64,000 nt of DNA, taken from positions 62,001 to 126,000 of the forward strand of contig JAXHMK010000018.1 in NCBI GenBank assembly GCA_034521495.1. The letters are read 5' to 3'. Below the pieces are notes generated by a model, which saw only the letters and a list, made by a program, of their open reading frames with translations, ran no database searches and was not told the DNA's origin. The position numbers and the translations under genes were made by a program. Positions 1 through 64,000 of this stretch are shown here, piece by piece. Source of the DNA: Balneolaceae bacterium (GTDB taxonomy: Bacteria; Bacteroidota; Rhodothermia; Balneolales; Balneolaceae). How positions within the stretch are numbered: position 1 is the stretch's first letter; the number at the start of each line of letters is the position of its first letter.

Positions 1-1023
<1,023 letters not shown>

Positions 1024-1051
1024 TTAAAATTTAAAAGGTTTATTAACTACA

Positions 1052-1399
1052 CTACTCTTCATCCTGGTATGAAGCAATAGCTTCATCCAGTGTTTTATAG
1101 TGTTTGAATACAGTAATGAGTTTTGTGATAATGAGCAAGCTTTCAATTTTGTCGGTAGGATTTGCAATGCGCAGATCTCCGCCGGCTTTCTTCATGGTTG
1201 TGAGTGCTCCAATAAGCATTCCCAACCCTGATGAATTCATAAATTTTACTTTTCCGAGATCAACCACAACATTGGTTTTCTCTTTTTCTATTAACTCATG
1301 AAGTTCTTCATTCAAACTGACGGCATCAGGTCCGCCCATCACATTACCTTTAAACGAGATAATTACACAGTTGTATTTTTCAGAAACATTAAAACTCAT
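1052..1399 (-). CDS. STAS-domain anti-anti-sigma factor
   Basis: The 115-residue product is a single STAS domain of the SpoIIAA/RsbV type. The diagnostic stretch FMNSSGLGMLIGAL near residues 53-66 carries the serines that a cognate anti-sigma kinase phosphorylates in this family. In the unphosphorylated form such proteins bind the kinase and release a sigma factor or another partner. No partner kinase or phosphatase lies nearby. The gene starts 27 bp after secF on the same strand and ends just before a terminator, so it is probably the last gene of a secD-secF-STAS transcript. The coupling to protein export is unexplained. The family call is strong; the target is unknown. Confidence 0.88.
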   Translation of the reverse strand: MSFNVSEKYNCVIISFKGNVMGGPDAVSLNEELHELIEKEKTNVVVDLGKVKFMNSSGLGMLIGALTTMKKAGGDLRIANPTDKIESLLIITKLITVFKHYKTLDEAIASYQDEE

Positions 1400-1426
1400 A
1401 CGTTCGCTATTTCAGTTGATAGGTTG

Positions 1427-2344
1427 TTATGATTTGGCCTGCATTGCCCGTTTCTGAAGTTCTACAACGAGCGCGCTTGCTACAAAAAGAGAACTGTAAG
1501 TACCTAATATTACACCAATTACGAGTGCAAATGCAAAGCCTTTTAATACCTCTCCTCCAAAGATAAACAGCACAGTTACCACAAACAAGGTTGTTACTGA
1601 TGTGATTACGGTCCGGCTGAGAGTATCGTTTAAACTTTTATTAATCATATCTTTGAAATCCATGGTTTTATACACCAGTGAATTTTCTCTGATACGGTCA
1701 AAAACAACTACGGTATCATTCAAAGAATAACCTACAATTGTCAGGAATGCAGCAATAATGGTTTGATCGATACTTACATCGAAGGGAGCAAATTTTGCCA
1801 TTATCGTGAAAATTCCCAGCACAATGAGAACGTCATGCGCAAGTGCCGCAATGGCTCCGGCTGAGAAATACCAGCCCTTAAACCTTATAAAGATATAGAT
1901 GAAGACAACCGCCAGGGCAAAGATAATGGAGTACAGAGCTCCTACACGCAGATCCTCAGCAAAACGAGGCCCTACAAGGTCGGTTTTTTGAACCGTTACC
2001 GGGTTGTCTGGATACAAGCTGCTGAATTCAGACATGATCAACTCCCGGGTTTGGGTGATATCTTCTTCTGTATCAACACGCAGAAGAATTTCGCTTTCGG
2101 AACCAAATAGTTTTACTTCCGGGGTTGTACCGAGAGGCTCGCTAAGTTCACTTCTTATCTCGACAACATCTACCGCATTTTCAAAGTCGAATACAAATTC
2201 CTGCCCGCCCCGGAAATCAATTCCGTATGTCAGACCCATTGTAAAAATTGCAAAAATTGAAATGATAATTAATGAACCTGACAGGAAATAGGCTACTTTT
2301 GTGGCTTTAATAAAATCAAAACTTGGTGTTTCAAACCATCTCAT
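1427..2344 (-). CDS. secF: Protein translocase subunit SecF
   Basis: The 305-aa integral membrane subunit of the SecDF complex uses the proton gradient to pull exported proteins through the SecYEG channel on the periplasmic side. It has a first membrane segment at about residues 15-38, then the family motif GIDFRGGQEFVFDF, a periplasmic domain, and five more membrane segments in the C-terminal half. The block GYSLNDTVVVFDRIREN is the conserved transmembrane motif D of SecF. It begins 35 bp after secD and is clearly co-transcribed. Keeping SecD and SecF as separate proteins contrasts with the fused SecDF of many Bacteroidia. Length is normal. Confidence 0.97.
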   Translation of the reverse strand: MRWFETPSFDFIKATKVAYFLSGSLIIISIFAIFTMGLTYGIDFRGGQEFVFDFENAVDVVEIRSELSEPLGTTPEVKLFGSESEILLRVDTEEDITQTRELIMSEFSSLYPDNPVTVQKTDLVGPRFAEDLRVGALYSIIFALAVVFIYIFIRFKGWYFSAGAIAALAHDVLIVLGIFTIMAKFAPFDVSIDQTIIAAFLTIVGYSLNDTVVVFDRIRENSLVYKTMDFKDMINKSLNDTLSRTVITSVTTLFVVTVLFIFGGEVLKGFAFALVIGVILGTYSSLFVASALVVELQKRAMQAKS

Positions 2345-2379
2345 AATGTGTACCTGTTTATTTTAATTTTTTTATTTGT

Positions 2380-4221
2380 TTAACCGAAGTTAACGTCGGC
2401 GGTTTTATCACGTGTGAGGTAATCAACAACCACACGTGTAATGACAATTGCACTAAAGAGTGAAGAAACAATACCTGCCATTAACGTAACTGCAAAACCT
2501 TTAATCGGACCGACTCCAAAACTGTAGAGTATAATCGCTACGAAAAAAGTAGTCACGTTGGCATCCACAATAGCACTCATGGCATTAGCATACCCGTTAT
2601 CAATAGCAGCGCGAAGTGTTTTACCTCCCCTCATCTCTTCACGTATCCTGTCGAATATCAATACGTTTGCATCCACCGCCATACCGATCGTTAACACAAT
2701 ACCGGCAATTCCCGGAAGGGTAAGTGTGGCGTTAAAGGCAGCCAGGATTCCAAGAATAAATATAATATTGAGAATCAGTGCAAGATCGGCAATTCCACCT
2801 CCAGCGCGGTAATAAACAATCATAAAAAGTGCTACAACTACAAGACCAAAAAGAGTGGAATAGAGACCGGCTTGAATTGAATCTTCACCAAGTGATGCCC
2901 CCACGGTTCGTTCTTCAATAATATCAAGCGGGGCGGGAAGTGCACCTGAAAGCAGAATGTTTACAAGGTCTTCCGCTTCTTCAACCCCGCCGAGTCCTGA
3001 AATGGAGGATCGACCGTTGTTGATTTTATTCTGAACAGTTGGATATGAGTAGACATAACCATCCAGTACAATGGCTACGGGCCGTCCTATGTTGGCACCT
3101 GTAATGCGAGCCCATCGCCGGGCCCCTTCAGCATTCATAGACATGGAAACTTCGGCAGCATTTGTGGTTGGATCGAACGCCACCCGGGCTTCCGAAATTA
3201 CATCACCTGTCAATTCTATCTGGTTTCGGACAGCTATCAATTCATAAAGTTCGGTGCCGTTATCTTCTGCAAATGGTGTGGCTCCCCACATCAGTTCCAT
3301 ATTTCTTGGTATGAAACTCTGCACTTCTTCCTGTTGGATAAGCCTGTTTACAGTAGATGTGTCTCGTCCGGCGGAATATCCAAAAGAGTGTTGATTGGTT
3401 CCTCGGAGATCAAACACTTCAAGCAGGTTTGTTGTTTCATCATCAGCCTGTCCCAATGTGTCAGATTGTAACGTATCGGCCTGTTCTTGTTCCATCTGAT
3501 TGCTGAAATAATCTGCAATTTGCTGTTTTACAGCGTTGATCTCTTCCGGTTCGGGCAGAAGTCTGAACTCAAGACGTGCTGTTCCCCGTAAAAGATCCCG
3601 AACACGCTCTTGATCGTCCACGCCGGGAAGCTCAACTACAATTCGGTTGTTCCCCTGTTGAAGGATAGAAGGTTCGGTTACTCCATACCTGTCTACACGA
3701 GACCGGATAATTTCCATTGCCCGGTCAACTGCTTCGTCGCGTTGTTGCCTGAGATAGTTCGTTATCTCTTCATTTGAAGATCGACGCGTAATGTTATCTG
3801 CATCAGAACGATAATACCGGCTCAGTAATCCATCGGGATTCCGGCTTTCAAATTCAGCTACAAATTCATCAATAAAATCTGTTCGCTGTTCGAATGCCCG
3901 ATCTCTTGCCGTCTGTATGATTTCATCAAGTTCCTCATCCGCATATTCGCCGGCAAGTTCCTGCAGCAACTGGGGGGTTCCAACCTCAAGAGTTACATAC
4001 ATACCGCCCTGGAGATCAAGGCCCAGGGAGAGTGACTCCTCACGAAGCTGCTGTAATTTTGCTGCATTTTCTTCCTGGTACTGTACACGTTCAGACGGTA
4101 CCATATTTTCCATATGTCTCTGTTCCAGCTGCCATTGTATGGTTGGAAACAGATAGTAGATCGTCAGGCCAAGAAACAGGACGATACTACCAATTTTAAA
4201 TCCGTTATTTTGTGATTTCAT
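2380..4221 (-). CDS. secD: Protein translocase subunit SecD
   Basis: The 613-aa partner of SecF is the first gene of the operon. It has one N-terminal membrane segment (about residues 9-26) followed by the motif SLGLDLQGGMYVTLEV. A long periplasmic part contains RSRVDRYGVTEPSIL and ends in NILLSGALPAPL. Five C-terminal membrane helices include GMAVDANVLIFDRIREE, the conserved proton-path region. A low-complexity acidic stretch of about 40 residues rich in Q, D and E (roughly 240-285) is inserted in the periplasmic domain. The ATG at the complement of 4221 fits the signal-anchor start. Confidence 0.97.
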   Translation of the reverse strand: MKSQNNGFKIGSIVLFLGLTIYYLFPTIQWQLEQRHMENMVPSERVQYQEENAAKLQQLREESLSLGLDLQGGMYVTLEVGTPQLLQELAGEYADEELDEIIQTARDRAFEQRTDFIDEFVAEFESRNPDGLLSRYYRSDADNITRRSSNEEITNYLRQQRDEAVDRAMEIIRSRVDRYGVTEPSILQQGNNRIVVELPGVDDQERVRDLLRGTARLEFRLLPEPEEINAVKQQIADYFSNQMEQEQADTLQSDTLGQADDETTNLLEVFDLRGTNQHSFGYSAGRDTSTVNRLIQQEEVQSFIPRNMELMWGATPFAEDNGTELYELIAVRNQIELTGDVISEARVAFDPTTNAAEVSMSMNAEGARRWARITGANIGRPVAIVLDGYVYSYPTVQNKINNGRSSISGLGGVEEAEDLVNILLSGALPAPLDIIEERTVGASLGEDSIQAGLYSTLFGLVVVALFMIVYYRAGGGIADLALILNIIFILGILAAFNATLTLPGIAGIVLTIGMAVDANVLIFDRIREEMRGGKTLRAAIDNGYANAMSAIVDANVTTFFVAIILYSFGVGPIKGFAVTLMAGIVSSLFSAIVITRVVVDYLTRDKTADVNFG

Positions 4222-4333
4222 AATTTCTTCAGATAATCTTTTGAAAAAGGTTTAATCGTTAAATAATGATAGATATGAACAGAAGGCTGTTTTTGTAAGC
4301 ACCTCTGTTAAAAGGTTGACAGAGGAGAGAATA

Positions 4334-4891
4334 CTACGGAGCATTAATGCTGATTCCGCTGCTCAAAGGCTGGAGAAAATCGGCAGATCTTCGAAAAAAG
4401 AAGAAAAACTGGTTTTTATAAAATCCGTGATGATCGGTGCCGGTATCAGCTTTCAGGAATGAAACATTGAGATCCTGCGGAACCCAGTTGGCGAGAGCTT
4501 TTGCAGATTCAGAAAGAACAGAATTAAATCCCGATTTTTGGTTTTGAAAACTATTCCACTGATCAATTAACCAGTCCGATTGGGGTGAATGGTCATTTTC
4601 CCCTGGCTGTGAAACAAGGATTTTAAAATGATCTTTATGATTGGCAACCAGTTCAGAAGCTTCCTGAACTAATCCCCAAAAATCTCCGGTCTGGTCTGAT
4701 AACTCATTAATGGTATTCCTGAGTTCGATCTCACTTTCATTACCCGAAGAAACCACATTGTGATTCAACCACCGGGTAAATGCTGTTTTTTGAGCCTGGC
4801 TGGAGAACGGCACAATCAGGTGTGCAAGAAATCCTGCCATCAAACATGTGATGGTTGCCGACCGAAGGATATGGTGAATTCTGTTTTTCAT
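4334..4891 (-). CDS. Exported protein of unknown function
   Basis: I do not recognise this product of about 185 residues. The frame is open from the complement of 4930, but the ATG at the complement of 4891 (MKNRIHHIL) is preferred because it puts a basic start directly before a hydrophobic segment (ATITCLMAGFLAHLIVPF) with a likely cleavage after SSQAQ. The mature part is soluble, mostly helical in composition, and has no cysteines or clear motif. An odd run of phenylalanines (QFFFFFFRRSADF) lies near the C-terminus. It sits alone between secD and uvrA on the same strand, about 110 bp from each. It may be a lineage-specific periplasmic protein. Confidence 0.55.
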   Translation of the reverse strand: MKNRIHHILRSATITCLMAGFLAHLIVPFSSQAQKTAFTRWLNHNVVSSGNESEIELRNTINELSDQTGDFWGLVQEASELVANHKDHFKILVSQPGENDHSPQSDWLIDQWNSFQNQKSGFNSVLSESAKALANWVPQDLNVSFLKADTGTDHHGFYKNQFFFFFRRSADFLQPLSSGISINAP

Positions 4892-5016
4892 CAGACTTGT
4901 AAAAATATAGAGAAACCAATCAGTTGACAAACATTTTTTTTACACTAATGAAAGCCGATTTCAAATAACTAAAACCGATCAAAAAATGTGTTCAAATCGA
5001 TCTGCTACCTGATTTT

Positions 5017-7863
5017 CTACACAGAGGTTTTAGATCGTTTATGCTCTCTTTCAAATTCTTGTTTGAGATATCGGCCAGTATAGCTCTCGTCATTTTTTGC
5101 AAGATCTTCCGGAGTTCCTGCAGCGATAATTTCACCGCCGGCATGTCCGCCTTCCGGGCCGAGATCAATAATCCAGTCTGCCGCTTTGATAAGATCGAGA
5201 TTGTGTTCGATAACAATGACCGTATTTCCTTTATTAACCAACTTTTGGATTACATTGACCAGCATACGAACATCCTGGAAGTGGAGTCCGGTTGTCGGTT
5301 CATCCATAATATAGACCGTATCACCGGTGCCAATTTTTGAAAGTTCGCGCGAGAGTTTAATCCGCTGAGCCTCGCCGCCACTTAAGGTAGTACTGGATTG
5401 GCCAAGCGTCAGATATCCCAAACCAACCGAATTCAATGTTTTTAGTTTTCGTTTGATGGCGGGAATTGAATCAAAAAAGTCTTCCGCTTCACTGATTGGC
5501 ATCTGCAGTACATCAGAAATATTTTTGCCTTTATAGTGGATCTCAAGGGTTTCCCTGTTGTAGCGCTGACCGTTACAGGTTTCACAATCCACATACACAT
5601 CGGGCAGGAAGTTCATCTCAATTTTTCGAACACCATCGCCATTACATGCCTCACATCGGCCTCCTTTTACGTTGAATGAGAATCGTCCCTGGTCGTATCC
5701 CCGGATTTTAGATTCAGGAAGTTCGGCAAACAGAGAGCGAATATGATCGAATACCTTTGTATACGTTCCGGGATTAGATCGGGGTGTTCGCCCGATCGGG
5801 CTTTGATCAATAGAGATAACTTTATCCACATTCTCAATTCCTTCAAACTTTTGATAGGGAAGAGGTACATCTTTCGAATTATAAAACTCATTCGATAAGA
5901 TAGGGGTTATTGTCTGATTGATGAGGGAACTCTTTCCACTGCCACTTACGCCGGTTACACAGATAAACTTTCCAAGGGGTATTTCGAGGTCCACATCCTT
6001 AAGATTATGACCACTCGCCTTTTTAATTTTAAGAGTTCCGCCCGATCCTTTTCTTCGTTTATCAGGATAGGGAATGATCTCTTCATCTCTCAAAAATTTT
6101 GTGGTCATCGATTCGGGATCAAGCTCTTCCGGTTTGCCTTCGGTAACTATATATCCACCTTCTGTTCCGGCACCCGGCCCCAGGTCAACCACATAATCGG
6201 CATGTTCAATTGTTTCGCGGTCGTGTTCTACAACAATAACCGAATTTCCAAGGTCGCGAAGAGTTTCGAGGGAGTTTATCAGTTTAATGTTGTCTTTTTG
6301 ATGAAGTCCGATACTTGGCTCATCTAAAATGTAGAGTACGCCTACAAGCTGTGTTCCGATCTGCGTTGCCAGCCGGATTCGTTGAGCTTCGCCGCCGCTC
6401 AATGTTTGTGCTTCGCGGTCGAGGGTCAGGTAGTTCAGTCCTACATTCAGCAGGAAATCAAGTCGGTCAATGACCTCTTTTAGTACCTGTTGACCAATCT
6501 TTCGCTGACGTTCATTCAGTTTCAGATTGCCGATGGTTTTTCGAAGACTTGAAATATCCTGCTCAACAAGATCGTGAATGTTTAACCCATCAATTTTATA
6601 GGATAGTGCCTCGGGGTTGAGGCGGCCCCCACCACAATCGGGACATTTTATTTTTGACAGATACGCTTTCGCTTTATCGCGCTGTTTGTTGGATTTGCTC
6701 TCTTCGTACTGCTCCCGAATGATAGATCGCAGGCCGGAAAACTTATGTTTATAGGTTACATTATTCTTTTTGAAATCATAACTCACATTAAACTTCTGGT
6801 CACCGCCGCCTTCAAACAGAAGATCTAATGCCTCTTCCGGGAAATCTTCGATAGGAGTGTCGAAATCCAGATCAACTGTGTCCAGTACAGCTTTCAACTG
6901 TTTGAAGACAAAAATGTCTCTCGGTTCACCCAAAAACCGTATTGCCCCTTCATTAATTGTTTTTTCGGGATTTTGAATCACAAGTTCACGGCTTACATCA
7001 TACCGGTATCCGAGGCCATTGCAAGCTTTACAGGCACCATAGGGCGAATTAAAAGAGAAAAGATTGGGGGCCGGATCTTCATAGGAAAGTCCACTTTCGG
7101 GATCATATAAATTTTTACTGTACACCTTATCTTTGATCACGCCGTCTTTCTGTATTCCGAGGATCAAGTTTCCATCGGCCATTTCCAACGCCAGGTGAAC
7201 ACTTTCTGAAATTCGTTTTGCGCTGTTTTCCGATATCACGAACCGATCAACTACAACTTCTATATTATGTGTTTTATACCGGTCGAGTTTAATCTCTCCC
7301 TCAAGATCAATTAATTCACCATCCACCCGGGCTTTTATATAGCCCTGCTTTTTCATCTGCTCAAATAACTCCCTATAATGGCCTTTGCGTCCCCGAACTA
7401 CAGGAGCAAGGCAGTAAGCTTTAGTACCATGCTCAATCTCCATGATTGATGAAACAATCTGATCTGATGTTTGTTTTTCCATCTTATTACCAGATTCGTA
7501 GGAATAGGGCATACCAATGCGGGCGTACAGCAGCCGGAGAAAATCATATATTTCTGTGATTGTGCCAACTGTAGACCGGGGATTCCGGTTTGTTGTTTTC
7601 TGATCGATGGAAATAACGGGGGAGAGGCCATCAATAAAATCGATATCCGGGCGCTCCATCATACCCAGGAACTGCCGGGCGTAGGCAGAGAGCGATTCCA
7701 GGAAACGGCGTTGCCCTTCTGCATAAATCGTATCAAAGGCCAGCGATGATTTTCCCGAACCGGAGATACCGGTTAAAACCACAAACTGCTCCCGTGGGAT
7801 ATTAATATCTATGTTCTTGAGATTGTGTTCGCGGGCTCCGCGAATGACAATATTTTCTTGCAA
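5017..7863 (-). CDS. uvrA: UvrABC excision nuclease subunit A
   Basis: UvrA finds bulky DNA lesions and loads UvrB in nucleotide excision repair. The 948-aa product has full family length with two ABC ATPase modules. The first Walker A is GISGSGKSS (residues 32-40), with signature [12 protein letters not shown] and DEPSIGLHQ. The second module has [21 protein letters not shown] and [11 protein letters not shown]. Zinc-binding pairs are visible: [16 protein letters not shown], and the C-terminal finger CEACNGDG with CETCNGQR. The gene is monocistronic as far as the sequence shows and is divergent from the DAHP synthase gene. No uvrB or uvrC lies in the window. Confidence 0.98.
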
Positions 7864-7970
7864 TTGGAGTGGATTGAGATTAAAACTTTAAAGATACAAA
7901 GAGTTTGTAAGAACAACATCCACTTCAACAAGGAAAAAAAGAAACACATTCATTTTACAAACGCAGTGAT

Positions 7971-8143
7971 GCTGTCAAAAAAGGATGTGAGAGAAATCAA
8001 TATTCTCATTTTTGTCATACTGGACCCCAATCCGGTATCTCCAAGCATAGTTAAAGAGTGGAGATTCTGTCCCAAGGACTCCTTTGGAGAATCGAGCCTG
8101 CCCCGGGAATGCGGGGTTTATAATGACATCCTTTTTGGGCAGC
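7971..8143. repeat. Dispersed palindromic element, family R5 copy 1
   Basis: This fills most of the 426-bp divergent spacer between uvrA and the DAHP synthase gene. The ends are inverted repeats (GCTGTCAAAAAAGGATGT against GACATCCTTTTTGGGCAGC). Inside are smaller palindromes such as CTCCTTTGGAG and the CCCCGGGAATGCGGGG region. A near-identical copy lies at 31936-32109 and a partial, reversed copy at 58606-58711. It has no coding capacity and behaves like a mobile palindromic repeat. The rest of the spacer is AT-rich and probably holds both promoters. Confidence 0.75.
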
Positions 8144-8289
8144 CTTACGTAAAGTTGAATTTTTAAACTTTTGATTATGCTTGAAAGATATTATTAATCC
8201 ATACGTTTAATCGATTGCAGATTTAAACTTTATCAATTCGATAAATGATGCTTATATTTAAAGTCTTTTAACCGTATCTAAATGAACCA

Positions 8290-9690
8290 ATGAGTACAAT
8301 CGCCAAACGAGCAAATAAAATTGAAGTCCCCGATCTTATGGAAGGTAATGGATGGCATCCGCTTTCCTGGAATGATAAAGAGATCACACAGCTCCCCGAA
8401 TATCCCAGTACAGAGGAGTTACAAGATGCATTTGAAGATTTAAAAGCCTTACCTCCGCTGATTACATCCTGGGAGATTGAAGCACTGAAAGACAAACTTG
8501 CAAAAGTCTCCGATGGAAAAGCATTTTTATTGCAGGGTGGTGACTGTGCAGAAACGTTTGAAGGGTGCCGATCATCCAAATTGGTAAACCTATTAAAGGT
8601 GATGCTCCAGATGAGTTTCATCATGATTCATGAGATGGGCACCGAAGTGGTTCGGGTAGGACGTATTGCCGGTCAATACGCAAAACCCCGATCAAAGGAT
8701 TTTGAGATAGTTAACGGCGAAAAGATGCTCAACTATCGAGGAGATCTTATCAATAGCTATGAGCCAAATAAGGAAGCAAGAAAACCCGATCCACAGCGAT
8801 TGATCGAAGCATATCAAAAATCGGCCCTGTCATTGAATTTCTTACGGGCTTTAGCCGATGAGGGATTTGCCGATCTGCAGCATCCCGAACAATGGGAACT
8901 CGATTTTATGCATAACAATGAGTTCTATAAGGAGTACGAGGAGATGGTTAGTTCGATCAATAACTCCATTAAATTTATGGAGACGATCACTCCTAATAAC
9001 AGGTTTAATACGGCTCATAAAGTAGATATCTATACATCACACGAGGCATTGAACCTGTTTTATGATTCGGCTCAAACAAGAAGAGTTCCCCGGAAACAGG
9101 GATGGTTTAACCTTAGTTCTCACCTTGTATGGCTGGGAAATAGAACGCAGCAGTTAGACGGGGCTCATGTTGAATACCTGAAGGGAATCCAAAATCCTGT
9201 GGGTATAAAAGTTGGCCCTCCGTTTGATATTGACAATTTATTGAGCCTTTTAGACAATATTAATCCATCTCATGAGGCTGGAAAAATTGTTTTGATTACC
9301 AGGATGGGACAGGAGAATGTTGAGAAATATTTACCGTCTTACATCCGGGCTGTCAAACAAAACGGTCACCCTGTGGTTTGGAGTTGCGATCCTATGCATG
9401 GTAATACCTATGCTACTGATAACAACGTGAAAACCCGAAATTTCAAAGATATTCTTAAAGAGATACATCTGACTTTTGGTGTCCACCGATCTGAGGCAAG
9501 TTATCTTGGTGGTGTTCATCTTGAGCTTACAGGTGATAATGTAACAGAATGTGTGGGAGGTGCCAACGGGCTGAAAGAAGATGGGCTTAGTCATAACTAT
9601 GAAACCTATTGCGATCCTCGCCTTAATTACGAACAAAGTCTTGAAATGGCATTTCTCTTAGCAAAAGAATGGAATAAAAGTTACCAGTAA
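8290..9690 (+). CDS. Class II 3-deoxy-7-phosphoheptulonate synthase
   Basis: This cytosolic enzyme condenses phosphoenolpyruvate with erythrose 4-phosphate, the entry to the shikimate pathway. The 466-aa product matches the plant-type (AroA-II) family from end to end. Key blocks are FLLQGGDCAETF near residue 80 (metal-binding Cys), RVGRIAGQYAKPR (phosphate-binding Arg), HLVWLGNRTQQLDGAHVEY, GIKVGPPF, VLITRMGQ, WSCDPMHGNT and GGVHLELTGDNVTEC (His and Glu metal ligands). Class II enzymes may be feedback-controlled, but no extra regulatory domain is apparent. The gene stands alone and is followed by a small terminator. Confidence 0.96.
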   Translation: MSTIAKRANKIEVPDLMEGNGWHPLSWNDKEITQLPEYPSTEELQDAFEDLKALPPLITSWEIEALKDKLAKVSDGKAFLLQGGDCAETFEGCRSSKLVNLLKVMLQMSFIMIHEMGTEVVRVGRIAGQYAKPRSKDFEIVNGEKMLNYRGDLINSYEPNKEARKPDPQRLIEAYQKSALSLNFLRALADEGFADLQHPEQWELDFMHNNEFYKEYEEMVSSINNSIKFMETITPNNRFNTAHKVDIYTSHEALNLFYDSAQTRRVPRKQGWFNLSSHLVWLGNRTQQLDGAHVEYLKGIQNPVGIKVGPPFDIDNLLSLLDNINPSHEAGKIVLITRMGQENVEKYLPSYIRAVKQNGHPVVWSCDPMHGNTYATDNNVKTRNFKDILKEIHLTFGVHRSEASYLGGVHLELTGDNVTECVGGANGLKEDGLSHNYETYCDPRLNYEQSLEMAFLLAKEWNKSYQ

Positions 9691-9708
9691 GAAAGCTTTT
9701 TGAATATG

Positions 9709-9740
9709 AGGGAGAAAAATAGAATCTCCCTTATATTTTT
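9709..9740 (+). terminator. Terminator after the DAHP synthase gene
   Basis: A 7-bp stem (AGGGAGA at 9709-9715 with TCTCCCT at 9725-9731) is followed by TATATTTTT. It closes the DAHP synthase transcript 19 bp after the stop codon. Confidence 0.65.
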
Positions 9741-9972
9741 CATTTAAGAGAAAATTTACTCTCAATATTACGATCTGCACTTCTACTTTTTAACAGAGTA
9801 AATAGATCAAAGGGGACATCTATGTCTGTTTAAACAACTCTCCGCCAACTTTACAGTTCAGAAAAGACAGGTTGTCCATTATATAATGTCAAACGGTCTG
9901 TGAACGTTATAACAATGAAATAAATGCAGAAACCTGAATCAAGGTTGTCATTAAATTCATTGAAATTTTGGT

Positions 9973-9990
9973 TTGGCACCAAGGTTGCAA
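9973..9990 (+). promoter_or_regulatory. Sigma-54 (RpoN) -24/-12 promoter of hsp20
   Basis: The sequence TTGGCACCAAGGTTGCAA has the GG of the -24 box at 9975-9976 and the GC of the -12 box at 9987-9988, with exactly 10 bases between, matching the consensus TGGCAC-N5-TTGCA. Transcription would start near 10000, giving a 5' leader of about 40 nt before the hsp20 ATG at 10040. The upstream 230 bp of otherwise empty spacer (9741-9972) leaves room for an activator; it contains TGTCAAA at about 9887, a heptamer also found before the dnaJ promoter. Confidence 0.8.
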
Positions 9991-10039
9991 TATTAATAAG
10001 TGAAATAATGAATTAATCTTAACCAAATGGAGATTAGCT

Positions 10040-10468
10040 ATGACACTTATAAAATATAATCAACCTAAAACAGACGTCTTCGGAAAAAGATTTTCAGACA
10101 TCATGGATGAATTTTTCAATGATGCAGTGGCAACTCGGCAAAACAGATTTGCACCCAGCATTGATATTTCCGAGACGGACAATCAATATATGATTGATGT
10201 TGAAGTTCCCGGTATGAACAAAGATGATATCGAGCTCAACATTGAAAATAACACTTTAACGATTTCCGGCGAACGAAAGTTTAAGAAGAAAGAAGACAAT
10301 AAGCAGTATCACAGAGTTGAATCACACTATGGAAGCTTCAGTCGTTCTTTCACACTACCGGAAAATGTAGAAGTTGATAGTATTTCTGCTTCTTACAACA
10401 ATGGAATACTAAACATTACCGTTGATAAGAGTGAGCAGCAGACGAAGAAACAAATTAAAATTAAATAA
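10040..10468 (+). CDS. Hsp20/alpha-crystallin small heat-shock protein
   Basis: An ATP-independent holdase that forms oligomers and keeps unfolding proteins soluble until DnaK or ClpB can act. The 142-aa product has a short N-terminal arm, an alpha-crystallin domain from about residue 38 (IDISETDNQYMIDVEVPGMNKDD) to about 130, and the conserved closing strand NNGILNITVDK. The C-terminal tail is QIKIK, a variant of the usual I-x-I anchor. It has its own strong terminator and a sigma-54 type promoter, so it appears to be a single-gene transcript. The htrA gene follows after about 170 bp. Confidence 0.95.
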   Translation: MTLIKYNQPKTDVFGKRFSDIMDEFFNDAVATRQNRFAPSIDISETDNQYMIDVEVPGMNKDDIELNIENNTLTISGERKFKKKEDNKQYHRVESHYGSFSRSFTLPENVEVDSISASYNNGILNITVDKSEQQTKKQIKIK

Positions 10469-10516
10469 TTGAAGAACTGTTCTACTTAGTCCCCTAAAGA
10501 GAGCAGGTTAGTTAGC

Positions 10517-10555
10517 GCCGGAGCCGCATTGAATATGCGCCTCCGGCATCTTTTT
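10517..10555 (+). terminator. Strong terminator after hsp20
   Basis: A long hairpin has outer arms GCCGGAG (10517-10523) and CTCCGGC (10541-10547) and inner arms CGCAT and ATGCG. It is followed by ATCTTTTTG. It separates hsp20 from htrA. Confidence 0.88.
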
Positions 10556-10635
10556 GATACAAAGAAATTTTTGAACAATAAGATAAAAATTTCACGTTAA
10601 AGTACATTAAAAATCCAATTAAATATTTATCTAAG

Positions 10636-12129
10636 ATGGATAAAATAAAGATTAGTATTGCTGCGATGTTTGCAGTGATTTTTATATTTGTAGGAATGCA
10701 TTACGCAACCGATAATGGGTCGAATAATGCATCCATGTTTCGGTTACCCGACTTTAATACTACGGAAACTACTGCTGACCAGACTCCGATTACCACTCTG
10801 AAGGACTTCAACGATGCAATTGTTAACATTGCAGAGAGAACGAATAAAACGGTAGTAACAATTACCACTACACAAACCGTTACAAGGCGTCAACAATCTC
10901 CCTTTTCTTTCTTTTTTGATGATCCTCGATTTAACCAGGAAAGAGAATATAGCCGTCAGGGATTGGGCTCAGGCGTTATTGTTTCTGAGGATGGATATAT
11001 CCTCACAAACAATCACGTAGTTGAAAACGCAGAAGAGATCAATGTTCGGTTTTTTGACGGCGATGAGATGAATGCTGAAGTTGTGGGAACAGATCCCGCC
11101 AGTGATGTGGCCGTTTTAAAAGTTGATGTGGATGAAAGCCTTCCCGCGATCGCCTTGGGGAATAGTGATGAAATCCGCGTAGGAGAGATGGTTTTGGCTA
11201 TAGGTAGCCCGCTGAATCCCAATTTTGCTCATTCGGTTTCTATGGGAATTGTAAGTGCAAGCGGCCGCTCTTCGCTGGGTTTAAATATGTATGAAAATTA
11301 CATACAAACTGACGCTGCTATTAATCCCGGTAACTCAGGCGGAGCACTCGTGAATCTTGATGGTGAGCTTGTTGGAATTAATACCGCAATTGCCAGCCGA
11401 AGCGGCGGCAACCAGGGAGTAGGATTTGCTATTCCGGTGAACATGGCCCGCGATGTAATGGAGGCATTAATTACGGAAGGCCGTGTAGCAAGAGGTTATC
11501 TTGGAATCGGTGGTAGTACGGTTGACAGAACCATGGCACGTGCTCTTGGCCTTAACAGAGCAAGAGGGGTCATCATTGGAGAAGTACTGCCAGACACACC
11601 TGCAGCAGAAGCAGGATTGCAAGATGGTGATGTAATTGTATCTTTGGACGGTGAAGAAATTGAAGCCTACAGAGATTTTCAGGTTGCCATCGGAAGTAAA
11701 AAACCCGGCGATGAGATTTCCCTTGAAGTCATCCGCGATGGTGAACAGATGGAGTTCAATATAGAACTGGCCGAGCGCGATATGGAAGAGATGGCAGGCA
11801 ACACAAGAGTAGATGATGATCGCATGAACGATCTGAAAGAAGCACTCGGATTTTCTGTTGAAGATTTAACAAACTCTATTCGACAGCAGCTTCAATTAAA
11901 CGAGAATGTTGATGGAGTTGTGGTAACGAATATTTCCCAGGGAAGTCCTGCAGCCCGGCAAGGATTGCAACGCGGCGATGTAATTACCCAGGTAGGAGAG
12001 CAAGCCGTAACAAATCCAAATGAGTTTTATGGTGCTATTCAAAATTATATTGATGATGAAACTGATGCCGTTCTGCTGCGTGTAAACAGGCAAGGTAGAA
12101 ATGTTTTCATAGCTATCGAATTGATGTAA
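10636..12129 (+). CDS. DegP/HtrA-type periplasmic serine protease with two PDZ domains
   Basis: A quality-control protease and chaperone of the cell envelope. The 497-aa product has an N-terminal membrane or signal segment (residues 3-21), a trypsin-like domain with the triad His127 (TNNHVV), Asp157 (SDVAVL) and Ser234 (GNSGGAL), and two PDZ domains. The first PDZ is at about residues 285-375 (ARGYLGIG and GVIIGEVLPDTPAAEAGL) and the second at about 400-495 (GVVVTNISQGSPAARQGL). The Q-linker between the first segment and the protease (MFRLPDF to SPFSFFFDD) is typical of DegP/DegQ. It stands between hsp20 and dnaJ, forming a protein-quality block, and ends with its own terminator. The AT-rich spacer before it has no sigma-54 match. 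Confidence 0.95.
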   Translation: MDKIKISIAAMFAVIFIFVGMHYATDNGSNNASMFRLPDFNTTETTADQTPITTLKDFNDAIVNIAERTNKTVVTITTTQTVTRRQQSPFSFFFDDPRFNQEREYSRQGLGSGVIVSEDGYILTNNHVVENAEEINVRFFDGDEMNAEVVGTDPASDVAVLKVDVDESLPAIALGNSDEIRVGEMVLAIGSPLNPNFAHSVSMGIVSASGRSSLGLNMYENYIQTDAAINPGNSGGALVNLDGELVGINTAIASRSGGNQGVGFAIPVNMARDVMEALITEGRVARGYLGIGGSTVDRTMARALGLNRARGVIIGEVLPDTPAAEAGLQDGDVIVSLDGEEIEAYRDFQVAIGSKKPGDEISLEVIRDGEQMEFNIELAERDMEEMAGNTRVDDDRMNDLKEALGFSVEDLTNSIRQQLQLNENVDGVVVTNISQGSPAARQGLQRGDVITQVGEQAVTNPNEFYGAIQNYIDDETDAVLLRVNRQGRNVFIAIELM

Positions 12130-12160
12130 GCAAACCATATGTGGTTATGGTTAGGGTTGA

Positions 12161-12193
12161 AGCCTCTGTCTTTGCTGGCAGGGGCTTTTTTTT
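12161..12193 (+). terminator. Terminator after htrA
   Basis: An 8-bp stem (AGCCTCTG at 12161-12168 with CAGGGGCT at 12179-12186, one G-T pair) runs into eight Ts at 12186-12193, a textbook intrinsic terminator. Confidence 0.88.
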
Positions 12194-12271
12194 ATGTCTT
12201 GGAGAGACGCTGACTTGTATTTTGTCAAATTCAGGTAATTGGCACTGTCAAAATCGCAAACCTGTGGGTGG

Positions 12272-12287
12272 TGGCATATCTTTTGCT
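12272..12287 (+). promoter_or_regulatory. Sigma-54 (RpoN) -24/-12 promoter of the DnaJ gene
   Basis: TGGCATATCTTTTGCT matches the consensus TGGCAYRNNNNTTGCW at every position. The GG is at 12273-12274, the GC at 12285-12286, and exactly 10 bases lie between. It sits 79 bp after the htrA terminator and predicts a start near 12298, giving a very short leader that still contains the ribosome site GAGG (12300-12303) before the ATG at 12311. Two TGTCAAA heptamers lie just upstream (about 12223 and 12246). Confidence 0.82.
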
Positions 12288-12310
12288 ATAACATTACATG
12301 AGGTAATATT

Positions 12311-13288
12311 ATGGACTATAAAGATTATTATAACATTTTAGGTGTGTCCAGGGATGCGTCCCAGGACGAAATTAGGAAGAAATACAGGAAACTGGCAGCT
12401 AAATACCATCCGGATAAAAATCCTGATGATGATAGCGCCGAGGAGAAATTCAAAGAGATCGGTGAAGCCTACGAAGTTCTGAAAGACCCGAAGAAGCGAA
12501 AATTGTATGATAAAGTCGGGTCTGATTGGAAAAAATATGAACAGGCCGGTGCCAGTGCTGATGATTTTAACTGGAACCAATATGCAAACCAAGGTGGCGG
12601 CCAGCGAATTAATATGGAGGATATTTTCGGTGGCGGAGGCCGAGCGGGAGGTGGCGAGAGTCCATTTTCCAGCTTTTTTGAAACGATTTTTGGCGGGGGC
12701 GGCGGTGATCCGTTTGCCGGACGCCAATCCCAGGCACGTCAATATCAAAGCAGAACGGGCCGGAATGTGCGCCAAAAAGGGCATGACACAAAGGCCGAGG
12801 TAGATGTAAACCTAAAGGATGTACTCACCGGTACAGAGAAACAGTTTCGAATAAACGGGGAGAGAGTTAAACTTAAAATTCCCGCCGGTATAGAAGATGG
12901 AAAACGACTTAAACTGAAAGGGAAAGGACAAACTTCGCAAATGGGAGGTCCAAAGGGGGATCTCTACCTGAAAGTGAACGTCAGAGAGCCGGAAGGTTAT
13001 GAAAGGAGAGGCAACGATATCTATCAGAAAGTGCCGCTGGATCTCTATACAGCTGTTTTAGGTGGGAAGCTGACAGCCCAGACACTCGAGGGAAAAATCA
13101 AGTTGGATATTCCGCCGGAAACTCAAAATGGCAAAACATTTCGTTTGGCCGGGAGAGGTCTTCCGCAGTTCAAGAGAAAGGGAAAGAGAGGAGATTATTT
13201 CCTGAGAACAGAAATTCAAATTCCTGAAAATCTCACCTCAAAAGAGAAAGAGCTTTTTAAAAAACTGGCTGAAGAGCGGAAGAATTGA
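12311..13288 (+). CDS. CbpA-like DnaJ co-chaperone (no zinc finger)
   Basis: This 325-aa J-domain protein stimulates the DnaK ATPase and delivers substrates. Residues 1-70 form the J domain with the invariant HPD at 33-35. A Gly/Phe/Gln-rich linker with several GGGG runs follows (about 95-150). Two C-terminal beta-barrel domains begin at about 155 ([14 protein letters not shown]) and 245. The CxxCxGxG zinc repeats of true DnaJ are absent, so this is the CbpA/DnaJ-B class rather than the dnaJ of a dnaK operon. The start at 12311 is supported by GAGG 7-8 nt upstream. It has a perfect sigma-54 promoter. Confidence 0.95.
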
Positions 13289-13417
13289 TCAGTTCATAAT
13301 TGAAAGATGTTGAAGTTTCAACTCGTAAAAGTAGTGGATTATTTTTTCAAACCAATCAAAGATTTTTACTTTCTGCTATCAACAAAGCTCTTATCTTAAA
13401 AAGAAAAACAGACAGTT

Positions 13418-14191
13418 ATGCATCTATTAATTTCACTTCTACTTCTCACCGGCTTTTATTCCGATTCACATGAAACTGAAAGATGGGGGCAGATCGGGCA
13501 TTATGTTTCGGGCGAAATTGCTGAAAAACATATGAATGATCTCGTAAAAGCCCGGGTACAAAAGATTCTTGGTGATCGGTCCATCGCCATTTCAACGGTT
13601 TGGATGGATGATATCCGTTCGGACGATAGCTACGATTTTGATACATGGCACTATGTAACCATCCCGGATGGTGAGAAGTACGATCCTGAAATCCAGGAGG
13701 AAAGTGGCGATATTATATGGGCGCTGGAGACGTTGATTGAGGAGCTAAAAGAGGGAGATCTGACGGAAGACGAGGAAAGGGAAAAGCTGAAGCTGGTGAT
13801 GCATATGATCGGCGATATTCATCAGCCGCTGCACGTTGGAAACGGCGAGGACCGGGGCGGAAATGATGTTCGCCTCCAATGGTTTGGTGATGATTCCAAT
13901 ATACACCGGGTGTGGGATAGTGGAATTATTGAGTCCTTTCAAATGAGTTATACGGAGCTTGCCGATGAGTTAAATACTGCAACATATGAACAAGTTGAAA
14001 ACTGGCAGAATGATTCGGTGAGAGACTGGGCGTACGAGTCGATGGATTACCGCGATGAGGTGTATGACCTGCCAGACAATATGCGGCTTAGTTACGAATA
14101 TAGATACTATAAAAAAGGTATTATCTACAAGAGATTACTCCAGGCAGGTGTACGAATGGCCGGCGTTTTAAATGAGATTTATGCAGAGTAA
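13418..14191 (+). CDS. Exported S1/P1-family nuclease
   Basis: A zinc-dependent extracytoplasmic nuclease that cuts single-stranded DNA or RNA, probably for phosphate and nucleotide scavenging. The 257-aa product has a short signal peptide (LLISLLLLTGFYS). All nine zinc ligands of the P1 fold can be placed: Trp23 (the expected mature N-terminus), His28, Asp64, His78, His129, Asp133, His139, His163 and Asp167. Spacings match the family, for example H-x3-D in HMIGDIHQPLH and in IHRVWD. It follows the DnaJ gene by 130 bp on the same strand without a clear terminator between them, so co-transcription is possible but not shown. Confidence 0.92.
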   Translation: MHLLISLLLLTGFYSDSHETERWGQIGHYVSGEIAEKHMNDLVKARVQKILGDRSIAISTVWMDDIRSDDSYDFDTWHYVTIPDGEKYDPEIQEESGDIIWALETLIEELKEGDLTEDEEREKLKLVMHMIGDIHQPLHVGNGEDRGGNDVRLQWFGDDSNIHRVWDSGIIESFQMSYTELADELNTATYEQVENWQNDSVRDWAYESMDYRDEVYDLPDNMRLSYEYRYYKKGIIYKRLLQAGVRMAGVLNEIYAE

Positions 14192-14237
14192 TCTTTCGCC
14201 TGACGATTATAGTTTTTAGATCTAAACTCGCAGATAT

Positions 14238-14317
14238 CTCCCCTTGAGGGGAGTACCCGACAGGTATGTCGGGGGAGGGGTGTCCAATGCTATTCGCGTA
14301 TTTACACCCCCCTCCTA
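14238..14317. repeat. GC-rich double hairpin repeat, family R6 copy 1
   Basis: CTCCCC-TTGA-GGGGAG at 14238-14253 is followed by CCCGAC with GTCGGG (14256-14273) and an outer pair GGAGGGGTGT with ACACCCCCCTCC. Related hairpins lie at 42097-42133, 48322-48463 and 63230-63334. It opens a 719-bp gene-free stretch (14192-14910) that is almost wholly repeat-derived. Confidence 0.65.
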
Positions 14318-14424
14318 AATTTTGAAAACATAAAATTTAGCTTAAACACTCATCCGATGAATAGCCTCTATAAAATCTCTCGATTGCCCTTTCGGCTGTT
14401 GAATTTTGAGTATTCAAAACGTTT

Positions 14425-14507
14425 ACTCGGCAGGCGAAGAAGACAATCGCCAACCGGGTGGCTTGATCTCTCGTCCGTCGATAGTCTTTTTCTTCGGACG
14501 AATCAGA
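14425..14507. repeat. Inverted-repeat element, family R8 copy 1
   Basis: Two arms resembling each other in inverse orientation surround a core close to GAAGAAGACAATCGCC and its complement. The same pair of arms, in the other order, lies after clpB at about 25239-25345, and a partial arm at about 34853-34890. Directly after it comes a GCGCGAGCGTCTCGC arm (14512-14532) of the R7 hairpin family. Confidence 0.5.
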
Positions 14508-14520
14508 GATAGCGCGAGCG

Positions 14521-14724
14521 TCTCGCTCGTGCTTCATTTACAGTGTATCTACTCGAATTCATCGAATAAATATTTCGATAAAAAATTTCAGAATTCGCTA
14601 ATCCACTTATCAGGAGTGATTGATACTACGATATCTTCTCCAACACATCTGCGTGAACATTAAATGCATTTTGTCCCCAGAGTATAAACCGAACGGTTTT
14701 AACATGTTCAAGATCTGCGGATAG
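14521..14724. repeat. Left copy of a 204-bp direct repeat flanking the PIN toxin-antitoxin pair
   Basis: Aligns without gaps to 15851-16054 at a constant offset of 1330 bp. By hand count about 188 of 204 bases agree, with differences concentrated in the last 25 bases. It includes the 3' end of a macrodomain gene plus about 100 bp of its downstream flank, so the 1.3-kb unit between the repeats looks like a segmental duplication or an insertion that copied the target. Confidence 0.85.
14626..14724 (-). pseudogene. 3' remnant of a macrodomain gene
   Basis: The last 33 codons of this frame read LSADLEHVKTVRFILWGQ and end VHADVLEKIS, nearly the same as the C-terminus of the intact macrodomain protein encoded at 15956-16489 (LSIDLEHIKTVRFVLWGQ, ending VHADMLEKIS). 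Upstream of 14724 the sequence no longer matches, so only the end of the gene survives and no start is present. It is a broken copy, separated from the intact gene by the toxin-antitoxin pair. Confidence 0.82.
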
Positions 14725-14910
14725 GTTTTGGTTCCGAAAGCCCCGTCCGGAATGCATGCCGGAACCTCCGGTTTTGCTGTTTAATACTGGCTTCCCTGTA
14801 TAAAGAGTTCTCGGAATTAATCCCAAAGATTCAGTTGTTTTCCAAATCGGGAATCTGAATACCAAAAGATTTTGTTATATTGATCAGTGTAAAAACAAAA
14901 TGTACGAACT

Positions 14911-15132
14911 ATGTCAACCACCCAATTAGAAAAAGAACTTATTAAAAACACCAAAGGTCTTCCCGAAGATGCCCAACAAGAGATCGTAGATTTTGCCAAG
15001 TTCATCAGACAAAAAACATTAAAGAAAACACAGAATTCTGTTTCCATTGAATTGTCAAAGTTAAGCAAGTCTCAGGCTACTCACCTCGAAGAAGAGTTTA
15101 CAGACTACAAAAAACTCTTTCCGAATGTATAG
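14911..15132 (+). CDS. Antitoxin of a PIN toxin-antitoxin pair (DUF2281/VapB-like)
   Basis: The 73-aa product resembles short antitoxins of the DUF2281 type. An N-terminal region, TTQLEKELIKNTKGLPEDAQQ, is followed by VDFAKFIRQKT and a polar tail that would wrap the toxin (EEEFTDYKKLFPNV). No helix-turn-helix is obvious, so autoregulation cannot be read directly. The gene overlaps the downstream PIN gene by 8 bp, the usual translational coupling of type II modules. The whole module lies between two copies of a 204-bp repeat, suggesting recent arrival. Antitoxin identity rests mainly on position and size. Confidence 0.75.
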   Translation: MSTTQLEKELIKNTKGLPEDAQQEIVDFAKFIRQKTLKKTQNSVSIELSKLSKSQATHLEEEFTDYKKLFPNV

Positions 15133-15517
15133 CTATGTTGCCGATACCATGGCTTTAATTCTTTGGCTTGAGAAAAGAAAAATGCCTCCTAAAGTTAAAA
15201 AACGATTTTTGGAAGCCGCAAAGAAGGAAGCTGAAATCATTATTCCTTCCATGGTATTTGCGGAATTGGGTTACCTTTCAGAAAAAGGAAGAATTGATAC
15301 AAATTTAATTGAATCACAAAATCTGATCCAAAATAACGCTTCATTTAAAGAACATACTCTCTCCTTTTCTACGATTCAAGAAGCATTTAAAATTGAAGAC
15401 ATTTCGGAATTACATGATCGTTTGATTTCCGCTGCCGGAAAAGAATTAAATCTTCCAATTCTTACAAATGATCCCGAGATACATCGTTCGAAATATGTGG
15501 TAGCAATTTGGGATTGA
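15125..15517 (+). CDS. PIN-domain toxin (VapC-like ribonuclease)
   Basis: A predicted Mg-dependent RNase that would block growth when freed from its antitoxin. The 130-aa protein is a single PIN domain with the acidic set in place: Asp7 (VADTMALILWL), Glu47 (SMVFAEL), Asp98 (LHDRLI) and Asp116 (LTNDPEIH). It overlaps the antitoxin gene by 8 bp. All catalytic positions are intact, in contrast to the second PIN gene at 18399. Targets in this family are usually tRNA or rRNA, which cannot be told from sequence. Confidence 0.88.
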   Translation: MYSYVADTMALILWLEKRKMPPKVKKRFLEAAKKEAEIIIPSMVFAELGYLSEKGRIDTNLIESQNLIQNNASFKEHTLSFSTIQEAFKIEDISELHDRLISAAGKELNLPILTNDPEIHRSKYVVAIWD

Positions 15518-15631
15518 TTTAAGTTAATAGAAAAGATTCTTAGGGATTAATTAATCTTTAATATCATTGAGAAGTTACCCCGAAATTTGCATTGTTTAAT
15601 CTGAGATAAAGCGAGCAGTATCCCGATCCAT

Positions 15632-15839
15632 CCTATCATGTGGACACAAGTTTATCTATATCTATAAGACGTCTACCGGAATGAATCATCCATAGTTTTC
15701 AGGGGATCCCTCCACTGCAATCCGAAGAAAGCGCTGCGAACGCACGGATGGATCTCACTGATACAGGCTATCATGCCTGCACGACTCCATAAGAATCTTG
15801 GTTTATACTTGAATAATGTAGATGTGTCCACAAGATAGG
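15632..15839. mobile_element. 208-bp MITE-like or relic element with 17-bp terminal inverted repeats
   Basis: CCTATCATGTGGACACA at 15632-15648 and TGTGTCCACAAGATAGG at 15823-15839 are inverted copies with one mismatch. The interior has no intact gene. It occupies most of the 438-bp gap 15518-15955. The same gap also carries an isolated 18-nt end of repeat R1 at 15569-15586 (GAGAAGTTACCCCGAAAT) and then the right copy of the 204-bp direct repeat. I cannot assign an insertion-sequence family or see a clear target duplication. Confidence 0.55.
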
Positions 15840-15850
15840 GTTCGTCGGGG

Positions 15851-16054
15851 TCTCGCTCGTGCTTCATTTACAGGGTATTCACTCGAATTCATCGAATAAG
15901 TACTTCGATAAAAAATTTCAGAATTCGCTAATCCACTTATCAAGAGTGATTGATACTACGATATCTTCTCCAACATATCTGCGTGAACATCAAATGCATT
16001 TTGTCCCCAGAGTACAAACCGAACGGTTTTAATATGCTCTAAATCTATAGATAG
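15851..16054. repeat. Right copy of the 204-bp direct repeat (contains the end of the macrodomain gene)
   Basis: Partner of 14521-14724 in the same orientation. Its right part is the coding 3' end of the intact macrodomain gene and its left part the downstream flank. Because the gene is whole here, this is presumably the original and 14521-14724 the derived copy. Confidence 0.85.
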
Positions 16055-16489
16055 CTCTTTGACAGCCGTTAATGCAATTTTAGCAGCCTGTTCCATAGGA
16101 TAGCCGAATGCACCGGTTGAAATAGCCGGGAAAGCTATGGATTCTAATTCATTCTCATCAGCTATTTTCAGTGCGTTTACATAACAATTTCTGAGAAGCT
16201 GGTCTGCCGGTTTATCCCGTCCATACACCGGGCCAAGACAATGAATAATATGACTGTTTGGAAAGTTTGGGGCTGATGTAATAACAGCCTCACCGGGAGT
16301 GATGGGGGCAAGACTCCTGGTTTCTTCGGTAAGCTCCGGATCACCGATTCTGTGAATGGCTCCAGCCACTCCGCCTCCGATTTGCAGTTGGGCATTCGCC
16401 GCATTTACAATGGCATCACAATCGGGTTGGTCTACAATATTTCCACCGTCTAATTCTATGATAACGTTGTTGAATTTTTTTTGGATCAT
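15956..16489 (-). CDS. Macrodomain protein (ADP-ribose hydrolase, MacroD/YmdB type)
   Basis: The 177-aa product is a single macrodomain that should bind ADP-ribose and remove it from proteins, or deacetylate O-acetyl-ADP-ribose. Diagnostic blocks are CDAIVNAANAQLQIGGGVAGAIH (residues about 24-46), GEAVITSAPNFPN, IIHCLGPVYG and FPAISTGAFGYP (about 120-131), which line the ligand cleft. The Asn-Gly-rich loop of MacroD enzymes is present. No ADP-ribosyltransferase gene such as darT is adjacent, so a toxin partnership is not supported. Its 3' end is duplicated upstream beyond the PIN module. The start MIQKKFNNVIIELDGG fits the family. Confidence 0.92.
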   Translation of the reverse strand: MIQKKFNNVIIELDGGNIVDQPDCDAIVNAANAQLQIGGGVAGAIHRIGDPELTEETRSLAPITPGEAVITSAPNFPNSHIIHCLGPVYGRDKPADQLLRNCYVNALKIADENELESIAFPAISTGAFGYPMEQAAKIALTAVKELSIDLEHIKTVRFVLWGQNAFDVHADMLEKIS

Positions 16490-16958
16490 GGGATTGTTAA
16501 CTAAAAATTATGAAGTTGACTCTCAACTTTTCCTTAATTTGGACCTGTTACTCTCAAAACTCGCACAAAAAGCATTCACAGAGCCTGTCAGAGTAACAAG
16601 AAGCCCATATTCGAAGCGCTTTCCATCTCTAAATTTACCAAAAAGTATATGTTTTTTTGGCAGAATTATGATTGTAATGTCCGAAAGCGCTTTCTATAAA
16701 AATAGACATTGTAAGGGCTTTTTTCGAATGCTATTGAGGTTTTTTAATTCGCCAAAAAAGAACTGTGTTAAGACATTGTTAAGACAAAATAATGAAAAGG
16801 GCTTCCAATGATAAAAGATGCAATTATGACACTATCTTAGAAAATAGATTGGAAAAAATAGTAGTCAAACTCTTGAATTAAGTGCTTTTAGCCCCCTACC
16901 TTTTAATCGAGTTGATAAAACATCAATCTCAAATAAATCGCAATTAATAAATATCAAA
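16490..16958. promoter_or_regulatory. 469-bp spacer with two LacI-type palindromes
   Basis: No gene is seen. Two half-conserved palindromes centred on CG occur 69 bp apart: AAGCGCTT at 16614-16621 inside CGAAGCGCTTTCC, and the perfect 12-mer GAAAGCGCTTTC at 16683-16694. This AA-N-CG-N-TT layout is that of LacI/GalR-family operators; a further AAGCGCTT lies at about 34564. Placement upstream of the paired exported proteins suggests, but does not prove, control of them. Confidence 0.4.
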
Positions 16959-17432
16959 ATGAAAGCATTAAAAATTGTAACCGCAGTTAGTTTCTTATTT
17001 ATTGCCAGCATTGCTGTTGCCAGTGAAGTACTTGCTGATAACACAGTGGCAAAAGACTCAACAGCTGTTACAAGTGTTGAAAATGAGAAAGCACTCTTTA
17101 ACAAACTGGAAACAGGATTGATTTACAGTCTGAATTCCAACGTTAACGGAGTTGTTGAATCATCTCTTTATAATGCAGTTAATTTTAAAATTACTTACCC
17201 GGAATTTAATTCCGAAAAAGTAAAAGAGATCCTGGCCAGAATGGCAAAAGAGGGAAACAGTCATACACTGAGATATAAAGCGTATCTCACATTGGCTTAT
17301 TACCAACACCCAGATCAATTTGGTTCTCCTAAAGCTCTGTTATCTTTGCTGAATAACAAGCATGATAGCGGAATCTTTTTCCATCTACAGACAATAGTAG
17401 AGGCTAATCAGTTCACATCGAAAATCAACTAA
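16959..17432 (+). CDS. Small exported protein, tandem paralogue 1
   Basis: A 157-aa protein with a clear signal peptide (KIVTAVSFLFIASIAVASE) and a helical mature domain. I do not recognise the family. The mature part carries the motif KALFNKLETGLIYSLNS, then GVVESSLYNAVNFK, then LRYKAYLTLAYYQHPDQF, and ends FTSKIN. It is about two-thirds identical to the next gene, and the leader sequence before the ATG (AATAAATCGCAATTAA) is also shared, so the pair arose by tandem duplication of a unit of about 551 bp. The short helical LRYKAYLTLAYY segment could be HEAT-like, but that is a guess. Confidence 0.8.
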   Translation: MKALKIVTAVSFLFIASIAVASEVLADNTVAKDSTAVTSVENEKALFNKLETGLIYSLNSNVNGVVESSLYNAVNFKITYPEFNSEKVKEILARMAKEGNSHTLRYKAYLTLAYYQHPDQFGSPKALLSLLNNKHDSGIFFHLQTIVEANQFTSKIN

Positions 17433-17509
17433 TCCCACTTAATGGTATCCTGATTCACTTTGTAGAATCAACATCAAACTCAAATAAATCGCAATTAACA
17501 AATATCAAA

Positions 17510-17983
17510 ATGAAAACATTAAGAATTGTAACCGCGGTTAGTTTCTTATTCATCGCCAGTATTGCTGTTGCCAGCGAAGTACCTGCTGATAACACAGTGG
17601 TAAAAGATTCAACAGCAGTTGAAAAGGTTGAAAATGAGAAAGCACTCTTTAACAAACTGGAAAAAGGATTGATTAACAATCTGAACTCCAGAATTACAGG
17701 AGTTGTAGAATCATCCATGTATAACGCAATCAACTACAAAGTTGAGTACCCTGAATTTTCTTCAGATAGAGTAGAACAGATCCTTAACAGGATTGCCGTT
17801 GAGGGAGAAAGCCACTCACTGAGATATAAAGCATATCTCACACTGGCTTATTACAAGAATCAAGATCAATTTGATTCTCCTGAAAACCTGCTGTCACTGC
17901 TTGATTACAAGCACCAGGATGGAATTTTCTTCTATCTGCAGGAGATCGTACAGACAGATCAATTCACATCGAAAATCAATTAA
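17510..17983 (+). CDS. Small exported protein, tandem paralogue 2
   Basis: The second member of the duplicated pair is also exactly 157 aa, with nearly the same signal peptide (RIVTAVSFLFIASIAVASE) and the same ending FTSKIN. Conserved blocks are VENEKALFNKLEKGLI, GVVESSMYNAINYK and SLRYKAYLTLAYYKNQDQF. Most substitutions are in the mature surface region. The spacer of 77 bp holds the repeated leader but no terminator, so both are probably on one transcript that ends at the strong hairpin at 18084-18130. Function unknown; secretion to the periplasm or surface is the only supported inference. Confidence 0.8.
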   Translation: MKTLRIVTAVSFLFIASIAVASEVPADNTVVKDSTAVEKVENEKALFNKLEKGLINNLNSRITGVVESSMYNAINYKVEYPEFSSDRVEQILNRIAVEGESHSLRYKAYLTLAYYKNQDQFDSPENLLSLLDYKHQDGIFFYLQEIVQTDQFTSKIN

Positions 17984-18083
17984 TCCAATTTATCGGCAAC
18001 CTGACTCAGTTTGTAGAACCAGGCAATGCCGATAGCTAATCAATGGAGCAGTTTTAATAAAGACTGTAAACCACCATACACCC

Positions 18084-18130
18084 ATCCGGTTGATTCCTTC
18101 TTTGAAGAATGCGAATCAACCGGATTTTAT
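18084..18130 (+). terminator. Terminator after the exported-protein pair
   Basis: A perfect 13-bp stem (ATCCGGTTGATTC at 18084-18096 with GAATCAACCGGAT at 18113-18125) is followed by a T-rich run. It lies 27 bp before the start of the next toxin-antitoxin module and separates it from upstream transcription. Confidence 0.85.
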
Positions 18131-18156
18131 TTTTTATCATAAAAAAGGAGGTTCTT

Positions 18157-18402
18157 ATGCGAACAGAAAAAAAAGTTTCGAATGGAACCCTGAGTTTACC
18201 TCAAGAAATTTTATCCTATTTGAAGTTGAAGGATGGAGAGACCGCAAGTTTAGAAGTCAATGAAGACGGCTCGGTAACCATCCGCAAGAAAGAAACAATC
18301 GCCGATTTGAAAGGAATTATTAAAAAAGGCGAAACCCCCGATCTGCACGCAAACGGGGATTATGAATTTGAGACGTCATCAAAACAACGGGAGAAATTAT
18401 GA
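18157..18402 (+). CDS. AbrB/MazE-like (SpoVT fold) antitoxin
   Basis: An 81-aa swapped-hairpin DNA-binding antitoxin. The frame is open from 18109, but the ATG at 18157 has a perfect AGGAGG five bases upstream and gives the usual start MRTEKKVSNGTLSLPQEILSYL. The N-terminal half has the pattern of SpoVT/AbrB domains (SLPQEILSYLKLKDGETASLEV, then GSVTIRKK). The tail (DLHANGDYEFETSSK) would bind the toxin. It overlaps the next gene by 4 bp. In such systems the antitoxin usually represses its own operon. Confidence 0.85.
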   Translation: MRTEKKVSNGTLSLPQEILSYLKLKDGETASLEVNEDGSVTIRKKETIADLKGIIKKGETPDLHANGDYEFETSSKQREKL

Positions 18403-18797
18403 AAGTTTTGACTACAGAAATTTTACTGGCATATCTTGTAGAAGATCATGAACAAAGCCACCATGCCGACCTGTTTTTTGACTCGGCATCTGAGGCGGAA
18501 ACCTATTTTTTGAACAATATTGTATTGAACGAGGTAGCAACTTTTTTCGAAGAGAATGTGAAATTTGATAAATGTGATATTTTAAAGGCGCTTCGGGCGC
18601 TGGAATCAAATTCACAAATTCGGTTCGAGAATCGCGAAATTGTTTCGGAGGCGATTGAGATGTACTCTATCAGCCGGGAATCTTTTTCGGAATGCCTGAA
18701 GTCGGTAATTAACGTCGGCTTTCAGATGAAAAATTTAAAGGCTCTCACTAAAGAGAAGAACGGATTTTTACCCGTCCGAAAACTGCCAGTTATTTAA
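18399..18797 (+). CDS. Degenerate PIN-domain protein (probable inactive toxin)
   Basis: Position, size (132 aa) and overall pattern identify a VapC-type PIN protein: MKVLTTEILLAYLVEDHE aligns with the usual start M-x3-DTNILLRYLVxD, and NNIVLNEVATFFEE matches the second motif. The first catalytic Asp (position 5) is Thr and the usual Asn at position 7 is Glu. The third motif reads SFSECLK instead of an Asp-containing form, and the last TFD-like motif is ALTKEKNGF without an obvious Asp. Only the motif-2 Glu is clear. The reading frame is intact, so it could be kept as a non-catalytic binder or co-repressor. Compare the fully equipped PIN toxin at 15125. Confidence 0.75.
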   Translation: MKVLTTEILLAYLVEDHEQSHHADLFFDSASEAETYFLNNIVLNEVATFFEENVKFDKCDILKALRALESNSQIRFENREIVSEAIEMYSISRESFSECLKSVINVGFQMKNLKALTKEKNGFLPVRKLPVI

Positions 18798-18961
18798 TGA
18801 GGGGTTCATCAAAGTGGCAGTATCCATTGGTATAAGTTTTGGTTACTGAGTTTTTAAGCCGGTAATCTACAATTTCTGCAGTTCATTAAGATCAAAAAGG
18901 GACATGTATTCCAAGTTGTTGGATTCATTTTTAAAAATTATCAAGATAGCATTCTGTTTTC

Positions 18962-19305
18962 TTTTGAGGACTTACCCCATTTTTATGATGTAAATTTGTT
19001 GCACATGCTTTGTTCTTTTGTCTTGATACAAAAGAACGAAAAAATCAAAGGCTGTGAATACTTGGCGGCGGACACGAGTTCACCGTGGAATCCTTTCAAT
19101 GGTCCATAACGCTTTCAACCCTTAAATTTCGCTTCTCACCGGTATGAAAGGATTCTTCTCACGGTTCTCTCGTTGTCCTTTTTCCCGCCAACTATTCAAG
19201 GCCGGTTATTTTCCCAAAATCACCATTTCCACTTGTTAAAGATCTTAAACTACTGTTATTTATTACTTTAAATTACTTAAATTTAAAATTTCGGGGTAAC
19301 TTCTC
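18962..19305. repeat. 344-bp dispersed repeat, family R1 copy 1
   Basis: About 90 percent identical by eye to 37975-38317 in the same orientation. It begins TTTTGAGGACTTA and ends ATTTCGGGGTAACTTCTC. Near the left is a perfect 10-bp hairpin, GTTCTTTTGT with ACAAAAGAAC (19012-19037). It fills most of the 475-bp gap after the degenerate PIN gene and runs 33 bp into the following minus-strand gene, supplying its last ten codons and stop. It contains no conserved reading frame between copies. There are no terminal inverted repeats. Confidence 0.85.
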
Positions 19306-20112
19306 GTTTTCTTTTAGCTTGACATAGGTAAAATATGAGAATATAAAAATAGTAATGCTATATAAGAGGGGCGCCTGCAAATGATGAGCAATTGAACTCT
19401 CTGCTGATGATTGAAAATCTCTAAAGTAGTAAATAATAAAACGCCCTACAGTGAAACTGATTACAAAAACTGAGGTTTTAAGTCCTGCTAATTTTATTCT
19501 TTCAAAGACAATCCATGCAATAGTTATTGAAAGAATGATAACCAGTATTTCGTATATCTGGGTGGGATGAACGGCCTGAACAGATGCAAAATAACTTAGT
19601 GGGTTTTCAGTAATTTGAGCTCTGTGCACGAAACTATCACGGGGGAAAACAACGCCCCACGGCATATCGGTTTCCTTTCCATAGCAACAGCCATTCAGAA
19701 AGCATCCTGTTCTTAAGAAAATTAAAGTAACGGCTACATGGGGAATTAGTTTATCTGAGGTTTTCAGAAAAGGGAGTTGTTGCCATTTAGAAATGCCCCA
19801 TAAGGTGAACAACGATAGATATAACCCTCCAAACAGGCTAAAATTTGAAAGTGCAAATTTGTAGATAATAGATGGATCGAGTAGCGTTCTCTCCAGGAAA
19901 AATGCAGCATAAAGAATTCGTGATCCAATGATAAATGAAACACCGATGATACCAGAGATGAACCAACGATGATAACGGCTTATGTCATTTTGTTTAAGAA
20001 TTCCCAAGAGTTTATATAAGAAATAAAGTCCTCCTGCTACTCCAAAAAATTTATAGGAGCTTACTGAATACGGTACACCACTGATAGAAAATTCAAATAG
20101 TGTTTCATACAT
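19273..20112 (-). CDS. Lgt-like membrane protein (prolipoprotein diacylglyceryl transferase family)
   Basis: A 279-aa protein with about seven membrane segments. It matches the Lgt family around FLRTGCFLNGCCYGKET, the Gly-rich loop that in true Lgt reads G-R-x-G-N-F-x-N-x-E, and at HPTQIYEILV. The catalytic-site Asn and Glu of canonical Lgt are replaced by Cys/Gly, as in a paralogous subfamily, so transfer of diacylglycerol to lipoprotein cysteines should not be assumed. It is followed on the same strand by nothing and preceded by a lipoprotein gene 57 bp upstream, making a two-gene unit. The final residues EKLPRNFKFK are encoded by repeat R1, so the original C-terminus was replaced or trimmed. 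Confidence 0.82.
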   Translation of the reverse strand: MYETLFEFSISGVPYSVSSYKFFGVAGGLYFLYKLLGILKQNDISRYHRWFISGIIGVSFIIGSRILYAAFFLERTLLDPSIIYKFALSNFSLFGGLYLSLFTLWGISKWQQLPFLKTSDKLIPHVAVTLIFLRTGCFLNGCCYGKETDMPWGVVFPRDSFVHRAQITENPLSYFASVQAVHPTQIYEILVIILSITIAWIVFERIKLAGLKTSVFVISFTVGRFIIYYFRDFQSSAESSIAHHLQAPLLYSITIFIFSYFTYVKLKENEKLPRNFKFK

Positions 20113-20169
20113 AGAGTGAATATGATTGGAAGATATTTATTAACAACCCTTAGGATTTTTATAGTTCAT

Positions 20170-21990
20170 TCATTTCCAAAACTCAGGAGGTAATCGTTCT
20201 GATGACCAACTTCCTGTCATCATTTCAGGTTTGGATGTAGTGCCCATTAACCAGTAACCTGATAATGTATATTTGTCTTCTCCTTTTATTTCAAACTCTC
20301 CAACGTAGGTGATACCAACTCCCTGTTCTTTACCTGTTAAAGTTAGGCTGTTGTCTGTAAATACACCATGCAAGTAAATAACCTCTTCATCTTCATCCTC
20401 AGCAGTATAAATATTATAGGCTGTTTTCATACTCGAATTATCAGAGAATCCGGAGGTAAGCTCATCTTCTACATCGTATATAATCATCGTTGCTTCATAT
20501 TCCTGGCTATTCTCAATAATTTCCAATTGAAGTACAAATGGTTGCTCAACACCTATAAATTGGTCAAAGTCAATTTCTTCAAAATCATCTATTTCACACC
20601 CCTCTGCAAGATCTTCATCTTCTTCGATATCCTCGGAGTCAAAGTTGATTTCTTCAATGACCAGGGTACCATCCCACCTGCCGGTAAGATCTTTGCTTAG
20701 CTCATCATCTCCGTCGTCGTCACCATTTTCATCAGGTTCACTAAAAACTGACAATTCATTCATTGCACCAGCAATTATATCGGTGACCTGTTTCTCAAAA
20801 TTCCCCCAAATATCCACGGATTTAAATTCCCAGTTACCTTCCGGAACCACCATCTCAAATTCTGTAGTATTGCTTACATAGTCGGTTAGCCCAATTAACA
20901 CCTGAGTAATATTATCAAAATTTGAATCGGTAGCTTCAGCTACCACAATATCGCATTCACTTCCGGTTTTACTTTTATCCACTATTTTAACTCCACCCCA
21001 TTTTGGATTGCGATTCAGCCAGTTTTCAGGATTTCGAGCTCCTTTTGATGTATTGTAAAGATTCTTTAGAGACTCACTTAAATCTTTGGCCATTTCACTG
21101 TTATCAATAATTTCATCTATGGGTACATATCCACTCAGGTAATCTTTTATTGCATTCTCTACTTGCTCGAGTTTTCCATCTCCATCCAGAGGAGCATCAA
21201 CTGCTTTCTCCGCATTATCTATGTAATTATTTGCGTTTTCCACCATTCCCATACCTTCACCCAGTGGCGTTGCCTCTTTTACTGCTTCAATGAGTACAGT
21301 GGCTCCTTTATTTATTCCTTCAGCTCCCTCTTTTACAAAAATCTTGTGTATATCAAGATCTTTTTCCTGAGCCATTTCAATAAATTCTAAATTATTGTTG
21401 AAATCAGCGAAGATACTATTCGCTTTTGTATCGAGTTCTCCTTTCTCTAATTTTTTCCAAAAATCATCTTCATTTTCAGACTCTTGTTTGGTTTCTTCTC
21501 TCAACCAGTCATTATAAAGTTGTGACCTTTCCTCTTTTGTTAAATTTGAAGCAACCGTTAAAACTCTTGTCCGGGCTCTTTTGGAAGAGCCGGAAATCCA
21601 TCCAAAAAAATCTACCATGGCCCCTTTTAAGTCTTTTTTTGGAGTATAATATTCGAAAATATTTCCTGCATCATTTAATTCATCACGATGTTCAGCAGCA
21701 AAAGCAGAAAAGGAATCTAAGGTTTCTGCAACTTTCATTAACTGCTCTTCCGTCATCTCTTCTTCCAAAAATTTACTCTTATAGTCATTCGAAAAAGCTT
21801 TGATGATAGTAAACATGCCATCCTGTTTTACTGCATGTGCTTCAACTAAAAACAGATAGGCATCTCTCACATCAGTTTTGTCTACATCCGGTGATAGCGG
21901 CGAATCTCCATTTTCACAGCTACTCAGAATCAACATTACTATTCCCACAAAGAAAAGTGGTACGGATATAATTTTCAGGTAAGATTTCAT
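20170..21990 (-). CDS. Large lipoprotein of unknown function
   Basis: The 606-aa product has a lipoprotein signal peptide with lipobox ILSSC (Cys about residue 25). The acylated mature end (CENGDSPLSPDVDKTD) is polar, typical of an outer-membrane lipoprotein. The first 330 residues are helical and charged. The central part holds the calcium-loop-like acidic stretch EPDENGDDDGDDEL. The C-terminal third is beta-rich (TGRWDGTLVIEEINF, LTSGFSDNS, YVGEFEIKGEDKYTLSGYW) and resembles lipocalin-like domains that report ligand or stress. I do not recognise the whole. It appears co-transcribed with the Lgt-like gene downstream. Confidence 0.8.
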   Translation of the reverse strand: MKSYLKIISVPLFFVGIVMLILSSCENGDSPLSPDVDKTDVRDAYLFLVEAHAVKQDGMFTIIKAFSNDYKSKFLEEEMTEEQLMKVAETLDSFSAFAAEHRDELNDAGNIFEYYTPKKDLKGAMVDFFGWISGSSKRARTRVLTVASNLTKEERSQLYNDWLREETKQESENEDDFWKKLEKGELDTKANSIFADFNNNLEFIEMAQEKDLDIHKIFVKEGAEGINKGATVLIEAVKEATPLGEGMGMVENANNYIDNAEKAVDAPLDGDGKLEQVENAIKDYLSGYVPIDEIIDNSEMAKDLSESLKNLYNTSKGARNPENWLNRNPKWGGVKIVDKSKTGSECDIVVAEATDSNFDNITQVLIGLTDYVSNTTEFEMVVPEGNWEFKSVDIWGNFEKQVTDIIAGAMNELSVFSEPDENGDDDGDDELSKDLTGRWDGTLVIEEINFDSEDIEEDEDLAEGCEIDDFEEIDFDQFIGVEQPFVLQLEIIENSQEYEATMIIYDVEDELTSGFSDNSSMKTAYNIYTAEDEDEEVIYLHGVFTDNSLTLTGKEQGVGITYVGEFEIKGEDKYTLSGYWLMGTTSKPEMMTGSWSSERLPPEFWK

Positions 21991-22149
21991 AGCCCCGCCT
22001 CAATGTTAATTAACTGTAGAATACTCTTTTATCTACTTTTTAAATTAATCAATTCCGCATTTTGGTACGCTTTAATTGAATAGTACTTTCTCTATAAATG
22101 ATGTAATCATTTCACCTACGATCTTATTTATCAAGTTTTTTCAATCTTA

Positions 22150-22276
22150 GAAGGCTTTGTAAAACTCTGACCGTCATCCTGAACTTGATTCAGGATCTCC
22201 AAATACTGACTATAAAGACGAATGGAGAATCTGAATCGAGTTCAGATTGACCAATAACCACGGTTTTGCAAAGTCC
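22150..22276. repeat. Palindromic MITE-like element, family R4 copy 1
   Basis: The ends are inverted copies (GAAGGCTTTGTAAAAC against GTTTTGCAAAGTCCTC). Inside, GTCATCCTGAACTTGATTC and GAATCGAGTTCAGATTGAC form a second long palindrome. Short TCTTA copies flank it. The same family at 50402-50676 has been split by another insertion. It lies in a 591-bp gap (21991-22581) that otherwise shows no gene; the last 150 bp must carry the clpB promoter, which I could not define. Confidence 0.7.
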
Positions 22277-22581
22277 TCTCTTAATTACGCGGGATCAACA
22301 GATCAGGACTCTACAATTTATACGTTGGATGGAGTGAGAGCACCTGCAATATGGATGAGGATATATTTAATTACTGGAATTAAAGCTGTTACTCAGGAAC
22401 CTATCTAAGCTGACAATCTCCCGTTTAGATTTAACATTATGTCAGATATCTGCCAACTCCGTTTAATTACCTGTTGATAGGGTGTTTTGTTCGTCAGGAT
22501 TCTGCAATTCCGACAGTTCTTTATTTGGAGGTACGGTTTTAGCAACAACTCTAAATAAAAAGGCACAAATATTAGCAAGTT

Positions 22582-25218
22582 ATGAACTTCAATAAATTTA
22601 CGATAAAAGCTCAGGAGGCTGTTCAGGCTGGTATTGAGCTTGCACAAAATGAAAATCACCAGGCGGTTGAACCGGCACACGTTTTACGGGCACTGATTTC
22701 TGATCCCGAAAACGTAACGGTGAATATGCTGAAAAAAATTGGTGCAAATATTCCCAATTTGCAGGAAAGACTGGATCGGATGATTAAAAAATTTCCGGTT
22801 GTGAAGGGTGCGTCTGTTTCCGGACAGTATCTTTCAAATAAGACCAAAGAGGTTTTTGATAAGGCCCAAACTGAAGCCGATGAACTCGGAGATGAATATA
22901 TCAGCTCCGAACATGTTCTCTTAGGTATTTTACAAGTTTCATCTGAAGCGGGATCAACCCTGAAAGAGATGGGTGTTCAGAAAAAACAGGTGTTACAGGT
23001 TCTCAAGGATGTTCGCGGATCACAAAAAGTGGATGATCCCAACGCCGAAAGCCGCTACCAGGCACTGGAAAAATATGCCCGGAATCTGAATGAACTGGCT
23101 GAAAAAAATAAGCTGGATCCTGTCATTGGACGCGACCAGGAGATTCGGCGGATTATGCAGATTCTTTCCCGCCGCACAAAAAATAACCCTGTACTAATTG
23201 GTGAACCGGGGGTTGGTAAAACGGCGATTGCTGAAGGGCTTGCTCTGCGAATTGTACGTGGTGATGTACCGGAAGGCCTGAAGACCAAACAGATTGTAGC
23301 CCTGGATATGGGGTCACTTGTGGCCGGAACAAAATTCAGAGGTGAGTTTGAAGAGCGCCTGAAAGCCGTTGTACGCGAAGTGATCGATTCAGACGGTGAA
23401 CTGATTCTCTTTATTGACGAAATTCATACTTTGGTTGGAGCCGGTGCTACCGAGGGGTCTATGGATGCCGCCAACATCTTAAAGCCGTCACTGGCAAAAG
23501 GTGAACTCCATGCTATTGGAGCAACCACGCTGACCGAGTACCGAAAATACATTGAAAAAGACAAAGCTCTTGAGAGAAGGCTTCAAACTGTATATGTAGG
23601 TGAGCCTTCGGTGGAAGACACTGTATCGATTCTGAGAGGTTTGCAGGAGCGGTACGAAGTCCATCACGGGGTTCGCATAACGGACGCTGCAATTGTGGCG
23701 GCTGCGGAGCTATCTCACCGATACATTGCCGAGCGATTTCTGCCGGATAAGGCGATAGACCTGATTGATGAAGCTGCATCCCGGTTACGTTTGCAGATCG
23801 ATTCAATGCCGGAAGAACTGGACCATATCGAACGGCAGATTCGTCAGCTTGAAATTGAACGGGAGGCTCTGAAGCGAGAAAAAGACGATGCCAAACTCAA
23901 ATCAAATGAGAAAGAGTTGGCTGACTTGGAAGAAAAACGAAGCTCCATGCGAGCTCAATGGGATTTGGAAAAGAATCTCATTCAAAAAACCCGCGAACTC
24001 AAGCAAGCCATTGAAACGGCAAAATTGGAAGCCGACAAAGCCGAACGGGAAGGATTCTACGAAAAAGTGGCTGAGTTGAGATATGGAACCATCACGCAGC
24101 TTGAAAAAGATCTCGACAAGACGAAAGAGGAACTGAATGAAGTTCAGGAAAACAAATCACTCCTGAAAGAACAAGTTGAAGCGGAAGAGATTGCGGAGAT
24201 TGTCTCTCGCTGGACCGGCATTCCGGTAACGAAGATGCTATCAAGTGAACGGCAAAAACTGTTGATGCTTGAAGATGAACTTCATAAGCGAGTAGTTGGT
24301 CAAGACCAGGCGATTGAAGCTGTATCTGATGCCGTAAGAAGATCTCGTGCAGGATTACAGGATGAAAATCGCCCGATTGGATCGTTTATGTTCCTGGGAT
24401 CTACAGGTGTGGGTAAAACTGAGCTGGCCCGATCTCTGGCTGATTTTCTTTTTGATGATGAAGACGCCATGATTCGAATTGATATGAGTGAATACATGGA
24501 AAAACACAGCGTCAGCCGTTTGATTGGTGCACCTCCCGGCTATGTGGGATACGATGAAGGTGGTCAGTTAACCGAGGCGGTTCGAAGAAAACCCTATTCC
24601 GTAATTCTCCTGGATGAGATTGAGAAAGCACATCCGGATGCGTTCAATATACTGCTCCAGGTTCTTGATGACGGCCGGTTGACCGATAATAAAGGCGTAA
24701 CGGTAAATTTTACCAACACGATTATTATCATGACCAGTAACATCGGCTCTCACCTGATCTCAGAAGAGATTGAGAAGAGTGGTGGAGAGATGGACGAGGA
24801 TACATACAGAGATCTCCAGGCTCAACTGCTTGAAAAACTTCGAAAAACTATCCGTCCGGAGTTTCTGAACAGGATTGATGATGTGGTTGTATTTCATCCA
24901 CTGGACCAAAGCCATATCCGTCAAATTGTGGATATTCAGTTGCGGCGAGTGGAGAAAATGCTTGGACGAAATAAAGTGTCACTCAAAATTTCGGATAAAG
25001 CCAAAGATTGGCTTGCAACCCGGGGTTACGATCCCGTGTATGGTGCACGTCCGCTGAAGCGGCTCATTCAAACGGAGATCGTCAACCAACTTGCCAAGCA
25101 GTTGATTAAGCGCGAAGACGATACTGAAATGGTTGAGTACGAAGCGACCGTCAGTAAAGATGGAAACAGCCTCGAATTCGTTGAAGTGTACAGTGACGCC
25201 GAAGCGTGGGCGGATTAA
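22582..25218 (+). CDS. clpB: ATP-dependent disaggregase ClpB
   Basis: The 878-aa hexameric AAA+ chaperone works with DnaK to pull proteins out of aggregates. It has two Clp N-repeats (residues about 1-150), a first AAA module with Walker A GEPGVGKT near 206, a coiled-coil M-domain rich in E, K and R (about 400-530), a second AAA module with GSTGVGKTE and [11 protein letters not shown], and a C-terminal D2-small domain ([14 protein letters not shown]). No ClpP-binding IGF/IGL loop is apparent, which fits ClpB rather than ClpA/ClpC. It is monocistronic, with repeat elements on both sides. A GGCAC...GC string just before the ATG has 11 rather than 10 bases spacing and is not a sigma-54 promoter. 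Confidence 0.97.
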
Positions 25219-25238
25219 GGGTAGTGAAAAGGCAAAAC

Positions 25239-25345
25239 GCAGAAGGCAAAAGTTTTCGTCTGTCGATTGTTTTCTTCGGCGGACGAATTCCCAAGTCAAT
25301 AAACATTTAATCCGGCAGGCGAAAAGAACAATCGCCAGCCGGTTA
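25239..25345. repeat. Inverted-repeat element, family R8 copy 2
   Basis: Arms TCGATTGTTTTCTTCGGC and GGCGAAAAGAACAATCGCC pair in inverse orientation around an AT-rich centre. It matches the arms at 14425-14507. It fills the short gap after clpB and could double as a transcription stop for clpB and the converging DUF1761 gene. Confidence 0.5.
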
Positions 25346-25381
25346 CTTTTCACTTTTCCCTTTTGCGTTCTGCCTCGCCAT

Positions 25382-25792
25382 CTACCACCAGCCAAGAATA
25401 AGGCCTGCCAAAACCAATCCCACCACATGATATCCGTTATCCAGGAAGTGGAGTTTCATTGGAACTTCAGTAAAAATTCCGGTTGCACCAGCAAGTGAAA
25501 ACACAAAACCGGCTCCGGCTCCAAATCCTATGAGGGCACCGTTTGCGGCTCCCACAACCCCAAGAGCTGTTATGAACAGGGCGAGGGAGACGACCCCAAT
25601 AAATTGAAGGATAAAGGAGTAGAGATAGATAATAGGGTTGGGCTGTTCCATCGTTTCAGGGTCTAAATTCCGGAGTTTCATCCAGATATTCCCGAAAAAA
25701 ACAGGGCTGTACCACAAAGCCCCCAATGCAAAATAAACCACCGTTGCTACAATAACTGTAATCCAATTGAGTGAAGTAAGTAGGTCAGACAT
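25382..25792 (-). CDS. DUF1761 membrane protein
   Basis: A 136-aa protein with four predicted membrane helices. The start SLNWITVIVATVVYFALGALWYSPVFFGNIW is the DUF1761 signature (Asn-Trp, then Gly-x-x-WYSP-FF). The last helix ends in GYHVVGLVLAGLILGWW. Function is unknown for the family; it is often near stress or transport genes. It converges with clpB. A second four-helix protein with a similar layout, but not clearly the same family, lies at 48478-48912. Confidence 0.85.
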   Translation of the reverse strand: MSDLLTSLNWITVIVATVVYFALGALWYSPVFFGNIWMKLRNLDPETMEQPNPIIYLYSFILQFIGVVSLALFITALGVVGAANGALIGFGAGAGFVFSLAGATGIFTEVPMKLHFLDNGYHVVGLVLAGLILGWW

Positions 25793-25948
25793 GAGTGTGG
25801 GGTTAAGAGTAAAGGTTACTCTTATTTAGTTAATAAAATCTGAAAAAAGCAATATTATTGTGATAAGAGACTGCTATCAAAGCATTTAGTGCCATAATTT
25901 ATTCCTAAATATACTCTCTAAACTACACATATACTGGCGAAAGCGTAC

Positions 25949-26144
25949 GTATCTGTTTAGCGGCTGAAAGCAGAATTTTTTTGATCTCAGATTGGAGATA
26001 TGCGATATTCGATCGCAGATCTAAGAGGAAGAGGTTCAAATCGTATATCTGAGATCAAATATCTCCAATCGCATATCGGTATTCCATACTCTACAAGGTT
26101 CTCTATTCAACGGTTAGATTGACAATCATTCGCTAAGCACATAC
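25949..26144. mobile_element. 196-bp MITE, family R3 copy A
   Basis: The ends GTATCTGTTTAGCG (25949-25962) and CGCTAAGCACATAC (26131-26144) are inverted repeats. The flanks AAGCGTAC (25941-25948) and AAGCGGAC (26145-26152) match at 7 of 8 bases, as expected for an 8-bp target duplication. Inside, GATCTCAGATTGGAGATAT and its inverse form a long hairpin. A truncated reversed copy is at 62159-62300. It occupies most of the 461-bp gap 25793-26253; the rest holds the R7-like GGACGCTTGCGCC fragment and the hairpin at 26210. Confidence 0.78.
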
Positions 26145-26209
26145 AAGCGGACGCTTGCGCCAGCAGAGGAGATTTTAAAACAAAGAGAATCAAATGAAAA
26201 GTAGATGAA

Positions 26210-26240
26210 GATCCGCGAAGTCTGGGAGACTTCGCGGATC
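26210..26240 (-). terminator. Perfect hairpin after the M29 aminopeptidase gene
   Basis: A 14-bp perfect stem (GATCCGCGAAGTCT with AGACTTCGCGGATC) with a 3-nt loop lies 13 bp beyond the stop codon at 26254. The T-tract after it is weak. It is likely a terminator or an RNA-stabilising 3' hairpin. Confidence 0.55.
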
Positions 26241-26253
26241 TGGTATAATCGGC

Positions 26254-27357
26254 TCAACCTAACAAAGACTCCGGATTCAACCCTTTCAACTCCTCTTTCA
26301 CAAATTCCCGCCCTTTTCGTATCAGCTCTCCGTCGCAATACACATCCGGCCCGATGCAGACCAGGTCCCAGTGAATACTGCTTTTGTTACCGTTCGGTGC
26401 AATGGCATAATCTTTTCCGAGCGTAAGGTGATTGGAGCCGTAGATTTTTTCATCAAAAAGAATATCATACATCGGTTCTTTAATCACCGGATTTAATCCA
26501 AAACTAAATTCACCAAATCGGCGGGCCCCCTCGTCTGTATCCAGAATTTCTTCGAGAGCGATGTTGTTTGAGGAATCAAAATCCACAACAACGCCGTCTT
26601 CCACTACAAGCTTCACAAATTCGAACGGTTTACCCTGGAATACAGAAGGTGCGTACGTGATCTGCCCGTTCACCGAATCAAGAATAGGAGATGAAAAAAG
26701 TTCACCATCAGGAATATTTCGTTTTCCAAAACAAGGGATCCAATTTTGTCCCTTTACAGAGAATTCGATATCCGTGCCTTCTCCTTTCAGCCGGATCATA
26801 TCAGTCTCACGGAGAAGTTCTTCCAGAGGAACCATAGCTTTTTGAAGGGATTCGTAATCAAAAATACAGGCGTTGTAATAGAATTCTCGAAATTTCTCAG
26901 TTGGCATTTTCGCATTCATTGCAAATGCCGGGGAAGGATATCGTAATACAACCCAATTCGTTTTTTCAACACGCTCTTCATAATGAACGGGCGTGAGAAA
27001 ATGTTTAGAATAAGCACTGTTCTCCTCTTTTGAGACGGCAGAATTTTCATAAATATTTTCTGATGCACGAATTCCAACAAATGCATCCATCTGGCGCATG
27101 AGGGGTAGCTGGTCAACCGCAGCAATATGTTTCCAAAAATCTGGTGTCCCGCTTTCCAGCATGACCCGGTTCACTTCGGTATCTTCAATCCTGATGAACG
27201 GATTTGCATCTCTTTTTCGAACTTCCTCCACCAGAGCTCTCATAAGGCCTATTCCATTCAGGCCAATGAGTTGAAGCATGATATTTTGCCCCGATTCCAG
27301 TTCTGTACTGTGTTCGAGCAATTTCTGTGCAAGTTGTTGATCTTCTTTTGTATACAT
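26254..27357 (-). CDS. M29-family aminopeptidase
   Basis: A 367-aa cytosolic metal-dependent aminopeptidase of the AmpS/PepS (thermophilic M29) type, releasing N-terminal residues from peptides. The metal-site blocks are recognisable: DEGARRFGEFSFGLNP (Glu), NHLTLGKDYAIA (His and, in the family, Tyr) and SSIHWDLVCIG (His and Asp). The N-terminal domain begins with ALLEHSTEL-like residues and a GLNGIGLMRAL segment. It appears to be a single gene with a terminator hairpin. Family members are dimers with two Zn or Co ions per site. Identity is solid. Confidence 0.93.
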   Translation of the reverse strand: MYTKEDQQLAQKLLEHSTELESGQNIMLQLIGLNGIGLMRALVEEVRKRDANPFIRIEDTEVNRVMLESGTPDFWKHIAAVDQLPLMRQMDAFVGIRASENIYENSAVSKEENSAYSKHFLTPVHYEERVEKTNWVVLRYPSPAFAMNAKMPTEKFREFYYNACIFDYESLQKAMVPLEELLRETDMIRLKGEGTDIEFSVKGQNWIPCFGKRNIPDGELFSSPILDSVNGQITYAPSVFQGKPFEFVKLVVEDGVVVDFDSSNNIALEEILDTDEGARRFGEFSFGLNPVIKEPMYDILFDEKIYGSNHLTLGKDYAIAPNGNKSSIHWDLVCIGPDVYCDGELIRKGREFVKEELKGLNPESLLG

Positions 27358-27426
27358 CTGTTTTGTTAATTGTTGGTTGGTCGTTAGTGGATTGTCGTGT
27401 CAATGGTGCGAATGTTTGTACTAATG

Positions 27427-27480
27427 GCGCGAGCGTCTCGCTCGTGCCCGTGATATAAAGCACAAGCGAGACGCTTGCGC
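27427..27480. repeat. R7 hairpin repeat (GCGCGAGCGTCTCGC type)
   Basis: Two 21-base arms pair with two mismatches around a 12-nt loop. The same arm occurs at 14512, 15851 (partial), 38377 and 43649. It lies between the aminopeptidase and ABC genes, both on the minus strand. Confidence 0.75.
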
Positions 27481-27544
27481 TATCTCGTCCAGGCCATCCG
27501 TCAGACGGGTTATGTGGCAGACAACGAACAACAAACGACTACCT

Positions 27545-28159
27545 TTATTTTTTTAGTTCAATAATTTCATTACAAAGTTCCAGTTCATGTTGCTGATTTG
27601 AGGCGATTACAACCATTCGCCCTGAATTTTTAAACTGATCAACCAGCGTGGTGATAACCTCTTTGCCGGCCTCATCTAAATTTGAACCGGGCTCATCGAG
27701 TAGTAATATATCTGGATTATGGATAAATGATGCTGCCAGTTTTATTCGCTGCTGCTGACCCGTTGACAGTTCACCAAAATTGATATCTATTAACTTTCTT
27801 GCTCCAAGTGGTTCAAGCAGATCTGCAAGTGATTGTTTGGGATTCAATGACCGCACATTTTGAATAAATTCAAGATTTTCCCGGACGGTCAACTCCTCAT
27901 AAAGTTGGATATATGGAGCAGCGAAGCCTAAAACTTTTTTTAAATCTGTACGGTTGATATCATGCCCGTTTACTCGCCATTGAACAATTCCTGAAGTGGG
28001 TTTTAAAAGCCCCGCCAGGCATTTCAAAAGGGTAGATTTCCCTGAACCGTTGATACCAGCAATTCCTAAAACAGGTGTATTTGTTTCTATGGAGAGATTA
28101 CTAAAAACGGTCTTTGACCCGAATCGCTTTTCCAGGTTGTCAGTATTTAATTGTATCAT
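27545..28159 (-). CDS. ABC transporter ATP-binding protein (CcmA-like)
   Basis: A nucleotide-binding subunit of about 204 aa. The frame opens from a TTG at the complement of 28183, but the ATG at 28159 (MIQLNTDNLEKRFG) is the normal start. Walker A is GINGSGKST, signature LSTGQQQRIKLA and Walker B ILLLDEPGSNLD. The signature begins LSTGQ rather than LSGGQ. The small size and the phrase KRFGSKTVF resemble CcmA-type ATPases of cytochrome c maturation, but no ccmB or ccmC is in the window, so the permease partner is unknown. It ends 187 bp before the M29 gene; co-transcription is possible. Confidence 0.82.
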   Translation of the reverse strand: MIQLNTDNLEKRFGSKTVFSNLSIETNTPVLGIAGINGSGKSTLLKCLAGLLKPTSGIVQWRVNGHDINRTDLKKVLGFAAPYIQLYEELTVRENLEFIQNVRSLNPKQSLADLLEPLGARKLIDINFGELSTGQQQRIKLAASFIHNPDILLLDEPGSNLDEAGKEVITTLVDQFKNSGRMVVIASNQQHELELCNEIIELKK

Positions 28160-28301
28160 CAACAAAAGGTAGCCTGAGTGCAATCAAAAAGAAAAGTTTT
28201 TTTAAATGAAGCTCTTATTTTCTAAGAAATAGGAAATGTGATAAATTACCATAAATATCATCATTTACGTATTGACTCGTAACCTCACTCCTCAACACAT
28301 T

Positions 28302-30215
28302 ATGGAGCAGATTTCAGAACAAATATCTCAAGAACTTCTCCAGGAACTTCCCGATCAGGTACAATTTTTCACACCCGATGAACTGCTATCAGCTGGATTT
28401 CCATACATAGTTGTCGAAACAATTCGAAAAAATGTGGCATCCACTATCGGTTCTGAACTACATATGCCTGAATCCAAGTGGGTTCAACAAGAAGACGGGA
28501 ACGTCCAACAGGCCTGGCAGAATTTTATGGATATATCTATAAAACATTTGCGATTCCCGGCCTCCAAACTATCATATATACTGGCAGAAGCTGTAGAACA
28601 GTGCCTGGAATTGGCCCTGAAACCACGACAGGCTGTACCCGAATTGATTTTCAGAACACGTGATACTATCGATTTTGAAACGGCTAAAGTGAGAGTAGAA
28701 TCGCTGGAGGTAAATAAACAGCTTGGCCTGGCCCTCTTGCGGTATATGGAAAAGAAAGAGAAAGATGAGATTACGATTGAGCAGGCGAAAGAACTGGTGA
28801 AAAAGATCGATGAGAGGCTGGCTGAAAATTACCATCCGCTTAACTGGGCACAGGTGCTTAAGCCGGTTTTTGAAATCGCGGGGCCTTCTGTGGATACCGA
28901 ACTTTTCCAGATTTTCTTTGATGATAAAGAGAAACCCGTTTACGCCCGAAAATTCGGTCAACTGAATGATAATCTCAATGAAACGGAACTGATTGAAGTA
29001 CTGAGTTCGGCAGATCTGCTGGATATTGATGAGGATGAAGATGAGCAGCCGGAGCTTTTTGTGCCGGTTGAAGAGGAGTCGGAACCTGAAAAAGTGGTAG
29101 AGATTGAAAAAACCGACGAGGATGAAAAAGTTATTACACCCGAGGAAGAGCAGGTGGTGGAGGAATCGGACCAAAAAGATCATCGGGAAATTCAGCTTGA
29201 GGAACCCGAAGATTTTGAGGAACCGGAAGAAAAAACGGTTGAGCAGGATCAACCGGAAAAGAAGGAGGACTTTGTTGCTGAGGATCCCACGGATGCAGAA
29301 GATATTGATGACACAGAAGAAGAGGAGGAGCAGGATGAAAATATTGTAGATCTGTTTTCCCAAATAAGAGAGGATGATCTGTTTGAGGAAGACAAGAATG
29401 AGCAGTCATTATCACTTGTTGAGAAGGAAGATGAGCAAGATGCTGAAGATGACAATATCACCCTGCTCAGTAAATTTAAGTTTGATGATAGCGGAGAAGA
29501 TCTGCTGCAGGATGATACTCAAGATGATACAGAGACTCCTGAATCATCCGGGAAAGAAAACCCCTCATCAATCTACGAGGAGATGAATCTTGTAAAAAAT
29601 GACTTGACAGATGTTCAGGAAAACAAAGATTTTTTTGAGACATCCCCTGAAGAGAGCGAGGAGAATGAGGAGGAATTTTCCCTTAACATTGAAAATAGGG
29701 AGAAGGAAGAGGTTGAAACCGAACAAGAAGAGTCCACGCAGCCAGAGCCGGAAGCTGTGGATTCCGATGAAGAAGAAGATGATCAACCTATGTGGCGGTC
29801 TTTCCTGGAAAGAGACGATCTTGATACAGATTCGGGGTACGAGTATGACGAAGATTCTGAGGATGAATCTACAGATGAGTTTGAAGAGGAGATGGATGAT
29901 GGGTTTATAGAGGAACCGATCTATGATTTAACAACCGATGATGAGGCCCCTGACGAAAAAATAAAAAAAATTTCCAGGTGGCTGGACGATGAGAAAGATC
30001 GGTTTATTGATGAAATTTTTAAGGGGTCAGACGCAGCTTACGAGCAGGCGTTGTTAGAAATAATGGATTTCCAAAACTGGAAGGCTGCATCTATGTATCT
30101 TGAGAAAGAAGTTTTTTCAAGAAATAAAGTAGATGTGTATGATGAAGCAGCAGTTGATTTTACAGATCGGTTGCATAGCTTTTTTTTAGAAAACAATTCA
30201 AAACAAGACAATTGA
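28302..30215 (+). CDS. Very acidic protein of unknown function, operon with acyl-CoA carboxylase
   Basis: A product of about 637 aa (the frame is open from a TTG at 28272; ATG at 28302 is preferred). I do not recognise it. Residues 1-240 are a folded helical region ([32 protein letters not shown]). About 245-560 is a disordered stretch dominated by Glu and Asp (many DEDE and EEEE runs). A conserved-looking C-terminal helical part follows ([19 protein letters not shown], then [28 protein letters not shown]). It ends 7 bp before the carboxyltransferase gene. The fusion of ordered ends by an acidic spacer suggests a scaffold or adaptor; that is inference. Confidence 0.75.
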
Positions 30216-30222
30216 GATTAAA

Positions 30223-31773
30223 ATGACAAAAAACGGAAAAGTACAACGGTTACAAAAACTAAGAGAGGAAGCAAAAAAGGGCGGAGGTGAAGTTCGAATA
30301 AAAAAACAACATGATAAAGGAAAACTAACGGCGCGGGAGCGTATTGACATATTGGTGGACAAAGGAAGTTTCGAGGAGATCGATGCCTTTGTAACTCACC
30401 GAAGCCAGGCTTTTGGGCTGGACGGTAAGCAAGTTTTGGGGGATGGCGTAGTAACTGGTTTTGCAAAAATTGAAGGCCGGCCTGTGTATATCTTCAGCCA
30501 GGATTTTACGGTTTTCGGCGGATCACTTTCCGAAACTCATGCAGAGAAGATTTGCAAAATTATGGATCTGTCCATGAAAAACGGTGTGCCGATTATCGGG
30601 TTGAATGACTCGGGCGGAGCGAGAATCCAGGAGGGAGTGAGTTCTCTCGGTGGGTATGCTGAAGTTTTTTGGAGAAATTCCATGGCTTCGGGAGTCGTAC
30701 CGCAAATTTCAGCTGTGATGGGCCCATGTGCCGGTGGAGCTGTGTATAGCCCGGCACTGACCGACTTTGTATTTATGGTAAAAAATACCAGTTATATGTT
30801 TGTTACAGGCCCCAACGTGGTAAAAACAGTGACGAACGAAGAAGTTACCTCTGAAGATTTAGGCGGTGCAAGTGTGCATGGTACGAAATCGGGTGTAGCC
30901 CATGTTACAACCGAAAACGATGCTGAATGCCTGCGCCAAATTCGGCAGATGATGACGTATGTTCCGCAAAACTGCGAAGAGAAAGTACCGGCTCAAAAAT
31001 CAGTGGAACCTGATTCTAAGAAAGCAGCTCAACTGGATGAACTTGTACCACTGAATCCCAATAAGCCGTACGATATAAAAGATGCTATATCAGGTGTGAT
31101 GGATAAAGATTCCTTCTTTGAAATCCATGAGAGCTATGCTGATAACATCGTGGTTGGCTTTGCACGACTTGATGGCCGAACAGTGGGAATTGTTGCAAAT
31201 CAGCCTTTATCACTGGCTGGCGTGCTCGATATTGATGCGTCGCTGAAAGGTGCCCGGTTTGTTCGCTTCTGCGATGCATTTAACATTCCGCTGGTTGTCT
31301 TTGAAGATGTTCCGGGATTCCTGCCGGGAACCGACCAGGAGTGGGGCGGAATTATCAAACACGGAGCTAAACTGCTTTATGCATTCTGTGAAGCGACTGT
31401 GCCAAAAATGACCGTCATTACCCGGAAAGCCTATGGAGGAGCGTACGATGTTATGAACTCCAAACATATTCGTGCCGACTATAATGTGGCCTGGCCGACG
31501 GCAGAAATTGCCGTGATGGGGACCAAAGGAGCGGTTGAGATCATCTTCAGGAAGGAGATTGCAAATGCCGACGATCCCGAAGCAAAACAGAAAGAGCTGG
31601 AGGATGAGTATAACGAAGAGTTTGCACATCCATACAGGGCAGCGGCCCGCGGCTTTATTGATGATGTGATTGAGCCTTCAGAAACGAGAGAAAAACTGAT
31701 TAAAGCGTTTGAGTTGAGCCAGAATAAAGTCGATTTCATACCCAAGAAGAAGCACGATAATTTACCGATTTAA
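30223..31773 (+). CDS. Acyl-CoA carboxylase beta subunit (PccB/MmdA type)
   Basis: The 516-aa carboxyltransferase moves CO2 from carboxybiotin to propionyl- or acetyl-CoA, or runs the reverse in decarboxylases. Two crotonase-like halves are visible: [17 protein letters not shown] at the start, [14 protein letters not shown] and [13 protein letters not shown] in the first oxyanion site, then [41 protein letters not shown] and [13 protein letters not shown] in the second. It starts 7 bp after the acidic protein gene. No biotin carboxylase or biotin carrier gene is close by. Propionyl-CoA and methylmalonyl-CoA roles cannot be told apart here. Confidence 0.95.
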
Positions 31774-31776
31774 TAA

Positions 31777-31829
31777 AAAGAACCTGGCAGAGCACGAACG
31801 AAGTGAGTTCCTGCCAGAGTTCTTTATTC
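31777..31829 (+). terminator. Terminator after the acyl-CoA carboxylase gene
   Basis: A long stem of AAAGAAC + CTGGCAG (31777-31790) pairs with CTGCCAG + GTTCTTT (31811-31825, one bulged base) and is followed by ATTCTTTTA. The CTGGCAG arms recur in a second hairpin at 32319-32354. Confidence 0.8.
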
Positions 31830-31935
31830 TTTTATACAAAGGCAATGGCGAGTCTGCTACGCCAAAGACTTCGTTGACCATGGACTCTCAGTCAGGATTG
31901 AGTTCCTGCCAGGTTCGGTCGTGAAACGCACAGGA

Positions 31936-32109
31936 GACTGTCCGAAATGGATGTGAGAGAAATCAATATTCTCATTTTTGTCATTCCGGACCCCGATCCG
32001 GTATCTCCAAGCATATTTAAAGTCTGGAGATTCTGTCCCAAGGACTCCTTTGGAGAATCGGGCCTGCCCCGGGAATGCGGGGTTCAGACATGACATCTTT
32101 TTGGAGAGC
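31936..32109. repeat. Dispersed palindromic element, family R5 copy 2
   Basis: Nearly the same as 7971-8143, including GACTCCTTTGGAGAATCG and TGCCCCGGGAATGCGGGG. The remainder of the 596-bp gap 31774-32369 is also repeat-like: a CTACGCCAAAGACTTCG module at about 31857, a 10-bp hairpin GTTCCGAAGG/CCTTCGGAAC at 32188-32211, and CTGCCAG/CTGGCAG at 32319-32354. No gene is seen in it. Confidence 0.75.
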
Positions 32110-32369
32110 CTCCAAATATTTCAAGCACACGCGAGAAGTCGGAGCTGAGAGTTCGATAATGATTAGAAGCGGAGCTTCAATGGTGGCGTTCCGAAGGAGG
32201 ACCTTCGGAACGAGTAAAGTCGGATTTGAGAATTCGAGTAAAACACAAAAAATAATTTAGTGTTTTGGTGTTTTAGTGGCTACACTTTTTAAACAATCCT
32301 AAAACGACACTCGCAACTCTGCCAGGAATCCGAAAAGCACGGATACTCTGGCAGGTTGCTGAGAATATG

Positions 32370-32810
32370 CTATCCCGGGTATCCTCCGCCGGTGATATAA
32401 TTTCGCAGGGATTTGATCTCTACTTTTTGTTGGTCAATGACGGATCGTACAACATCACCGATTGAAATTACGCCGGCTAATTGCTCTCCGTCTCGTACCG
32501 GCAGATGCCGGATTTTGTGTTCCGTCATCAATTTCATGCAGACCTTTACGTCATCTTTGGGCTGAACGCAAATTACATCCGAAGTCATAATATCTTTGAC
32601 CGGTGTATTTTTAGATTGCCGTCCCTTTAAAATCACCTTATCCCTGTAATCTCGTTCAGAGATAATTCCGTTTAAATTTTCATCATCAATAACCAAAAGA
32701 GCACCGATACCCAGTTCCGACATTTTTTTAATGGCAACGAACACTGTGTCATCTGAGTGAATCGAGTAGATTTCAGATCCTTTGTGATTGAGCAAATCTA
32801 TTACTTTCAT
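32370..32810 (-). CDS. CBS-domain pair protein
   Basis: A 146-aa soluble protein made of two CBS motifs (about residues 1-65 and 70-135). Such pairs bind adenine nucleotides and sense energy state. The blocks ALLVIDDENLNGIISERDY and IRHLPVRDGEQLAGVISIGDV are the repeated signature, with VKDIMTSDVICVQP opening the second motif. It has no attached enzyme domain. The gene diverges from rarA, separated by 176 bp, and its partner is unknown. The start MKVIDLLNHKG is the only sensible ATG. Confidence 0.92.
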   Translation of the reverse strand: MKVIDLLNHKGSEIYSIHSDDTVFVAIKKMSELGIGALLVIDDENLNGIISERDYRDKVILKGRQSKNTPVKDIMTSDVICVQPKDDVKVCMKLMTEHKIRHLPVRDGEQLAGVISIGDVVRSVIDQQKVEIKSLRNYITGGGYPG

Positions 32811-32986
32811 GGCAGTTCCCGTTTTTTTAGAAGTAAATATCTATTTTTAATAAACGGTTTTTTTTATGATTTGCAAGTATTTTTAAAGATAAGAGGGTCT
32901 GATAATGTAATGGTTCTCCAAAAATCATGGTTATCTTGGTACATTGAATGAATATGAAGAAGCTAATATGATAGAAATTAATTGAT

Positions 32987-34342
32987 ATGGATCTCTTTGA
33001 GGAAGGCAGTTCAGGTGATTCAATACCGGAACAAAATTATGAAGATCAACCCTTAGCTACACGAATGAGGCCGCACTCTCTGGATGAATTTGTGGGACAG
33101 GATCACCTGGTGGGCGAAGGAAAAATGCTTAACCGGATGATTAAAAGCGGTGTGATCGGGTCTCTTGTATTTTACGGACCACCAAGTTCGGGAAAAACAA
33201 CCTTGGCTCATGTTATATCAAGAGAGATTGATGCCCGGTTTGAAGTGATCAATGCTGTTCTCGATGGTATTAAAGAGTTGAGGAAGGTGGTCTCAAAGGC
33301 GGAGCATCAGAAAAAAGCCACAGGGAAAAAGACCATACTTTTTGTGGATGAGATTCACCGGTGGAACAAAGCCCAGCAGGATGCGCTTCTGCCGCATTTG
33401 GAATCCGGGGTTCTGACATTAGTGGGAGCTACAACCGAAAATCCGTTTTACACACTTGTGAGTCCGTTGCTTTCTCGCTGCCAGCTGTTTGAACTATATC
33501 CGCTAACGAAAGATGATGTTTTTGTAATGCTGGAACGTGCACTGAAGGATGAGGAACGAGGGTTGGGTTATATGGATATTTCAATTTCTGATGAAGCCGT
33601 TGATCACTTTGCCGATTATGCCGGTGGCGATATTCGAAATGCGCTTAATGCATTAGAAGTAGCAGCTCTCTCCACACCGAAAAGTGAAGATGGGAGCGTG
33701 AAGATTACGCATGATATTGCAAAAGAGTCGATTCAAAAAAGAAGTGTGCGGTACGATCGGGCCGGGGATGAACATTATCACTACGCCTCAGCGTTTATTA
33801 AGTCGATGCGGGGTTCGGATCCTGACGCTGCACTATACTGGTTGAATGCCATGCTGGAGGGTGGGGAAGATCCACAGTTTCTATTTCGGCGAATGCTCAT
33901 ATTTGCTTCCGAAGATGTAGGTATGGCCGACCCTTACGCTATAACGGTAGTCCATTCTGCTCACGAAGCTTTTCTAAAAACGGGTATGCCGGAAGGATTC
34001 TATTTTTTATCGCACGCATGTATATTTTTGTCCGTCAGCCCCAAGAGTAACAGTACAAAAGCGATCTTTGAGATTAACAGCGAGATCAAAAAGAAAGGAG
34101 CTGGAGAGGTTCCATCACACCTGAGGGACAAGACGGCAAACAAATTGGCGTCCATGTATTTAGACGCCAAAAATGCGTCGGACGATTACAAGTATCCTCA
34201 TAGTTTTACCCGCCATTGGGTTCGGCAGCAATATCTTCCCGACAGCTATAAGGACAGATCCTGGTTTGAATTCGGAACGGAAGGAAGAGAGCCCACTCTT
34301 CGTAAAAGGCTTGAAAAAATTAAGAATAAAGAAAAAAAGTAA
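32987..34342 (+). CDS. rarA: Replication-associated recombination protein A
   Basis: The 451-aa AAA+ ATPase (MgsA/RarA/WRNIP1 family) acts at stalled forks with SSB and the clamp-loader machinery. Seen: [18 protein letters not shown], Walker A GPPSSGKT (64-71), Walker [15 protein letters not shown], sensor ATTENPF, and the C-terminal helical domain ([45 protein letters not shown]). Length is normal. It is monocistronic by spacing. The following hairpin at 34357-34392 probably closes it. Confidence 0.96.
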
Positions 34343-34356
34343 TAATCGGTTCATAT

Positions 34357-34392
34357 AAAAAAACATGCCCGGAATTATCCATTCCGGGCATG
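34357..34392 (-). terminator. Perfect 12-bp hairpin after rarA, T-run on the minus strand
   Basis: CATGCCCGGAAT and ATTCCGGGCATG form a perfect stem with a 5-nt loop. Seven As precede it, so a classical T-run exists only for minus-strand transcription. It may still end rarA transcripts as a 3' hairpin. Confidence 0.6.
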
Positions 34393-34632
34393 CGAAGTAT
34401 TGGAGCTATTGCTCGATGTCTACCATAACATGAGTTCTTCGTATCAGGAAGTTCTTTGTTGTCAATCACTGATCTAATGATAGGGTGTTTTCAAATAATT
34501 ACCAAATAAAATTAGTCAAATATTTATAAATACATAGATAATTAAGTTATTATAGTATATTGTAAGCGCTTTTTTTAGGCATAGATGGATTTTAACGATT
34601 TAAAAAAATTTAGAAAAATTGATTTCCCCAAA

Positions 34633-34802
34633 CTGGCGCAAGTGTTCAATCCGGTATTTCAAAGCATAAATTGGAATAAAGTTAGATAATGTCTTCCTGG
34701 AAAAAATCTTTCTACAATCAGTAAGCCAAGGATGTCACTTGTGCCAAGTTTTTTGCAAAGGGAAAGGGGCACAAGTGACGCTTCGCTTAACACTTGCGCC
34801 AG
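34633..34802. mobile_element. 170-bp MITE, family R2 copy 1
   Basis: The perfect 14-bp terminal inverted repeat CTGGCGCAAGTGTT / AACACTTGCGCCAG bounds it. Copies of exactly the same length are at 43695-43864 and 61905-62074. Inside, CTTGTGCC and GGCACAAG form a second hairpin. No target duplication is clear. It lies in the 598-bp gap 34343-34940, which also has an AAGCGCTT LacI-type box near 34564 and an R8 arm near 34853. Confidence 0.85.
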
Positions 34803-34940
34803 GCGGGAAACGGGCTATATCGGCTGCTGAATTCGTGAATAGTCTTAGAAATTTCGCCAGCCGAAAAAGACACTCGACAGGCGAAGAACTTAATTGGAAT
34901 GAAAATATTTTAAGCCCTGTTTTCAGGGAAAAGAAAAATT

Positions 34941-35498
34941 ATGAGTCATATACACATATTATCCGCAACCGACCGGCCCAACTCTAATGCTCTAAAAGTG
35001 GCCGGTTATGCCAATCAATTTTTATCGAAAAAAGCGACAACAAGGATTTTTTCCCTGAAGGATTTTCCAATTCGGGATGTAGCAGGAGGGAAGTACAATG
35101 ACAAACCTCAATCCGTAGAAGAGTTCAACGAAAAATTCCTCTCTGCAGATGGGTTCGTGTTTGTGATTCCCGAATACAACGGCGGGTTTCCGGGAATTTT
35201 GAAACTTTTTTACGACTACCTGCCATTTCCTAAAGCTTTTAATAAATCACCGATCTGTCTGATTGGAGAAGCAGCCGGGGCATTTGGTGCGTTACGGCCG
35301 GTTGAACAATTTTCGCAGCTGTTAATTTACCGACAGGCCCATATTTTCCCTGAGCGGATATTTATCCAGCGAGTCAATGATTCTTTCGACGAGGAAGAGG
35401 GACTCATATCTGAGAAAATGCAGAAATTGTGGGAAAAACAACTCAACGGCTTTCCGGATTTTGTAGAGAAGATAAATGCCGGTTTAGTTGAGGCGTAG
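34941..35498 (+). CDS. NAD(P)H-dependent FMN reductase family protein
   Basis: A 185-aa flavodoxin-fold reductase. The phosphate-binding loop is ATDRPNSNALK near residue 10 (T-x-R-x-x-S-x-S in relatives), and PEYNGGFPGILKLFYDYLP (about 75-95) is the signature that contacts the flavin. Similar enzymes reduce quinones, azo dyes or FMN with NAD(P)H. Its 3' end overlaps the 3' end of the converging response-regulator gene by 15 bp. Substrate is unknown. Confidence 0.9.
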   Translation: MSHIHILSATDRPNSNALKVAGYANQFLSKKATTRIFSLKDFPIRDVAGGKYNDKPQSVEEFNEKFLSADGFVFVIPEYNGGFPGILKLFYDYLPFPKAFNKSPICLIGEAAGAFGALRPVEQFSQLLIYRQAHIFPERIFIQRVNDSFDEEEGLISEKMQKLWEKQLNGFPDFVEKINAGLVEA

Positions 35499-36188
35499 CA
35501 TATACCCGACTCCGTGGAGAGTAACTAAAAACCTGGGATCGTCAGGATTCTTTTCAATTTTTGCTCGCAATTTAGAGATGTGTACATCCACCGTTCGGGT
35601 GTTTGTACTGTATTCATATCGCCAAACTTTCTCGAGGAGATCATCTCTCGAGATGGGACGATTGGCATTTGAAAGAAAAAACTCAATGATTTCTACTTCG
35701 CGCGTGGAGAGTTCTTCCTCTTTTTGATTCGGTTTTAGCACTTTACCGTCATTCAGATCAATCTTAAAATCTCCGAGTTTTAGCAATTCCGCAGGACCGG
35801 ATTTAGAGTATGCATTGGCTCTTCGTAATCTTGCCCGAATTCTTGCCAGTAACTCCTTAACTCCAAACGGTTTTGTGATATAATCATCGGCGCCAAGATT
35901 AAGTCCGGTTACTTTATCAATTTCCTGGTCTTTGGCAGTAAGCATAATGACGGGAAATGTGTACTTCAGATCACGGATCTCCTTGCAAATATCATAACCG
36001 CTCACATTTGGAAGCATCAGGTCCAGAATCATCAGATCCGGCTCAAACTGCTGAACGGTTTCGACAGCTTCAGCACCATCTTCAACCACAGCTACTTCGT
36101 AATTTTCGGCGCTAAGTGTGTCTTTCAGGGTAAAAACAAGGCTGGGCTCGTCTTCTACAATTAAGATTTTTTTCGATTTATCCGACAT
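35484..36188 (-). CDS. OmpR-family response regulator
   Basis: A 234-aa DNA-binding regulator. The receiver domain has VEDEP near residue 11, phospho-acceptor Asp56 (MILDLMLPN) and Lys in MLTAKDQE. The C-terminal winged helix runs from about residue 135 (LKLGDFKIDLNDGKV, REVEIIEFFLSN, VWRYEYSTNTRTVDVHISKLR). The gene is partnered with the upstream sensor kinase, overlapping it by 11 bp. The stimulus and regulon are unknown. It converges with the FMN reductase gene and overlaps it by 15 bp. Confidence 0.96.
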   Translation of the reverse strand: MSDKSKKILIVEDEPSLVFTLKDTLSAENYEVAVVEDGAEAVETVQQFEPDLMILDLMLPNVSGYDICKEIRDLKYTFPVIMLTAKDQEIDKVTGLNLGADDYITKPFGVKELLARIRARLRRANAYSKSGPAELLKLGDFKIDLNDGKVLKPNQKEEELSTREVEIIEFFLSNANRPISRDDLLEKVWRYEYSTNTRTVDVHISKLRAKIEKNPDDPRFLVTLHGVGYMLRLN

Positions 36189-37902
36189 AATTATCTAATT
36201 CAATACTTTTTGGTAGATTTATTTCGTCCTCGCTTTCCTGCCGGTCATACTCCTCAGGTATTTCTACAAGAGCTTTAAAGGTTAAGGTGAACGTTGCACC
36301 CTGATCTGGCACACTATGCACAGATATTGAACCTCCATTTAATGTGACAAGATTTTTAACGATAGAGAGACCCAGGCCATGCCCTTTTGTTTTTGCTGTT
36401 AATGAATTTTCGACTCGGTAAAATTTGTCAAAAATATTTTTTTGAGCTTTTTTGGGAATTCCTTCGCCCTTATCAGTCACCGAGAGATTTACAGATTTAG
36501 AATCGGAACGTAGATGAATTTGAATACTTTTCTGATTATGACTGTATTTGAGACTGTTCTCAATAAGATTGTTTAAAATTGTTTCCAGGTGATCGGGATC
36601 AATCATTACAGGCGGGACTTTTTTATCAGCTTTAAATTCAAAAGAAAATCCCTTCTCTTCTATATAGGCCTTGTTATCCTGGTAATACTCTTGAACGAGG
36701 TTCTTCAGTTGATAGGGGGCTTGTTCAACAACTGTTTGTCCGGAATCAACTTTAGCAACATCCAGCAGTTTATCGATCATTTTTCTGAGCCGGATCGCCT
36801 CGCTGTAAATATGCGAACCATAATCTTTTAATCGCGATGCGTCCGTTACACGTCCGTCGGAAAGATTTTCTCCGGCGGCCTGCATAACTGCCAATGGAGT
36901 TTTTAATTCGTGAGTTACATTAGCCAGGAAACCGGCCTGCCGGCGAGCAAACTCCCGCTCTCTCTGAGCATTGATAAACATAAAGATAAATGCTCCAAAC
37001 AGTACAATGACGGCAATTCCAAGAAGCACAAAATTTCTGTTTACAGATGCTTTTGTGGCTGCTACCGAGGGAGATTCAAGGAATGCTGCATATAGCACCC
37101 AATTATCCAGAAGATCCGGGAACCGTTGACGGATATCCACTTTCGCCCTGTTGTATGTAAACTGATCGTCACTGCTTAATAAGATATCATCCTGCATCCA
37201 GTCTCTCAGCCAAACCACAATACCCGATTCATCAGGTGATCCGATTTTGCTGGCCAGTTTTGGTTTCATCACACGGTTTAACAGGTAATTTTTATCAATA
37301 AGAAAATTTATATGTCCAACAACTTTTTGTTCACTGTTGTTAATCAATGCAAAAGTCATGGAGCGATGTGCATCAAACTCCACACGTGTGTTCCAGCGAT
37401 AGTCTTGAAGCGAAACAGTGTTCATCCTTGTTTTTGAAATTCCAATCCCGTCACATGCTTCTTTAGGTACTTCATTATCTACCACAAAGGATGATGTTTG
37501 CCGGTCAAACCGATATAGATCCCGATCCGGGTGCCAGCAACCGATCCGCTCATCAGGTGTATAATAAATATTCGAGAAAAGTGAGTCCTCAATGGCACTG
37601 GCCAGAACTTCTCTGAAATGAGGTGGAAAATTTTTGTTCTCCTCCCAGGTATCTTCAAGATCGCTCATATCCAGCTTGCTGATGCCGCGAAACGGAGAGT
37701 AAAAGCGATGTCGTACAGCATGGGTAAACTCTTCCAACTGAGACTTTCGGTTTTCTTTTGCTGATTCAATGGAAGATTCTCGAAGAGCATACAGTGAATA
37801 GACATTTAACCCGGTCAGCACAACAACCGCTAAAATACCAACGCCAAGGAAGAACCATCGAAGCGTATTACTCTGTTTATATTTGTTAAAGATTGATTTC
37901 AT
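36178..37902 (-). CDS. Membrane sensor histidine kinase
   Basis: A 574-aa kinase with two membrane helices (about 15-36 and 292-312). Between them is a large periplasmic sensing region that includes several cysteines (WHPDRDLYRFD, EACDGIG). After the second helix there is no clear HAMP domain. HisKA follows with FLANVTHELKTPLAVMQA (phosphorylated His near residue 332), then NNLIENSLKYS (N box), DKGEGIPKKA (G1) and GHGLGLSIVKNLV (G2). It is the first gene of an operon with the OmpR-type regulator, which it presumably phosphorylates. The ligand is unknown. Confidence 0.95.
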   Translation of the reverse strand: MKSIFNKYKQSNTLRWFFLGVGILAVVVLTGLNVYSLYALRESSIESAKENRKSQLEEFTHAVRHRFYSPFRGISKLDMSDLEDTWEENKNFPPHFREVLASAIEDSLFSNIYYTPDERIGCWHPDRDLYRFDRQTSSFVVDNEVPKEACDGIGISKTRMNTVSLQDYRWNTRVEFDAHRSMTFALINNSEQKVVGHINFLIDKNYLLNRVMKPKLASKIGSPDESGIVVWLRDWMQDDILLSSDDQFTYNRAKVDIRQRFPDLLDNWVLYAAFLESPSVAATKASVNRNFVLLGIAVIVLFGAFIFMFINAQREREFARRQAGFLANVTHELKTPLAVMQAAGENLSDGRVTDASRLKDYGSHIYSEAIRLRKMIDKLLDVAKVDSGQTVVEQAPYQLKNLVQEYYQDNKAYIEEKGFSFEFKADKKVPPVMIDPDHLETILNNLIENSLKYSHNQKSIQIHLRSDSKSVNLSVTDKGEGIPKKAQKNIFDKFYRVENSLTAKTKGHGLGLSIVKNLVTLNGGSISVHSVPDQGATFTLTFKALVEIPEEYDRQESEDEINLPKSIELDNYVG

Positions 37903-37974
37903 GTTGAGTACTGAATTGTATGTAGGCTAATCCTGAAACTTAAATGAAAATAAGAATACTTTCAGGTACTAAAA

Positions 37975-38317
37975 TTTTGAGGACTTATCCCATTTTTGTA
38001 AGTGTAAACTTATTGCATGTTGTATGTCCTTTTGTCTTGATACAAAAGAACGAAAAATCAAGACTGTGAATACTTGGCGGCGGACACGAGTTCACCGTGG
38101 AATCCTTTCAATGGTCCATCAGGTTTTCAGCCCTTAAATTTCGCTCCTCGCCGGTATGAAAGGATTCTTCTCACGGTTCTCTCGTTGTCCTTTTTCCCGC
38201 CAACTATTCAAGGTCGGTTATTTTCCCAAAATCACCATTTCCACTTGTTAAATGTATTAAACTACTGTTATTTAATACTTTAGCATACTTAAACTTATAA
38301 TTTCGGGGTAACTTCTC
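37975..38317. repeat. 344-bp dispersed repeat, family R1 copy 2
   Basis: Partner of 18962-19305 in the same orientation. The central block around GAATACTTGGCGGCGGACAC is identical in both. The region 37903-38480 (578 bp, no gene) holds this repeat and then an R7 hairpin at 38377-38460. The short frame 38074-38283 lies within the repeat and is not conserved in copy 1. Confidence 0.85.
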
Positions 38318-38376
38318 CTAAAATTTTCAGTTGTACGACAAATTGTGCTTAGCTTGGTCACACCATTCAAAAAATA

Positions 38377-38460
38377 GCGCGAGTGTCTCGCTCGTGCTCT
38401 GAAAAAATGGCCACAAGCGAGTCAACTACGCTAAAAGCTTCGTCGACCGAGGACGCTTGC
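38377..38460. repeat. R7 hairpin with a small insertion in its right arm
   Basis: The left arm GCGCGAGTGTCTCGCTC is intact. The right arm CACAAGCGAG ... ACGCTTGCGC is split by about 31 bp containing CTACGCTAAAAGCTTCG, a module also seen near 31857. The uninterrupted form is at 27427-27480. Confidence 0.6.
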
Positions 38461-38480
38461 GCCATACCCCAATTTCCAAT

Positions 38481-40514
38481 TTACCCATCTTCGGCTGACC
38501 ACTGGTTATTGGATCGATCTACATCCGGGAATTTAAAATCCGGATCAACTGTCACGTTAACAACGGGGATTTCAGATGAAAGTTGGATCTGTTTTGTTCT
38601 GTAACCATTTAACCAGTGTTCTACGTCTACTTTTTCTGTTTGAGTTGTGTTGTCTTCAAACTCAACTTGAACGGTTACGGGCATTGGCACATTACCGTGG
38701 TCTTCAATATTTATCAGGATTTCACTGTCGTTTTGAGAAACATTTGTAACGCCATGATCGAGCACCCAGGTTTCGTAATACCAGGATCGCCAGAACCATG
38801 AGAGATCCCGACCGCTTACATCTTCGTATGTTCTGAACATATCCCACGGGTAGGGGTGCTTAAAAGCCCAACGGTCGATAAATTCCCGGTGGGCTTCCAT
38901 AAAGAGTTCATCACCAAGAAGTCCTTTCAGAGCATAAAGAATGGATGCCGGTTTATCGTAGGAGGCTACACTATAGCTGTTGGCATAGTAATGATAATCA
39001 GACCACCGCATGAGCTCTCCCTCAAGTTCAGTTCCTGCAATCTGCATGTAACTGGCAAATACATCCAGTTGATCAAACCGGTCGGGACTATAATAGTCGG
39101 CAGAAGCGAGGTTATCATGAAATTGAGTAAACCCTTCATCCATCCATGTGTATCGTCTCTCATTTGTACTTAGTATCATTGGAATCCACATGTGGGCCAG
39201 TTCGTGTGCGGTTACTCCATACAACCGAACGGTTCCGGCGCTATTGTAATCGCCAATCAGGGTCATCATAGGGTGCTCCATTCCGCCGCCGATAATACCG
39301 GAACCTTCAACCGATGTCATATGCGGCCAGGGATAGGCTTTACCCGTGTACTCCGCTAAAAAATCAATAGAGTGTTGTGCGTATTCGGTTTGATCGGTCC
39401 AGAATTTGGCCGGTTCGCGATAAAATGTGTTAATTCGTGTATAGTCCATCTCACCGTCGCCGTCAACATCTCCGGCTTCGGTTCGGGCACTTTCCCATTT
39501 TGACTCTAATGTGGCACTGAATGCTACATCCCTCACATTATAGGCCTGGAATCTCCAGGTAAGTTTTCCATCTTCGCTGTCAATTGTAGCTTCGTCCAGT
39601 TCCTCAAAATCGGCAATCGTTATCACTTCGTCACTCTCACCCGCCTGCCGGTATCTGTCGAGCATTTTCTCTGAGAGCGTGCTCCCGGGATTCATAAACT
39701 CCCCGGTTGACATCACCAGCCAGTCTTCTGGTGCGGTGATAGTTACATCATAATCGGCAAACCCGTGATAGAACTCGGCCTTTCCTAAAAATGGATCATT
39801 AAACCAGCCGATTACATCATCATAAACAGCAATTTTTGGATACCAATAAGCTATATAATACAGGTTGTTGTTGCTGCGCCCCATGCGTCCTGAGCCATCC
39901 CCTGCAGCTCCGTGTTCGGGAATTTCGAAAGACCATTCAAAACCAAATTCCATTGATTCGCCGGATTGCAACTCCTCTTCAGGGTAGATGTAAAGTGTGG
40001 TGCCATCCAAAATGTAGCCCCCCTCTTCCTGGGTCCACCGTCTGTATATATTTGTTTCCTCAATTTCAGAGCCCTCAACAGTGATTCGGGTCAGATCTAC
40101 TCCGCCTGTAATCTCTACATATTCGTTCTTTGGAAGACCCGCCTTGTGCAGGTTTTGTGCAATTTCAACCACAATTACCCGATGTGATTGGGGGGAGTTA
40201 TTTTCAAACGTAACTTGCGAATTCCCATGAAGCATATTTGTTTCGGGATCGATCTCGGCATGGAGGGTATAGTAACTGTAATTTTGCCAGTAATTTTCGC
40301 CGGGTTCGCCTGTTTCGGTTCGGGTACCATTATTTACAGCCATTTGATACGATGCCGGAGGGTGTACCGGGTAGGGAAGAGGACGCTCAAGTTGGTTAAC
40401 AAGTGTCTCCAGATCCCGGGATGGTTCCTGAACCTGATCGCTGGTAGAGCATGAAGAAAAAATAAAAATTGTGAGAAAGAGGAGGTAAGTAACTGGTTTG
40501 GAAAAAAATTTCAT
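38481..40514 (-). CDS. M1-family metallopeptidase lipoprotein
   Basis: A 677-aa zinc aminopeptidase-type enzyme anchored by a lipoprotein signal (IFIFSSC). The gluzincin site is VTAHELAHMWIP with the third zinc ligand in WMDEGFTQFHDN. The exopeptidase loop of M1 enzymes appears as GGGMEHPMMTLIG. The N-terminal part is beta-rich (HGNSQVTFENNSPQSH) and the C-terminal part has a beta domain for substrate positioning (LDHGVTNVSQ, VPMPVTVQVEFED). It would act in the periplasm on peptides. It is monocistronic. Its 3' side is bounded by R7 repeat DNA and its 5' side by a MITE-containing gap. Confidence 0.93.
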   Translation of the reverse strand: MKFFSKPVTYLLFLTIFIFSSCSTSDQVQEPSRDLETLVNQLERPLPYPVHPPASYQMAVNNGTRTETGEPGENYWQNYSYYTLHAEIDPETNMLHGNSQVTFENNSPQSHRVIVVEIAQNLHKAGLPKNEYVEITGGVDLTRITVEGSEIEETNIYRRWTQEEGGYILDGTTLYIYPEEELQSGESMEFGFEWSFEIPEHGAAGDGSGRMGRSNNNLYYIAYWYPKIAVYDDVIGWFNDPFLGKAEFYHGFADYDVTITAPEDWLVMSTGEFMNPGSTLSEKMLDRYRQAGESDEVITIADFEELDEATIDSEDGKLTWRFQAYNVRDVAFSATLESKWESARTEAGDVDGDGEMDYTRINTFYREPAKFWTDQTEYAQHSIDFLAEYTGKAYPWPHMTSVEGSGIIGGGMEHPMMTLIGDYNSAGTVRLYGVTAHELAHMWIPMILSTNERRYTWMDEGFTQFHDNLASADYYSPDRFDQLDVFASYMQIAGTELEGELMRWSDYHYYANSYSVASYDKPASILYALKGLLGDELFMEAHREFIDRWAFKHPYPWDMFRTYEDVSGRDLSWFWRSWYYETWVLDHGVTNVSQNDSEILINIEDHGNVPMPVTVQVEFEDNTTQTEKVDVEHWLNGYRTKQIQLSSEIPVVNVTVDPDFKFPDVDRSNNQWSAEDG

Positions 40515-40668
40515 TTCAAATATTCTGCTTGGATGAACTTTAGATGCAATATCGGGTTTAAAAGGATTGATTTAAAAAAAACGGATACTTTTATTGGGGT
40601 TAAATTTAACCTCTGCTATTGATATCTCATAGAAAAAAAGATTCATTCTAAAAAGATTATCAATAATG

Positions 40669-40793
40669 AGGGCTTTGAAATACCGGATATATTTCGACTT
40701 CGCTCCGCTGCGCTCAATAGGACGTCAGTTTGAGCGCAATGAGGAGGTACGACGAATGAAGTCGAAAACAAATGATTGCTTCTGCAAAGCCCT
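40669..40793. mobile_element. 125-bp MITE with perfect 8-bp target duplication
   Basis: The ends AGGGCTTTG (40669-40677) and CAAAGCCCT (40785-40793) are perfect inverted repeats. CAATAATG flanks both sides (40661-40668 and 40794-40801). The interior has TATTTCGACTTCGCTCC and matching GAAGTCGAAA arms. The ends resemble those of family R4 (GGCTTTGTAAAAC), suggesting one mobilising transposase. It lies in a 604-bp gap (40515-41118) with no gene; AAAGGAGGTATAACG near 40950 is a ribosome-site look-alike without a start codon. Confidence 0.85.
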
Positions 40794-41118
40794 CAATAAT
40801 GCCGGTTCCATGGATAAATTTAATCTTCATGAATCATAAAAAGTTTTAAATACGCATTGATAAAAGTAATAGTATTCATTGCAGACTCATTGATTTAAAG
40901 ATGTCATCATCTAAACCAGTTGAGACGAAATTGCCTCATTAACACTGAAAGGAGGTATAACGTTTAGTTTTCAAAGTATTTTCCTGAACAGTTAGTACGC
41001 TTTTCAGCTTCTTTCGTTAAATTAGAAGATATAATGAGTTGATATTTTAACATGAATTAACCATTATCGGTTTAAGTAAATTAATAACTAATCAACAAAA
41101 CATTATAACAGGGACAGT

Positions 41119-41487
41119 ATGGACATTGAAGAGATTAAAAAATGGTATATAGAAGCACTGAGTAAGTATGTGGAATTTTCCGGCCGAGCCCGGAGACAGG
41201 AGTTTTGGACCTTTACATTGGTTAACTTTGTAATTTCTGTTATTCTTGCAGTTCTGGATAGTATGATTGGAATGGGGTTCGGGTTCATCGGTACACTGTT
41301 TAGTCTTGCCATTATTCTTCCAAGTATTGCAGTTGGGGTTCGCAGACTCCATGATATTGGAAAAGAGGGATGGTGGCTTTTGATTGGATTGATTCCCATT
41401 ATTGGTTTAATCGTGCTGATCTACTTCTACGTTCAGGATAGTGAACCCGGCGCGAATGTATATGGGCCAAACCCGAAAGGAATTTAA
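41119..41487 (+). CDS. DUF805 membrane protein
   Basis: A 122-aa protein with three or four membrane helices. Residues 1-40 match DUF805 (WYIEALSKYVEFSGRARRQEFW) and RLHDIGKEGWWLLIGLIPIIG is the family's second signature. The C-terminus GPNPKGI is typical. No molecular role is established for the family. It is followed 39 bp later by another small membrane protein gene on the same strand. Confidence 0.93.
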   Translation: MDIEEIKKWYIEALSKYVEFSGRARRQEFWTFTLVNFVISVILAVLDSMIGMGFGFIGTLFSLAIILPSIAVGVRRLHDIGKEGWWLLIGLIPIIGLIVLIYFYVQDSEPGANVYGPNPKGI

Positions 41488-41526
41488 TCCGCAGCAGATC
41501 ATTATTAATCACATATAAAAACTGAC

Positions 41527-41907
41527 ATGGAAGAAAAAAATAAACCCGATGAATTTCCTGAAGAAAAACAAAGTACTACTTCAGGCGAAGCTGATGTAAG
41601 CCAGGTAAGGCTGTTTGGAATTATAGGATATATTTTCCCAATTCTGTTTTTCCTGCCGTTAGTAACGGAGGCAAAAGACAACACTTTTGCCAAATATCAT
41701 GCGAACCAACAACTGCTGCTATTACTTTTCCTGATTATTGGAAATACGGCTGCAAGTATATTAACTGTTATTCTGATCGGATTGCTCATTTATCCGATTG
41801 TGTGGATCTACGGCCTTGTTTGTATGGTGTTGGGAATACTAAATGTTGTAAATGACCGGGAAAAACCGCTTCCCATTATTGGAACCATTACCACACTCAT
41901 TAAATAA
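41527..41907 (+). CDS. Small Tic20/DUF4870-like membrane protein
   Basis: A 126-aa protein with a charged start (EEKNKPDEFPEEK) and three or four helices (LFGIIGYIFPILFFLPLV, LLLLLFLIIGNTAASILTVI, IVWIYGLVCMVLGILNVV). The patterning FAKYHANQQLLLLLF is shared with DUF4870 and Tic20-like proteins, where it forms a helical hairpin. It probably shares a transcript with the DUF805 gene, which ends 39 bp upstream, and a terminator follows. Function unknown. Confidence 0.8.
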   Translation: MEEKNKPDEFPEEKQSTTSGEADVSQVRLFGIIGYIFPILFFLPLVTEAKDNTFAKYHANQQLLLLLFLIIGNTAASILTVILIGLLIYPIVWIYGLVCMVLGILNVVNDREKPLPIIGTITTLIK

Positions 41908-41927
41908 CTCAACAGGGATGATATTGG

Positions 41928-41962
41928 AAAAGCCTTTTCATAATTATGGAAGGGCTTTTTTT
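41928..41962 (+). terminator. Terminator after the two small membrane protein genes
   Basis: AAAAGCC...CAT pairs with ATG...GGGCTTTT, followed by a run of Ts (GGGCTTTTTTT). It ends the DUF805/DUF4870-like transcript about 21 bp after the stop codon. Confidence 0.8.
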
Positions 41963-42096
41963 ATGATCTCGATTGTTTATACTATGCTTTTTATGGAATG
42001 AATAATTTTACAGAGTCATAGGATGAGTACACAGACTGTTTGTAATAATCCAGCAAATTTACTGGTCTGATGATTGTAAGACAAAAGGGTTGTACA

Positions 42097-42133
42097 CCCC
42101 TCCCGCCTAAAGGCGGACTCCCCTGAAGGGGAG
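42097..42133. repeat. GC-rich hairpins, family R6 copy 2
   Basis: CCGCC-TAAA-GGCGG and CTCCCC-TGAA-GGGGAG lie side by side in the spacer before the sugar porter gene. Same pattern as 14238-14317. Confidence 0.6.
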
Positions 42134-42172
42134 ATCCCTATGAAAAATAATTGCTAACGAACGATATAAAAT

Positions 42173-43543
42173 ATGATCAAAACAAAATCTATTGCATTGT
42201 CTGCCATTGCAGCCTCGCTGGCTGGGTTTCTTTTTGGATTTGATACCATCGTCATTTCCGGTGCCGATCAGCCGATCCAGGAACTCTGGCAAATGAGTGA
42301 TCTTTTTCACGGGACGTTCATTATGTCGATGGCGCTTTGGGGCACCGTAATCGGAGCTATCTTTGGAGGCATTCCTTGTGATAAATACGGAAGACGAAAA
42401 ACACTTTTTTGGATAGGGGTTCTATATTTATTGTCGGCGTTGGGTTCCGGTTTAGCACCTGACCCGTACATTTTTTCCATCTCCCGTTTTATTGGCGGAT
42501 TAGGTGTGGGGGCCTCATCTGTAGCAGCACCGATCTACATTTCAGAGATAACCCCTGCAAATAATCGCGGCAAGCTTGTAGCTTTATACCAGTTCAACAT
42601 TGTATTCGGAATATTGATTGCCTACCTGTCTAACTACTGGATTGGAACGAGCCTGGGTGAAAACGCCTGGCGCTGGATGTTGGGAGTTGAAGCGATTCCG
42701 GCTGCAATCTATGCACTTTTTGTGATTGGTATTCCTGAGAGTCCCCGCTGGTTAGCTATCAAACAAAATGATGAATCGACCGCCAAAAAGATATTGAAGC
42801 AGCTTAATCCTAAAGCGAATATCGAGAAGATGATGACGGAGATTAAGAGTTCCGTTTCGAGTGATCCGGAAGCATCAAAATTCTTTTCCGGGCGGTTCAA
42901 CTTTCCCATTATGCTGGCGTTTTTGTTCGCTTTTTTCAACCAATTATCAGGGGTGAATTTTATTCTCTACTACGCTCCGCGGATTTTTGAACAAGCCGGA
43001 GTTGCTGCCAGTGATGTTTTGGGAGCCTCTGTACCGATCGGAGTTGTGAACCTGATTTTTACTCTTATTGGAATGTACCTGATCGACAGAGCCGGGCGAA
43101 AATTGCTGATGTACATCGGCTCTTTTGGATATATCGGCTCGTTATTGGGTGTTGCGTGGGCATTTTATACCGGTGCAGAAGGCGTGATTGTGGTTGCATT
43201 TCTGTGTGCTTTTATCGCATCTCATGCCATTGGACAGGGAGCCGTGATTTGGGTATTCATTTCTGAGATTTTCCCCAATGCCGTACGGGATTACGGGATG
43301 TCTCTGGGATCAAGTACACACTGGATTTTTGCCGCAATTATTGCACTGATCACCCCGACAGTTCTGAGTACATTTTCGGGAGCCCAGATCTTTTCCTTCT
43401 TTGCATTCATGATGTTCCTGCAACTTCTCTTCGTTTGGAAACTGATGCCGGAAACCAAGAATATCACTCTCGAAGAGATGGAAGTGAAACTGGGAATCAG
43501 CCGCGAGGTGCTGGAAGAGGTTGTGGATAAGGATAAACTTTGA
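42173..43543 (+). CDS. Sugar porter (MFS) family transporter
   Basis: A 456-aa inner-membrane symporter with twelve predicted helices. Family motifs: GFDTIVISGADQPIQ in helix 1, DKYGRRKTLFW (loop 2-3), RFIGGLGVGASSVAAPIYISEI (helix 4), PESPRWLA before the central loop, NQLSGVNFILYYAPRIF in helix 7, DRAGRKLLM (loop 8-9) and PETKNITLEEME at the end. Close relatives take up xylose, glucose or galactose with protons. No sugar kinase or isomerase gene lies nearby to name the substrate. Monocistronic. Confidence 0.95.
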   Translation: MIKTKSIALSAIAASLAGFLFGFDTIVISGADQPIQELWQMSDLFHGTFIMSMALWGTVIGAIFGGIPCDKYGRRKTLFWIGVLYLLSALGSGLAPDPYIFSISRFIGGLGVGASSVAAPIYISEITPANNRGKLVALYQFNIVFGILIAYLSNYWIGTSLGENAWRWMLGVEAIPAAIYALFVIGIPESPRWLAIKQNDESTAKKILKQLNPKANIEKMMTEIKSSVSSDPEASKFFSGRFNFPIMLAFLFAFFNQLSGVNFILYYAPRIFEQAGVAASDVLGASVPIGVVNLIFTLIGMYLIDRAGRKLLMYIGSFGYIGSLLGVAWAFYTGAEGVIVVAFLCAFIASHAIGQGAVIWVFISEIFPNAVRDYGMSLGSSTHWIFAAIIALITPTVLSTFSGAQIFSFFAFMMFLQLLFVWKLMPETKNITLEEMEVKLGISREVLEEVVDKDKL

Positions 43544-44240
43544 TGTGTGATAAAAAGATTAGTAGAAAAGGGATGAGTTAACACACTGTTACGTTACCCA
43601 TCTGACGGAAAAAACAACCGTCTGATGGGATTTATAAAGCTTTTGATGGCGCGAGCGTCTCGCTCGTGCCCGCAAATAAAGTTTATCTCCCTGCCTGGCG
43701 CAAGTGTTAAATCCGGTATTTCAAATTTTAAATTGGAATAAAGTTAGATCATCTCTTGCTACAAAAATTTCTCTACAATCAGTAAGACAAGGATGTCACT
43801 TGTGCCATTCTTTTTGCAAAGGGTAAGGGACATAAGCGACGCTTTCGCTTAACATTTACGCCAGTCGAGGGCACGCGCATACACCCAAACGCATCTTACC
43901 AAGCGTTCCAAAAAGGAACGCATTCGATTCATCTGAGTTTGTTCGATTTTTGCCCACCAGACCTTCCTGACGGAAGGCAGGCTCTGCTGTTTCCGGAATT
44001 AAATTACGAAGAGGAACACAGAGTTTGACGTTTTCTTAGAAACACTATTTAAAATCAGTGCAAGATTACCCTTTTATGAACTGATTGATGTTCCCTTATC
44101 GTATATAATAGTGAATTCACCGACAGTTGAATCAAATTTTTTCTGTTAATAAAACTAAATTAAGAAACACATTTGTGTTCAGAAGTCGCTTCAAACAAAT
44201 GATTTAATCCTTAATCCATATAATTCAATTTCCAAATCCT
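43544..44240. other. 697-bp gap of repeat DNA
   Basis: In order it holds a hairpin CCCATCTGACGG / CCGTCTGATGGG (43597-43629, one mismatch, possibly the sugar porter terminator), a single R7 arm at 43649-43669, the 170-bp R2 element, then AT-rich DNA without an ORF worth calling. A promoter for the gene at 44241 must be in the last 200 bp but is not evident. Confidence 0.6.
43695..43864. mobile_element. 170-bp MITE, family R2 copy 2
   Basis: Same length and ends as copy 1: left CTGGCGCAAGTGTT and right AACATTTACGCCAG (two changes from the consensus). It follows an R7 arm within 26 bp, so two repeat families meet here. Confidence 0.83.
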
Positions 44241-45638
44241 ATGCGCACCCTTCAATCGCTATTCTTCGTCTTTTTTCTTGCTGCAGTTACCGTTTCAGCC
44301 CAACCGGTGGAGCCCCCAATGATTTATCAATTCCCATACCTTTGTCCGAATTGCAATGAGGAGATGGAGATAACGATTCGGGTATCTGCCGACGGTACAT
44401 CTATCATAGAAAGACAAACAATTTCAACAACTCCCATCGTTGATCCGGAGTTTGATGACAGCGATTATCTTCCGGGTAATCTGATCTCCGGTCCGATGAC
44501 CAACGCCCGTACGGGTAAGATTCAGCACTGGGAAATGGAGATAGGAACAAAATTTATAGAGGTTTGGGAGGATATTTTGCCTGAAATGGGAGAGCGATAT
44601 GTTGATGAAGATTTAACGAAAGCGGTAGATGAACCAGGAGAATCGAGCTGGAGTGTAGATAATTTGACGGTACATGTTGAAGATACGGGTCAGCAGGAGA
44701 CGATACAGGGATTCCCGGCCACTATTTATGAGGTAGAGGTACGTTTTGAAAAGACGGATTTTAATCCTGATGGAGAGGAGACGTCACGGGATGAAATGAA
44801 CTACCAGTTTCAACTTTGGCTGTCTGAGGAGATGCCCTTCACTCCACTTCCATTTCACTACGCACCATTTAAAGAGAAACGAATACCACCCTATAATCTC
44901 TCCCCGATTAATGATCTTGTGATCTCAACAATGCTCGACAAGATAAAGGACAAAGGCGGATTGGTAAAAAGTAAGCTTATAGTTGAGGATGAGGAGTGGA
45001 CGGTTGGATTGAAAAATGTACGGGCAACACCTCCAGTGCCCATGCATAAGTTTGAAGATCTGCCGGTTGTTTCTGCATCGCAGGTTGATAACTTTGCAGG
45101 TCCGCTTTTTATCGTTTCAATGCTTCGGGATGGAGAACTGAGTGAGATGGGCAGCGGTACTATTCAATTTGATGACCGGGAAATATCAGCCAGAAGCGCA
45201 TGGAAAGTGAATGATGAGGGAGACCTTGTAATTGTTGTAACGGCGGAGGATGAAAACACAACTTTTTTTCTCGTCAGGCCCTTGAAAGGGTTACCCGGTG
45301 TAGCAACATTTGATGTAAAAAACCGGCCTGAAAGATCTGTTCTACGGTCGATGAGTGAAGAAGAATTAGCAGAACATTCGAACTCGTTTCAAATGTATGG
45401 TCTGGTTTCCGGGGAACCATTTCCAACAGTAATAACCGGTTTTCAGTCGGGAAGTGTAACCATTGAAAATGCAGGTAATGATATTATAAAAGGCCGAACA
45501 AGCGGAGAGGTTTTAGCGCTTCCGACGGATCAGATTTCTGAAATCGAAGCTACCCCTTTTGAAATCACATTCACGTCAGAATCAGGGCTGGAGAAATTTC
45601 AGTTCAGAAGTCCCGAGGCGAGGGTTGCAGGGAGGTAA
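44241..45638 (+). CDS. Exported protein of unknown function with CPxC motif
   Basis: The 465-aa product has a signal peptide (LFFVFFLAAVTVSAQP). I do not recognise it. An early CPNC pair (residues about 35-38) might bind a metal or be redox active. The body is beta-rich, with a long region of regular strands (VDNLTVHVEDTGQQETIQG, FPATIYEVEVRFEKT) and LSEEMPFTPLPFHYAPF. The gene is not clearly in an operon with the next one, which begins 118 bp downstream. A periplasmic or surface role is all that can be inferred. Confidence 0.75.
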   Translation: MRTLQSLFFVFFLAAVTVSAQPVEPPMIYQFPYLCPNCNEEMEITIRVSADGTSIIERQTISTTPIVDPEFDDSDYLPGNLISGPMTNARTGKIQHWEMEIGTKFIEVWEDILPEMGERYVDEDLTKAVDEPGESSWSVDNLTVHVEDTGQQETIQGFPATIYEVEVRFEKTDFNPDGEETSRDEMNYQFQLWLSEEMPFTPLPFHYAPFKEKRIPPYNLSPINDLVISTMLDKIKDKGGLVKSKLIVEDEEWTVGLKNVRATPPVPMHKFEDLPVVSASQVDNFAGPLFIVSMLRDGELSEMGSGTIQFDDREISARSAWKVNDEGDLVIVVTAEDENTTFFLVRPLKGLPGVATFDVKNRPERSVLRSMSEEELAEHSNSFQMYGLVSGEPFPTVITGFQSGSVTIENAGNDIIKGRTSGEVLALPTDQISEIEATPFEITFTSESGLEKFQFRSPEARVAGR

Positions 45639-45755
45639 TTCAATCAAGGAACAAGTTGGGATTTAAAAAAAGCATAAAGCATCAACTAATTTAAAAATCT
45701 TTCACATCTGCCCATCATTTTGTTATTTGAGAGAAATCAAAATAATTGGGTGTGT

Positions 45756-47048
45756 ATGATCAACAGAAAAGAATTTTTAAAACGAATGGGCGGCACGGCA
45801 GCGGCATTAACAGCCGTCCCGTTTCTGAATCCGGAAAAGACAGCAACAGTTGCAAACGATTTAAAGCAGTTTTCGGGCAACCCTGAGGAGATCGCCCGAA
45901 ATGAGGATTTTTGGCGCACGGTTCAACATGCGTTTACGGTTGACCGGAGTCTGATCAACCTGAATAACGGGGGCGTGAGTCCGGCTCCTGAAATGGTGCA
46001 GGCAGCCATGAAACGTCACCTGGATTACATGAACGAGGCTCCGGTTTATACCATGTGGAAGGTGTTGGAACCGCAGAAAGAGGCGGTCAGGCAGCGCCTC
46101 GCCGGTAATTTTGGAGTAGATCCAGAAGAGATCGCGATCACCAGAAATGCTTCCGAGGGATTACAAATCTGTCAGTTTGGGTTTGATCTGAAGGAAGGCG
46201 ATGAAGTGTTGACCACCACGCACGACTACCCGCGAATGATCAATACCTTTAAACAACGAGAGCGGCGGGAGGGGATCAAACTGAAACAGTTTTCACTGCC
46301 GATTCCAGCCGAAGATGACGACGAGATTGTCCAATTGTTTGAGGAGAATATCACACCAAAAACAAAACTGATACTGATGTGCCACATCATCAATATTACA
46401 GGACAGATTCTGCCTGTAAAAAAAGTGGTAAACATGGCTCGCGAAAAGGGAATTCCGGTCATTGTGGATGGAGCTCATTCCTACGCCCACTGGGATTTTG
46501 ACCACTCCGATCTGGACTGCGATTACTATGCAACAAGCCTGCACAAGTGGCTCTTTGCACCTATCGGATCGGGAATGCTCTATGTGAAGAAAGATAAAAT
46601 CAAAGATCTGTGGCCTCTGATGGCGGCCCCCGAGCAGAAAGAGGACGACATCCGTAAGTTCGAAGAGATCGGTACCCATCCCATTGCCAATTTTCTCGCC
46701 ATTGCCGAGGCGTTGACTTTTCATCAAACCATCGGCCCGGAACGAAAAGGTGCCCGCATGAAATACCTGACCGATGTGTGGGTGGACCGGCTCATCGATC
46801 ATGAAAATTTTATCCTTCACACCAGCCGCGATCCGAACTATGCCTGCGGCATTGCTACAGCACAGATCAGAGGAGTGGATAGCAGAGATCTGTCGAATTA
46901 TTTGTGGGATGAGCATCATATACTGGTTACACCGATTATGCATCCAGAGTTTGAAGGGATTCGGGTCACACCCAGCGTGTATACAACCATGGAAGAGCTG
47001 GACCGGTTTAGTGCTGCCATGCAAAACGTACTGGAAAATGGAATATAG
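45756..47048 (+). CDS. Exported class V aminotransferase-like PLP enzyme
   Basis: A product of about 430 aa (ATG at 45756; an upstream TTG frame extension is unlikely). The N-terminus MINRKEFLKRMGGTAAALTAV resembles a twin-arginine signal with RK in place of RR, so export of the folded cofactor enzyme is plausible. PLP-site features: NASEGLQICQFGF, VDGAHSYAHWDFDHSDLDCDYY (Asp and His) and the Schiff-base Lys in ATSLHKWLFAPIGSG. The nearest families are isopenicillin-epimerase-like and cysteine-desulfurase-like enzymes. Its periplasmic substrate is unknown. The RidA gene follows on the same strand. Confidence 0.88.
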   Translation: MINRKEFLKRMGGTAAALTAVPFLNPEKTATVANDLKQFSGNPEEIARNEDFWRTVQHAFTVDRSLINLNNGGVSPAPEMVQAAMKRHLDYMNEAPVYTMWKVLEPQKEAVRQRLAGNFGVDPEEIAITRNASEGLQICQFGFDLKEGDEVLTTTHDYPRMINTFKQRERREGIKLKQFSLPIPAEDDDEIVQLFEENITPKTKLILMCHIINITGQILPVKKVVNMAREKGIPVIVDGAHSYAHWDFDHSDLDCDYYATSLHKWLFAPIGSGMLYVKKDKIKDLWPLMAAPEQKEDDIRKFEEIGTHPIANFLAIAEALTFHQTIGPERKGARMKYLTDVWVDRLIDHENFILHTSRDPNYACGIATAQIRGVDSRDLSNYLWDEHHILVTPIMHPEFEGIRVTPSVYTTMEELDRFSAAMQNVLENGI

Positions 47049-47224
47049 GAAACCGCGGAGAGGCAGCAGAAGTATCAGCAAAGTTTCAAATAGTCTCAAA
47101 AAAGCATCTGCGTTCTCACAAGCGATTCTGCAGCTGGCTTTATGACAATAACATCTTAAAATGTCATACAAAACAAGACTTCTTAATCTGCATCAGTTCT
47201 TACTTTTCGCCTATACTCTCATGC

Positions 47225-47617
47225 GTGAAAGAACCACCTGACCGAACCATCATTCAAACAAAAAACGCACCGGCTGCTATTGGCCCCTACAGCCAGGCAA
47301 TTCTGGTTGGGAATACGCTTTATGCGGCTGGGCAAATTGGACTTGTACCGGAATCCGGAGAATTGGTGGGTGAGGACCTTGAATCGCAGACCCGGCAGGC
47401 ACTCCACAATCTGCAAGCTGTTTTGGAAGAAGCCGGTTTTACAATGAATGATGTTGTTTCCGTTGATGTGTATCTCAGTGATCTTAATGATTATTCAGCT
47501 TTCAACGAAATCTATGCCGAATACTTTTTAGAAGGCCGTCCGGCAAGAGGCGTGGTGGAGGTGTCAAGAATACCAAGAGATGCGAAAGTAGAGATTAAGC
47601 TTGTTGCTGTAAGATAA
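47225..47617 (+). CDS. ridA: RidA/YjgF reactive-imine deaminase
   Basis: A 130-aa trimeric enzyme that hydrolyses reactive enamines and imines released by PLP enzymes. Conserved features: IGPYSQAI, GNTLYAAGQIGLVPESGEL, the active-site Arg in EGRPARGVVEV, and VEIKLVAV at the end. The start is a GTG at 47225; an ATG 4 nt upstream is in another frame and meets a stop after six codons. It comes 177 bp after the PLP enzyme gene, a fitting functional neighbour although the enzyme there looks exported. A bidirectional terminator follows. Confidence 0.93.
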   Translation: MKEPPDRTIIQTKNAPAAIGPYSQAILVGNTLYAAGQIGLVPESGELVGEDLESQTRQALHNLQAVLEEAGFTMNDVVSVDVYLSDLNDYSAFNEIYAEYFLEGRPARGVVEVSRIPRDAKVEIKLVAVR

Positions 47618-47623
47618 ATAGAA

Positions 47624-47650
47624 AAGCCCGATTCGATCTGAACCGGGCTT
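47624..47650. terminator. Bidirectional terminator between ridA and the AhpD-like gene
   Basis: AAGCCCG / CGGGCTT arms (47624-47630 and 47644-47650) with an inner TTCG/GAA match; an A-run precedes it, giving a T-run on the minus strand. It serves two converging genes. Confidence 0.72.
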
Positions 47651-47678
47651 AGGAAGTTACAGTTGTGAAGATCGTTAT

Positions 47679-48236
47679 CTACACAGCAGAAAACTCAATT
47701 TTCTCAGCCTCAAAAGCTTCATCGAGCGGTGTATCTGCGATGTGATTGGTGTAGTTGCTAATCGTTTTAAGTGCAGCAATCAGGTTTATCTCCAACACAT
47801 TTTGCTTTGTATATCCGGCGTCAATGAATGCCTCTATCTCGGAATCATCCACGAAACCGCGTTTATTTATAACGGCTCTAACGAAGGTTACCAGTGCGTT
47901 ATACTTTTCATGGGGGACAGATTCACCATTTCGTACCGCATCAACAATCTCACGATCTACATTTAACTGATTTTTCAAAATGGTTGAGTGAATGGCTGAG
48001 CAGTAGTGGCATTCATTTTCAATGCTGACGGTCAAAATGGCCAACTGCTGTTCTTCTGCACTGAAACTGGTTTTTCCAACAATCTCGTTGAGTTTGAGGT
48101 ATCCTTCCAACACGGCAGGAGCCTCTGCAAATTCGCCAAGTAAGTTGGGAACAAACCCAAAGTTCTCTTTGGCTGCATTTAGTAAAGGTTTCGATTCTTC
48201 AGGTGCGTTTTCTGTAGTATAGATTGTAAAGTTCAT
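47679..48236 (-). CDS. AhpD-like (carboxymuconolactone decarboxylase family) protein
   Basis: A 185-aa all-helical protein with the alkylhydroperoxidase core ENECHYCSAIHS near residue 75: the Glu, the CxxC pair and the His of the proton-relay are all present. Such proteins reduce peroxides through a thiol relay or sense redox state. The phrase SFSAEEQQLAILTVS precedes the site as in relatives. It lies downstream of a small membrane protein and an AraC-type regulator on the same strand, with repeat DNA in between, so co-regulation is plausible. Confidence 0.92.
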   Translation of the reverse strand: MNFTIYTTENAPEESKPLLNAAKENFGFVPNLLGEFAEAPAVLEGYLKLNEIVGKTSFSAEEQQLAILTVSIENECHYCSAIHSTILKNQLNVDREIVDAVRNGESVPHEKYNALVTFVRAVINKRGFVDDSEIEAFIDAGYTKQNVLEINLIAALKTISNYTNHIADTPLDEAFEAEKIEFSAV

Positions 48237-48321
48237 AATGGTTTATTTGGTTTTATTTGAGGATTAAAAATGCTTTGTTTTAGTTGTCGCGATTTCGAGA
48301 TAGTCATTTGTTGAGGATTGT

Positions 48322-48463
48322 CCCCCTTTGAAGGGGGCAATGGGGGATGATTTCATAAGACATGATTTTGATTTTCAAATGTGATTTCAAATAAGGTTCG
48401 TTTGGTCATCCCCCTGAATCAACTTTGTTGATTCTTTCCCCCCTTCAAAGGGGGAATTTCCTT
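48322..48463. repeat. GC-rich palindromic repeat, family R6-like copy 3
   Basis: CCCCCTTTGAAGGGGG (48322-48337) and the CCCCCTTCAAAGGGGG block at the right border are inverted copies around an AT-rich middle. It sits in the 241-bp spacer between the AhpD-like and membrane-protein genes. Confidence 0.6.
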
Positions 48464-48477
48464 ATCACGAATTTGAG

Positions 48478-48912
48478 TTAGTCAGAAATTGTTTTTTCAG
48501 GCCCTTTCAAATCCTGATTAACCAGGAAAATGAGTGGAATTGCAAATGCAAAGTGACGCAGCAGTGTCACCACAGGTGTCATGGCGGATTGATTCAACCC
48601 TGCAACTCCGGCGCCAAGTAACGGCAGCATAAAGAGCCATACCAGGGCGATCGTTTCAGCCGTCACAAAGATGAACGGGCGTACCCAATGCGGACCCCAC
48701 AGATGCGGTGCGATGGCACTATAGAGAATAGCAAGCAGTACCCCGTTTCCGTAGTGACCAAAGATTCCATAGACAAATCCAAGTCCTGTTTTTTGTCCGA
48801 GCAGCCCGGGAATATCCCACCACTGTCCTGTAAAGATGAGTCCTACAATATCAAACAAAATGGTACCTAAAACTCCGGCAATAATTGCCTTCGTCCAGTT
48901 TAGTTTTTTCAT
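48478..48912 (-). CDS. Small membrane protein of unknown function
   Basis: A 144-aa protein with four membrane helices (AIIAGVLGTILFDIVGLIF, YGIFGHYGNGVLLAILYSAI, PFIFVTAETIALVWLFMLPL, VVTLLRHFAFAIPLIFLV). A YGNG motif and HWVRPF loop are visible. I do not recognise a named family, though the layout is like DUF1761 and DUF6789-type proteins. It lies downstream of the AraC-type regulator (106 bp), which is probably its activator. Confidence 0.78.
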   Translation of the reverse strand: MKKLNWTKAIIAGVLGTILFDIVGLIFTGQWWDIPGLLGQKTGLGFVYGIFGHYGNGVLLAILYSAIAPHLWGPHWVRPFIFVTAETIALVWLFMLPLLGAGVAGLNQSAMTPVVTLLRHFAFAIPLIFLVNQDLKGPEKTISD

Positions 48913-49018
48913 AGCGTTTTATGATTTAGTTCTGTTTTCAATTCGCTATGATGATACATGAATACTGCGGGCATGCGAATGACCGGTTTTCCCGTATACT
49001 TACCAATTCTTCCCTTAT

Positions 49019-49855
49019 TTACTGTTTTGCACTTTTTTTACGATAAGCTGAGGGGGACATTCCTGTTTCTTTCTTGAAAAAACGACTAAAATGGGCCGGT
49101 TCCTCGAACCCCAGTTCAAAGGCGACCTCCTTCGCAAACTTATGAGTGTTTAAAAGGTTCTTCTTGGCTTCCATCACCAGGCGATAATGGATCATCTCCA
49201 GAGGGGTTTTTTGGCCGGCTGCTGCAAATACATTTGATAATGTTTTTGGTGATTTATGCAGCATATCGGCATAGTTTTTTACCTGGTGGTGCTCTTTAAA
49301 ATGTTGTTCAACCAGGATGTTGAACTGTCGTATCAGCTCAGTATTTTTTTTACCTAAATTTTCAGGAAAGAACTGTTTACGGGCCAGCCGGGTACTTTTA
49401 ATGATGAGCCGTTTTAAAAGCATTCTCAGCATTTCGCCCTGGATATTATCACGGGTGTTCAGTTCATCTTTAAAGACCTGGAACAGAGTTTCAAATTTAG
49501 GTTTCTCCCCTTCATTTAGCTGAACTACCGGCCGTTCAGAAGATCCCCAAAAGAGTAAGCCTTCGCATGATACTTCATCATCATTTTCGTGAATACAGTA
49601 AAATTCACGGTTAAACAGCAGTATAAAGTACTCGCCGTCAAAGGTTGAATAGTCGGGGTTTTGAAGCGGGGTGAGGCAGATCAACTGATCTTTTTTAAGG
49701 GAGATACGTTGTCCGTCAGCTTCAAATGGAAAGTCTGGCCCCCGATTCCAGATCACTTTAAAAAAATCGCTTTTATTATATGGGTGAAGATCTGCCTCCT
49801 GATCAGCCAGCAGAATCTGTCCTCCAAGTTCTGGATTCCGGTATGTGTAAATCAT
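49019..49855 (-). CDS. AraC-family transcriptional regulator
   Basis: A 278-aa regulator. The C-terminal 100 residues are the double helix-turn-helix DNA-binding domain: KTPLEMIHYRLVMEAKKNLL, then KFAKEVAFELGFEEPAHFSRFFKKETGMSPSAYRKK. The N-terminal 160 residues form a cupin-like ligand domain (GGQILLADQEADLHPYNKSDF). It likely controls the membrane protein and AhpD-like genes downstream on the same strand. The inducer is unknown. Confidence 0.93.
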   Translation of the reverse strand: MIYTYRNPELGGQILLADQEADLHPYNKSDFFKVIWNRGPDFPFEADGQRISLKKDQLICLTPLQNPDYSTFDGEYFILLFNREFYCIHENDDEVSCEGLLFWGSSERPVVQLNEGEKPKFETLFQVFKDELNTRDNIQGEMLRMLLKRLIIKSTRLARKQFFPENLGKKNTELIRQFNILVEQHFKEHHQVKNYADMLHKSPKTLSNVFAAAGQKTPLEMIHYRLVMEAKKNLLNTHKFAKEVAFELGFEEPAHFSRFFKKETGMSPSAYRKKSAKQ

Positions 49856-50052
49856 CGAATGAGACTTTCATTGTTTTATAAAGAGTCTTATAGATGATTC
49901 AGAGGGGAGATTTCTTACTGTAGTTAAATTATATTCTTCGTTAGGGTGAATCAATTATCGGGAATCAATACAAAAAGCATTTAAAAATTTAGATATCAAT
50001 ACTATCGTTATATCTTAACGGATCAGTTAATTAATGTAGAGTAACAAAACTT

Positions 50053-50382
50053 ATGGATTCTTCAGAACAAGAAGAGATGAAGCAGGTGATCCTTGAAAAA
50101 ATCGAGGACACCGAACAGGAAATTGAGCAGTTGAAGGAGTTAACGAAACCGATTCAACCCGATGCTGCTTACGGACGTCTGTCCCGGATGGACGCCATCA
50201 ACAATAAAACGATTAATGATGCCGCATTAAGGGAGCAAAAGAGCCGTCTCCAAAAACTGCAGCGGGCTTTGGAAAAATTGGAAAAGGGTAACTACGGAAC
50301 TTGTGTTAAATGTGGAGACTCTATACCCCTTGGCCGTCTTAAGTTTATGCCCTGGACTACAAAATGTGTGAAATGTGCTTAA
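50053..50382 (+). CDS. TraR/DksA-family zinc-finger protein
   Basis: A 109-aa RNA polymerase-binding factor. The N-terminal coiled coil (LEKIEDTEQEIEQLKEL, then KSRLQKLQRALEKLEKG) reaches into the secondary channel in this family. A four-Cys zinc finger follows (CVKCGDSIPLGRL, then CVKC with 17 residues between pairs). The acidic tip is small, so effects with ppGpp are hard to predict. It is monocistronic and converges with the helD gene, another RNA polymerase factor, across a repeat-filled 311-bp gap. Confidence 0.93.
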   Translation: MDSSEQEEMKQVILEKIEDTEQEIEQLKELTKPIQPDAAYGRLSRMDAINNKTINDAALREQKSRLQKLQRALEKLEKGNYGTCVKCGDSIPLGRLKFMPWTTKCVKCA

Positions 50383-50401
50383 TGTAATTTCATCTTTAAG
50401 A

Positions 50402-50676
50402 GACTTTGCAAAATTCAAACCCAGTGTCATTCTGAACTTGGTACCTGTTTAGCGATCTGACAGACGAAAAAAGCCATCTCGGCACAGACCTTCGCCCCAC
50501 CCTTCGCCCCTTCCCGCGGGGGGGTGGGGAGGGCGAAACAATGAATGGCCTGGAACAAGGAGTCTTTCACGCGCTAAACACGTACTGAACTTGATTCAGA
50601 ATCACCAAGCTTTTTTTATGAGTGGAGATCCTGAATCGAGTTCAGGATGACTCACTCGGTTTTAAAAAGCCTATTA
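50402..50676. repeat. Palindromic element, family R4 copy 2, split by a nested insertion
   Basis: The left part (AGACTTTGCAAAATTC ... CATTCTGAACTTG) and right part (TGAACTTGATTCAGAATC ... GGTTTTAAAAAGCCTATT) together equal the intact element at 22150-22276. They are separated by a 145-bp insert at 50441-50585. This fills the gap 50383-50693. Confidence 0.75.
50441..50585. mobile_element. Nested 145-bp MITE (R3-type ends) with perfect 8-bp target duplication
   Basis: The ends GTACCTGTTTAGCG (50441-50454) and CGCTAAACACGTAC (50572-50585) are inverted repeats with one mismatch. TGAACTTG flanks it on both sides (50433-50440 and 50586-50593) and is single in the uninterrupted relative at 22150. 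The ends match those of the 196-bp element at 25949-26144, although the interior (TTCGCCCCACCC / GGGTGGGGAGGGCGAA) is different. Confidence 0.85.
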
Positions 50677-50693
50677 AATGACTCACACTCTTA

Positions 50694-52748
50694 TCATTCA
50701 ATAAACGAACTTACTGAACCTGTGTGTGTTACCATAAGCTTGTGCATCGCTCGTGTACAAGCGATGTAAAGCATGCTCCGATCTACTTCGGTTTTATAAT
50801 TTTTATGATCCACATACGGTACAATTACCCGGTCGAATTCGAGTCCTTTTGCCAGGTGGGAGCTTGTAATCAAAACTCCGGATTCCAGGACATTGCTTCC
50901 CGGTGAAAGCAGGTGAATGTTTTCTGTGTGTTTCTTCAGATAACGATGCAGTTTTTTAGCCTGTTTTTGTGTTTTACACAGTATTCCCAGAGTATTTTGA
51001 TCGGAGGCTTCAAATTCCCTGACGTTTTCCAGAATGGCTTTATGTTCATCTCTTGTTTTATCAAAAGCTAAAACCACAGGCTCCTCACCGTATCGCTCAA
51101 CCGGGTCTACATCAGCCCGGGGAGAGATCTGTTGCGTAAACTTTGTAATCTCATATGTAGAGCGATAGCTCTTGGTCAGTGTTACAGCATCTGATTCAGA
51201 AAATATATTTTGAATATCTTCAGAAGAGGTAGAACTGTATGGATTTACATTCTGATTCGCATCTCCCAAAATTGTTTTGTTGCAGGGAAATAAGCGGGAA
51301 AGAACAGCGTATTGTACAGCCGTATAATCCTGCATTTCGTCTACAATAAGGTGTTTTACTTTGCCAAATGAATCAACTCCCTCAAGTTGTATTTTTAGAT
51401 ACATGAGGGGAAACAGATCGGAATATTCAAACGTAGATCGTTTGGCGTATTGGAACATCTCAGGGTTTTCCAGCCAGTCATAAAAACCTTTATAGAGGAC
51501 CCGCAGATTATCGCTGCCCATCATCGCTTTTACCTGTTTGCGAATCTCTTTTTTCTCTTCCTTTTTCAGCGTGTATTTAAATTCGCGCTTTGCTTTATTG
51601 ATCACATCTGTTGCAATGGCGGTTTGTCTTCGCATTAGCGGCAGCTGAGAATTTGCATTATAGCGCTGGCGGAGATACCGGGCAGAGATCGTTTTAAAAC
51701 GGATCTTAATATCATGAGCCTGGAAACGATTTCGTTTAAGCCATGCTGCATAGTTATTTAGTTTCGAAAGAAAATCTGACGTTGCTTTATATTCAATACG
51801 TTTAATAAAGTTGGGATCGTGGTCTTCCAGCAGCTTATTTACCTGGTCGAAAAAACCTTCGAATTTATATTTGTCACCCAGCACACGATTCGCTAACTCC
51901 TCCATCTCCATTTCGGGAATAGTATCTTCTCCCAACTCCGGAAGTACGTTCGATATATAGTTTGAAAACACCTTATTGGGAGAGATGATCATAATATCCC
52001 GCGATGTGAGCGAATCTTTAAACCGGTACAACAGAAATGCAATTCGGTGCAGTGCAATGGAGGTTTTACCTGAACCGGCAACACCCTGGATAATCAAAAC
52101 CGGAGAGGTCTCATTCCGAATAATTGCATTTTGATCCCGCTGAATAGTGGCAACAATGTTCTTCATCTTGTCATCGGCGGAACGGCTCAGCTCTTTCTGC
52201 AGCACATCATCACGAATGTAGAGATCCGATTCCAGCATCATCTCCATCTCTCCGTCAATGATGCGGAACTGACGCTTCCGTTCAATCTCTCCTTCCCGTG
52301 TACCGGTGGGAGCTTCAAATGAGGCCTGTCCCGGTTCAAAATCATAAAACATACTTGAAACGGGTGCGCGCCAGTCGTGGATCAGGTTTTCATTTTCTTC
52401 CTCATCAAAAAAAGAGTGAATACCCACATAGATGGGATCGGCGTTTGATTCGTTCACCTCCTTAAAATCAATTCTGCCGAAATAGGGAGTTTTGATCAGT
52501 TTTTTGAGCCGCTCTTTGTAAGCCACAGCTGCTTCACCGGATATTGCCTGCATATTCACCGACTGTTTGATAGATGCTTTTTCCGCGGCATCCATTCCGG
52601 TTTTATTTTCATAGAGATAGTTTTTCTGCTCCTGAAGTTCTTTATGCTGCCGGTTTACATTTTCATCAACATTGATGTAGGCATCTTCAAGCTTTTCTAT
52701 GATTTCGTCCAGGTACTTTCTCTCGTCCGCTTCGGTGGGGTTAAACAT
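50694..52748 (-). CDS. helD: HelD-type RNA polymerase-recycling ATPase
   Basis: A 684-aa superfamily 1 ATPase. The N-terminal part has a coiled-coil arm (residues about 1-60) and the HelD-specific block DPIYVGIHSFFDEEENENLIHDWRAPVSSMFYDF, then EGEIERKRQFRI. Walker A is GVAGSGKTSIALHRIAFLLY, Walker B LIVDEMQDYTAVQY, and the C-terminal ATPase motif SHLAKGLEFDRVI near VDRSMLYIACTRAMHKL. HelD proteins pull nucleic acid out of stalled or hibernating RNA polymerase. It is best known from Gram-positive bacteria, so its presence here deserves notice. It is monocistronic. Confidence 0.92.
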   Translation of the reverse strand: MFNPTEADERKYLDEIIEKLEDAYINVDENVNRQHKELQEQKNYLYENKTGMDAAEKASIKQSVNMQAISGEAAVAYKERLKKLIKTPYFGRIDFKEVNESNADPIYVGIHSFFDEEENENLIHDWRAPVSSMFYDFEPGQASFEAPTGTREGEIERKRQFRIIDGEMEMMLESDLYIRDDVLQKELSRSADDKMKNIVATIQRDQNAIIRNETSPVLIIQGVAGSGKTSIALHRIAFLLYRFKDSLTSRDIMIISPNKVFSNYISNVLPELGEDTIPEMEMEELANRVLGDKYKFEGFFDQVNKLLEDHDPNFIKRIEYKATSDFLSKLNNYAAWLKRNRFQAHDIKIRFKTISARYLRQRYNANSQLPLMRRQTAIATDVINKAKREFKYTLKKEEKKEIRKQVKAMMGSDNLRVLYKGFYDWLENPEMFQYAKRSTFEYSDLFPLMYLKIQLEGVDSFGKVKHLIVDEMQDYTAVQYAVLSRLFPCNKTILGDANQNVNPYSSTSSEDIQNIFSESDAVTLTKSYRSTYEITKFTQQISPRADVDPVERYGEEPVVLAFDKTRDEHKAILENVREFEASDQNTLGILCKTQKQAKKLHRYLKKHTENIHLLSPGSNVLESGVLITSSHLAKGLEFDRVIVPYVDHKNYKTEVDRSMLYIACTRAMHKLMVTHTGSVSSFIE

Positions 52749-53395
52749 CTGTAATAGTTTTTCTGAAATTTTACAAACGCTTAAGGTAAGGAGTAATTGC
52801 GAGAAGATGTAGGAATTTCAAACAATTTAAACCATTAGAAGAGTAATAACATGCAGTGGGATAGCAGTCAATAATACCGTTTACTTCAGATGACTGCCGC
52901 CAAAAAAGTCTTTTTTAAAAGAAAAATTAAGTTATAGTGATGGTTTGAAGAGTTTTTTTCTTACTTTGGTTGTCACCTTTCCCAACGGGGGCTGATTTTA
53001 TTCTCTGTGTATAGCAAGACGAAAGTAAGCAGGGTGTTAAAATTAAGCTTCACGGCAGTCATCCTTTTAGCCAGATTAATTGTAGTGCTTCCGGCAGACA
53101 TTCGTGAACTATGGAAAGCATTCGGGTATAACTACATACCCAGAGATAGCGAAGCGAGCCGTTTAATCTTGTTGAATAGGATACAATAAGCTTATAAGGA
53201 GAGAGTTTATGAGAGGGTGAAATCTATTGACTCTAAACCGGGACTGTAGCAGGAGAGAACAAGTTACTCTATCTAAATGAGCTTTACGGCTTTTAAATGT
53301 TTATAAAGTATTAACATTTATTGCTGCAGAATAAACCCGAATATATTTTCAAATGAAACTTTCATTTGTGTACAGAAATTTTAAAAAAGTGAATT
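52749..53395. other. 647-bp gap, one doubtful small ORF
   Basis: Mostly AT-rich. A 60-codon frame from GTG at 53007 to 53189 reads MYSKTKVSRVLKLSFT and contains one hydrophobic helix (AVILLARLIVVLP); there is no ribosome site and no family match I know. The 200 bp before 53396 presumably contain the promoter of the aminotransferase cluster. No repeat family described above is found here. Confidence 0.4.
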
Positions 53396-54706
53396 ATGAT
53401 TAAGGAAGTGATTGATAAATTAAAATCAAGCCGTAAATCGGAATCCGAAAGGTTACTTGAACGCCGGCGAGCCGTTGTGGCAAATGGTGTTGGAGTATTT
53501 AATACGGCGACAGTTGCATCGGCATACGGGGCTACTATTACTGACGTGGACGGAAAAGAGTGGATCGATTTTGCCGGAGGGATCGGAGTGGTAAATGCAG
53601 GCCACTGTCCCGAATCTGTAGTAGAGGCTATCCAGGAACAGGCTGCGAAGTATATTCATACCAGTTTTAATGTGGTTACCTACGAACCGTATCTGGAACT
53701 CTGTGAAAAACTGATAGAAATTTTGCCTCATGGTAAAGAGACCAAAGCGATGCTGGTTAGCACCGGAGCGGAGGCGGTGGAAAATGCGATCAAAATAGCA
53801 CGTCAGGCTACGAAACGTCAGGCGGTTCTTTGTTATACGGGAGCTTTCCATGGGAGAACAATGATGGCCATGACTTTAACCAGTAAAATCGATTATAAAC
53901 GCAATTGCGGGCCGTTTGCACCTGAAGTGTACCGGCTGCCATTTCCGAATTATTATCGGTATAACCGAAAGGGAGATATGGACGAATTTGTGAACCATGA
54001 GCTAAAGCGGCTCCATGAAAGTTCACGAAATGTGGTTGACCCTGATAACCTGGCTGCCATTATCATTGAACCGGTGCAGGGCGAAGGCGGGATTAATCCG
54101 GCCCCTGCAAAATATTTGGAAGGCCTGCGGAAGTTCTGCGATGCGCACGGAATTATGCTGATTTTTGACGAAGTACAGAGCGGTTTCGGGCGAACGGGAA
54201 ACTGGGCCAGCTGGCAGAATTATGGAATTACACCCGATATCTCCACCTATGCCAAATCTTTGGGATCTGGAATGCCAATCGCGGCTGTATTGGGTAAAAA
54301 AGAGGTGATGGATGCCGCAGCGCCCGGAACCATTGGCGGAACCTATATCGGGAATCCCGTCTGTTGTGCCGCTGCACTGGCAACTATCGAGTATATGAAG
54401 GAGATCGACCTGAATAAGCGGGGAGTGGAAGTAGGTAAAATTATACGAGCACGGCTGGAGAAACTTCAGGACAAGTGCCCTCAGATTGGAGATGTAAGAG
54501 GGCTTGGAGCCTTCCTTGCCGTCGAGTTTGTTAAAAACGGAGATCCCCGTCAGCCGGATGGCGAAATTACCGGGAACATTGTAAAAGCATGTGCAGAGCG
54601 AGGACTTGTTTTGTTAAGTGCAGGAACGCATAAAAATGTGCTCCGAATATTATCGCCGCTGGTTATTAGTGACGATCAGCTTGAAAAGGGACTGCAACAT
54701 TCTTGA
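53396..54706 (+). CDS. Class III omega-aminotransferase (4-aminobutyrate type)
   Basis: A 436-aa PLP enzyme of the GabT/ornithine aminotransferase family, which moves a terminal amino group to 2-oxoglutarate and leaves a semialdehyde. Seen: FAGGIGVVNAGHCPESVVEAI, LVSTGAEAVENAIKIA, YTGAFHGRTMMAMTLTSK (PLP phosphate and aromatic contact), IIEPVQGEGG, LIFDEVQSGFGRTG (Asp to the PLP nitrogen) and AKSLGSGMPIAAV with the Schiff-base Lys. It is intact and opens the amine cluster; the hydrolase gene begins 34 bp later. It is probably a gabT, but another omega-amino substrate is possible. Confidence 0.93.
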   Translation: MIKEVIDKLKSSRKSESERLLERRRAVVANGVGVFNTATVASAYGATITDVDGKEWIDFAGGIGVVNAGHCPESVVEAIQEQAAKYIHTSFNVVTYEPYLELCEKLIEILPHGKETKAMLVSTGAEAVENAIKIARQATKRQAVLCYTGAFHGRTMMAMTLTSKIDYKRNCGPFAPEVYRLPFPNYYRYNRKGDMDEFVNHELKRLHESSRNVVDPDNLAAIIIEPVQGEGGINPAPAKYLEGLRKFCDAHGIMLIFDEVQSGFGRTGNWASWQNYGITPDISTYAKSLGSGMPIAAVLGKKEVMDAAAPGTIGGTYIGNPVCCAAALATIEYMKEIDLNKRGVEVGKIIRARLEKLQDKCPQIGDVRGLGAFLAVEFVKNGDPRQPDGEITGNIVKACAERGLVLLSAGTHKNVLRILSPLVISDDQLEKGLQHS

Positions 54707-54739
54707 AGAAGAAACTCTGAAAGCCTGCGGGGTAAAAGC

Positions 54740-55671
54740 ATGAAACCATTTGCAATTGCCGGTGTTCAGATGAATGTATCCGCCACTCATTCCAACGTGG
54801 AGATGATGAAGGTAAAACTGGATATTCTCATGAATCTCTACCCGTGGGTGGAGATGGTGGTGTTCAGTGAACTGTGCGCATATGGGCCATTGATTCACAA
54901 CGCTCAGGAAATAGACGGTCCTTTTGAGCTTGAGATGAAAAAGATGGCTAAAAAGCACGGTATATGGCTGCTTCCTGGATCTATCTTTGAACAGAGGGGT
55001 GAGGAAGTATATAACACGGCCTCAGTGTACAATCCCGCTGGCGAAGTTGTGGCCCGTTATAGTAAAATGTTTCCCTTCTATCCCTATGAAGCGGGTGTAA
55101 CACCGGGCAAGGAATTTTGTGTGTTTGATGTGCCCGAAGTCGGGAAATTTGGGGTTTCCATCTGTTACGATATGTGGTTTCCAGAAACCATTCGAACGCT
55201 GGCGGTGATGGGCGCTGAGGTGATTTTACATCCTACTCTCACCGGTACAATCGACAGAGACATCGAGCTCTCTATTGCCAGGGCATCGGCTGCAACCAAC
55301 CAGTGTTACTTTTTTGATATCAACGGACTCGGGTCCGGTGGAAGCGGCCGTTCTATTATTTGTGGTCCCGATGGCAGGGTTCACTATCAGGCAGAAACCA
55401 TAGAAGAGCTTATCCCATCGAAATCAACCTTGAGAAAGTAAAACGGAGCCGCGAGCTGGGAATTTTGCGATTGGGTCAGCCCCTGAAAAGCTTTCGTGAT
55501 CATATCGGAGATTTTACGATTTACCAGAATGGAGCAAAACATGAATATCTGGAGTCACTGGGCCCCCTTCAAAAACCTTCGAGAGTGAGCGAATTAAAAG
55601 ATTTGAAAATGCAGGAAAAGAGCCTAAAAACGACGGAAGATACAACTGAATATAAACGACCGTCTGACTGA
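54740..55671 (+). pseudogene. Nitrilase-family carbon-nitrogen hydrolase, one frameshift
   Basis: The catalytic triad is complete: Glu44 (VVFSELCAYGP), Lys109 (ARYSKMFPFYP) and Cys142 (VSICYDMWFPE). The family cleaves C-N bonds in amides or nitriles; N-carbamoylputrescine amidase and omega-amidase are members. The first frame stops after residue 233 (ends STLRK at 55441), yet the -1 frame carries on as PIEINLEKVKRSRELGILR to 55671, which is the normal family continuation after GRVHYQAETIEEL. The break is at ATCCCATCG near 55413: one missing C in a CCC run (expected four) would restore a single protein of about 310 aa. No typical -1 slippery sequence is present. Confidence 0.85.
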
Positions 55672-55812
55672 TATACTGGTTCAACAGGAAACTAAATGAT
55701 TGGGATTATTGATTTTATAAGGGGAATAGATTTCAAAAATGTGAGACTTTTTTGAAAAATTAGATCGGAAGCAGTGTGTAAAATGTGATTGTTAATAATT
55801 CTAAAAAAGAAA

Positions 55813-58590
55813 ATGATGGCAGCCAGTAAACAAAAAACTACTCCTTATTTTAACGTTGCACAACTCAGAATTGATTTGTGGAATACGTTACGCTCAGAAG
55901 TTCAGGCCATTCAATCTGCCGACGGCGATGTGAATGAGATTCAGAAGTATAAAAAAGAGGCGCTTTCTTTGGTTGAAAACCTTGCATCCATCGAACAGTA
56001 TTATGCGTTTCCTGGAAAAAACAGGGTGTTAAATATTGGGAAAGCACTTGAAAGAGAGGAGTTTGTTGCCGCTCACGGAAAGGTGTCAGATCTGGTACGT
56101 CAACTTGTAAGTGACTCCTACCGAAGCAATTCCAAATTTACCAGTAATGACGAGGAAGATGAAAGTGAGAGCCAAGAGAACAAACGATCGCAATGGGATT
56201 CCCGGAAGAATTATTTTGAAGTACTGTTTGTAGATGATTTGTCAAAAAATGAAGAGCAGGCATTGCGAAGTAAAACCCGCGAGCTCGAAGATATGGATGA
56301 GCAATTGGTTTATGGCATTACCGTGCAACGCTCGTTCCAGGATGCCCTGATTGCACTGCTTGTTAACTATAACATACAGTCTGTGGTCATTCGCTATGCC
56401 CCGCCTTATGAATCAGAAAATATAAGTGAACCTTCTCCGGCCTTTCCTGGGACAGATAATTAAACAGGATTACTCATCCAATGCAGAGGAGGAACTGGGC
56501 CCCCTTCTTGGAAAATGCGTTAAGCAATTTCGCCCCGAACTGGATGTCTATTATGTAACAGATACGGCCCTTCAAAATCTGAAGGATTCAACGATCAAAA
56601 ATTTCCGTCGATATATTTTACCGTAAGGATGATATCCAGGAACTGCATCTTGCCATACTCCGCGGAATTCGTGAGCGATATAAAACACCATTTTATACGG
56701 CTTTAAAGGGGTACAGCAAAAAACCGGTTGGGGTATTTCATGCCATGCCGATTTCCAGGGGAAATTCTGTATTCAAATCCCGCTGGATCAGGGACTTTGG
56801 TGATTTTTATGGGCGGAACATTTGCCTGGCTGAAACCTCCTCAACAAGCGGCGAACTGGATTCGCTTCTCCAGCCTACAGGTACTTTAAAAGAAGCTCAG
56901 GAGATGGCCGCCAAAGCGTATGGTGCCCGAGAAACATTTTTTTGTAACCAATGGCACGTCAACTTCTAACAAAATTGTTCAGCAAGCCCTTGTTGAACCC
57001 GGCGACCTGGTATTAATCGACAGGGATTGCCATAAATCGCATCACTACGGACTGGTTCTGGCCGGGGCGCTTCCGGTCTACCTCGATTCCTATCCCATCG
57101 AAAAATACAGCATGTATGGCGCCGTTCCGCTCCATGAAATCAAGGAAACACTGCTGGATCTTAAAAAGGCAGGCCGTTTAGATAAAGTGAAGATGTTATT
57201 GCTAACGAACTGTACGTTCGACGGCCTCGTGTATAACGTGGAAAAAGTGATGGAAGAAGTGCTGGCGATTAAACCGGATATGATATTTTTGTGGGATGAA
57301 GCCTGGTTTGCCTTTGCGGGTTTTACATATACCTACAAGCAACGTACCGGCATGTTTACAGCGAACAAGCTGTATCAAAAATACCGGACAGAATTGTATC
57401 GAAAGAAATACAAAGAACATATCGATTCACTTGGCAAGGATGATATTCCGCTTATGCCCGATCCCGATCAGGTAAAAATTCGGGTCTATGCTACGCAGAG
57501 TACGCATAAAACGCTGACCAGTTTTCGCCAGGGTTCCATGATTCATATTTGGGATGAAGAGTTCGGGCGTCTGGCCTCTGATAGTTTCCAGGAAGCCTAT
57601 ATGACACACACTTCCACATCTCCCAATTACCAAATTCTTGCATCATTGGATGCCGGTCGGCGCCAGGTACAATTCGAGGGATATGAACTTGGTGAAAAAA
57701 GCCTTGAACTGGCAATGTCAATCCGGGCTAAAATTCATGACCATCCGCTTCTCCACAAATATTTTCGTGTCCTTACGGTTAAGGATTTTATACCCAATGA
57801 ATTTCGCTCTTCGGGTCTGGATGAATATTATACACGATCAAGGGAGGATGGAACCGGATGGAGGACGCATGGGAACACGATGAATTTGTTTTGGATCCAA
57901 CAAAGATTACGCCTGTCTGTCGGACTGTCGGGCATTGATGGCGACACCTTTAAAAATGAATACCTGATGGATCTGTATAATATCCAGATCAATAAGACCT
58001 CGCGTAACTCCATTCTTTTTATGACCAGTATCGGGACCACCCGGGGGAGTGTAGCTTACCTGATTAATACCTTGTTGGATATTGCAGAAAAATTGGAGGA
58101 AGAGGATCGCTCCCTCAATAAAAAAGAGAAAGAAATTGTAGATAAGCGGGTAAAATCTTTGATGGAGGATGTGCCGCCGCTTCCCGATTTCAGTCATTTT
58201 CATGAATCATTTCAGGCGGTTCCGGGTGTTCCCGGAGGTGATATCCGGCAGGCCTATTTTCTGGCCTATCAGCAGGATAATTGTGAATACATTCCTCTTA
58301 ATCAATGTCTGGATGTGATGGAAAACGGACGCGGACTTGTATCAACAACGTTTGTAATTCCCTATCCGCCAGGGTTTCCTGTACTGGTACCGGGGCAGGT
58401 GATCAGCGAAGAGATTGTTCGGTTTTTGTTGGCGCTGGATGTGAAGGAGATTCATGGGTACCGGCCTGAACTGGGACTTAAAGTTTTTAAAGAGGATGTA
58501 CTCAGTAAAAAAAGTCTCAACAAGTTGAAGCTGAAATACAAACAACAGAAAAAAAGAATTAACAAACATGAGTTCAATAGCAGAAATTGA
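55813..58590 (+). pseudogene. Large Orn/Lys/Arg-type PLP decarboxylase, three frameshifts
   Basis: Restored, this is a protein of about 925 aa. Its segments are 55813 to about 56425, then about 56426-56612, about 56613-56942, and 56943-58590. Each switch is a +1 shift: near 56422 (AATATAAGTG), near 56612 (TCGATATATTTTA) and in the T7 run at 56937-56943, where six Ts would keep VTNGTSTSNK in frame. There is a helical N-terminal extension, a receiver-like domain (NYFEVLFVDDLSKNEE), then the fold-type I catalytic part with WDEAWFAFAGF and the PLP Lys in TQSTHKTLTSFRQGSM. Relatives decarboxylate Arg, Orn or Lys; this one is longer than the usual 715-755 aa. No in-frame stop codons occur inside the segments, so any decay is recent. 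Confidence 0.83.
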
Positions 58591-58605
58591 GGAAAAGAGT
58601 CTGAC

Positions 58606-58711
58606 GCTGTCCAAAAAGGATGTCGATTCTGAACTCGATGTCAGAATCTCCACTACTTTACACTATGTTTGGAGATACCGGATCAGGGTCCGGTATGACA
58701 AAATTAGAATA
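58606..58711. repeat. Dispersed palindromic element, family R5 partial copy 3, reversed
   Basis: GCTGTCCAAAAAGGATGT followed by GGAGATACCGGATCAGGGTC and GTATGACAAAAT is the reverse of the elements at 7971 and 31936, cut short. It separates the decarboxylase from the ATP-grasp gene. Confidence 0.65.
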
Positions 58712-58825
58712 TCGAACTATCCTCTTACATCTTTCTTTGAACAAGCCTCACGTTTCATCATCAATTGCAAAAATTGAATCCTGAACTCACGATAACCAAT
58801 TATTTAATTTTAAATTTAAAATACC

Positions 58826-60313
58826 ATGGCTAAAAAGAAGAACGAAGTGAAACCATTAAAAGGCTTGTCTGATATTAGGCGATTTTTTCACCGCAATGAA
58901 GAGCCGATCTACTTTATCAGTGCTACCAATTTCAATCTTTTGGGTGCCGATGAGTGGATCAAGGGATTTAAGTTCATCTGCTATATTGAGTGTTTTAATG
59001 GTCTTCATCCCAATGTTTTTTCGCCAAAGGAAGAATTGCCGCACGATGAGTTTGAAAGCATTGAAGACATCAACAATTACCTGCTTAAACACCCTGAAGT
59101 TCAGGAATATATCAACTCACGTAAAAAAAATGGCAAAGCGGGCAAAGCGATGTTCCTGATGTTTGATGAAGAGACAGAAAAACTTGCCAAAAAACTGGGG
59201 CTTGAAGTCTGTTTCCCATCCGCTAAAATGCGGACCTCCATGGATAATAAGGTCAACACAAACCGCATTGCCGAAAAAGCAGGGGTTGCCTGTGTACCGT
59301 ATGTACTTTCGAAAGTGAAGGATTATGATCACCTGCGGGAAGTTTCCAAAAAGCTGGGAGATGATCTTGTTATTCAAACTCCTTTCGGAGATTCCGGACA
59401 CACTACATTCTTCATTTCTGATAAGGAAGATTTTGAAAAGTATGAGGAGGAGATCGTCAAAGAGAAGGAAGTAAAGATTATGAAGCGGATCAATTGCCGG
59501 GGATCGGCTATTGAAGCGTGCGTAACCCGTCATGGAACCATCGTTGCGCCGTTGATGACCGAACTGGTCGGATTTCCCGAACTCACCCCATATAAGGGCG
59601 GCTGGTGTGGAAATGAGATTTACTCTGATGCCTTTACACCGGATATCCGCAAAAAAGCACGCAAATATACCCGGATGCTTGGCGATCAGCTCCGTGAAGA
59701 GGGCTACAAAGGATATTTTGAACTTGATTTTCTGATTGACCAGGATAATGGTGAAGTCTATCTCGGAGAATTGAATCCGCGGGTAACCGGTGCAAGTTCT
59801 ATTACCAATCACGCTGTATTTGCGTTGGCAGATGCCCCGCTGTTCCTGTTTCACCTGATGGAATGGATGGATGTGCCGTATGAACTGAGTGTAAAGGCGA
59901 TCAACGATCGCTGGGCGAAGCCGGAAAATGTAGATACCTGGAGCCAGCTTGTCATCAAGCATACCGAAGACAGTGTTGAACTGATCACTGAGGCACCCCC
60001 TTCCGGAATCTGGAAGAAGCAAAAAGACGGCAGTATCGAATTTGACCGGATGGACTCCCACCGGCGGGCCGTAGAGTCGGAAAAAGAGGCTTTCTATTTG
60101 AGAATTGCCGACAAAGGCAAATACCTTTACGAAGGTGCAGATATGGGTATCCTGGTGATGAGAGGCCGTTTGATGACAGACGATTTTAAACTGACCAAAC
60201 GGGCCAAAGAGTGGATCAAGGCCATTCAGGATCATTATGTTACGGAAACTCCCGATAACGAAGAGGAGTTATCCGAAGAAGCCTCTGTACTTACCGGTTT
60301 TAAATTAATGTAG
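58826..60313 (+). CDS. ATP-grasp ligase of the amine cluster
   Basis: A 495-aa protein with an ATP-grasp core: KVNTNRIAEKAGV (A-subdomain), VIQTPFGDSGHTTFFI (flexible glycine-rich loop), EVKIMKRINCRGSA, and FELDFLIDQDNGEVYLGELNPRVTGAS, which supplies the Glu and Asn Mg ligands. No biotin-carboxylase C domain or biotin lysine is evident, so it is more likely a carboxylate-amine or carboxylate-thiol ligase than a biotin carboxylase. It is the only gene of the last three without a frameshift. Its partner substrates are unknown. Confidence 0.88.
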   Translation: MAKKKNEVKPLKGLSDIRRFFHRNEEPIYFISATNFNLLGADEWIKGFKFICYIECFNGLHPNVFSPKEELPHDEFESIEDINNYLLKHPEVQEYINSRKKNGKAGKAMFLMFDEETEKLAKKLGLEVCFPSAKMRTSMDNKVNTNRIAEKAGVACVPYVLSKVKDYDHLREVSKKLGDDLVIQTPFGDSGHTTFFISDKEDFEKYEEEIVKEKEVKIMKRINCRGSAIEACVTRHGTIVAPLMTELVGFPELTPYKGGWCGNEIYSDAFTPDIRKKARKYTRMLGDQLREEGYKGYFELDFLIDQDNGEVYLGELNPRVTGASSITNHAVFALADAPLFLFHLMEWMDVPYELSVKAINDRWAKPENVDTWSQLVIKHTEDSVELITEAPPSGIWKKQKDGSIEFDRMDSHRRAVESEKEAFYLRIADKGKYLYEGADMGILVMRGRLMTDDFKLTKRAKEWIKAIQDHYVTETPDNEEELSEEASVLTGFKLM

Positions 60314-60520
60314 CAATTATAAATTTTAGTTAAATCTGCACAAGCCGGAAATTATCGGCAGTTTTTTGTTATTGGCCGTTGGAACGAGTCAAGCTCCGAG
60401 GTTTTAGGATTACGAAAAACACACAGCAGTCAGAACTATAGTGGTTCAAAAATTCCGGTAAACCCGAGTGGCTTACTCATTAATACTGAAGTGAAATTTT
60501 CCAGTTAAATAAGTAATAAA

Positions 60521-61877
60521 ATGACATTTAAAAGTATCAACCCGTACAACGGAAAAGTAATAGCTGAATATCCTGAGCAGTCTGAGGATGAAATCAACGC
60601 CATTCTTCAAAAATCGAAAGAGGCATTTGAGTCGTGGCGACAGGTTCCGATTGAGGAACGAGCTGAAATGCTGAAAAAAGCAGCAGAACTGCTTCGGAAA
60701 AACGTGGACGAATATGCACGTACCATGACCCTTGAAATGGGGAAGCCAATCAGTGAATCAAAAGGCGAAATCAACAAATGTGCCTGGGTGTGTGAGTTTT
60801 ACGCGAAAAACGCCGCCCGATTTCTGGCCGATGAAGTGATAGAAACCGATGCATCCGAGAGTTTTGTGAGTTATGATCCTATGGGAACCGTGCTGGCGAT
60901 CATGCCGTGGAATTTCCCATTTTGGCAGGTATTTCGCTTTGCTGCACCCACACTGATGGCCGGAAATACAGGTTTGTTGAAACATGCTTCCAATGTGTTT
61001 GGATGTGCCACTCATATTGAGGATTTGCTTCGGGAAGCAGGTTTTCCCGAAGGAGTTTTTCAAAACCTGATCATTCATCACGACAAAACAGAACAGATTA
61101 TTAGCAATGACATTGTGAAGGCGGTGACTCTGACCGGCAGTGAGGTTGCCGGCCGATCAGTGGGAAGCCTGGCAGGTAAATATCTTAAAAAGTCAGTATT
61201 GGAGCTGGGTGGCAACAATGCGTTCATCGTGTGGGAAGATGCCGATATGAAACAGGCCGTAGAGACCGGGGTGACAGCCAGGATGATGAACAGCGGTCAG
61301 AGCTGCATTGCGGCAAAACGGTTTATCCTTGTCGGAGAAGCCTATGATAAATTTTTGCCGGAATTTCTGGAGCGGGTCAAATCCCTGAAGAGCGGAGATC
61401 CTGTGGATGAATCAACTGAACTGGGACCGCTGGCGCGGAAAGACCTGGCAGACCAGCTTAATGAACAGGTTAAAAAATCTGTTGACCAGGGAGCAGAACT
61501 GCTGACCGGGGGCAATCAGGATGAGGCGTATCATGAACCCACTGTTCTGGACCAATGTAAAACCGGGCATGCCTGCATTTGATGAAGAGACATTCGGGCC
61601 GGTGGCTGCAATCATCAGGGCAAAAGATGAGGATGAAGCGTTTCGCCTGGCATCGCAATCCAAATATGGTCTCGGGGCTACAGTGTTTACGAGGGATATA
61701 GACCGGGCACGCAAAAGCATTGATAAAATACCGGATGGCGCGTTTTTTATTAATGAACTTGTAAAGTCAGATCCACGCCTGCCCTTTGGCGGAACGAAAA
61801 ATTCGGGATATGGCCGTGAACTTTCCAAAGAGGGGATACTCGAATTTGTGAACAAGAAAACGGTGTATGTGAAATAG
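60521..61877 (+). pseudogene. Succinate-semialdehyde-type aldehyde dehydrogenase, one frameshift
   Basis: An NAD(P)-dependent enzyme of about 452 aa when restored. Motifs: [40 protein letters not shown] (catalytic Glu), [11 protein letters not shown] (catalytic Cys), and in the second frame [13 protein letters not shown] and [13 protein letters not shown]. The first frame ends at 61582 (stop after TGHACI), and the +1 frame from about 61551 continues as [10 protein letters not shown]. The extra base is a G in CTGGACC near 61550 (expected CTGACC). It would oxidise the semialdehyde made by the omega-aminotransferase at 53396. Confidence 0.87.
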
Positions 61878-61904
61878 ACTGTTTTCTTTCAGATCAATCT
61901 CCGT

Positions 61905-62074
61905 CTGGCGCAAGTGTTAAGCGAAGCGTCACTTGTGCCCCTTTCCCTTTGCAAAAAACTTGGCACAAGTGACATCCTTGGCTCACTGATTGTAGAAAGA
62001 TTTTTTCCAGTAAGGCATTATCTAAATTTATTTCAATTTATGCTTTGAAATACCGGATTTAACACTTGCGCCAG
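61905..62074. mobile_element. 170-bp MITE, family R2 copy 3 (inverted)
   Basis: Bounded by CTGGCGCAAGTGTT and AACACTTGCGCCAG, exactly 170 bp, in inverse orientation to copies 1 and 2. It begins 27 bp after the dehydrogenase stop, in a 520-bp gap (61878-62397) that is otherwise filled by the truncated R3 element and small hairpins (CCGTC/GACGG near 62339, GTGGCT/AGCCAC near 62380). Confidence 0.85.
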
Positions 62075-62158
62075 TTTGGGAACTACAAGTAGTTTTAGTC
62101 GCATCTGTATTGGGCTAAAGCCCTTTAAGTTACTCACTCTTCTCTTTCAGTTTACGAA

Positions 62159-62300
62159 GTATGTGTTTAGCGAAAGATTGTCAATCTAACCGTTGAATAG
62201 AGAACCTTGTAGAGTATGGAATACCGATATGCGATTGGAGATATTCGATCTCAGATATACGATCTGACCTTTTTTTTTAAGATCTGAGATCAAAAAATGT
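62159..62300. mobile_element. Truncated R3 MITE copy B
   Basis: Starts with GTATGTGTTTAGCG and runs AAAGATTGTCAATCTAACC and TGAATAGAGAACCTTGTAG, the reverse of the element at 25949-26144, but lacks part of the inner hairpin and the far terminal repeat. Confidence 0.75.
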
Positions 62301-62397
62301 CGGCAGAGCATAAATATTCGAATAAGATTGTCTATTACCGTCTGCTTTAGCTGACGGTTCCCAAAAGAGCAAGCAACAAGTGGCTTTAGCCACATTA

Positions 62398-63156
62398 CTA
62401 CAAATACCGGCTTCCCCACGCAGCGGTAACCAACCCTATATATTTGGCATCATCCTGATTTGATAACAGATGGTCCGCGTCATCCAGAGAGATAAAACTC
62501 TTGGGATGTTTGGCAAGTTTGTAGATATGAGCAGCGTTGTCTATCCCTACGGTTTGATCGACAGGGGAGTGAAAAATGAGTAGAGATCTCTCCAAATTAC
62601 GGATGATCTTATCCATAAGTTGTTCTTCAAGATCGTCTAAAAACTGTTTTTTTATAGTAAATGTGCGACCGGCCAGGTTTACTCTCGCTTCTCCTTTTTT
62701 TTCGATCTCTTCCCTCTTATCAAGCAGGTGATGAGTAACATGGTCAGGATTACAGGGAGCTCCCACGGTTACAACCGCCTCGCTGGATTTGATTTGATGA
62801 GCAGCCTGCAACACTGCTGCACCGCCTAAAGAGTGCCCCATCAGCATTCGGGGTGCTTCCCACTCATTTTCCATATAATCAGCTGCAGCGACAAGGTCAT
62901 CCACATTTGATGAAAAATTTGTATCGGAGAAATCACCTTCACTCTCTCCAAGGCCGGTGAAGTCGAATCGAAATACTCCAAAACCACTACCGGTTAACGC
63001 CTTGCTGATATTGCTGACAGCCCGAAGATTCTTACTGCATGTAAAGCAGTGTGCAAACAGAACTGTTCCTCTCGAAATTCCATCATCCGGCTGATCCATC
63101 TTTGCCGAGAGTTCAGCTTCCTGGCTTCCGGGAAATGTTAGTTTTGTTGTTTTCAT
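62398..63156 (-). CDS. Alpha/beta hydrolase (stand-alone form of the hydrolase-OsmC family)
   Basis: A 252-aa serine hydrolase. The nucleophile is Ser109 in MGHSLGG; FAHCFTCSKN holds the oxyanion region and DADHLLS the catalytic His. This sequence type is usually the N-terminal half of a bifunctional protein followed by an OsmC peroxiredoxin domain. Here the frame stops at AAWGSRYL, just where that domain would begin, so the OsmC part is absent or was lost. It may be an esterase or thioesterase. It diverges from nothing nearby and is flanked by repeats. Confidence 0.85.
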   Translation of the reverse strand: MKTTKLTFPGSQEAELSAKMDQPDDGISRGTVLFAHCFTCSKNLRAVSNISKALTGSGFGVFRFDFTGLGESEGDFSDTNFSSNVDDLVAAADYMENEWEAPRMLMGHSLGGAAVLQAAHQIKSSEAVVTVGAPCNPDHVTHHLLDKREEIEKKGEARVNLAGRTFTIKKQFLDDLEEQLMDKIIRNLERSLLIFHSPVDQTVGIDNAAHIYKLAKHPKSFISLDDADHLLSNQDDAKYIGLVTAAWGSRYL

Positions 63157-63229
63157 TTATGATTAGCTGCTTATTTTGATCGAAAATTTTTTTGAAAGGA
63201 ATTCCCCTTCTATGTGGGAGGGTAAAAAT

Positions 63230-63334
63230 CTCCCCTTGAGGGGAGTCCCCGGTTTACCGGGGGTGGGGTGTACATCCCCCGAGTTCATTCGCTAAACGCT
63301 CATTTCACTTTCCCCCTTCGAAGGGGGATTTTTA
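63230..63334. repeat. GC-rich hairpins, family R6 copy 4
   Basis: CTCCCC-TTGA-GGGGAG, then CCCCGG-TTTA-CCGGGG, and TCCCCCTTCGAAGGGGGA followed by TTTTT. It lies between the hydrolase and zinc-finger genes. Confidence 0.6.
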
Positions 63335-63362
63335 AATTCACTATCCATATTCTAAACTCACT

Positions 63363-63596
63363 TTAATTCAAAGATTTCATCGCCTCAAGCAGCGCATGAA
63401 ACTCCTCTCTGCATTCACCGCATTTGTTAAGGTGATCTTGAACCAGCGGCATCGCCTTTTCGGCATCTTTCCCCTGGAGTTTTAATTCGGCAAATTCGTG
63501 AATCTGATCGAAGCATTCATCACACCCAATTTCATCCGGGTGCACATTTTGTGCCATGCCGATCAGTTTTTTGATTATCGCTTTATTCAATTTCAT
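63363..63596 (-). CDS. Small zinc-finger protein, possible anti-sigma factor
   Basis: A 77-aa protein with cysteines in CDECFDQIHEF near residue 25 and the pair HLNKCGECREEF near 55, a layout (His followed by CxxC) typical of zinc-binding anti-sigma domains. There is no membrane helix, so it would be soluble. It is 46 bp downstream of the ECF sigma factor gene on the same strand, the usual sigma/anti-sigma order. The pairing is inferred from context and cysteine pattern. Confidence 0.75.
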   Translation of the reverse strand: MKLNKAIIKKLIGMAQNVHPDEIGCDECFDQIHEFAELKLQGKDAEKAMPLVQDHLNKCGECREEFHALLEAMKSLN

Positions 63597-63642
63597 TGTG
63601 TATTTGTTTTATAATCTATAGATGCACTGACTTTCAGACTTC

Positions 63643-64000
63643 TTACATCTTATCTAATATTTCTTCCGGATTGATACCTTCGGCTTCCATGCTTTTTTTA
63701 AGTTTTAACCTTGCATCATGCACAAGTTTATAGATAGCATTTCGATTACTGTCCATCATATCCGCTACTACGGTCATAGGTATCTGATCGATCATTAAGT
63801 GCTGTAAGACCTTTTTTTGCTTTTCCGTTAGTTGCTCATCCATAATCTTCATCACTTTTTTTACCAGGATAGATTCATGGGTGATTTGATCTGGTCCGGC
63901 CTGTTCATGTTCTATTTCAACGGCATCTTTTTCCTCGGGATCATACGAACTGTATTGTTCAAGCGAGATATCGTTATAGCGCTTTCTGCGAAGTTCGGAG
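63643..64000 (-). CDS. ECF-type RNA polymerase sigma factor, partial (N-terminus off the right edge)
   Basis: The frame is open to the right edge and encodes 119 visible residues. The last 70 form sigma region 4: LTEKQKKVLQHLMIDQIPM, then TVVADMMDSNRNAIYKLVHDARLKLKK, a helix-turn-helix for the -35 box. Upstream, RRKRYNDISLEQYSSYDPEEKDA is the linker between regions 2 and 4. Region 2 lies beyond the window. An internal ATG at the complement of 63855 would give only region 4 and is not the true start. The small zinc-finger gene that follows may encode its anti-sigma partner. Confidence 0.88.
   Translation of the reverse strand, partial: SELRRKRYNDISLEQYSSYDPEEKDAVEIEHEQAGPDQITHESILVKKVMKIMDEQLTEKQKKVLQHLMIDQIPMTVVADMMDSNRNAIYKLVHDARLKLKKSMEAEGINPEEILDKM

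Follow-up and report, generated by a model that had tools for sequence, protein, structure and literature searches.

A VapBC-like toxin–antitoxin pair lies between two direct repeats made from the end and 3' flank of a macrodomain gene, at a junction that in relatives holds neither the pair nor a second macrodomain end. The insert is specific to this lineage, and a small element, termed B, interrupts the right repeat copy alone. We regard capture of the pair with a repair-made duplication of 210–235 bp, followed by later changes involving element B and a MITE of family D, as having about an even chance of being the correct history. Coordinates are positions in the window, the whole 64,000-nt stretch of DNA that was analysed, unless another contig is named, and the features of the locus are collected in Table 1.

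Table 1. Features of the toxin–antitoxin locus and its flanks, by position in the window
Feature	Position	Strand	Evidence or remark
S1/P1 nuclease gene on the left, one side of the ancestral convergent junction	13418–14191	+	PF02265, E 1.3e-57
Left repeat copy: REP A, flank 3' of the macrodomain gene and its final 33 codons	14501–14731	+	14501–14519 rests on a 16/19 match
REP A palindrome (tagcGCGAGCGTCTCGCTCGTGC)	14508–14534	+	Left copy begins within REP A
Orphan macrodomain end in left copy, last 33 codons	14629–14727	-	Repeat alignment
REP-like palindrome E, left end of insert	14731–14773	+	Resembles dispersed copies in G030
VapB-like antitoxin, DUF2281, 73 aa	14911–15132	+	PF10047, 30.8 bits (cut-off 26.5)
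VapC-like PIN toxin, 130 aa	15125–15517	+	PF01850, 31.9 bits (cut-off 23.6)
MITE family D end: left terminal inverted repeat, truncated (GAGAAGTTACCCCGAAATTT)	15567–15593	+	Right end of insert
Degenerate REP A left arm, probable left part of right copy	15599–15617	+	Cut off by element B
Small TIR element B, ~232 bp, TIR about CCTATCNTGTGGACACA, exact ends uncertain	15618–15849	.	Inside right copy
Right repeat copy: half of the REP, flank 3' of the macrodomain gene and its final 33 codons	15850–16062	+	Repeat alignment
Macrodomain gene, complete, 177 aa	15956–16489	-	PF01661, E 2.9e-38

The two copies form an ungapped direct repeat, with 92.2% identity over 205 bp (14520–14724 against 15850–16054) and 91% over 210 nt (14520–14729 against 15850–16059), and local alignment stretches the match to 14520–14731 and 15850–16062. 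A repeat of this quality is far beyond chance, and across 1.26 Mb of this genome few spaced direct repeats are as long and as alike. Simple duplication during assembly was ruled out because 8% of sites differ between the copies. The right copy comprises the 3' flank and end of the intact macrodomain gene, the left copy only 33 codons and the flank. The original prediction had described a repeat of 204 bp and about 92% identity around the toxin pair, with only the last 33 macrodomain codons in the left copy, and both points held, the complete gene lying on the right. Its account of the repeat anatomy was correct as far as it went, and missed the REP palindrome at the edge, element B, the truncated MITE end and the uneven divergence of the copies. 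An Rfam search of the repeat gave no structured-RNA match near the gathering score. Separately, a weak, sub-threshold match to Whalefall-1 RNA at 14234–14280, where a dispersed palindromic repeat adjoins the nuclease gene, is probably due to chance.

The edges of the duplication are marked by a palindrome, REP A. Copies with at most one mismatch number 34 in this genome and 16 in G015, with few or none elsewhere; they occur as inverted pairs and adjoin a Y1_Tnp gene at C9:95744. With its dispersed copies, their clustering at a Y1 transposase gene and their inverted pairs, REP A resembles the REPs associated with RAYT (Y1 transposase) genes. On that contig (G000:C9:95251–99597; L103, L108) the Y1 gene sits amid REP A copies and adjoins a 1.7-kb tandem duplication (88% identity) that is itself edged by REP A. 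In the right copy at the locus only half of the palindrome remains after 15850, and the apparent start of the copy at that position is the right edge of element B. This element resembles several others elsewhere in the genome, the left copy has none of the kind, and it was inserted in the REP of the right copy after the duplication. Ahead of it, 15599–15617 matches 14501–14519 at 16 of 19 bases, a score that none of 1000 shuffles equalled, although REP sequence alone could supply part of it. Judging from this match, the original repeat probably extended some 19 bp further to the left, to about 230 bp, starting just left of the REP palindrome, and was later split by element B.

The insert is bounded by different elements. 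Palindrome E, at the left, has dispersed relatives in a genome of the same family (G030) and lacks a strong second copy here. The right end of the insert is the first 27 bp of MITE family D, whose full members measure about 340 bp and are like other MITEs in having inverted ends and in duplicating about 8–9 bp of target. Among the genomes searched, family D is expanded only in this one. The right junction lies inside a truncated member of a family expanded here alone, so it arose or was remodelled in this lineage, and its position suggests at least one further rearrangement rather than one clean event. Elsewhere in the genome, family D (L034–L060) has about 30 or more copies, running from GAGAAGTTACCCCGAAATTT to AAAAATGGGGTAAGTCCTC, with common ends around several internal types, and the few loci checked hold no transposase-sized gene inside. 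One copy, with a target duplication of about AAAAGAAAAC (from L054), occupies 18944–19302, its left end being estimated, and the region around it (18824–22434) is without match in L101 and L102. REPs and MITEs thus stand at the edges of the duplication and the insert, with no evidence at the locus that they moved the toxin pair.

Between the repeats the toxin–antitoxin genes are the only recognisable ones, and no mobility gene was found there. The antitoxin gene lies directly upstream of the toxin gene on the same strand, overlapping it by 8 nt, and the pairing is also kept in L065. Both genes score above their Pfam cut-offs, in agreement with the PIN toxin–antitoxin pair originally predicted between the repeats. 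Against the curated VapB model NF050009 (NCBIfam), the antitoxin reached 25.9 bits, below the cut-off of 60; with the DUF2281 cut-off exceeded and this one not, the pair is named VapBC-like rather than strict VapB. Four acidic residues of the toxin, Asp7, Glu47, Asp98 and Asp116 (D7, E47, D98, D116), do not vary among three homologues; we assign them to the conserved acidic set of the PIN catalytic site, and their presence is what would be expected of a predicted active PIN nuclease. The locus resembles VapBC type II modules with a DUF2281 (COG5559) antitoxin in having the antitoxin first and the PIN toxin second, but its sequence is distant (best homologue 56%) and its toxicity is predicted from the genes. 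DUF2281–PIN pairing has been catalogued as a toxin–antitoxin arrangement in Synechocystis sp. PCC 6803 (PMC4963859). A resident toxin–antitoxin-like pair, AbrB/MazE-like with a weak PIN match, occupies 18109–18797, 2.6 kb from the captured pair, and is conserved in L101 and L102 at 55–73%.

The toxin was found in none of the 58 relatives searched and has matches in three of about 394 other genomes of the phylum, at 28–43% identity. The best homologue (56%) is on a GTDB contig of uncultured Bacteroidetes, with similarity limited to the two genes, and searches of phages and plasmids gave no match to the toxin. The pair is also AT-rich, with 34–36% GC against 42% in the window. Horizontal acquisition of the pair fits its rarity across the phylum, the lone 56% homologue, its AT-richness and its absence in relatives.

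It had been proposed that related genomes might reveal the empty site, and at the genus level they do. A macrodomain gene was matched in 36 of the 58 relatives, in single copy barring genes split across contigs. In about 20 relatives, nearly all of the same genus, the macrodomain gene converges on the neighbouring nuclease gene, with roughly 10–380 bp between the two stops, and at the junction of these there is neither a toxin pair nor a second macrodomain end; the empty site is seen in other species, at roughly 72–81% DNA identity. In L101 and L102 the sequence runs collinear with the window through this junction, without the insert. After removal of one unit, the gap here measures 435 bp, close to the 381 bp of L003, and the intergenic stretch beside the nuclease gene is common to the window and L003, so that the left copy occupies the ancestral position of the macrodomain end. 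Taken together, the comparison supports an insertion and a duplication that are both specific to this lineage. Two further candidates were set aside. Transfer of the macrodomain gene, considered since protein identity to L003 is 86% for the nuclease and 69% for the macrodomain, was rejected because DNA identity is about 78–81% on both sides. A foreign origin of the macrodomain tail, prompted by DNA similarity to L101 and L102 that begins at the repeat edge (16050–16056), was dropped as unproven; the tail varies from relative to relative throughout, and its residual and GC were no clear outliers.

Divergence between the copies is uneven. Within 14520–14700 they differ at 9 of 181 sites (5%), and at the gene-side edge, codons 145–153, at 9 of 27 (33%); the contrast gives a Fisher p of 6e-5, an optimistic value given that the boundary was picked after seeing the data. 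The likely left edge is also more diverged (3 of 19 sites). An alike interior with drifted edges suits gene conversion, which rarely extends into the final tens of bases of a repeat, and hints that conversion between the copies may keep the interior alike. Neither copy is consistently closer to relatives, both being equally far, and the comparison favours neither as the older one or the source, nor either direction of copying.

These features would be accommodated by the following course of events. A fragment of about 0.87 kb carrying the intact VapBC-like pair would have been captured, in this lineage, between the convergent nuclease and macrodomain genes, presumably in a single capture event. 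The break or replication switch would have spanned about 210–235 bp, from the REP palindrome to macrodomain codon 145, and repair would have copied this span on both sides of the insert, which amounts to a target duplication of unusual length. The right copy would thereby have kept the macrodomain gene whole, and the left copy would have been left as a 33-codon orphan end. Element B would later have landed in the REP of the right copy, and the MITE D near the toxin gene would have been reduced to one end. The most likely route of capture would be a staggered break or a template switch. Segmental duplication or capture had been suggested originally; duplication of the gene end does accompany the toxin–antitoxin insertion, and the mechanism of capture is what we infer from the anatomy.

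The same geometry as under this capture model would result from integration of a circle or from decay of a tandem macrodomain gene. Under the former, a plasmid or excised circle carrying the pair and a macrodomain end would have entered by a single homologous crossover, duplicating the shared piece. Both copies do carry changes, as two diverged alleles might, but the circle must already have held exactly this gene end, the toxin has no plasmid or phage match, and two donor alleles would differ uniformly rather than at 9/181 and 9/27 sites, all of which make this route unlikely. The latter supposes that the macrodomain gene was tandemly duplicated and that the left copy lost its first 144 codons on entry of the toxin pair, its end being the remnant of a paralogue. 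Tandem duplications next door (16919–18021) and elsewhere in the genome lend it some footing; yet no relative has two copies, an extra deletion is required and no remains of the gene body are left, and we consider it a rather doubtful but live contender.

Some genomic islands and prophages use the 3' end of a protein gene as their integration site, as E. coli e14 does with icd, and a whole gene on one side with its 3' end alone on the other, as found here, is the classic picture. An integrase-driven island remnant, with the macrodomain 3' end as attachment site and a spare gene end brought in, is nevertheless improbable. No recombinase lies between the repeats, the five tyrosine integrase genes (PF00589) of the genome are all on other contigs, and no island is found here in relatives with both genes in view. 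In addition, the cargo is only about 0.9 kb and there is no clear sign of a tail supplied from outside; the tail varies in every relative, its GC drop is typical, and neither its composition nor its divergence clearly marks it as foreign. The chance flanking of the pair by two ancient, unrelated macrodomain paralogue ends, the outcome that would have overturned the original prediction, could draw on the fact that both copies are changed relative to each other and to relatives. It is extremely improbable against a non-coding 3' flank about 95% identical, a REP palindrome shared at the same place and the finding of a second copy in no relative. Transposon insertion was rejected since a repeat of 205–235 bp is too long for a target duplication and no transposase lies between the copies; a search of 12000–18500 for inverted repeats of at least 20 nt found none. 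An island beside a tRNA was rejected, there being no tRNA in the window.

Local duplication is common in this genome, as seen from a nearby, lineage-specific tandem duplication and from other partial-gene duplications. The former, 0.9 kb to the right at 16919–18021, is a 552-bp unit with a gene for a probable secreted protein of 157 aa; its two gene copies are 80–85% identical in DNA, and L101 and L102 have one. The 5' part of an arsD-like gene is duplicated at 82% (G000:C4:178695–179090 and 181138–181563), with about 2 kb of other genes between. A recurrent unit of the toxin-pair kind was rejected after 1.26 Mb was scanned, as the other partial-gene duplications (C4:371241/373363 and C4:178695/181138) hold unrelated cargo. 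There is little likelihood, in our estimation, of a general process in which the genus repeatedly captures small cargo, toxin pairs among it, without a transposase at breaks near REPs, leaving duplications of hundreds of bases, with conversion keeping the copies alike and the toxin pair guarding the locus against the repeat-mediated deletion.

All parts of the locus belong to known kinds. One such kind is a tandem or segmental duplication whose junction holds captured DNA, and the capture favoured here resembles it in the direct duplication of hundreds of bases, an unrelated insert and no transposase, with the mechanism in the present case read from the anatomy. The locus is a single one and introduces no new kind of system; it is a clear but ordinary gene capture with local duplication. 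Recombination between the repeats would plausibly remove 1,330 bp and leave one intact macrodomain end in place. The locus offers a snapshot of how a toxin–antitoxin pair can reach a chromosome when no mobility genes are visible, between repeats that would permit its exact deletion, and it could serve to measure whether a toxin pair prevents the loss of repeat-flanked DNA.

Follow-up and report, generated by a model that had tools for sequence, protein, structure and literature searches.

Insertion sites of R3-type elements suggest that target choice in one branch of the IS66 family depends on DNA shape and not on sequence

The short element R3 of a Balneolaceae genome was inserted at the apex of a hairpin lying within another repeat, R4, and insertion at a hairpin apex is the rule for the whole family of elements that carry the end motif of R3. 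We estimate at roughly 80% the probability that R3 is a MITE of a TnpC-only clade of the IS66 family, inserted by the TnpC transposase, and that this clade and its MITEs pick their targets mainly by secondary structure. Judged from sequence comparisons, the insertion sites suggest that this branch of IS66 chooses where to land by the shape of the DNA and not by its sequence.

The locus was examined in the window, i.e., the whole stretch of 64,000 nucleotides that was analysed. The first-pass annotation had described an R3-type element nested in an R4-type repeat at 50402-50676, and this proved to be right: a 145-bp element with inverted ends and a flanking duplication splits a relative of R4 (Table 1). 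The target length of 8 bp proposed there was also borne out, since exact copies of TGAACTTG lie on both sides of the element and a duplication of 8 bp recurs at 26 perfect-duplication sites in this genome and its relatives. As just seven copies of TGAACTTG occur on the plus strand of the window, it would be unreasonable to ascribe a pair of them exactly bordering 14-bp inverted ends to chance. Moreover, in the uninterrupted R4 copies that were fetched TGAACTTG was nowhere doubled and was present once per element (27 matches with one copy and 27 with none in the opposite-strand reading, the search pattern matching both strands).

The repeat at 22150-22276 had been taken for the intact form of the split element. 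The joined flanks of R3 (50402-50440 and 50594-50676) do align with it, being identical at 89 of the 111 aligned positions (gaps not counted), but the split copy is a diverged relative and not a near-copy. Similarly, the relative age read from the nesting, with R4 older and R3 younger, holds at this locus but cannot be transferred to the two families: 20 other R4 copies were 95-98% identical to 22150-22276, and because they are so alike the R4 family may have been active later than the split copy implies. What the annotation had missed is that the insertion point of R3 in R4 is the apex of an R4-internal hairpin, ATTCTGAA-CTTGA-TTCAGAAT. The locus is intergenic, lying between convergent ORFs with ends at 50382 and 50694, and the strand 50400-50680 folded as RNA was far more stable than its shuffles (z = -5.80), the R4 arms enclosing R3. 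At least 40 copies of R4 are present in the genome (40 of 164 candidates were scored; five of the 45 matches listed were other-strand matches of the same copies). R4 is 127 bp long, has the ends GARGGCTTTGCAAAAC and is accompanied by a duplication of about 5 bp (TTTCA, TATAA and TTCAA in L195, L196 and L198, respectively).

Table 1. Coordinates of the features discussed; positions are those of the window unless a contig is named.
Feature	Position	Strand	Basis
R3 element, 145-bp non-coding MITE with IS66-family ends	50441..50585	+	TIRs, foldback, copies, left-end homology
R3 left terminal inverted repeat GTACCTGTTTAGCG	50441..50454	+	end measurement, genome motif count
R3 right terminal inverted repeat GTACGTGTTTAGCG, minus-strand reading	50572..50585	-	end measurement, motif count
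Target duplication TGAACTTG (8 bp), copy on the left of R3	50433..50440	+	
Target duplication TGAACTTG (8 bp), copy on the right of R3	50586..50593	+	
Left part of the split, diverged R4-type repeat, with 5' hairpin arm ATTCTGAA	50402..50440	+	
Right part of the split R4-type repeat: 3' hairpin arm TTCAGAAT, then second hairpin arm and right end	50594..50676	+	
Intact R4 comparison copy	22150..22276	+	
Second end-motif member, 196 bp, other interior, duplication AAGCGTAC / AAGCGGAC, at hairpin apex	25949..26144	+	
IS110-bearing whole element L038, own genome (G000)	C10:843535-845140		
IS110-bearing whole element L039, own genome (G000)	C19:28928-30533		
IS110-bearing whole element L134, own genome (G000)	C17:29465-31071		

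R3 has the features of a MITE: it is 145 bp long, occurs in multiple copies (at least 24 matches in the genome of 4.57 Mb and 22 contigs, 40 of the 53 candidates having been scored), is bounded by TIRs of 14 nt that are 93% complementary, and is overlaid by no listed ORF of 80 aa or more. Its duplication is of fixed length (8 bp, perfect at the 26 family sites), and its foldback gave a z of -2.38. Assignment of R3 to the IS110 family was rejected on account of its TIRs and 8-bp duplication, and a REP/RAYT unit (palindromes of 20-40 bp with a Y1 transposase) was likewise rejected for an element of 145 bp with TIRs and a duplication. The exact end motif GTAYNTGTTTAGCG was found in 88 copies in the genome, as compared with one for the reversed control pattern, and it bounds several subfamilies that have unrelated interiors and fold back, namely R3, elements of 152 bp, 195 bp and 281-293 bp, and composites of 0.7-1 kb enclosing other MITEs. 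The second end-motif member of the window, at 25949-26144, belongs to the 195-bp type. Among the 30 genomes searched (this one and 29 relatives) the exact motif was present in nine, with 23 copies in G012. A solitary exact end motif with no resolved partner, GTATGTGTTTAGCG, was seen at 62159-62172 of the window. At least two more MITE families (ends near CTGACATTACCCAT and GGAGTTACCCC) were nested within elements with the R3 end motif (L024:300-1000, L050:300-1051, L051:400-1369 and L052:400-1231).

The single match to PF03050 in the genome was located at L127, in a frame that starts about 30 bp inside an exact end motif. The protein carries a DDE_Tnp_IS66 domain (66.5 bits with a cut-off of 23.1, E = 3.3e-18), and with the NCBIfam equivalog transpos_IS66 it scored 147.9 bits, below the cut-off of 180, the protein being C-terminally truncated. 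The right end of this IS66 copy is missing as well, and an R3-like sequence lies about 1080 bp from its left end. With the TnpC copy truncated, no link of an active enzyme to the MITEs is seen in this genome, which counts against our reading; the intact clade members of other genomes carry the same motif at both ends. The left 70 bp or so of L018, a sister copy of R3, aligned with the IS66 left end at L127 with a score of 39 (the best of 500 shuffles reached 23), and after removal of the terminal 23 bp the score was 28 as compared with 18.5 for shuffled sequence. R3 and the IS66 element at L127 thus have in common the end motif and about 70 bp of the left end, and since this match lies well above the shuffles, R3 is best read as an IS66-derived MITE, a deletion derivative of the L127 type. 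Elements of the IS66 family typically have the accessory genes tnpA and tnpB, but a TnpC-only group is not known to have them, so that their presence or absence does not decide membership of the family. The intact elements of the clade, 1584 and 1851 bp long, could hardly hold more than one gene, and the clade element L151 has a single ORF of at least 200 aa; the clade was filed as TnpC-only IS66.

The targets were evaluated in 41 distinct insertion sites from this genome and its relatives whose 8-bp duplication had no more than one mismatch, the flanks being joined to give the empty site. The hairpin score was calculated as the number of paired bases minus twice the number of mismatches in the arms enclosing a loop, 2-9 nt long, at the duplication. 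Sites with more than one mismatch in the duplication or more than three in the ends, as well as identical empty sites, were dropped before counting; the outer sites of L032, L035 and L070 are interrelated but were kept, and they count against the hairpin rule. A score of at least 6 was reached in 30 of the 41 empty sites and a score of at least 8 in 22 of them, whereas the corresponding values were 4.9% and 1.4% for 8200 displaced positions in the same loci and 3.4% and 0.3% for 4100 shuffled sites. The hairpin was present in 24 of the 30 sites of this genome, in 6 of the 11 sites of relatives and, by quality of the duplication, in 23 of the 26 sites where it was perfect. The second end-motif member in the window had a score of 9 with an axis offset of 2.0, and further examples of targets are ACCCGTCAGACCGCT-TTG-AGCGGTCTGACGGGT, with the duplication CCGCTTTG, and GTTCCGAAGG-TCT-CCTTCGGAAC, with the duplication CTCCTTCG. 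Against the rule stand the 11 sites in which the score revealed no hairpin, five of them in relatives, and two elements with exact duplications, L126 and L123, which were found later, lie outside the count of 41 and scored 4 and 3. The target hairpin at least matched the best alternative within 150 bp in 22 of 39 sites.

The position of the insertion within the hairpin was also examined. The apex lay 2.5-3.5 nt from the centre of the duplication, on either side, in 26 of 31 hairpin sites (the 30 sites and L134, which was found with L126 and L123, scored 13 and enters this count only). The same offset was measured in 691 of 3000 control hairpins (binomial p of about 1e-12, the sites being treated as independent). 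The sites are not fully independent, because several targets belong to repeated hairpin families; when grouped by shared 9-mers they fell into 22 sequence classes, 15 of which had a hairpin. The apex was at the same element end in 10 of 12 hairpin sites of the 152-bp subfamily and in 3 of 6 for R3, which is too few to claim an orientation.

Four relatives of the transposase were detected when 84,980 species genomes were scanned, in MAGs of Sabulitectum (Fermentibacterota), Opitutales, Balneolaceae and Leptolyngbyaceae. Further searches with a strict E-value, within the phyla to which our genome (395 genomes), the Leptolyngbyaceae (386), the Opitutales (387) and Sabulitectum (42) belong, added two cyanobacterial clade elements. 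With so few relatives, the clade is rare in the genomes searched. No transposase relatives were found in viral contigs and phages, and those on plasmids all had less than 60% identity (at most about 33% among the matches listed). In the tree the copy of our genome, the cyanobacterial elements and the Opitutales element formed one clade (support 100/100), and L192, a second match from Sabulitectum, was placed outside it.

Hairpin targets were also found in the cyanobacterial members of the clade. The element L151/L182, complete on one contig, is flanked by an exact duplication, GAGGGGTG (CACCCCTC in the other orientation), in a perfect hairpin of at least 14 pairs, and L184, also on one contig, by the exact 8-bp duplication CGAAAAAT in a perfect hairpin of 13 pairs. 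In the Opitutales element the ends, located on two contigs, share AAACTTCG, and the joined site reads GACCTCGAAG-AAAA-CTTCGAGGTC; a hairpin target can thus be inferred across the two contigs. The contigs with the ends of this element (L149 and L159) stop inside it; a further insertion has apparently split the element, and the assembly breaks at the repeat of that insertion. A recognisable 8-bp duplication was looked for in the clade members L148 and L183 and none was seen. Outside the Balneolaceae, the autonomous elements that carry the rule on a single contig number only two.

As a contrast, 17 plasmid-borne IS66 elements were hand-picked from 85 listed matches so as to spread over organisms. 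Resolved ends and exact 8-bp duplications were obtained for 13 of the 17, and none of these 13 elements from outside the clade had a hairpin score of 6 or more. The 13 are not all independent (the tree alignment shows no difference between ISNpe8 and ISH10B, and near-copies are seen among the ISAva2-like elements). The other four, L186, L213, L215 and L224, were dropped because no acceptable end pair emerged in the final search; a doubtful end pair of L186, spanning 2502 bp, had earlier given a hairpin score of 3. The end motif GTA..TGTTTAGC(G/C) is common to the Balneolaceae family and three haloarchaeal IS66 elements, L223 (from a Halococcus dombrowskii plasmid), L189 and L218, even though the haloarchaeal transposases are distant and no hairpin is seen at the targets of these three. 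Since L223 combines the same end motif with a target without a hairpin, the ends alone do not predict targeting, and the two properties are separable.

According to the mechanism that we propose, an IS66 TnpC of the DDE type, which is the presumed enzyme, would act in trans on GTAYNTGTTTAGCG ends and would have placed R3 into the older R4 hairpin, the insertion generating the 8-bp duplication. The duplications cover about 7 nt on one side of the apex and about 1 nt on the other. With ordinary DDE strand transfer as the basis for reading the cut positions, this span implies that one strand would be cut at the hairpin apex, to within about 1 nt, and the opposite strand 8 nt away, inside the stem. 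What TnpC would then recognise is an extruded cruciform or a hairpin of single-stranded DNA, and not a palindrome in B-form.

The same sites might instead be bound as B-form palindromes by a transposase dimer, with no hairpin being extruded; dimeric enzymes often prefer symmetric sites, and the targets of Tn5 are described as palindromic in the accessible text of PMC1525189. However, if a two-fold symmetric complex were bound to such a palindrome, the dyad should fall in the middle of the duplication, and the shift of about 3 nt in one direction or the other at 26 of 31 sites, together with loops of 2-9 nt that break strict palindromy, renders this unlikely and a cruciform or folded single strand the likelier substrate. 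Slightly less probable still is a targeting by sequence, in which the transposase would recognise a small set of repeated palindromes (hairpins of REPs, of MITEs and of terminator-like type), much as REPs are recognised by IS621, IS1397 and ISPsy8, and the structure would be incidental. Several sites indeed share hairpin families, REP targets are reported for elements of the IS3, IS110, IS4, IS256 and IS5 families (PMC1525189, accessible text), and there is a mild base preference beside the loop, with T at duplication position 6 in 19 of 28 aligned targets and A directly after the duplication in 17 of 28. Yet 15 of the 22 sequence classes are hairpins, the conservation over the 28 targets is low (at most 0.63 bit per column) with a high complementarity of the arms, and the hairpins used in cyanobacteria are unrelated. 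If, on the other hand, insertions were random and survived only between genes, where terminator and REP hairpins abound, both the location of R3 and R4 between two convergent genes and the recurrence of intergenic hairpins in this genome (the shared sequence classes) would be expected. We consider this very improbable, given the low frequency of such scores at displaced positions in the same loci (4.9%, as compared with 30 of 41 sites), the register that is fixed to within about 1 nt, and the absence of hairpins from the 13 resolved IS66 insertions of other lineages.

A different enzyme, an IS110-type DEDD recombinase, was initially convincing as the one that mobilises the R3 end-motif family, because three elements of 1606-1607 bp (L038, L039 and L134) with R3-type ends and 8-bp duplications hold an intact 373-aa gene of the IS110 family. 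It was ruled out by aligning the 152-bp MITE with these elements: the insert of 1453 bp is identical in all three and occupies one and the same CT site in the 152-bp MITE, but about a dozen differences separate the host MITEs of L038 and L134, which places IS110 inside the MITE and not in the role of its enzyme. Moreover, in the accessible texts most IS110 elements are said to be without flanking inverted repeats (PMC1525189), and their insertion to be a recombination at a core dinucleotide (PMC11208160). Mobilisation by IS110 is therefore scarcely credible; rather, IS110 appears to use the 152-bp IS66-type MITE as a target and to travel along with it. Two further elements were tried as autonomous copies and rejected, L126 (1044 bp), which has a small transposase-like ORF between REP-like hairpins and an R4 copy, and L131 (2032 bp), which has another IS110-like gene and a duplication with two mismatches; the ends of both are left unexplained by this content. 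The ORF of L126 (2697-3134, minus strand, 145 aa) resembles by eye a REP-associated Y1 transposase, is flanked by ACCGTC...GACGGT hairpins and adjoins the R4 copy, all within 1044 bp that have R3-type ends and an exact 8-bp duplication.

The clade shares with the IS66 family a DDE_Tnp_IS66 transposase, ends starting with GTA and exact 8-bp duplications, and repeats of 8 bp are given for two IS66 elements of Paracoccus in the accessible part of PMC3281130; unlike the 13 resolved members of other lineages, it has hairpin targets. Insertion in palindromic repeats is known from the REP-targeting IS elements (IS621, ISPa11, ISPpu9/10, ISPsy8 and IS1397), of which ISPsy8 is reported at the symmetry axis of the REP hairpin (PMC1525189); the accessible text of this survey of REP targets does not name IS66. 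Whereas those elements recognise REPs, here at least 15 sequence classes of hairpins are used, by an IS66 transposase and with 8-bp duplications. Group IIC introns are not known to have terminal repeats or an 8-bp duplication, and the families and ends of RUP, BOX and SPRITE differ from those of R3. The introns, which insert by stem-loops of varied origin such as rho-independent terminators and attC (PMC7923331, accessible text), further differ in being retrohoming ribozymes that use a short base-paired motif after the stem. RUP, BOX, SPRITE and other bacterial MITEs are, like R3, short, non-coding and often nested in one another, but a hairpin-apex register is not described for them in the accessible text of PMC10969869. 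Searches of an open-access collection, from which most subscription journals are missing, turned up no account of IS66 elements or their MITEs inserting into hairpins. Thus, IS66 elements with 8-bp repeats, other IS families in REPs and group IIC introns at stem-loops are already known, and what is new is the hairpin target of an IS66 clade. To our knowledge, most DDE transposases have been described in terms of sequence preference or near-randomness.

On a broader scale, we lean towards the view that the IS66 DDE transposases of the clade use secondary structure as a target code, with one cut at the apex of an extruded hairpin and another 8 nt off in a stem of any sequence, in at least three phyla. 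In this view the MITEs of the clade would have spread in this way into terminators, REPs and other MITEs, and would themselves provide landing sites for IS110 elements. The harm caused by an apex insertion may be small, because both stem arms remain in place on its two sides and would still be able to pair, and such insertions may be kept nearly neutral by the retained arms. If the shape-based reading is true, such targeting, with both arms spared, would explain why many of the MITEs of this genome are nested and lie in terminator-like or REP hairpins, and a clade that reads shape in a fixed register would provide a testable system for a transposase engaging a cruciform or a folded single strand. 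Hairpin repeats of this kind would then be mosaics, in which the nesting reveals the order of events.
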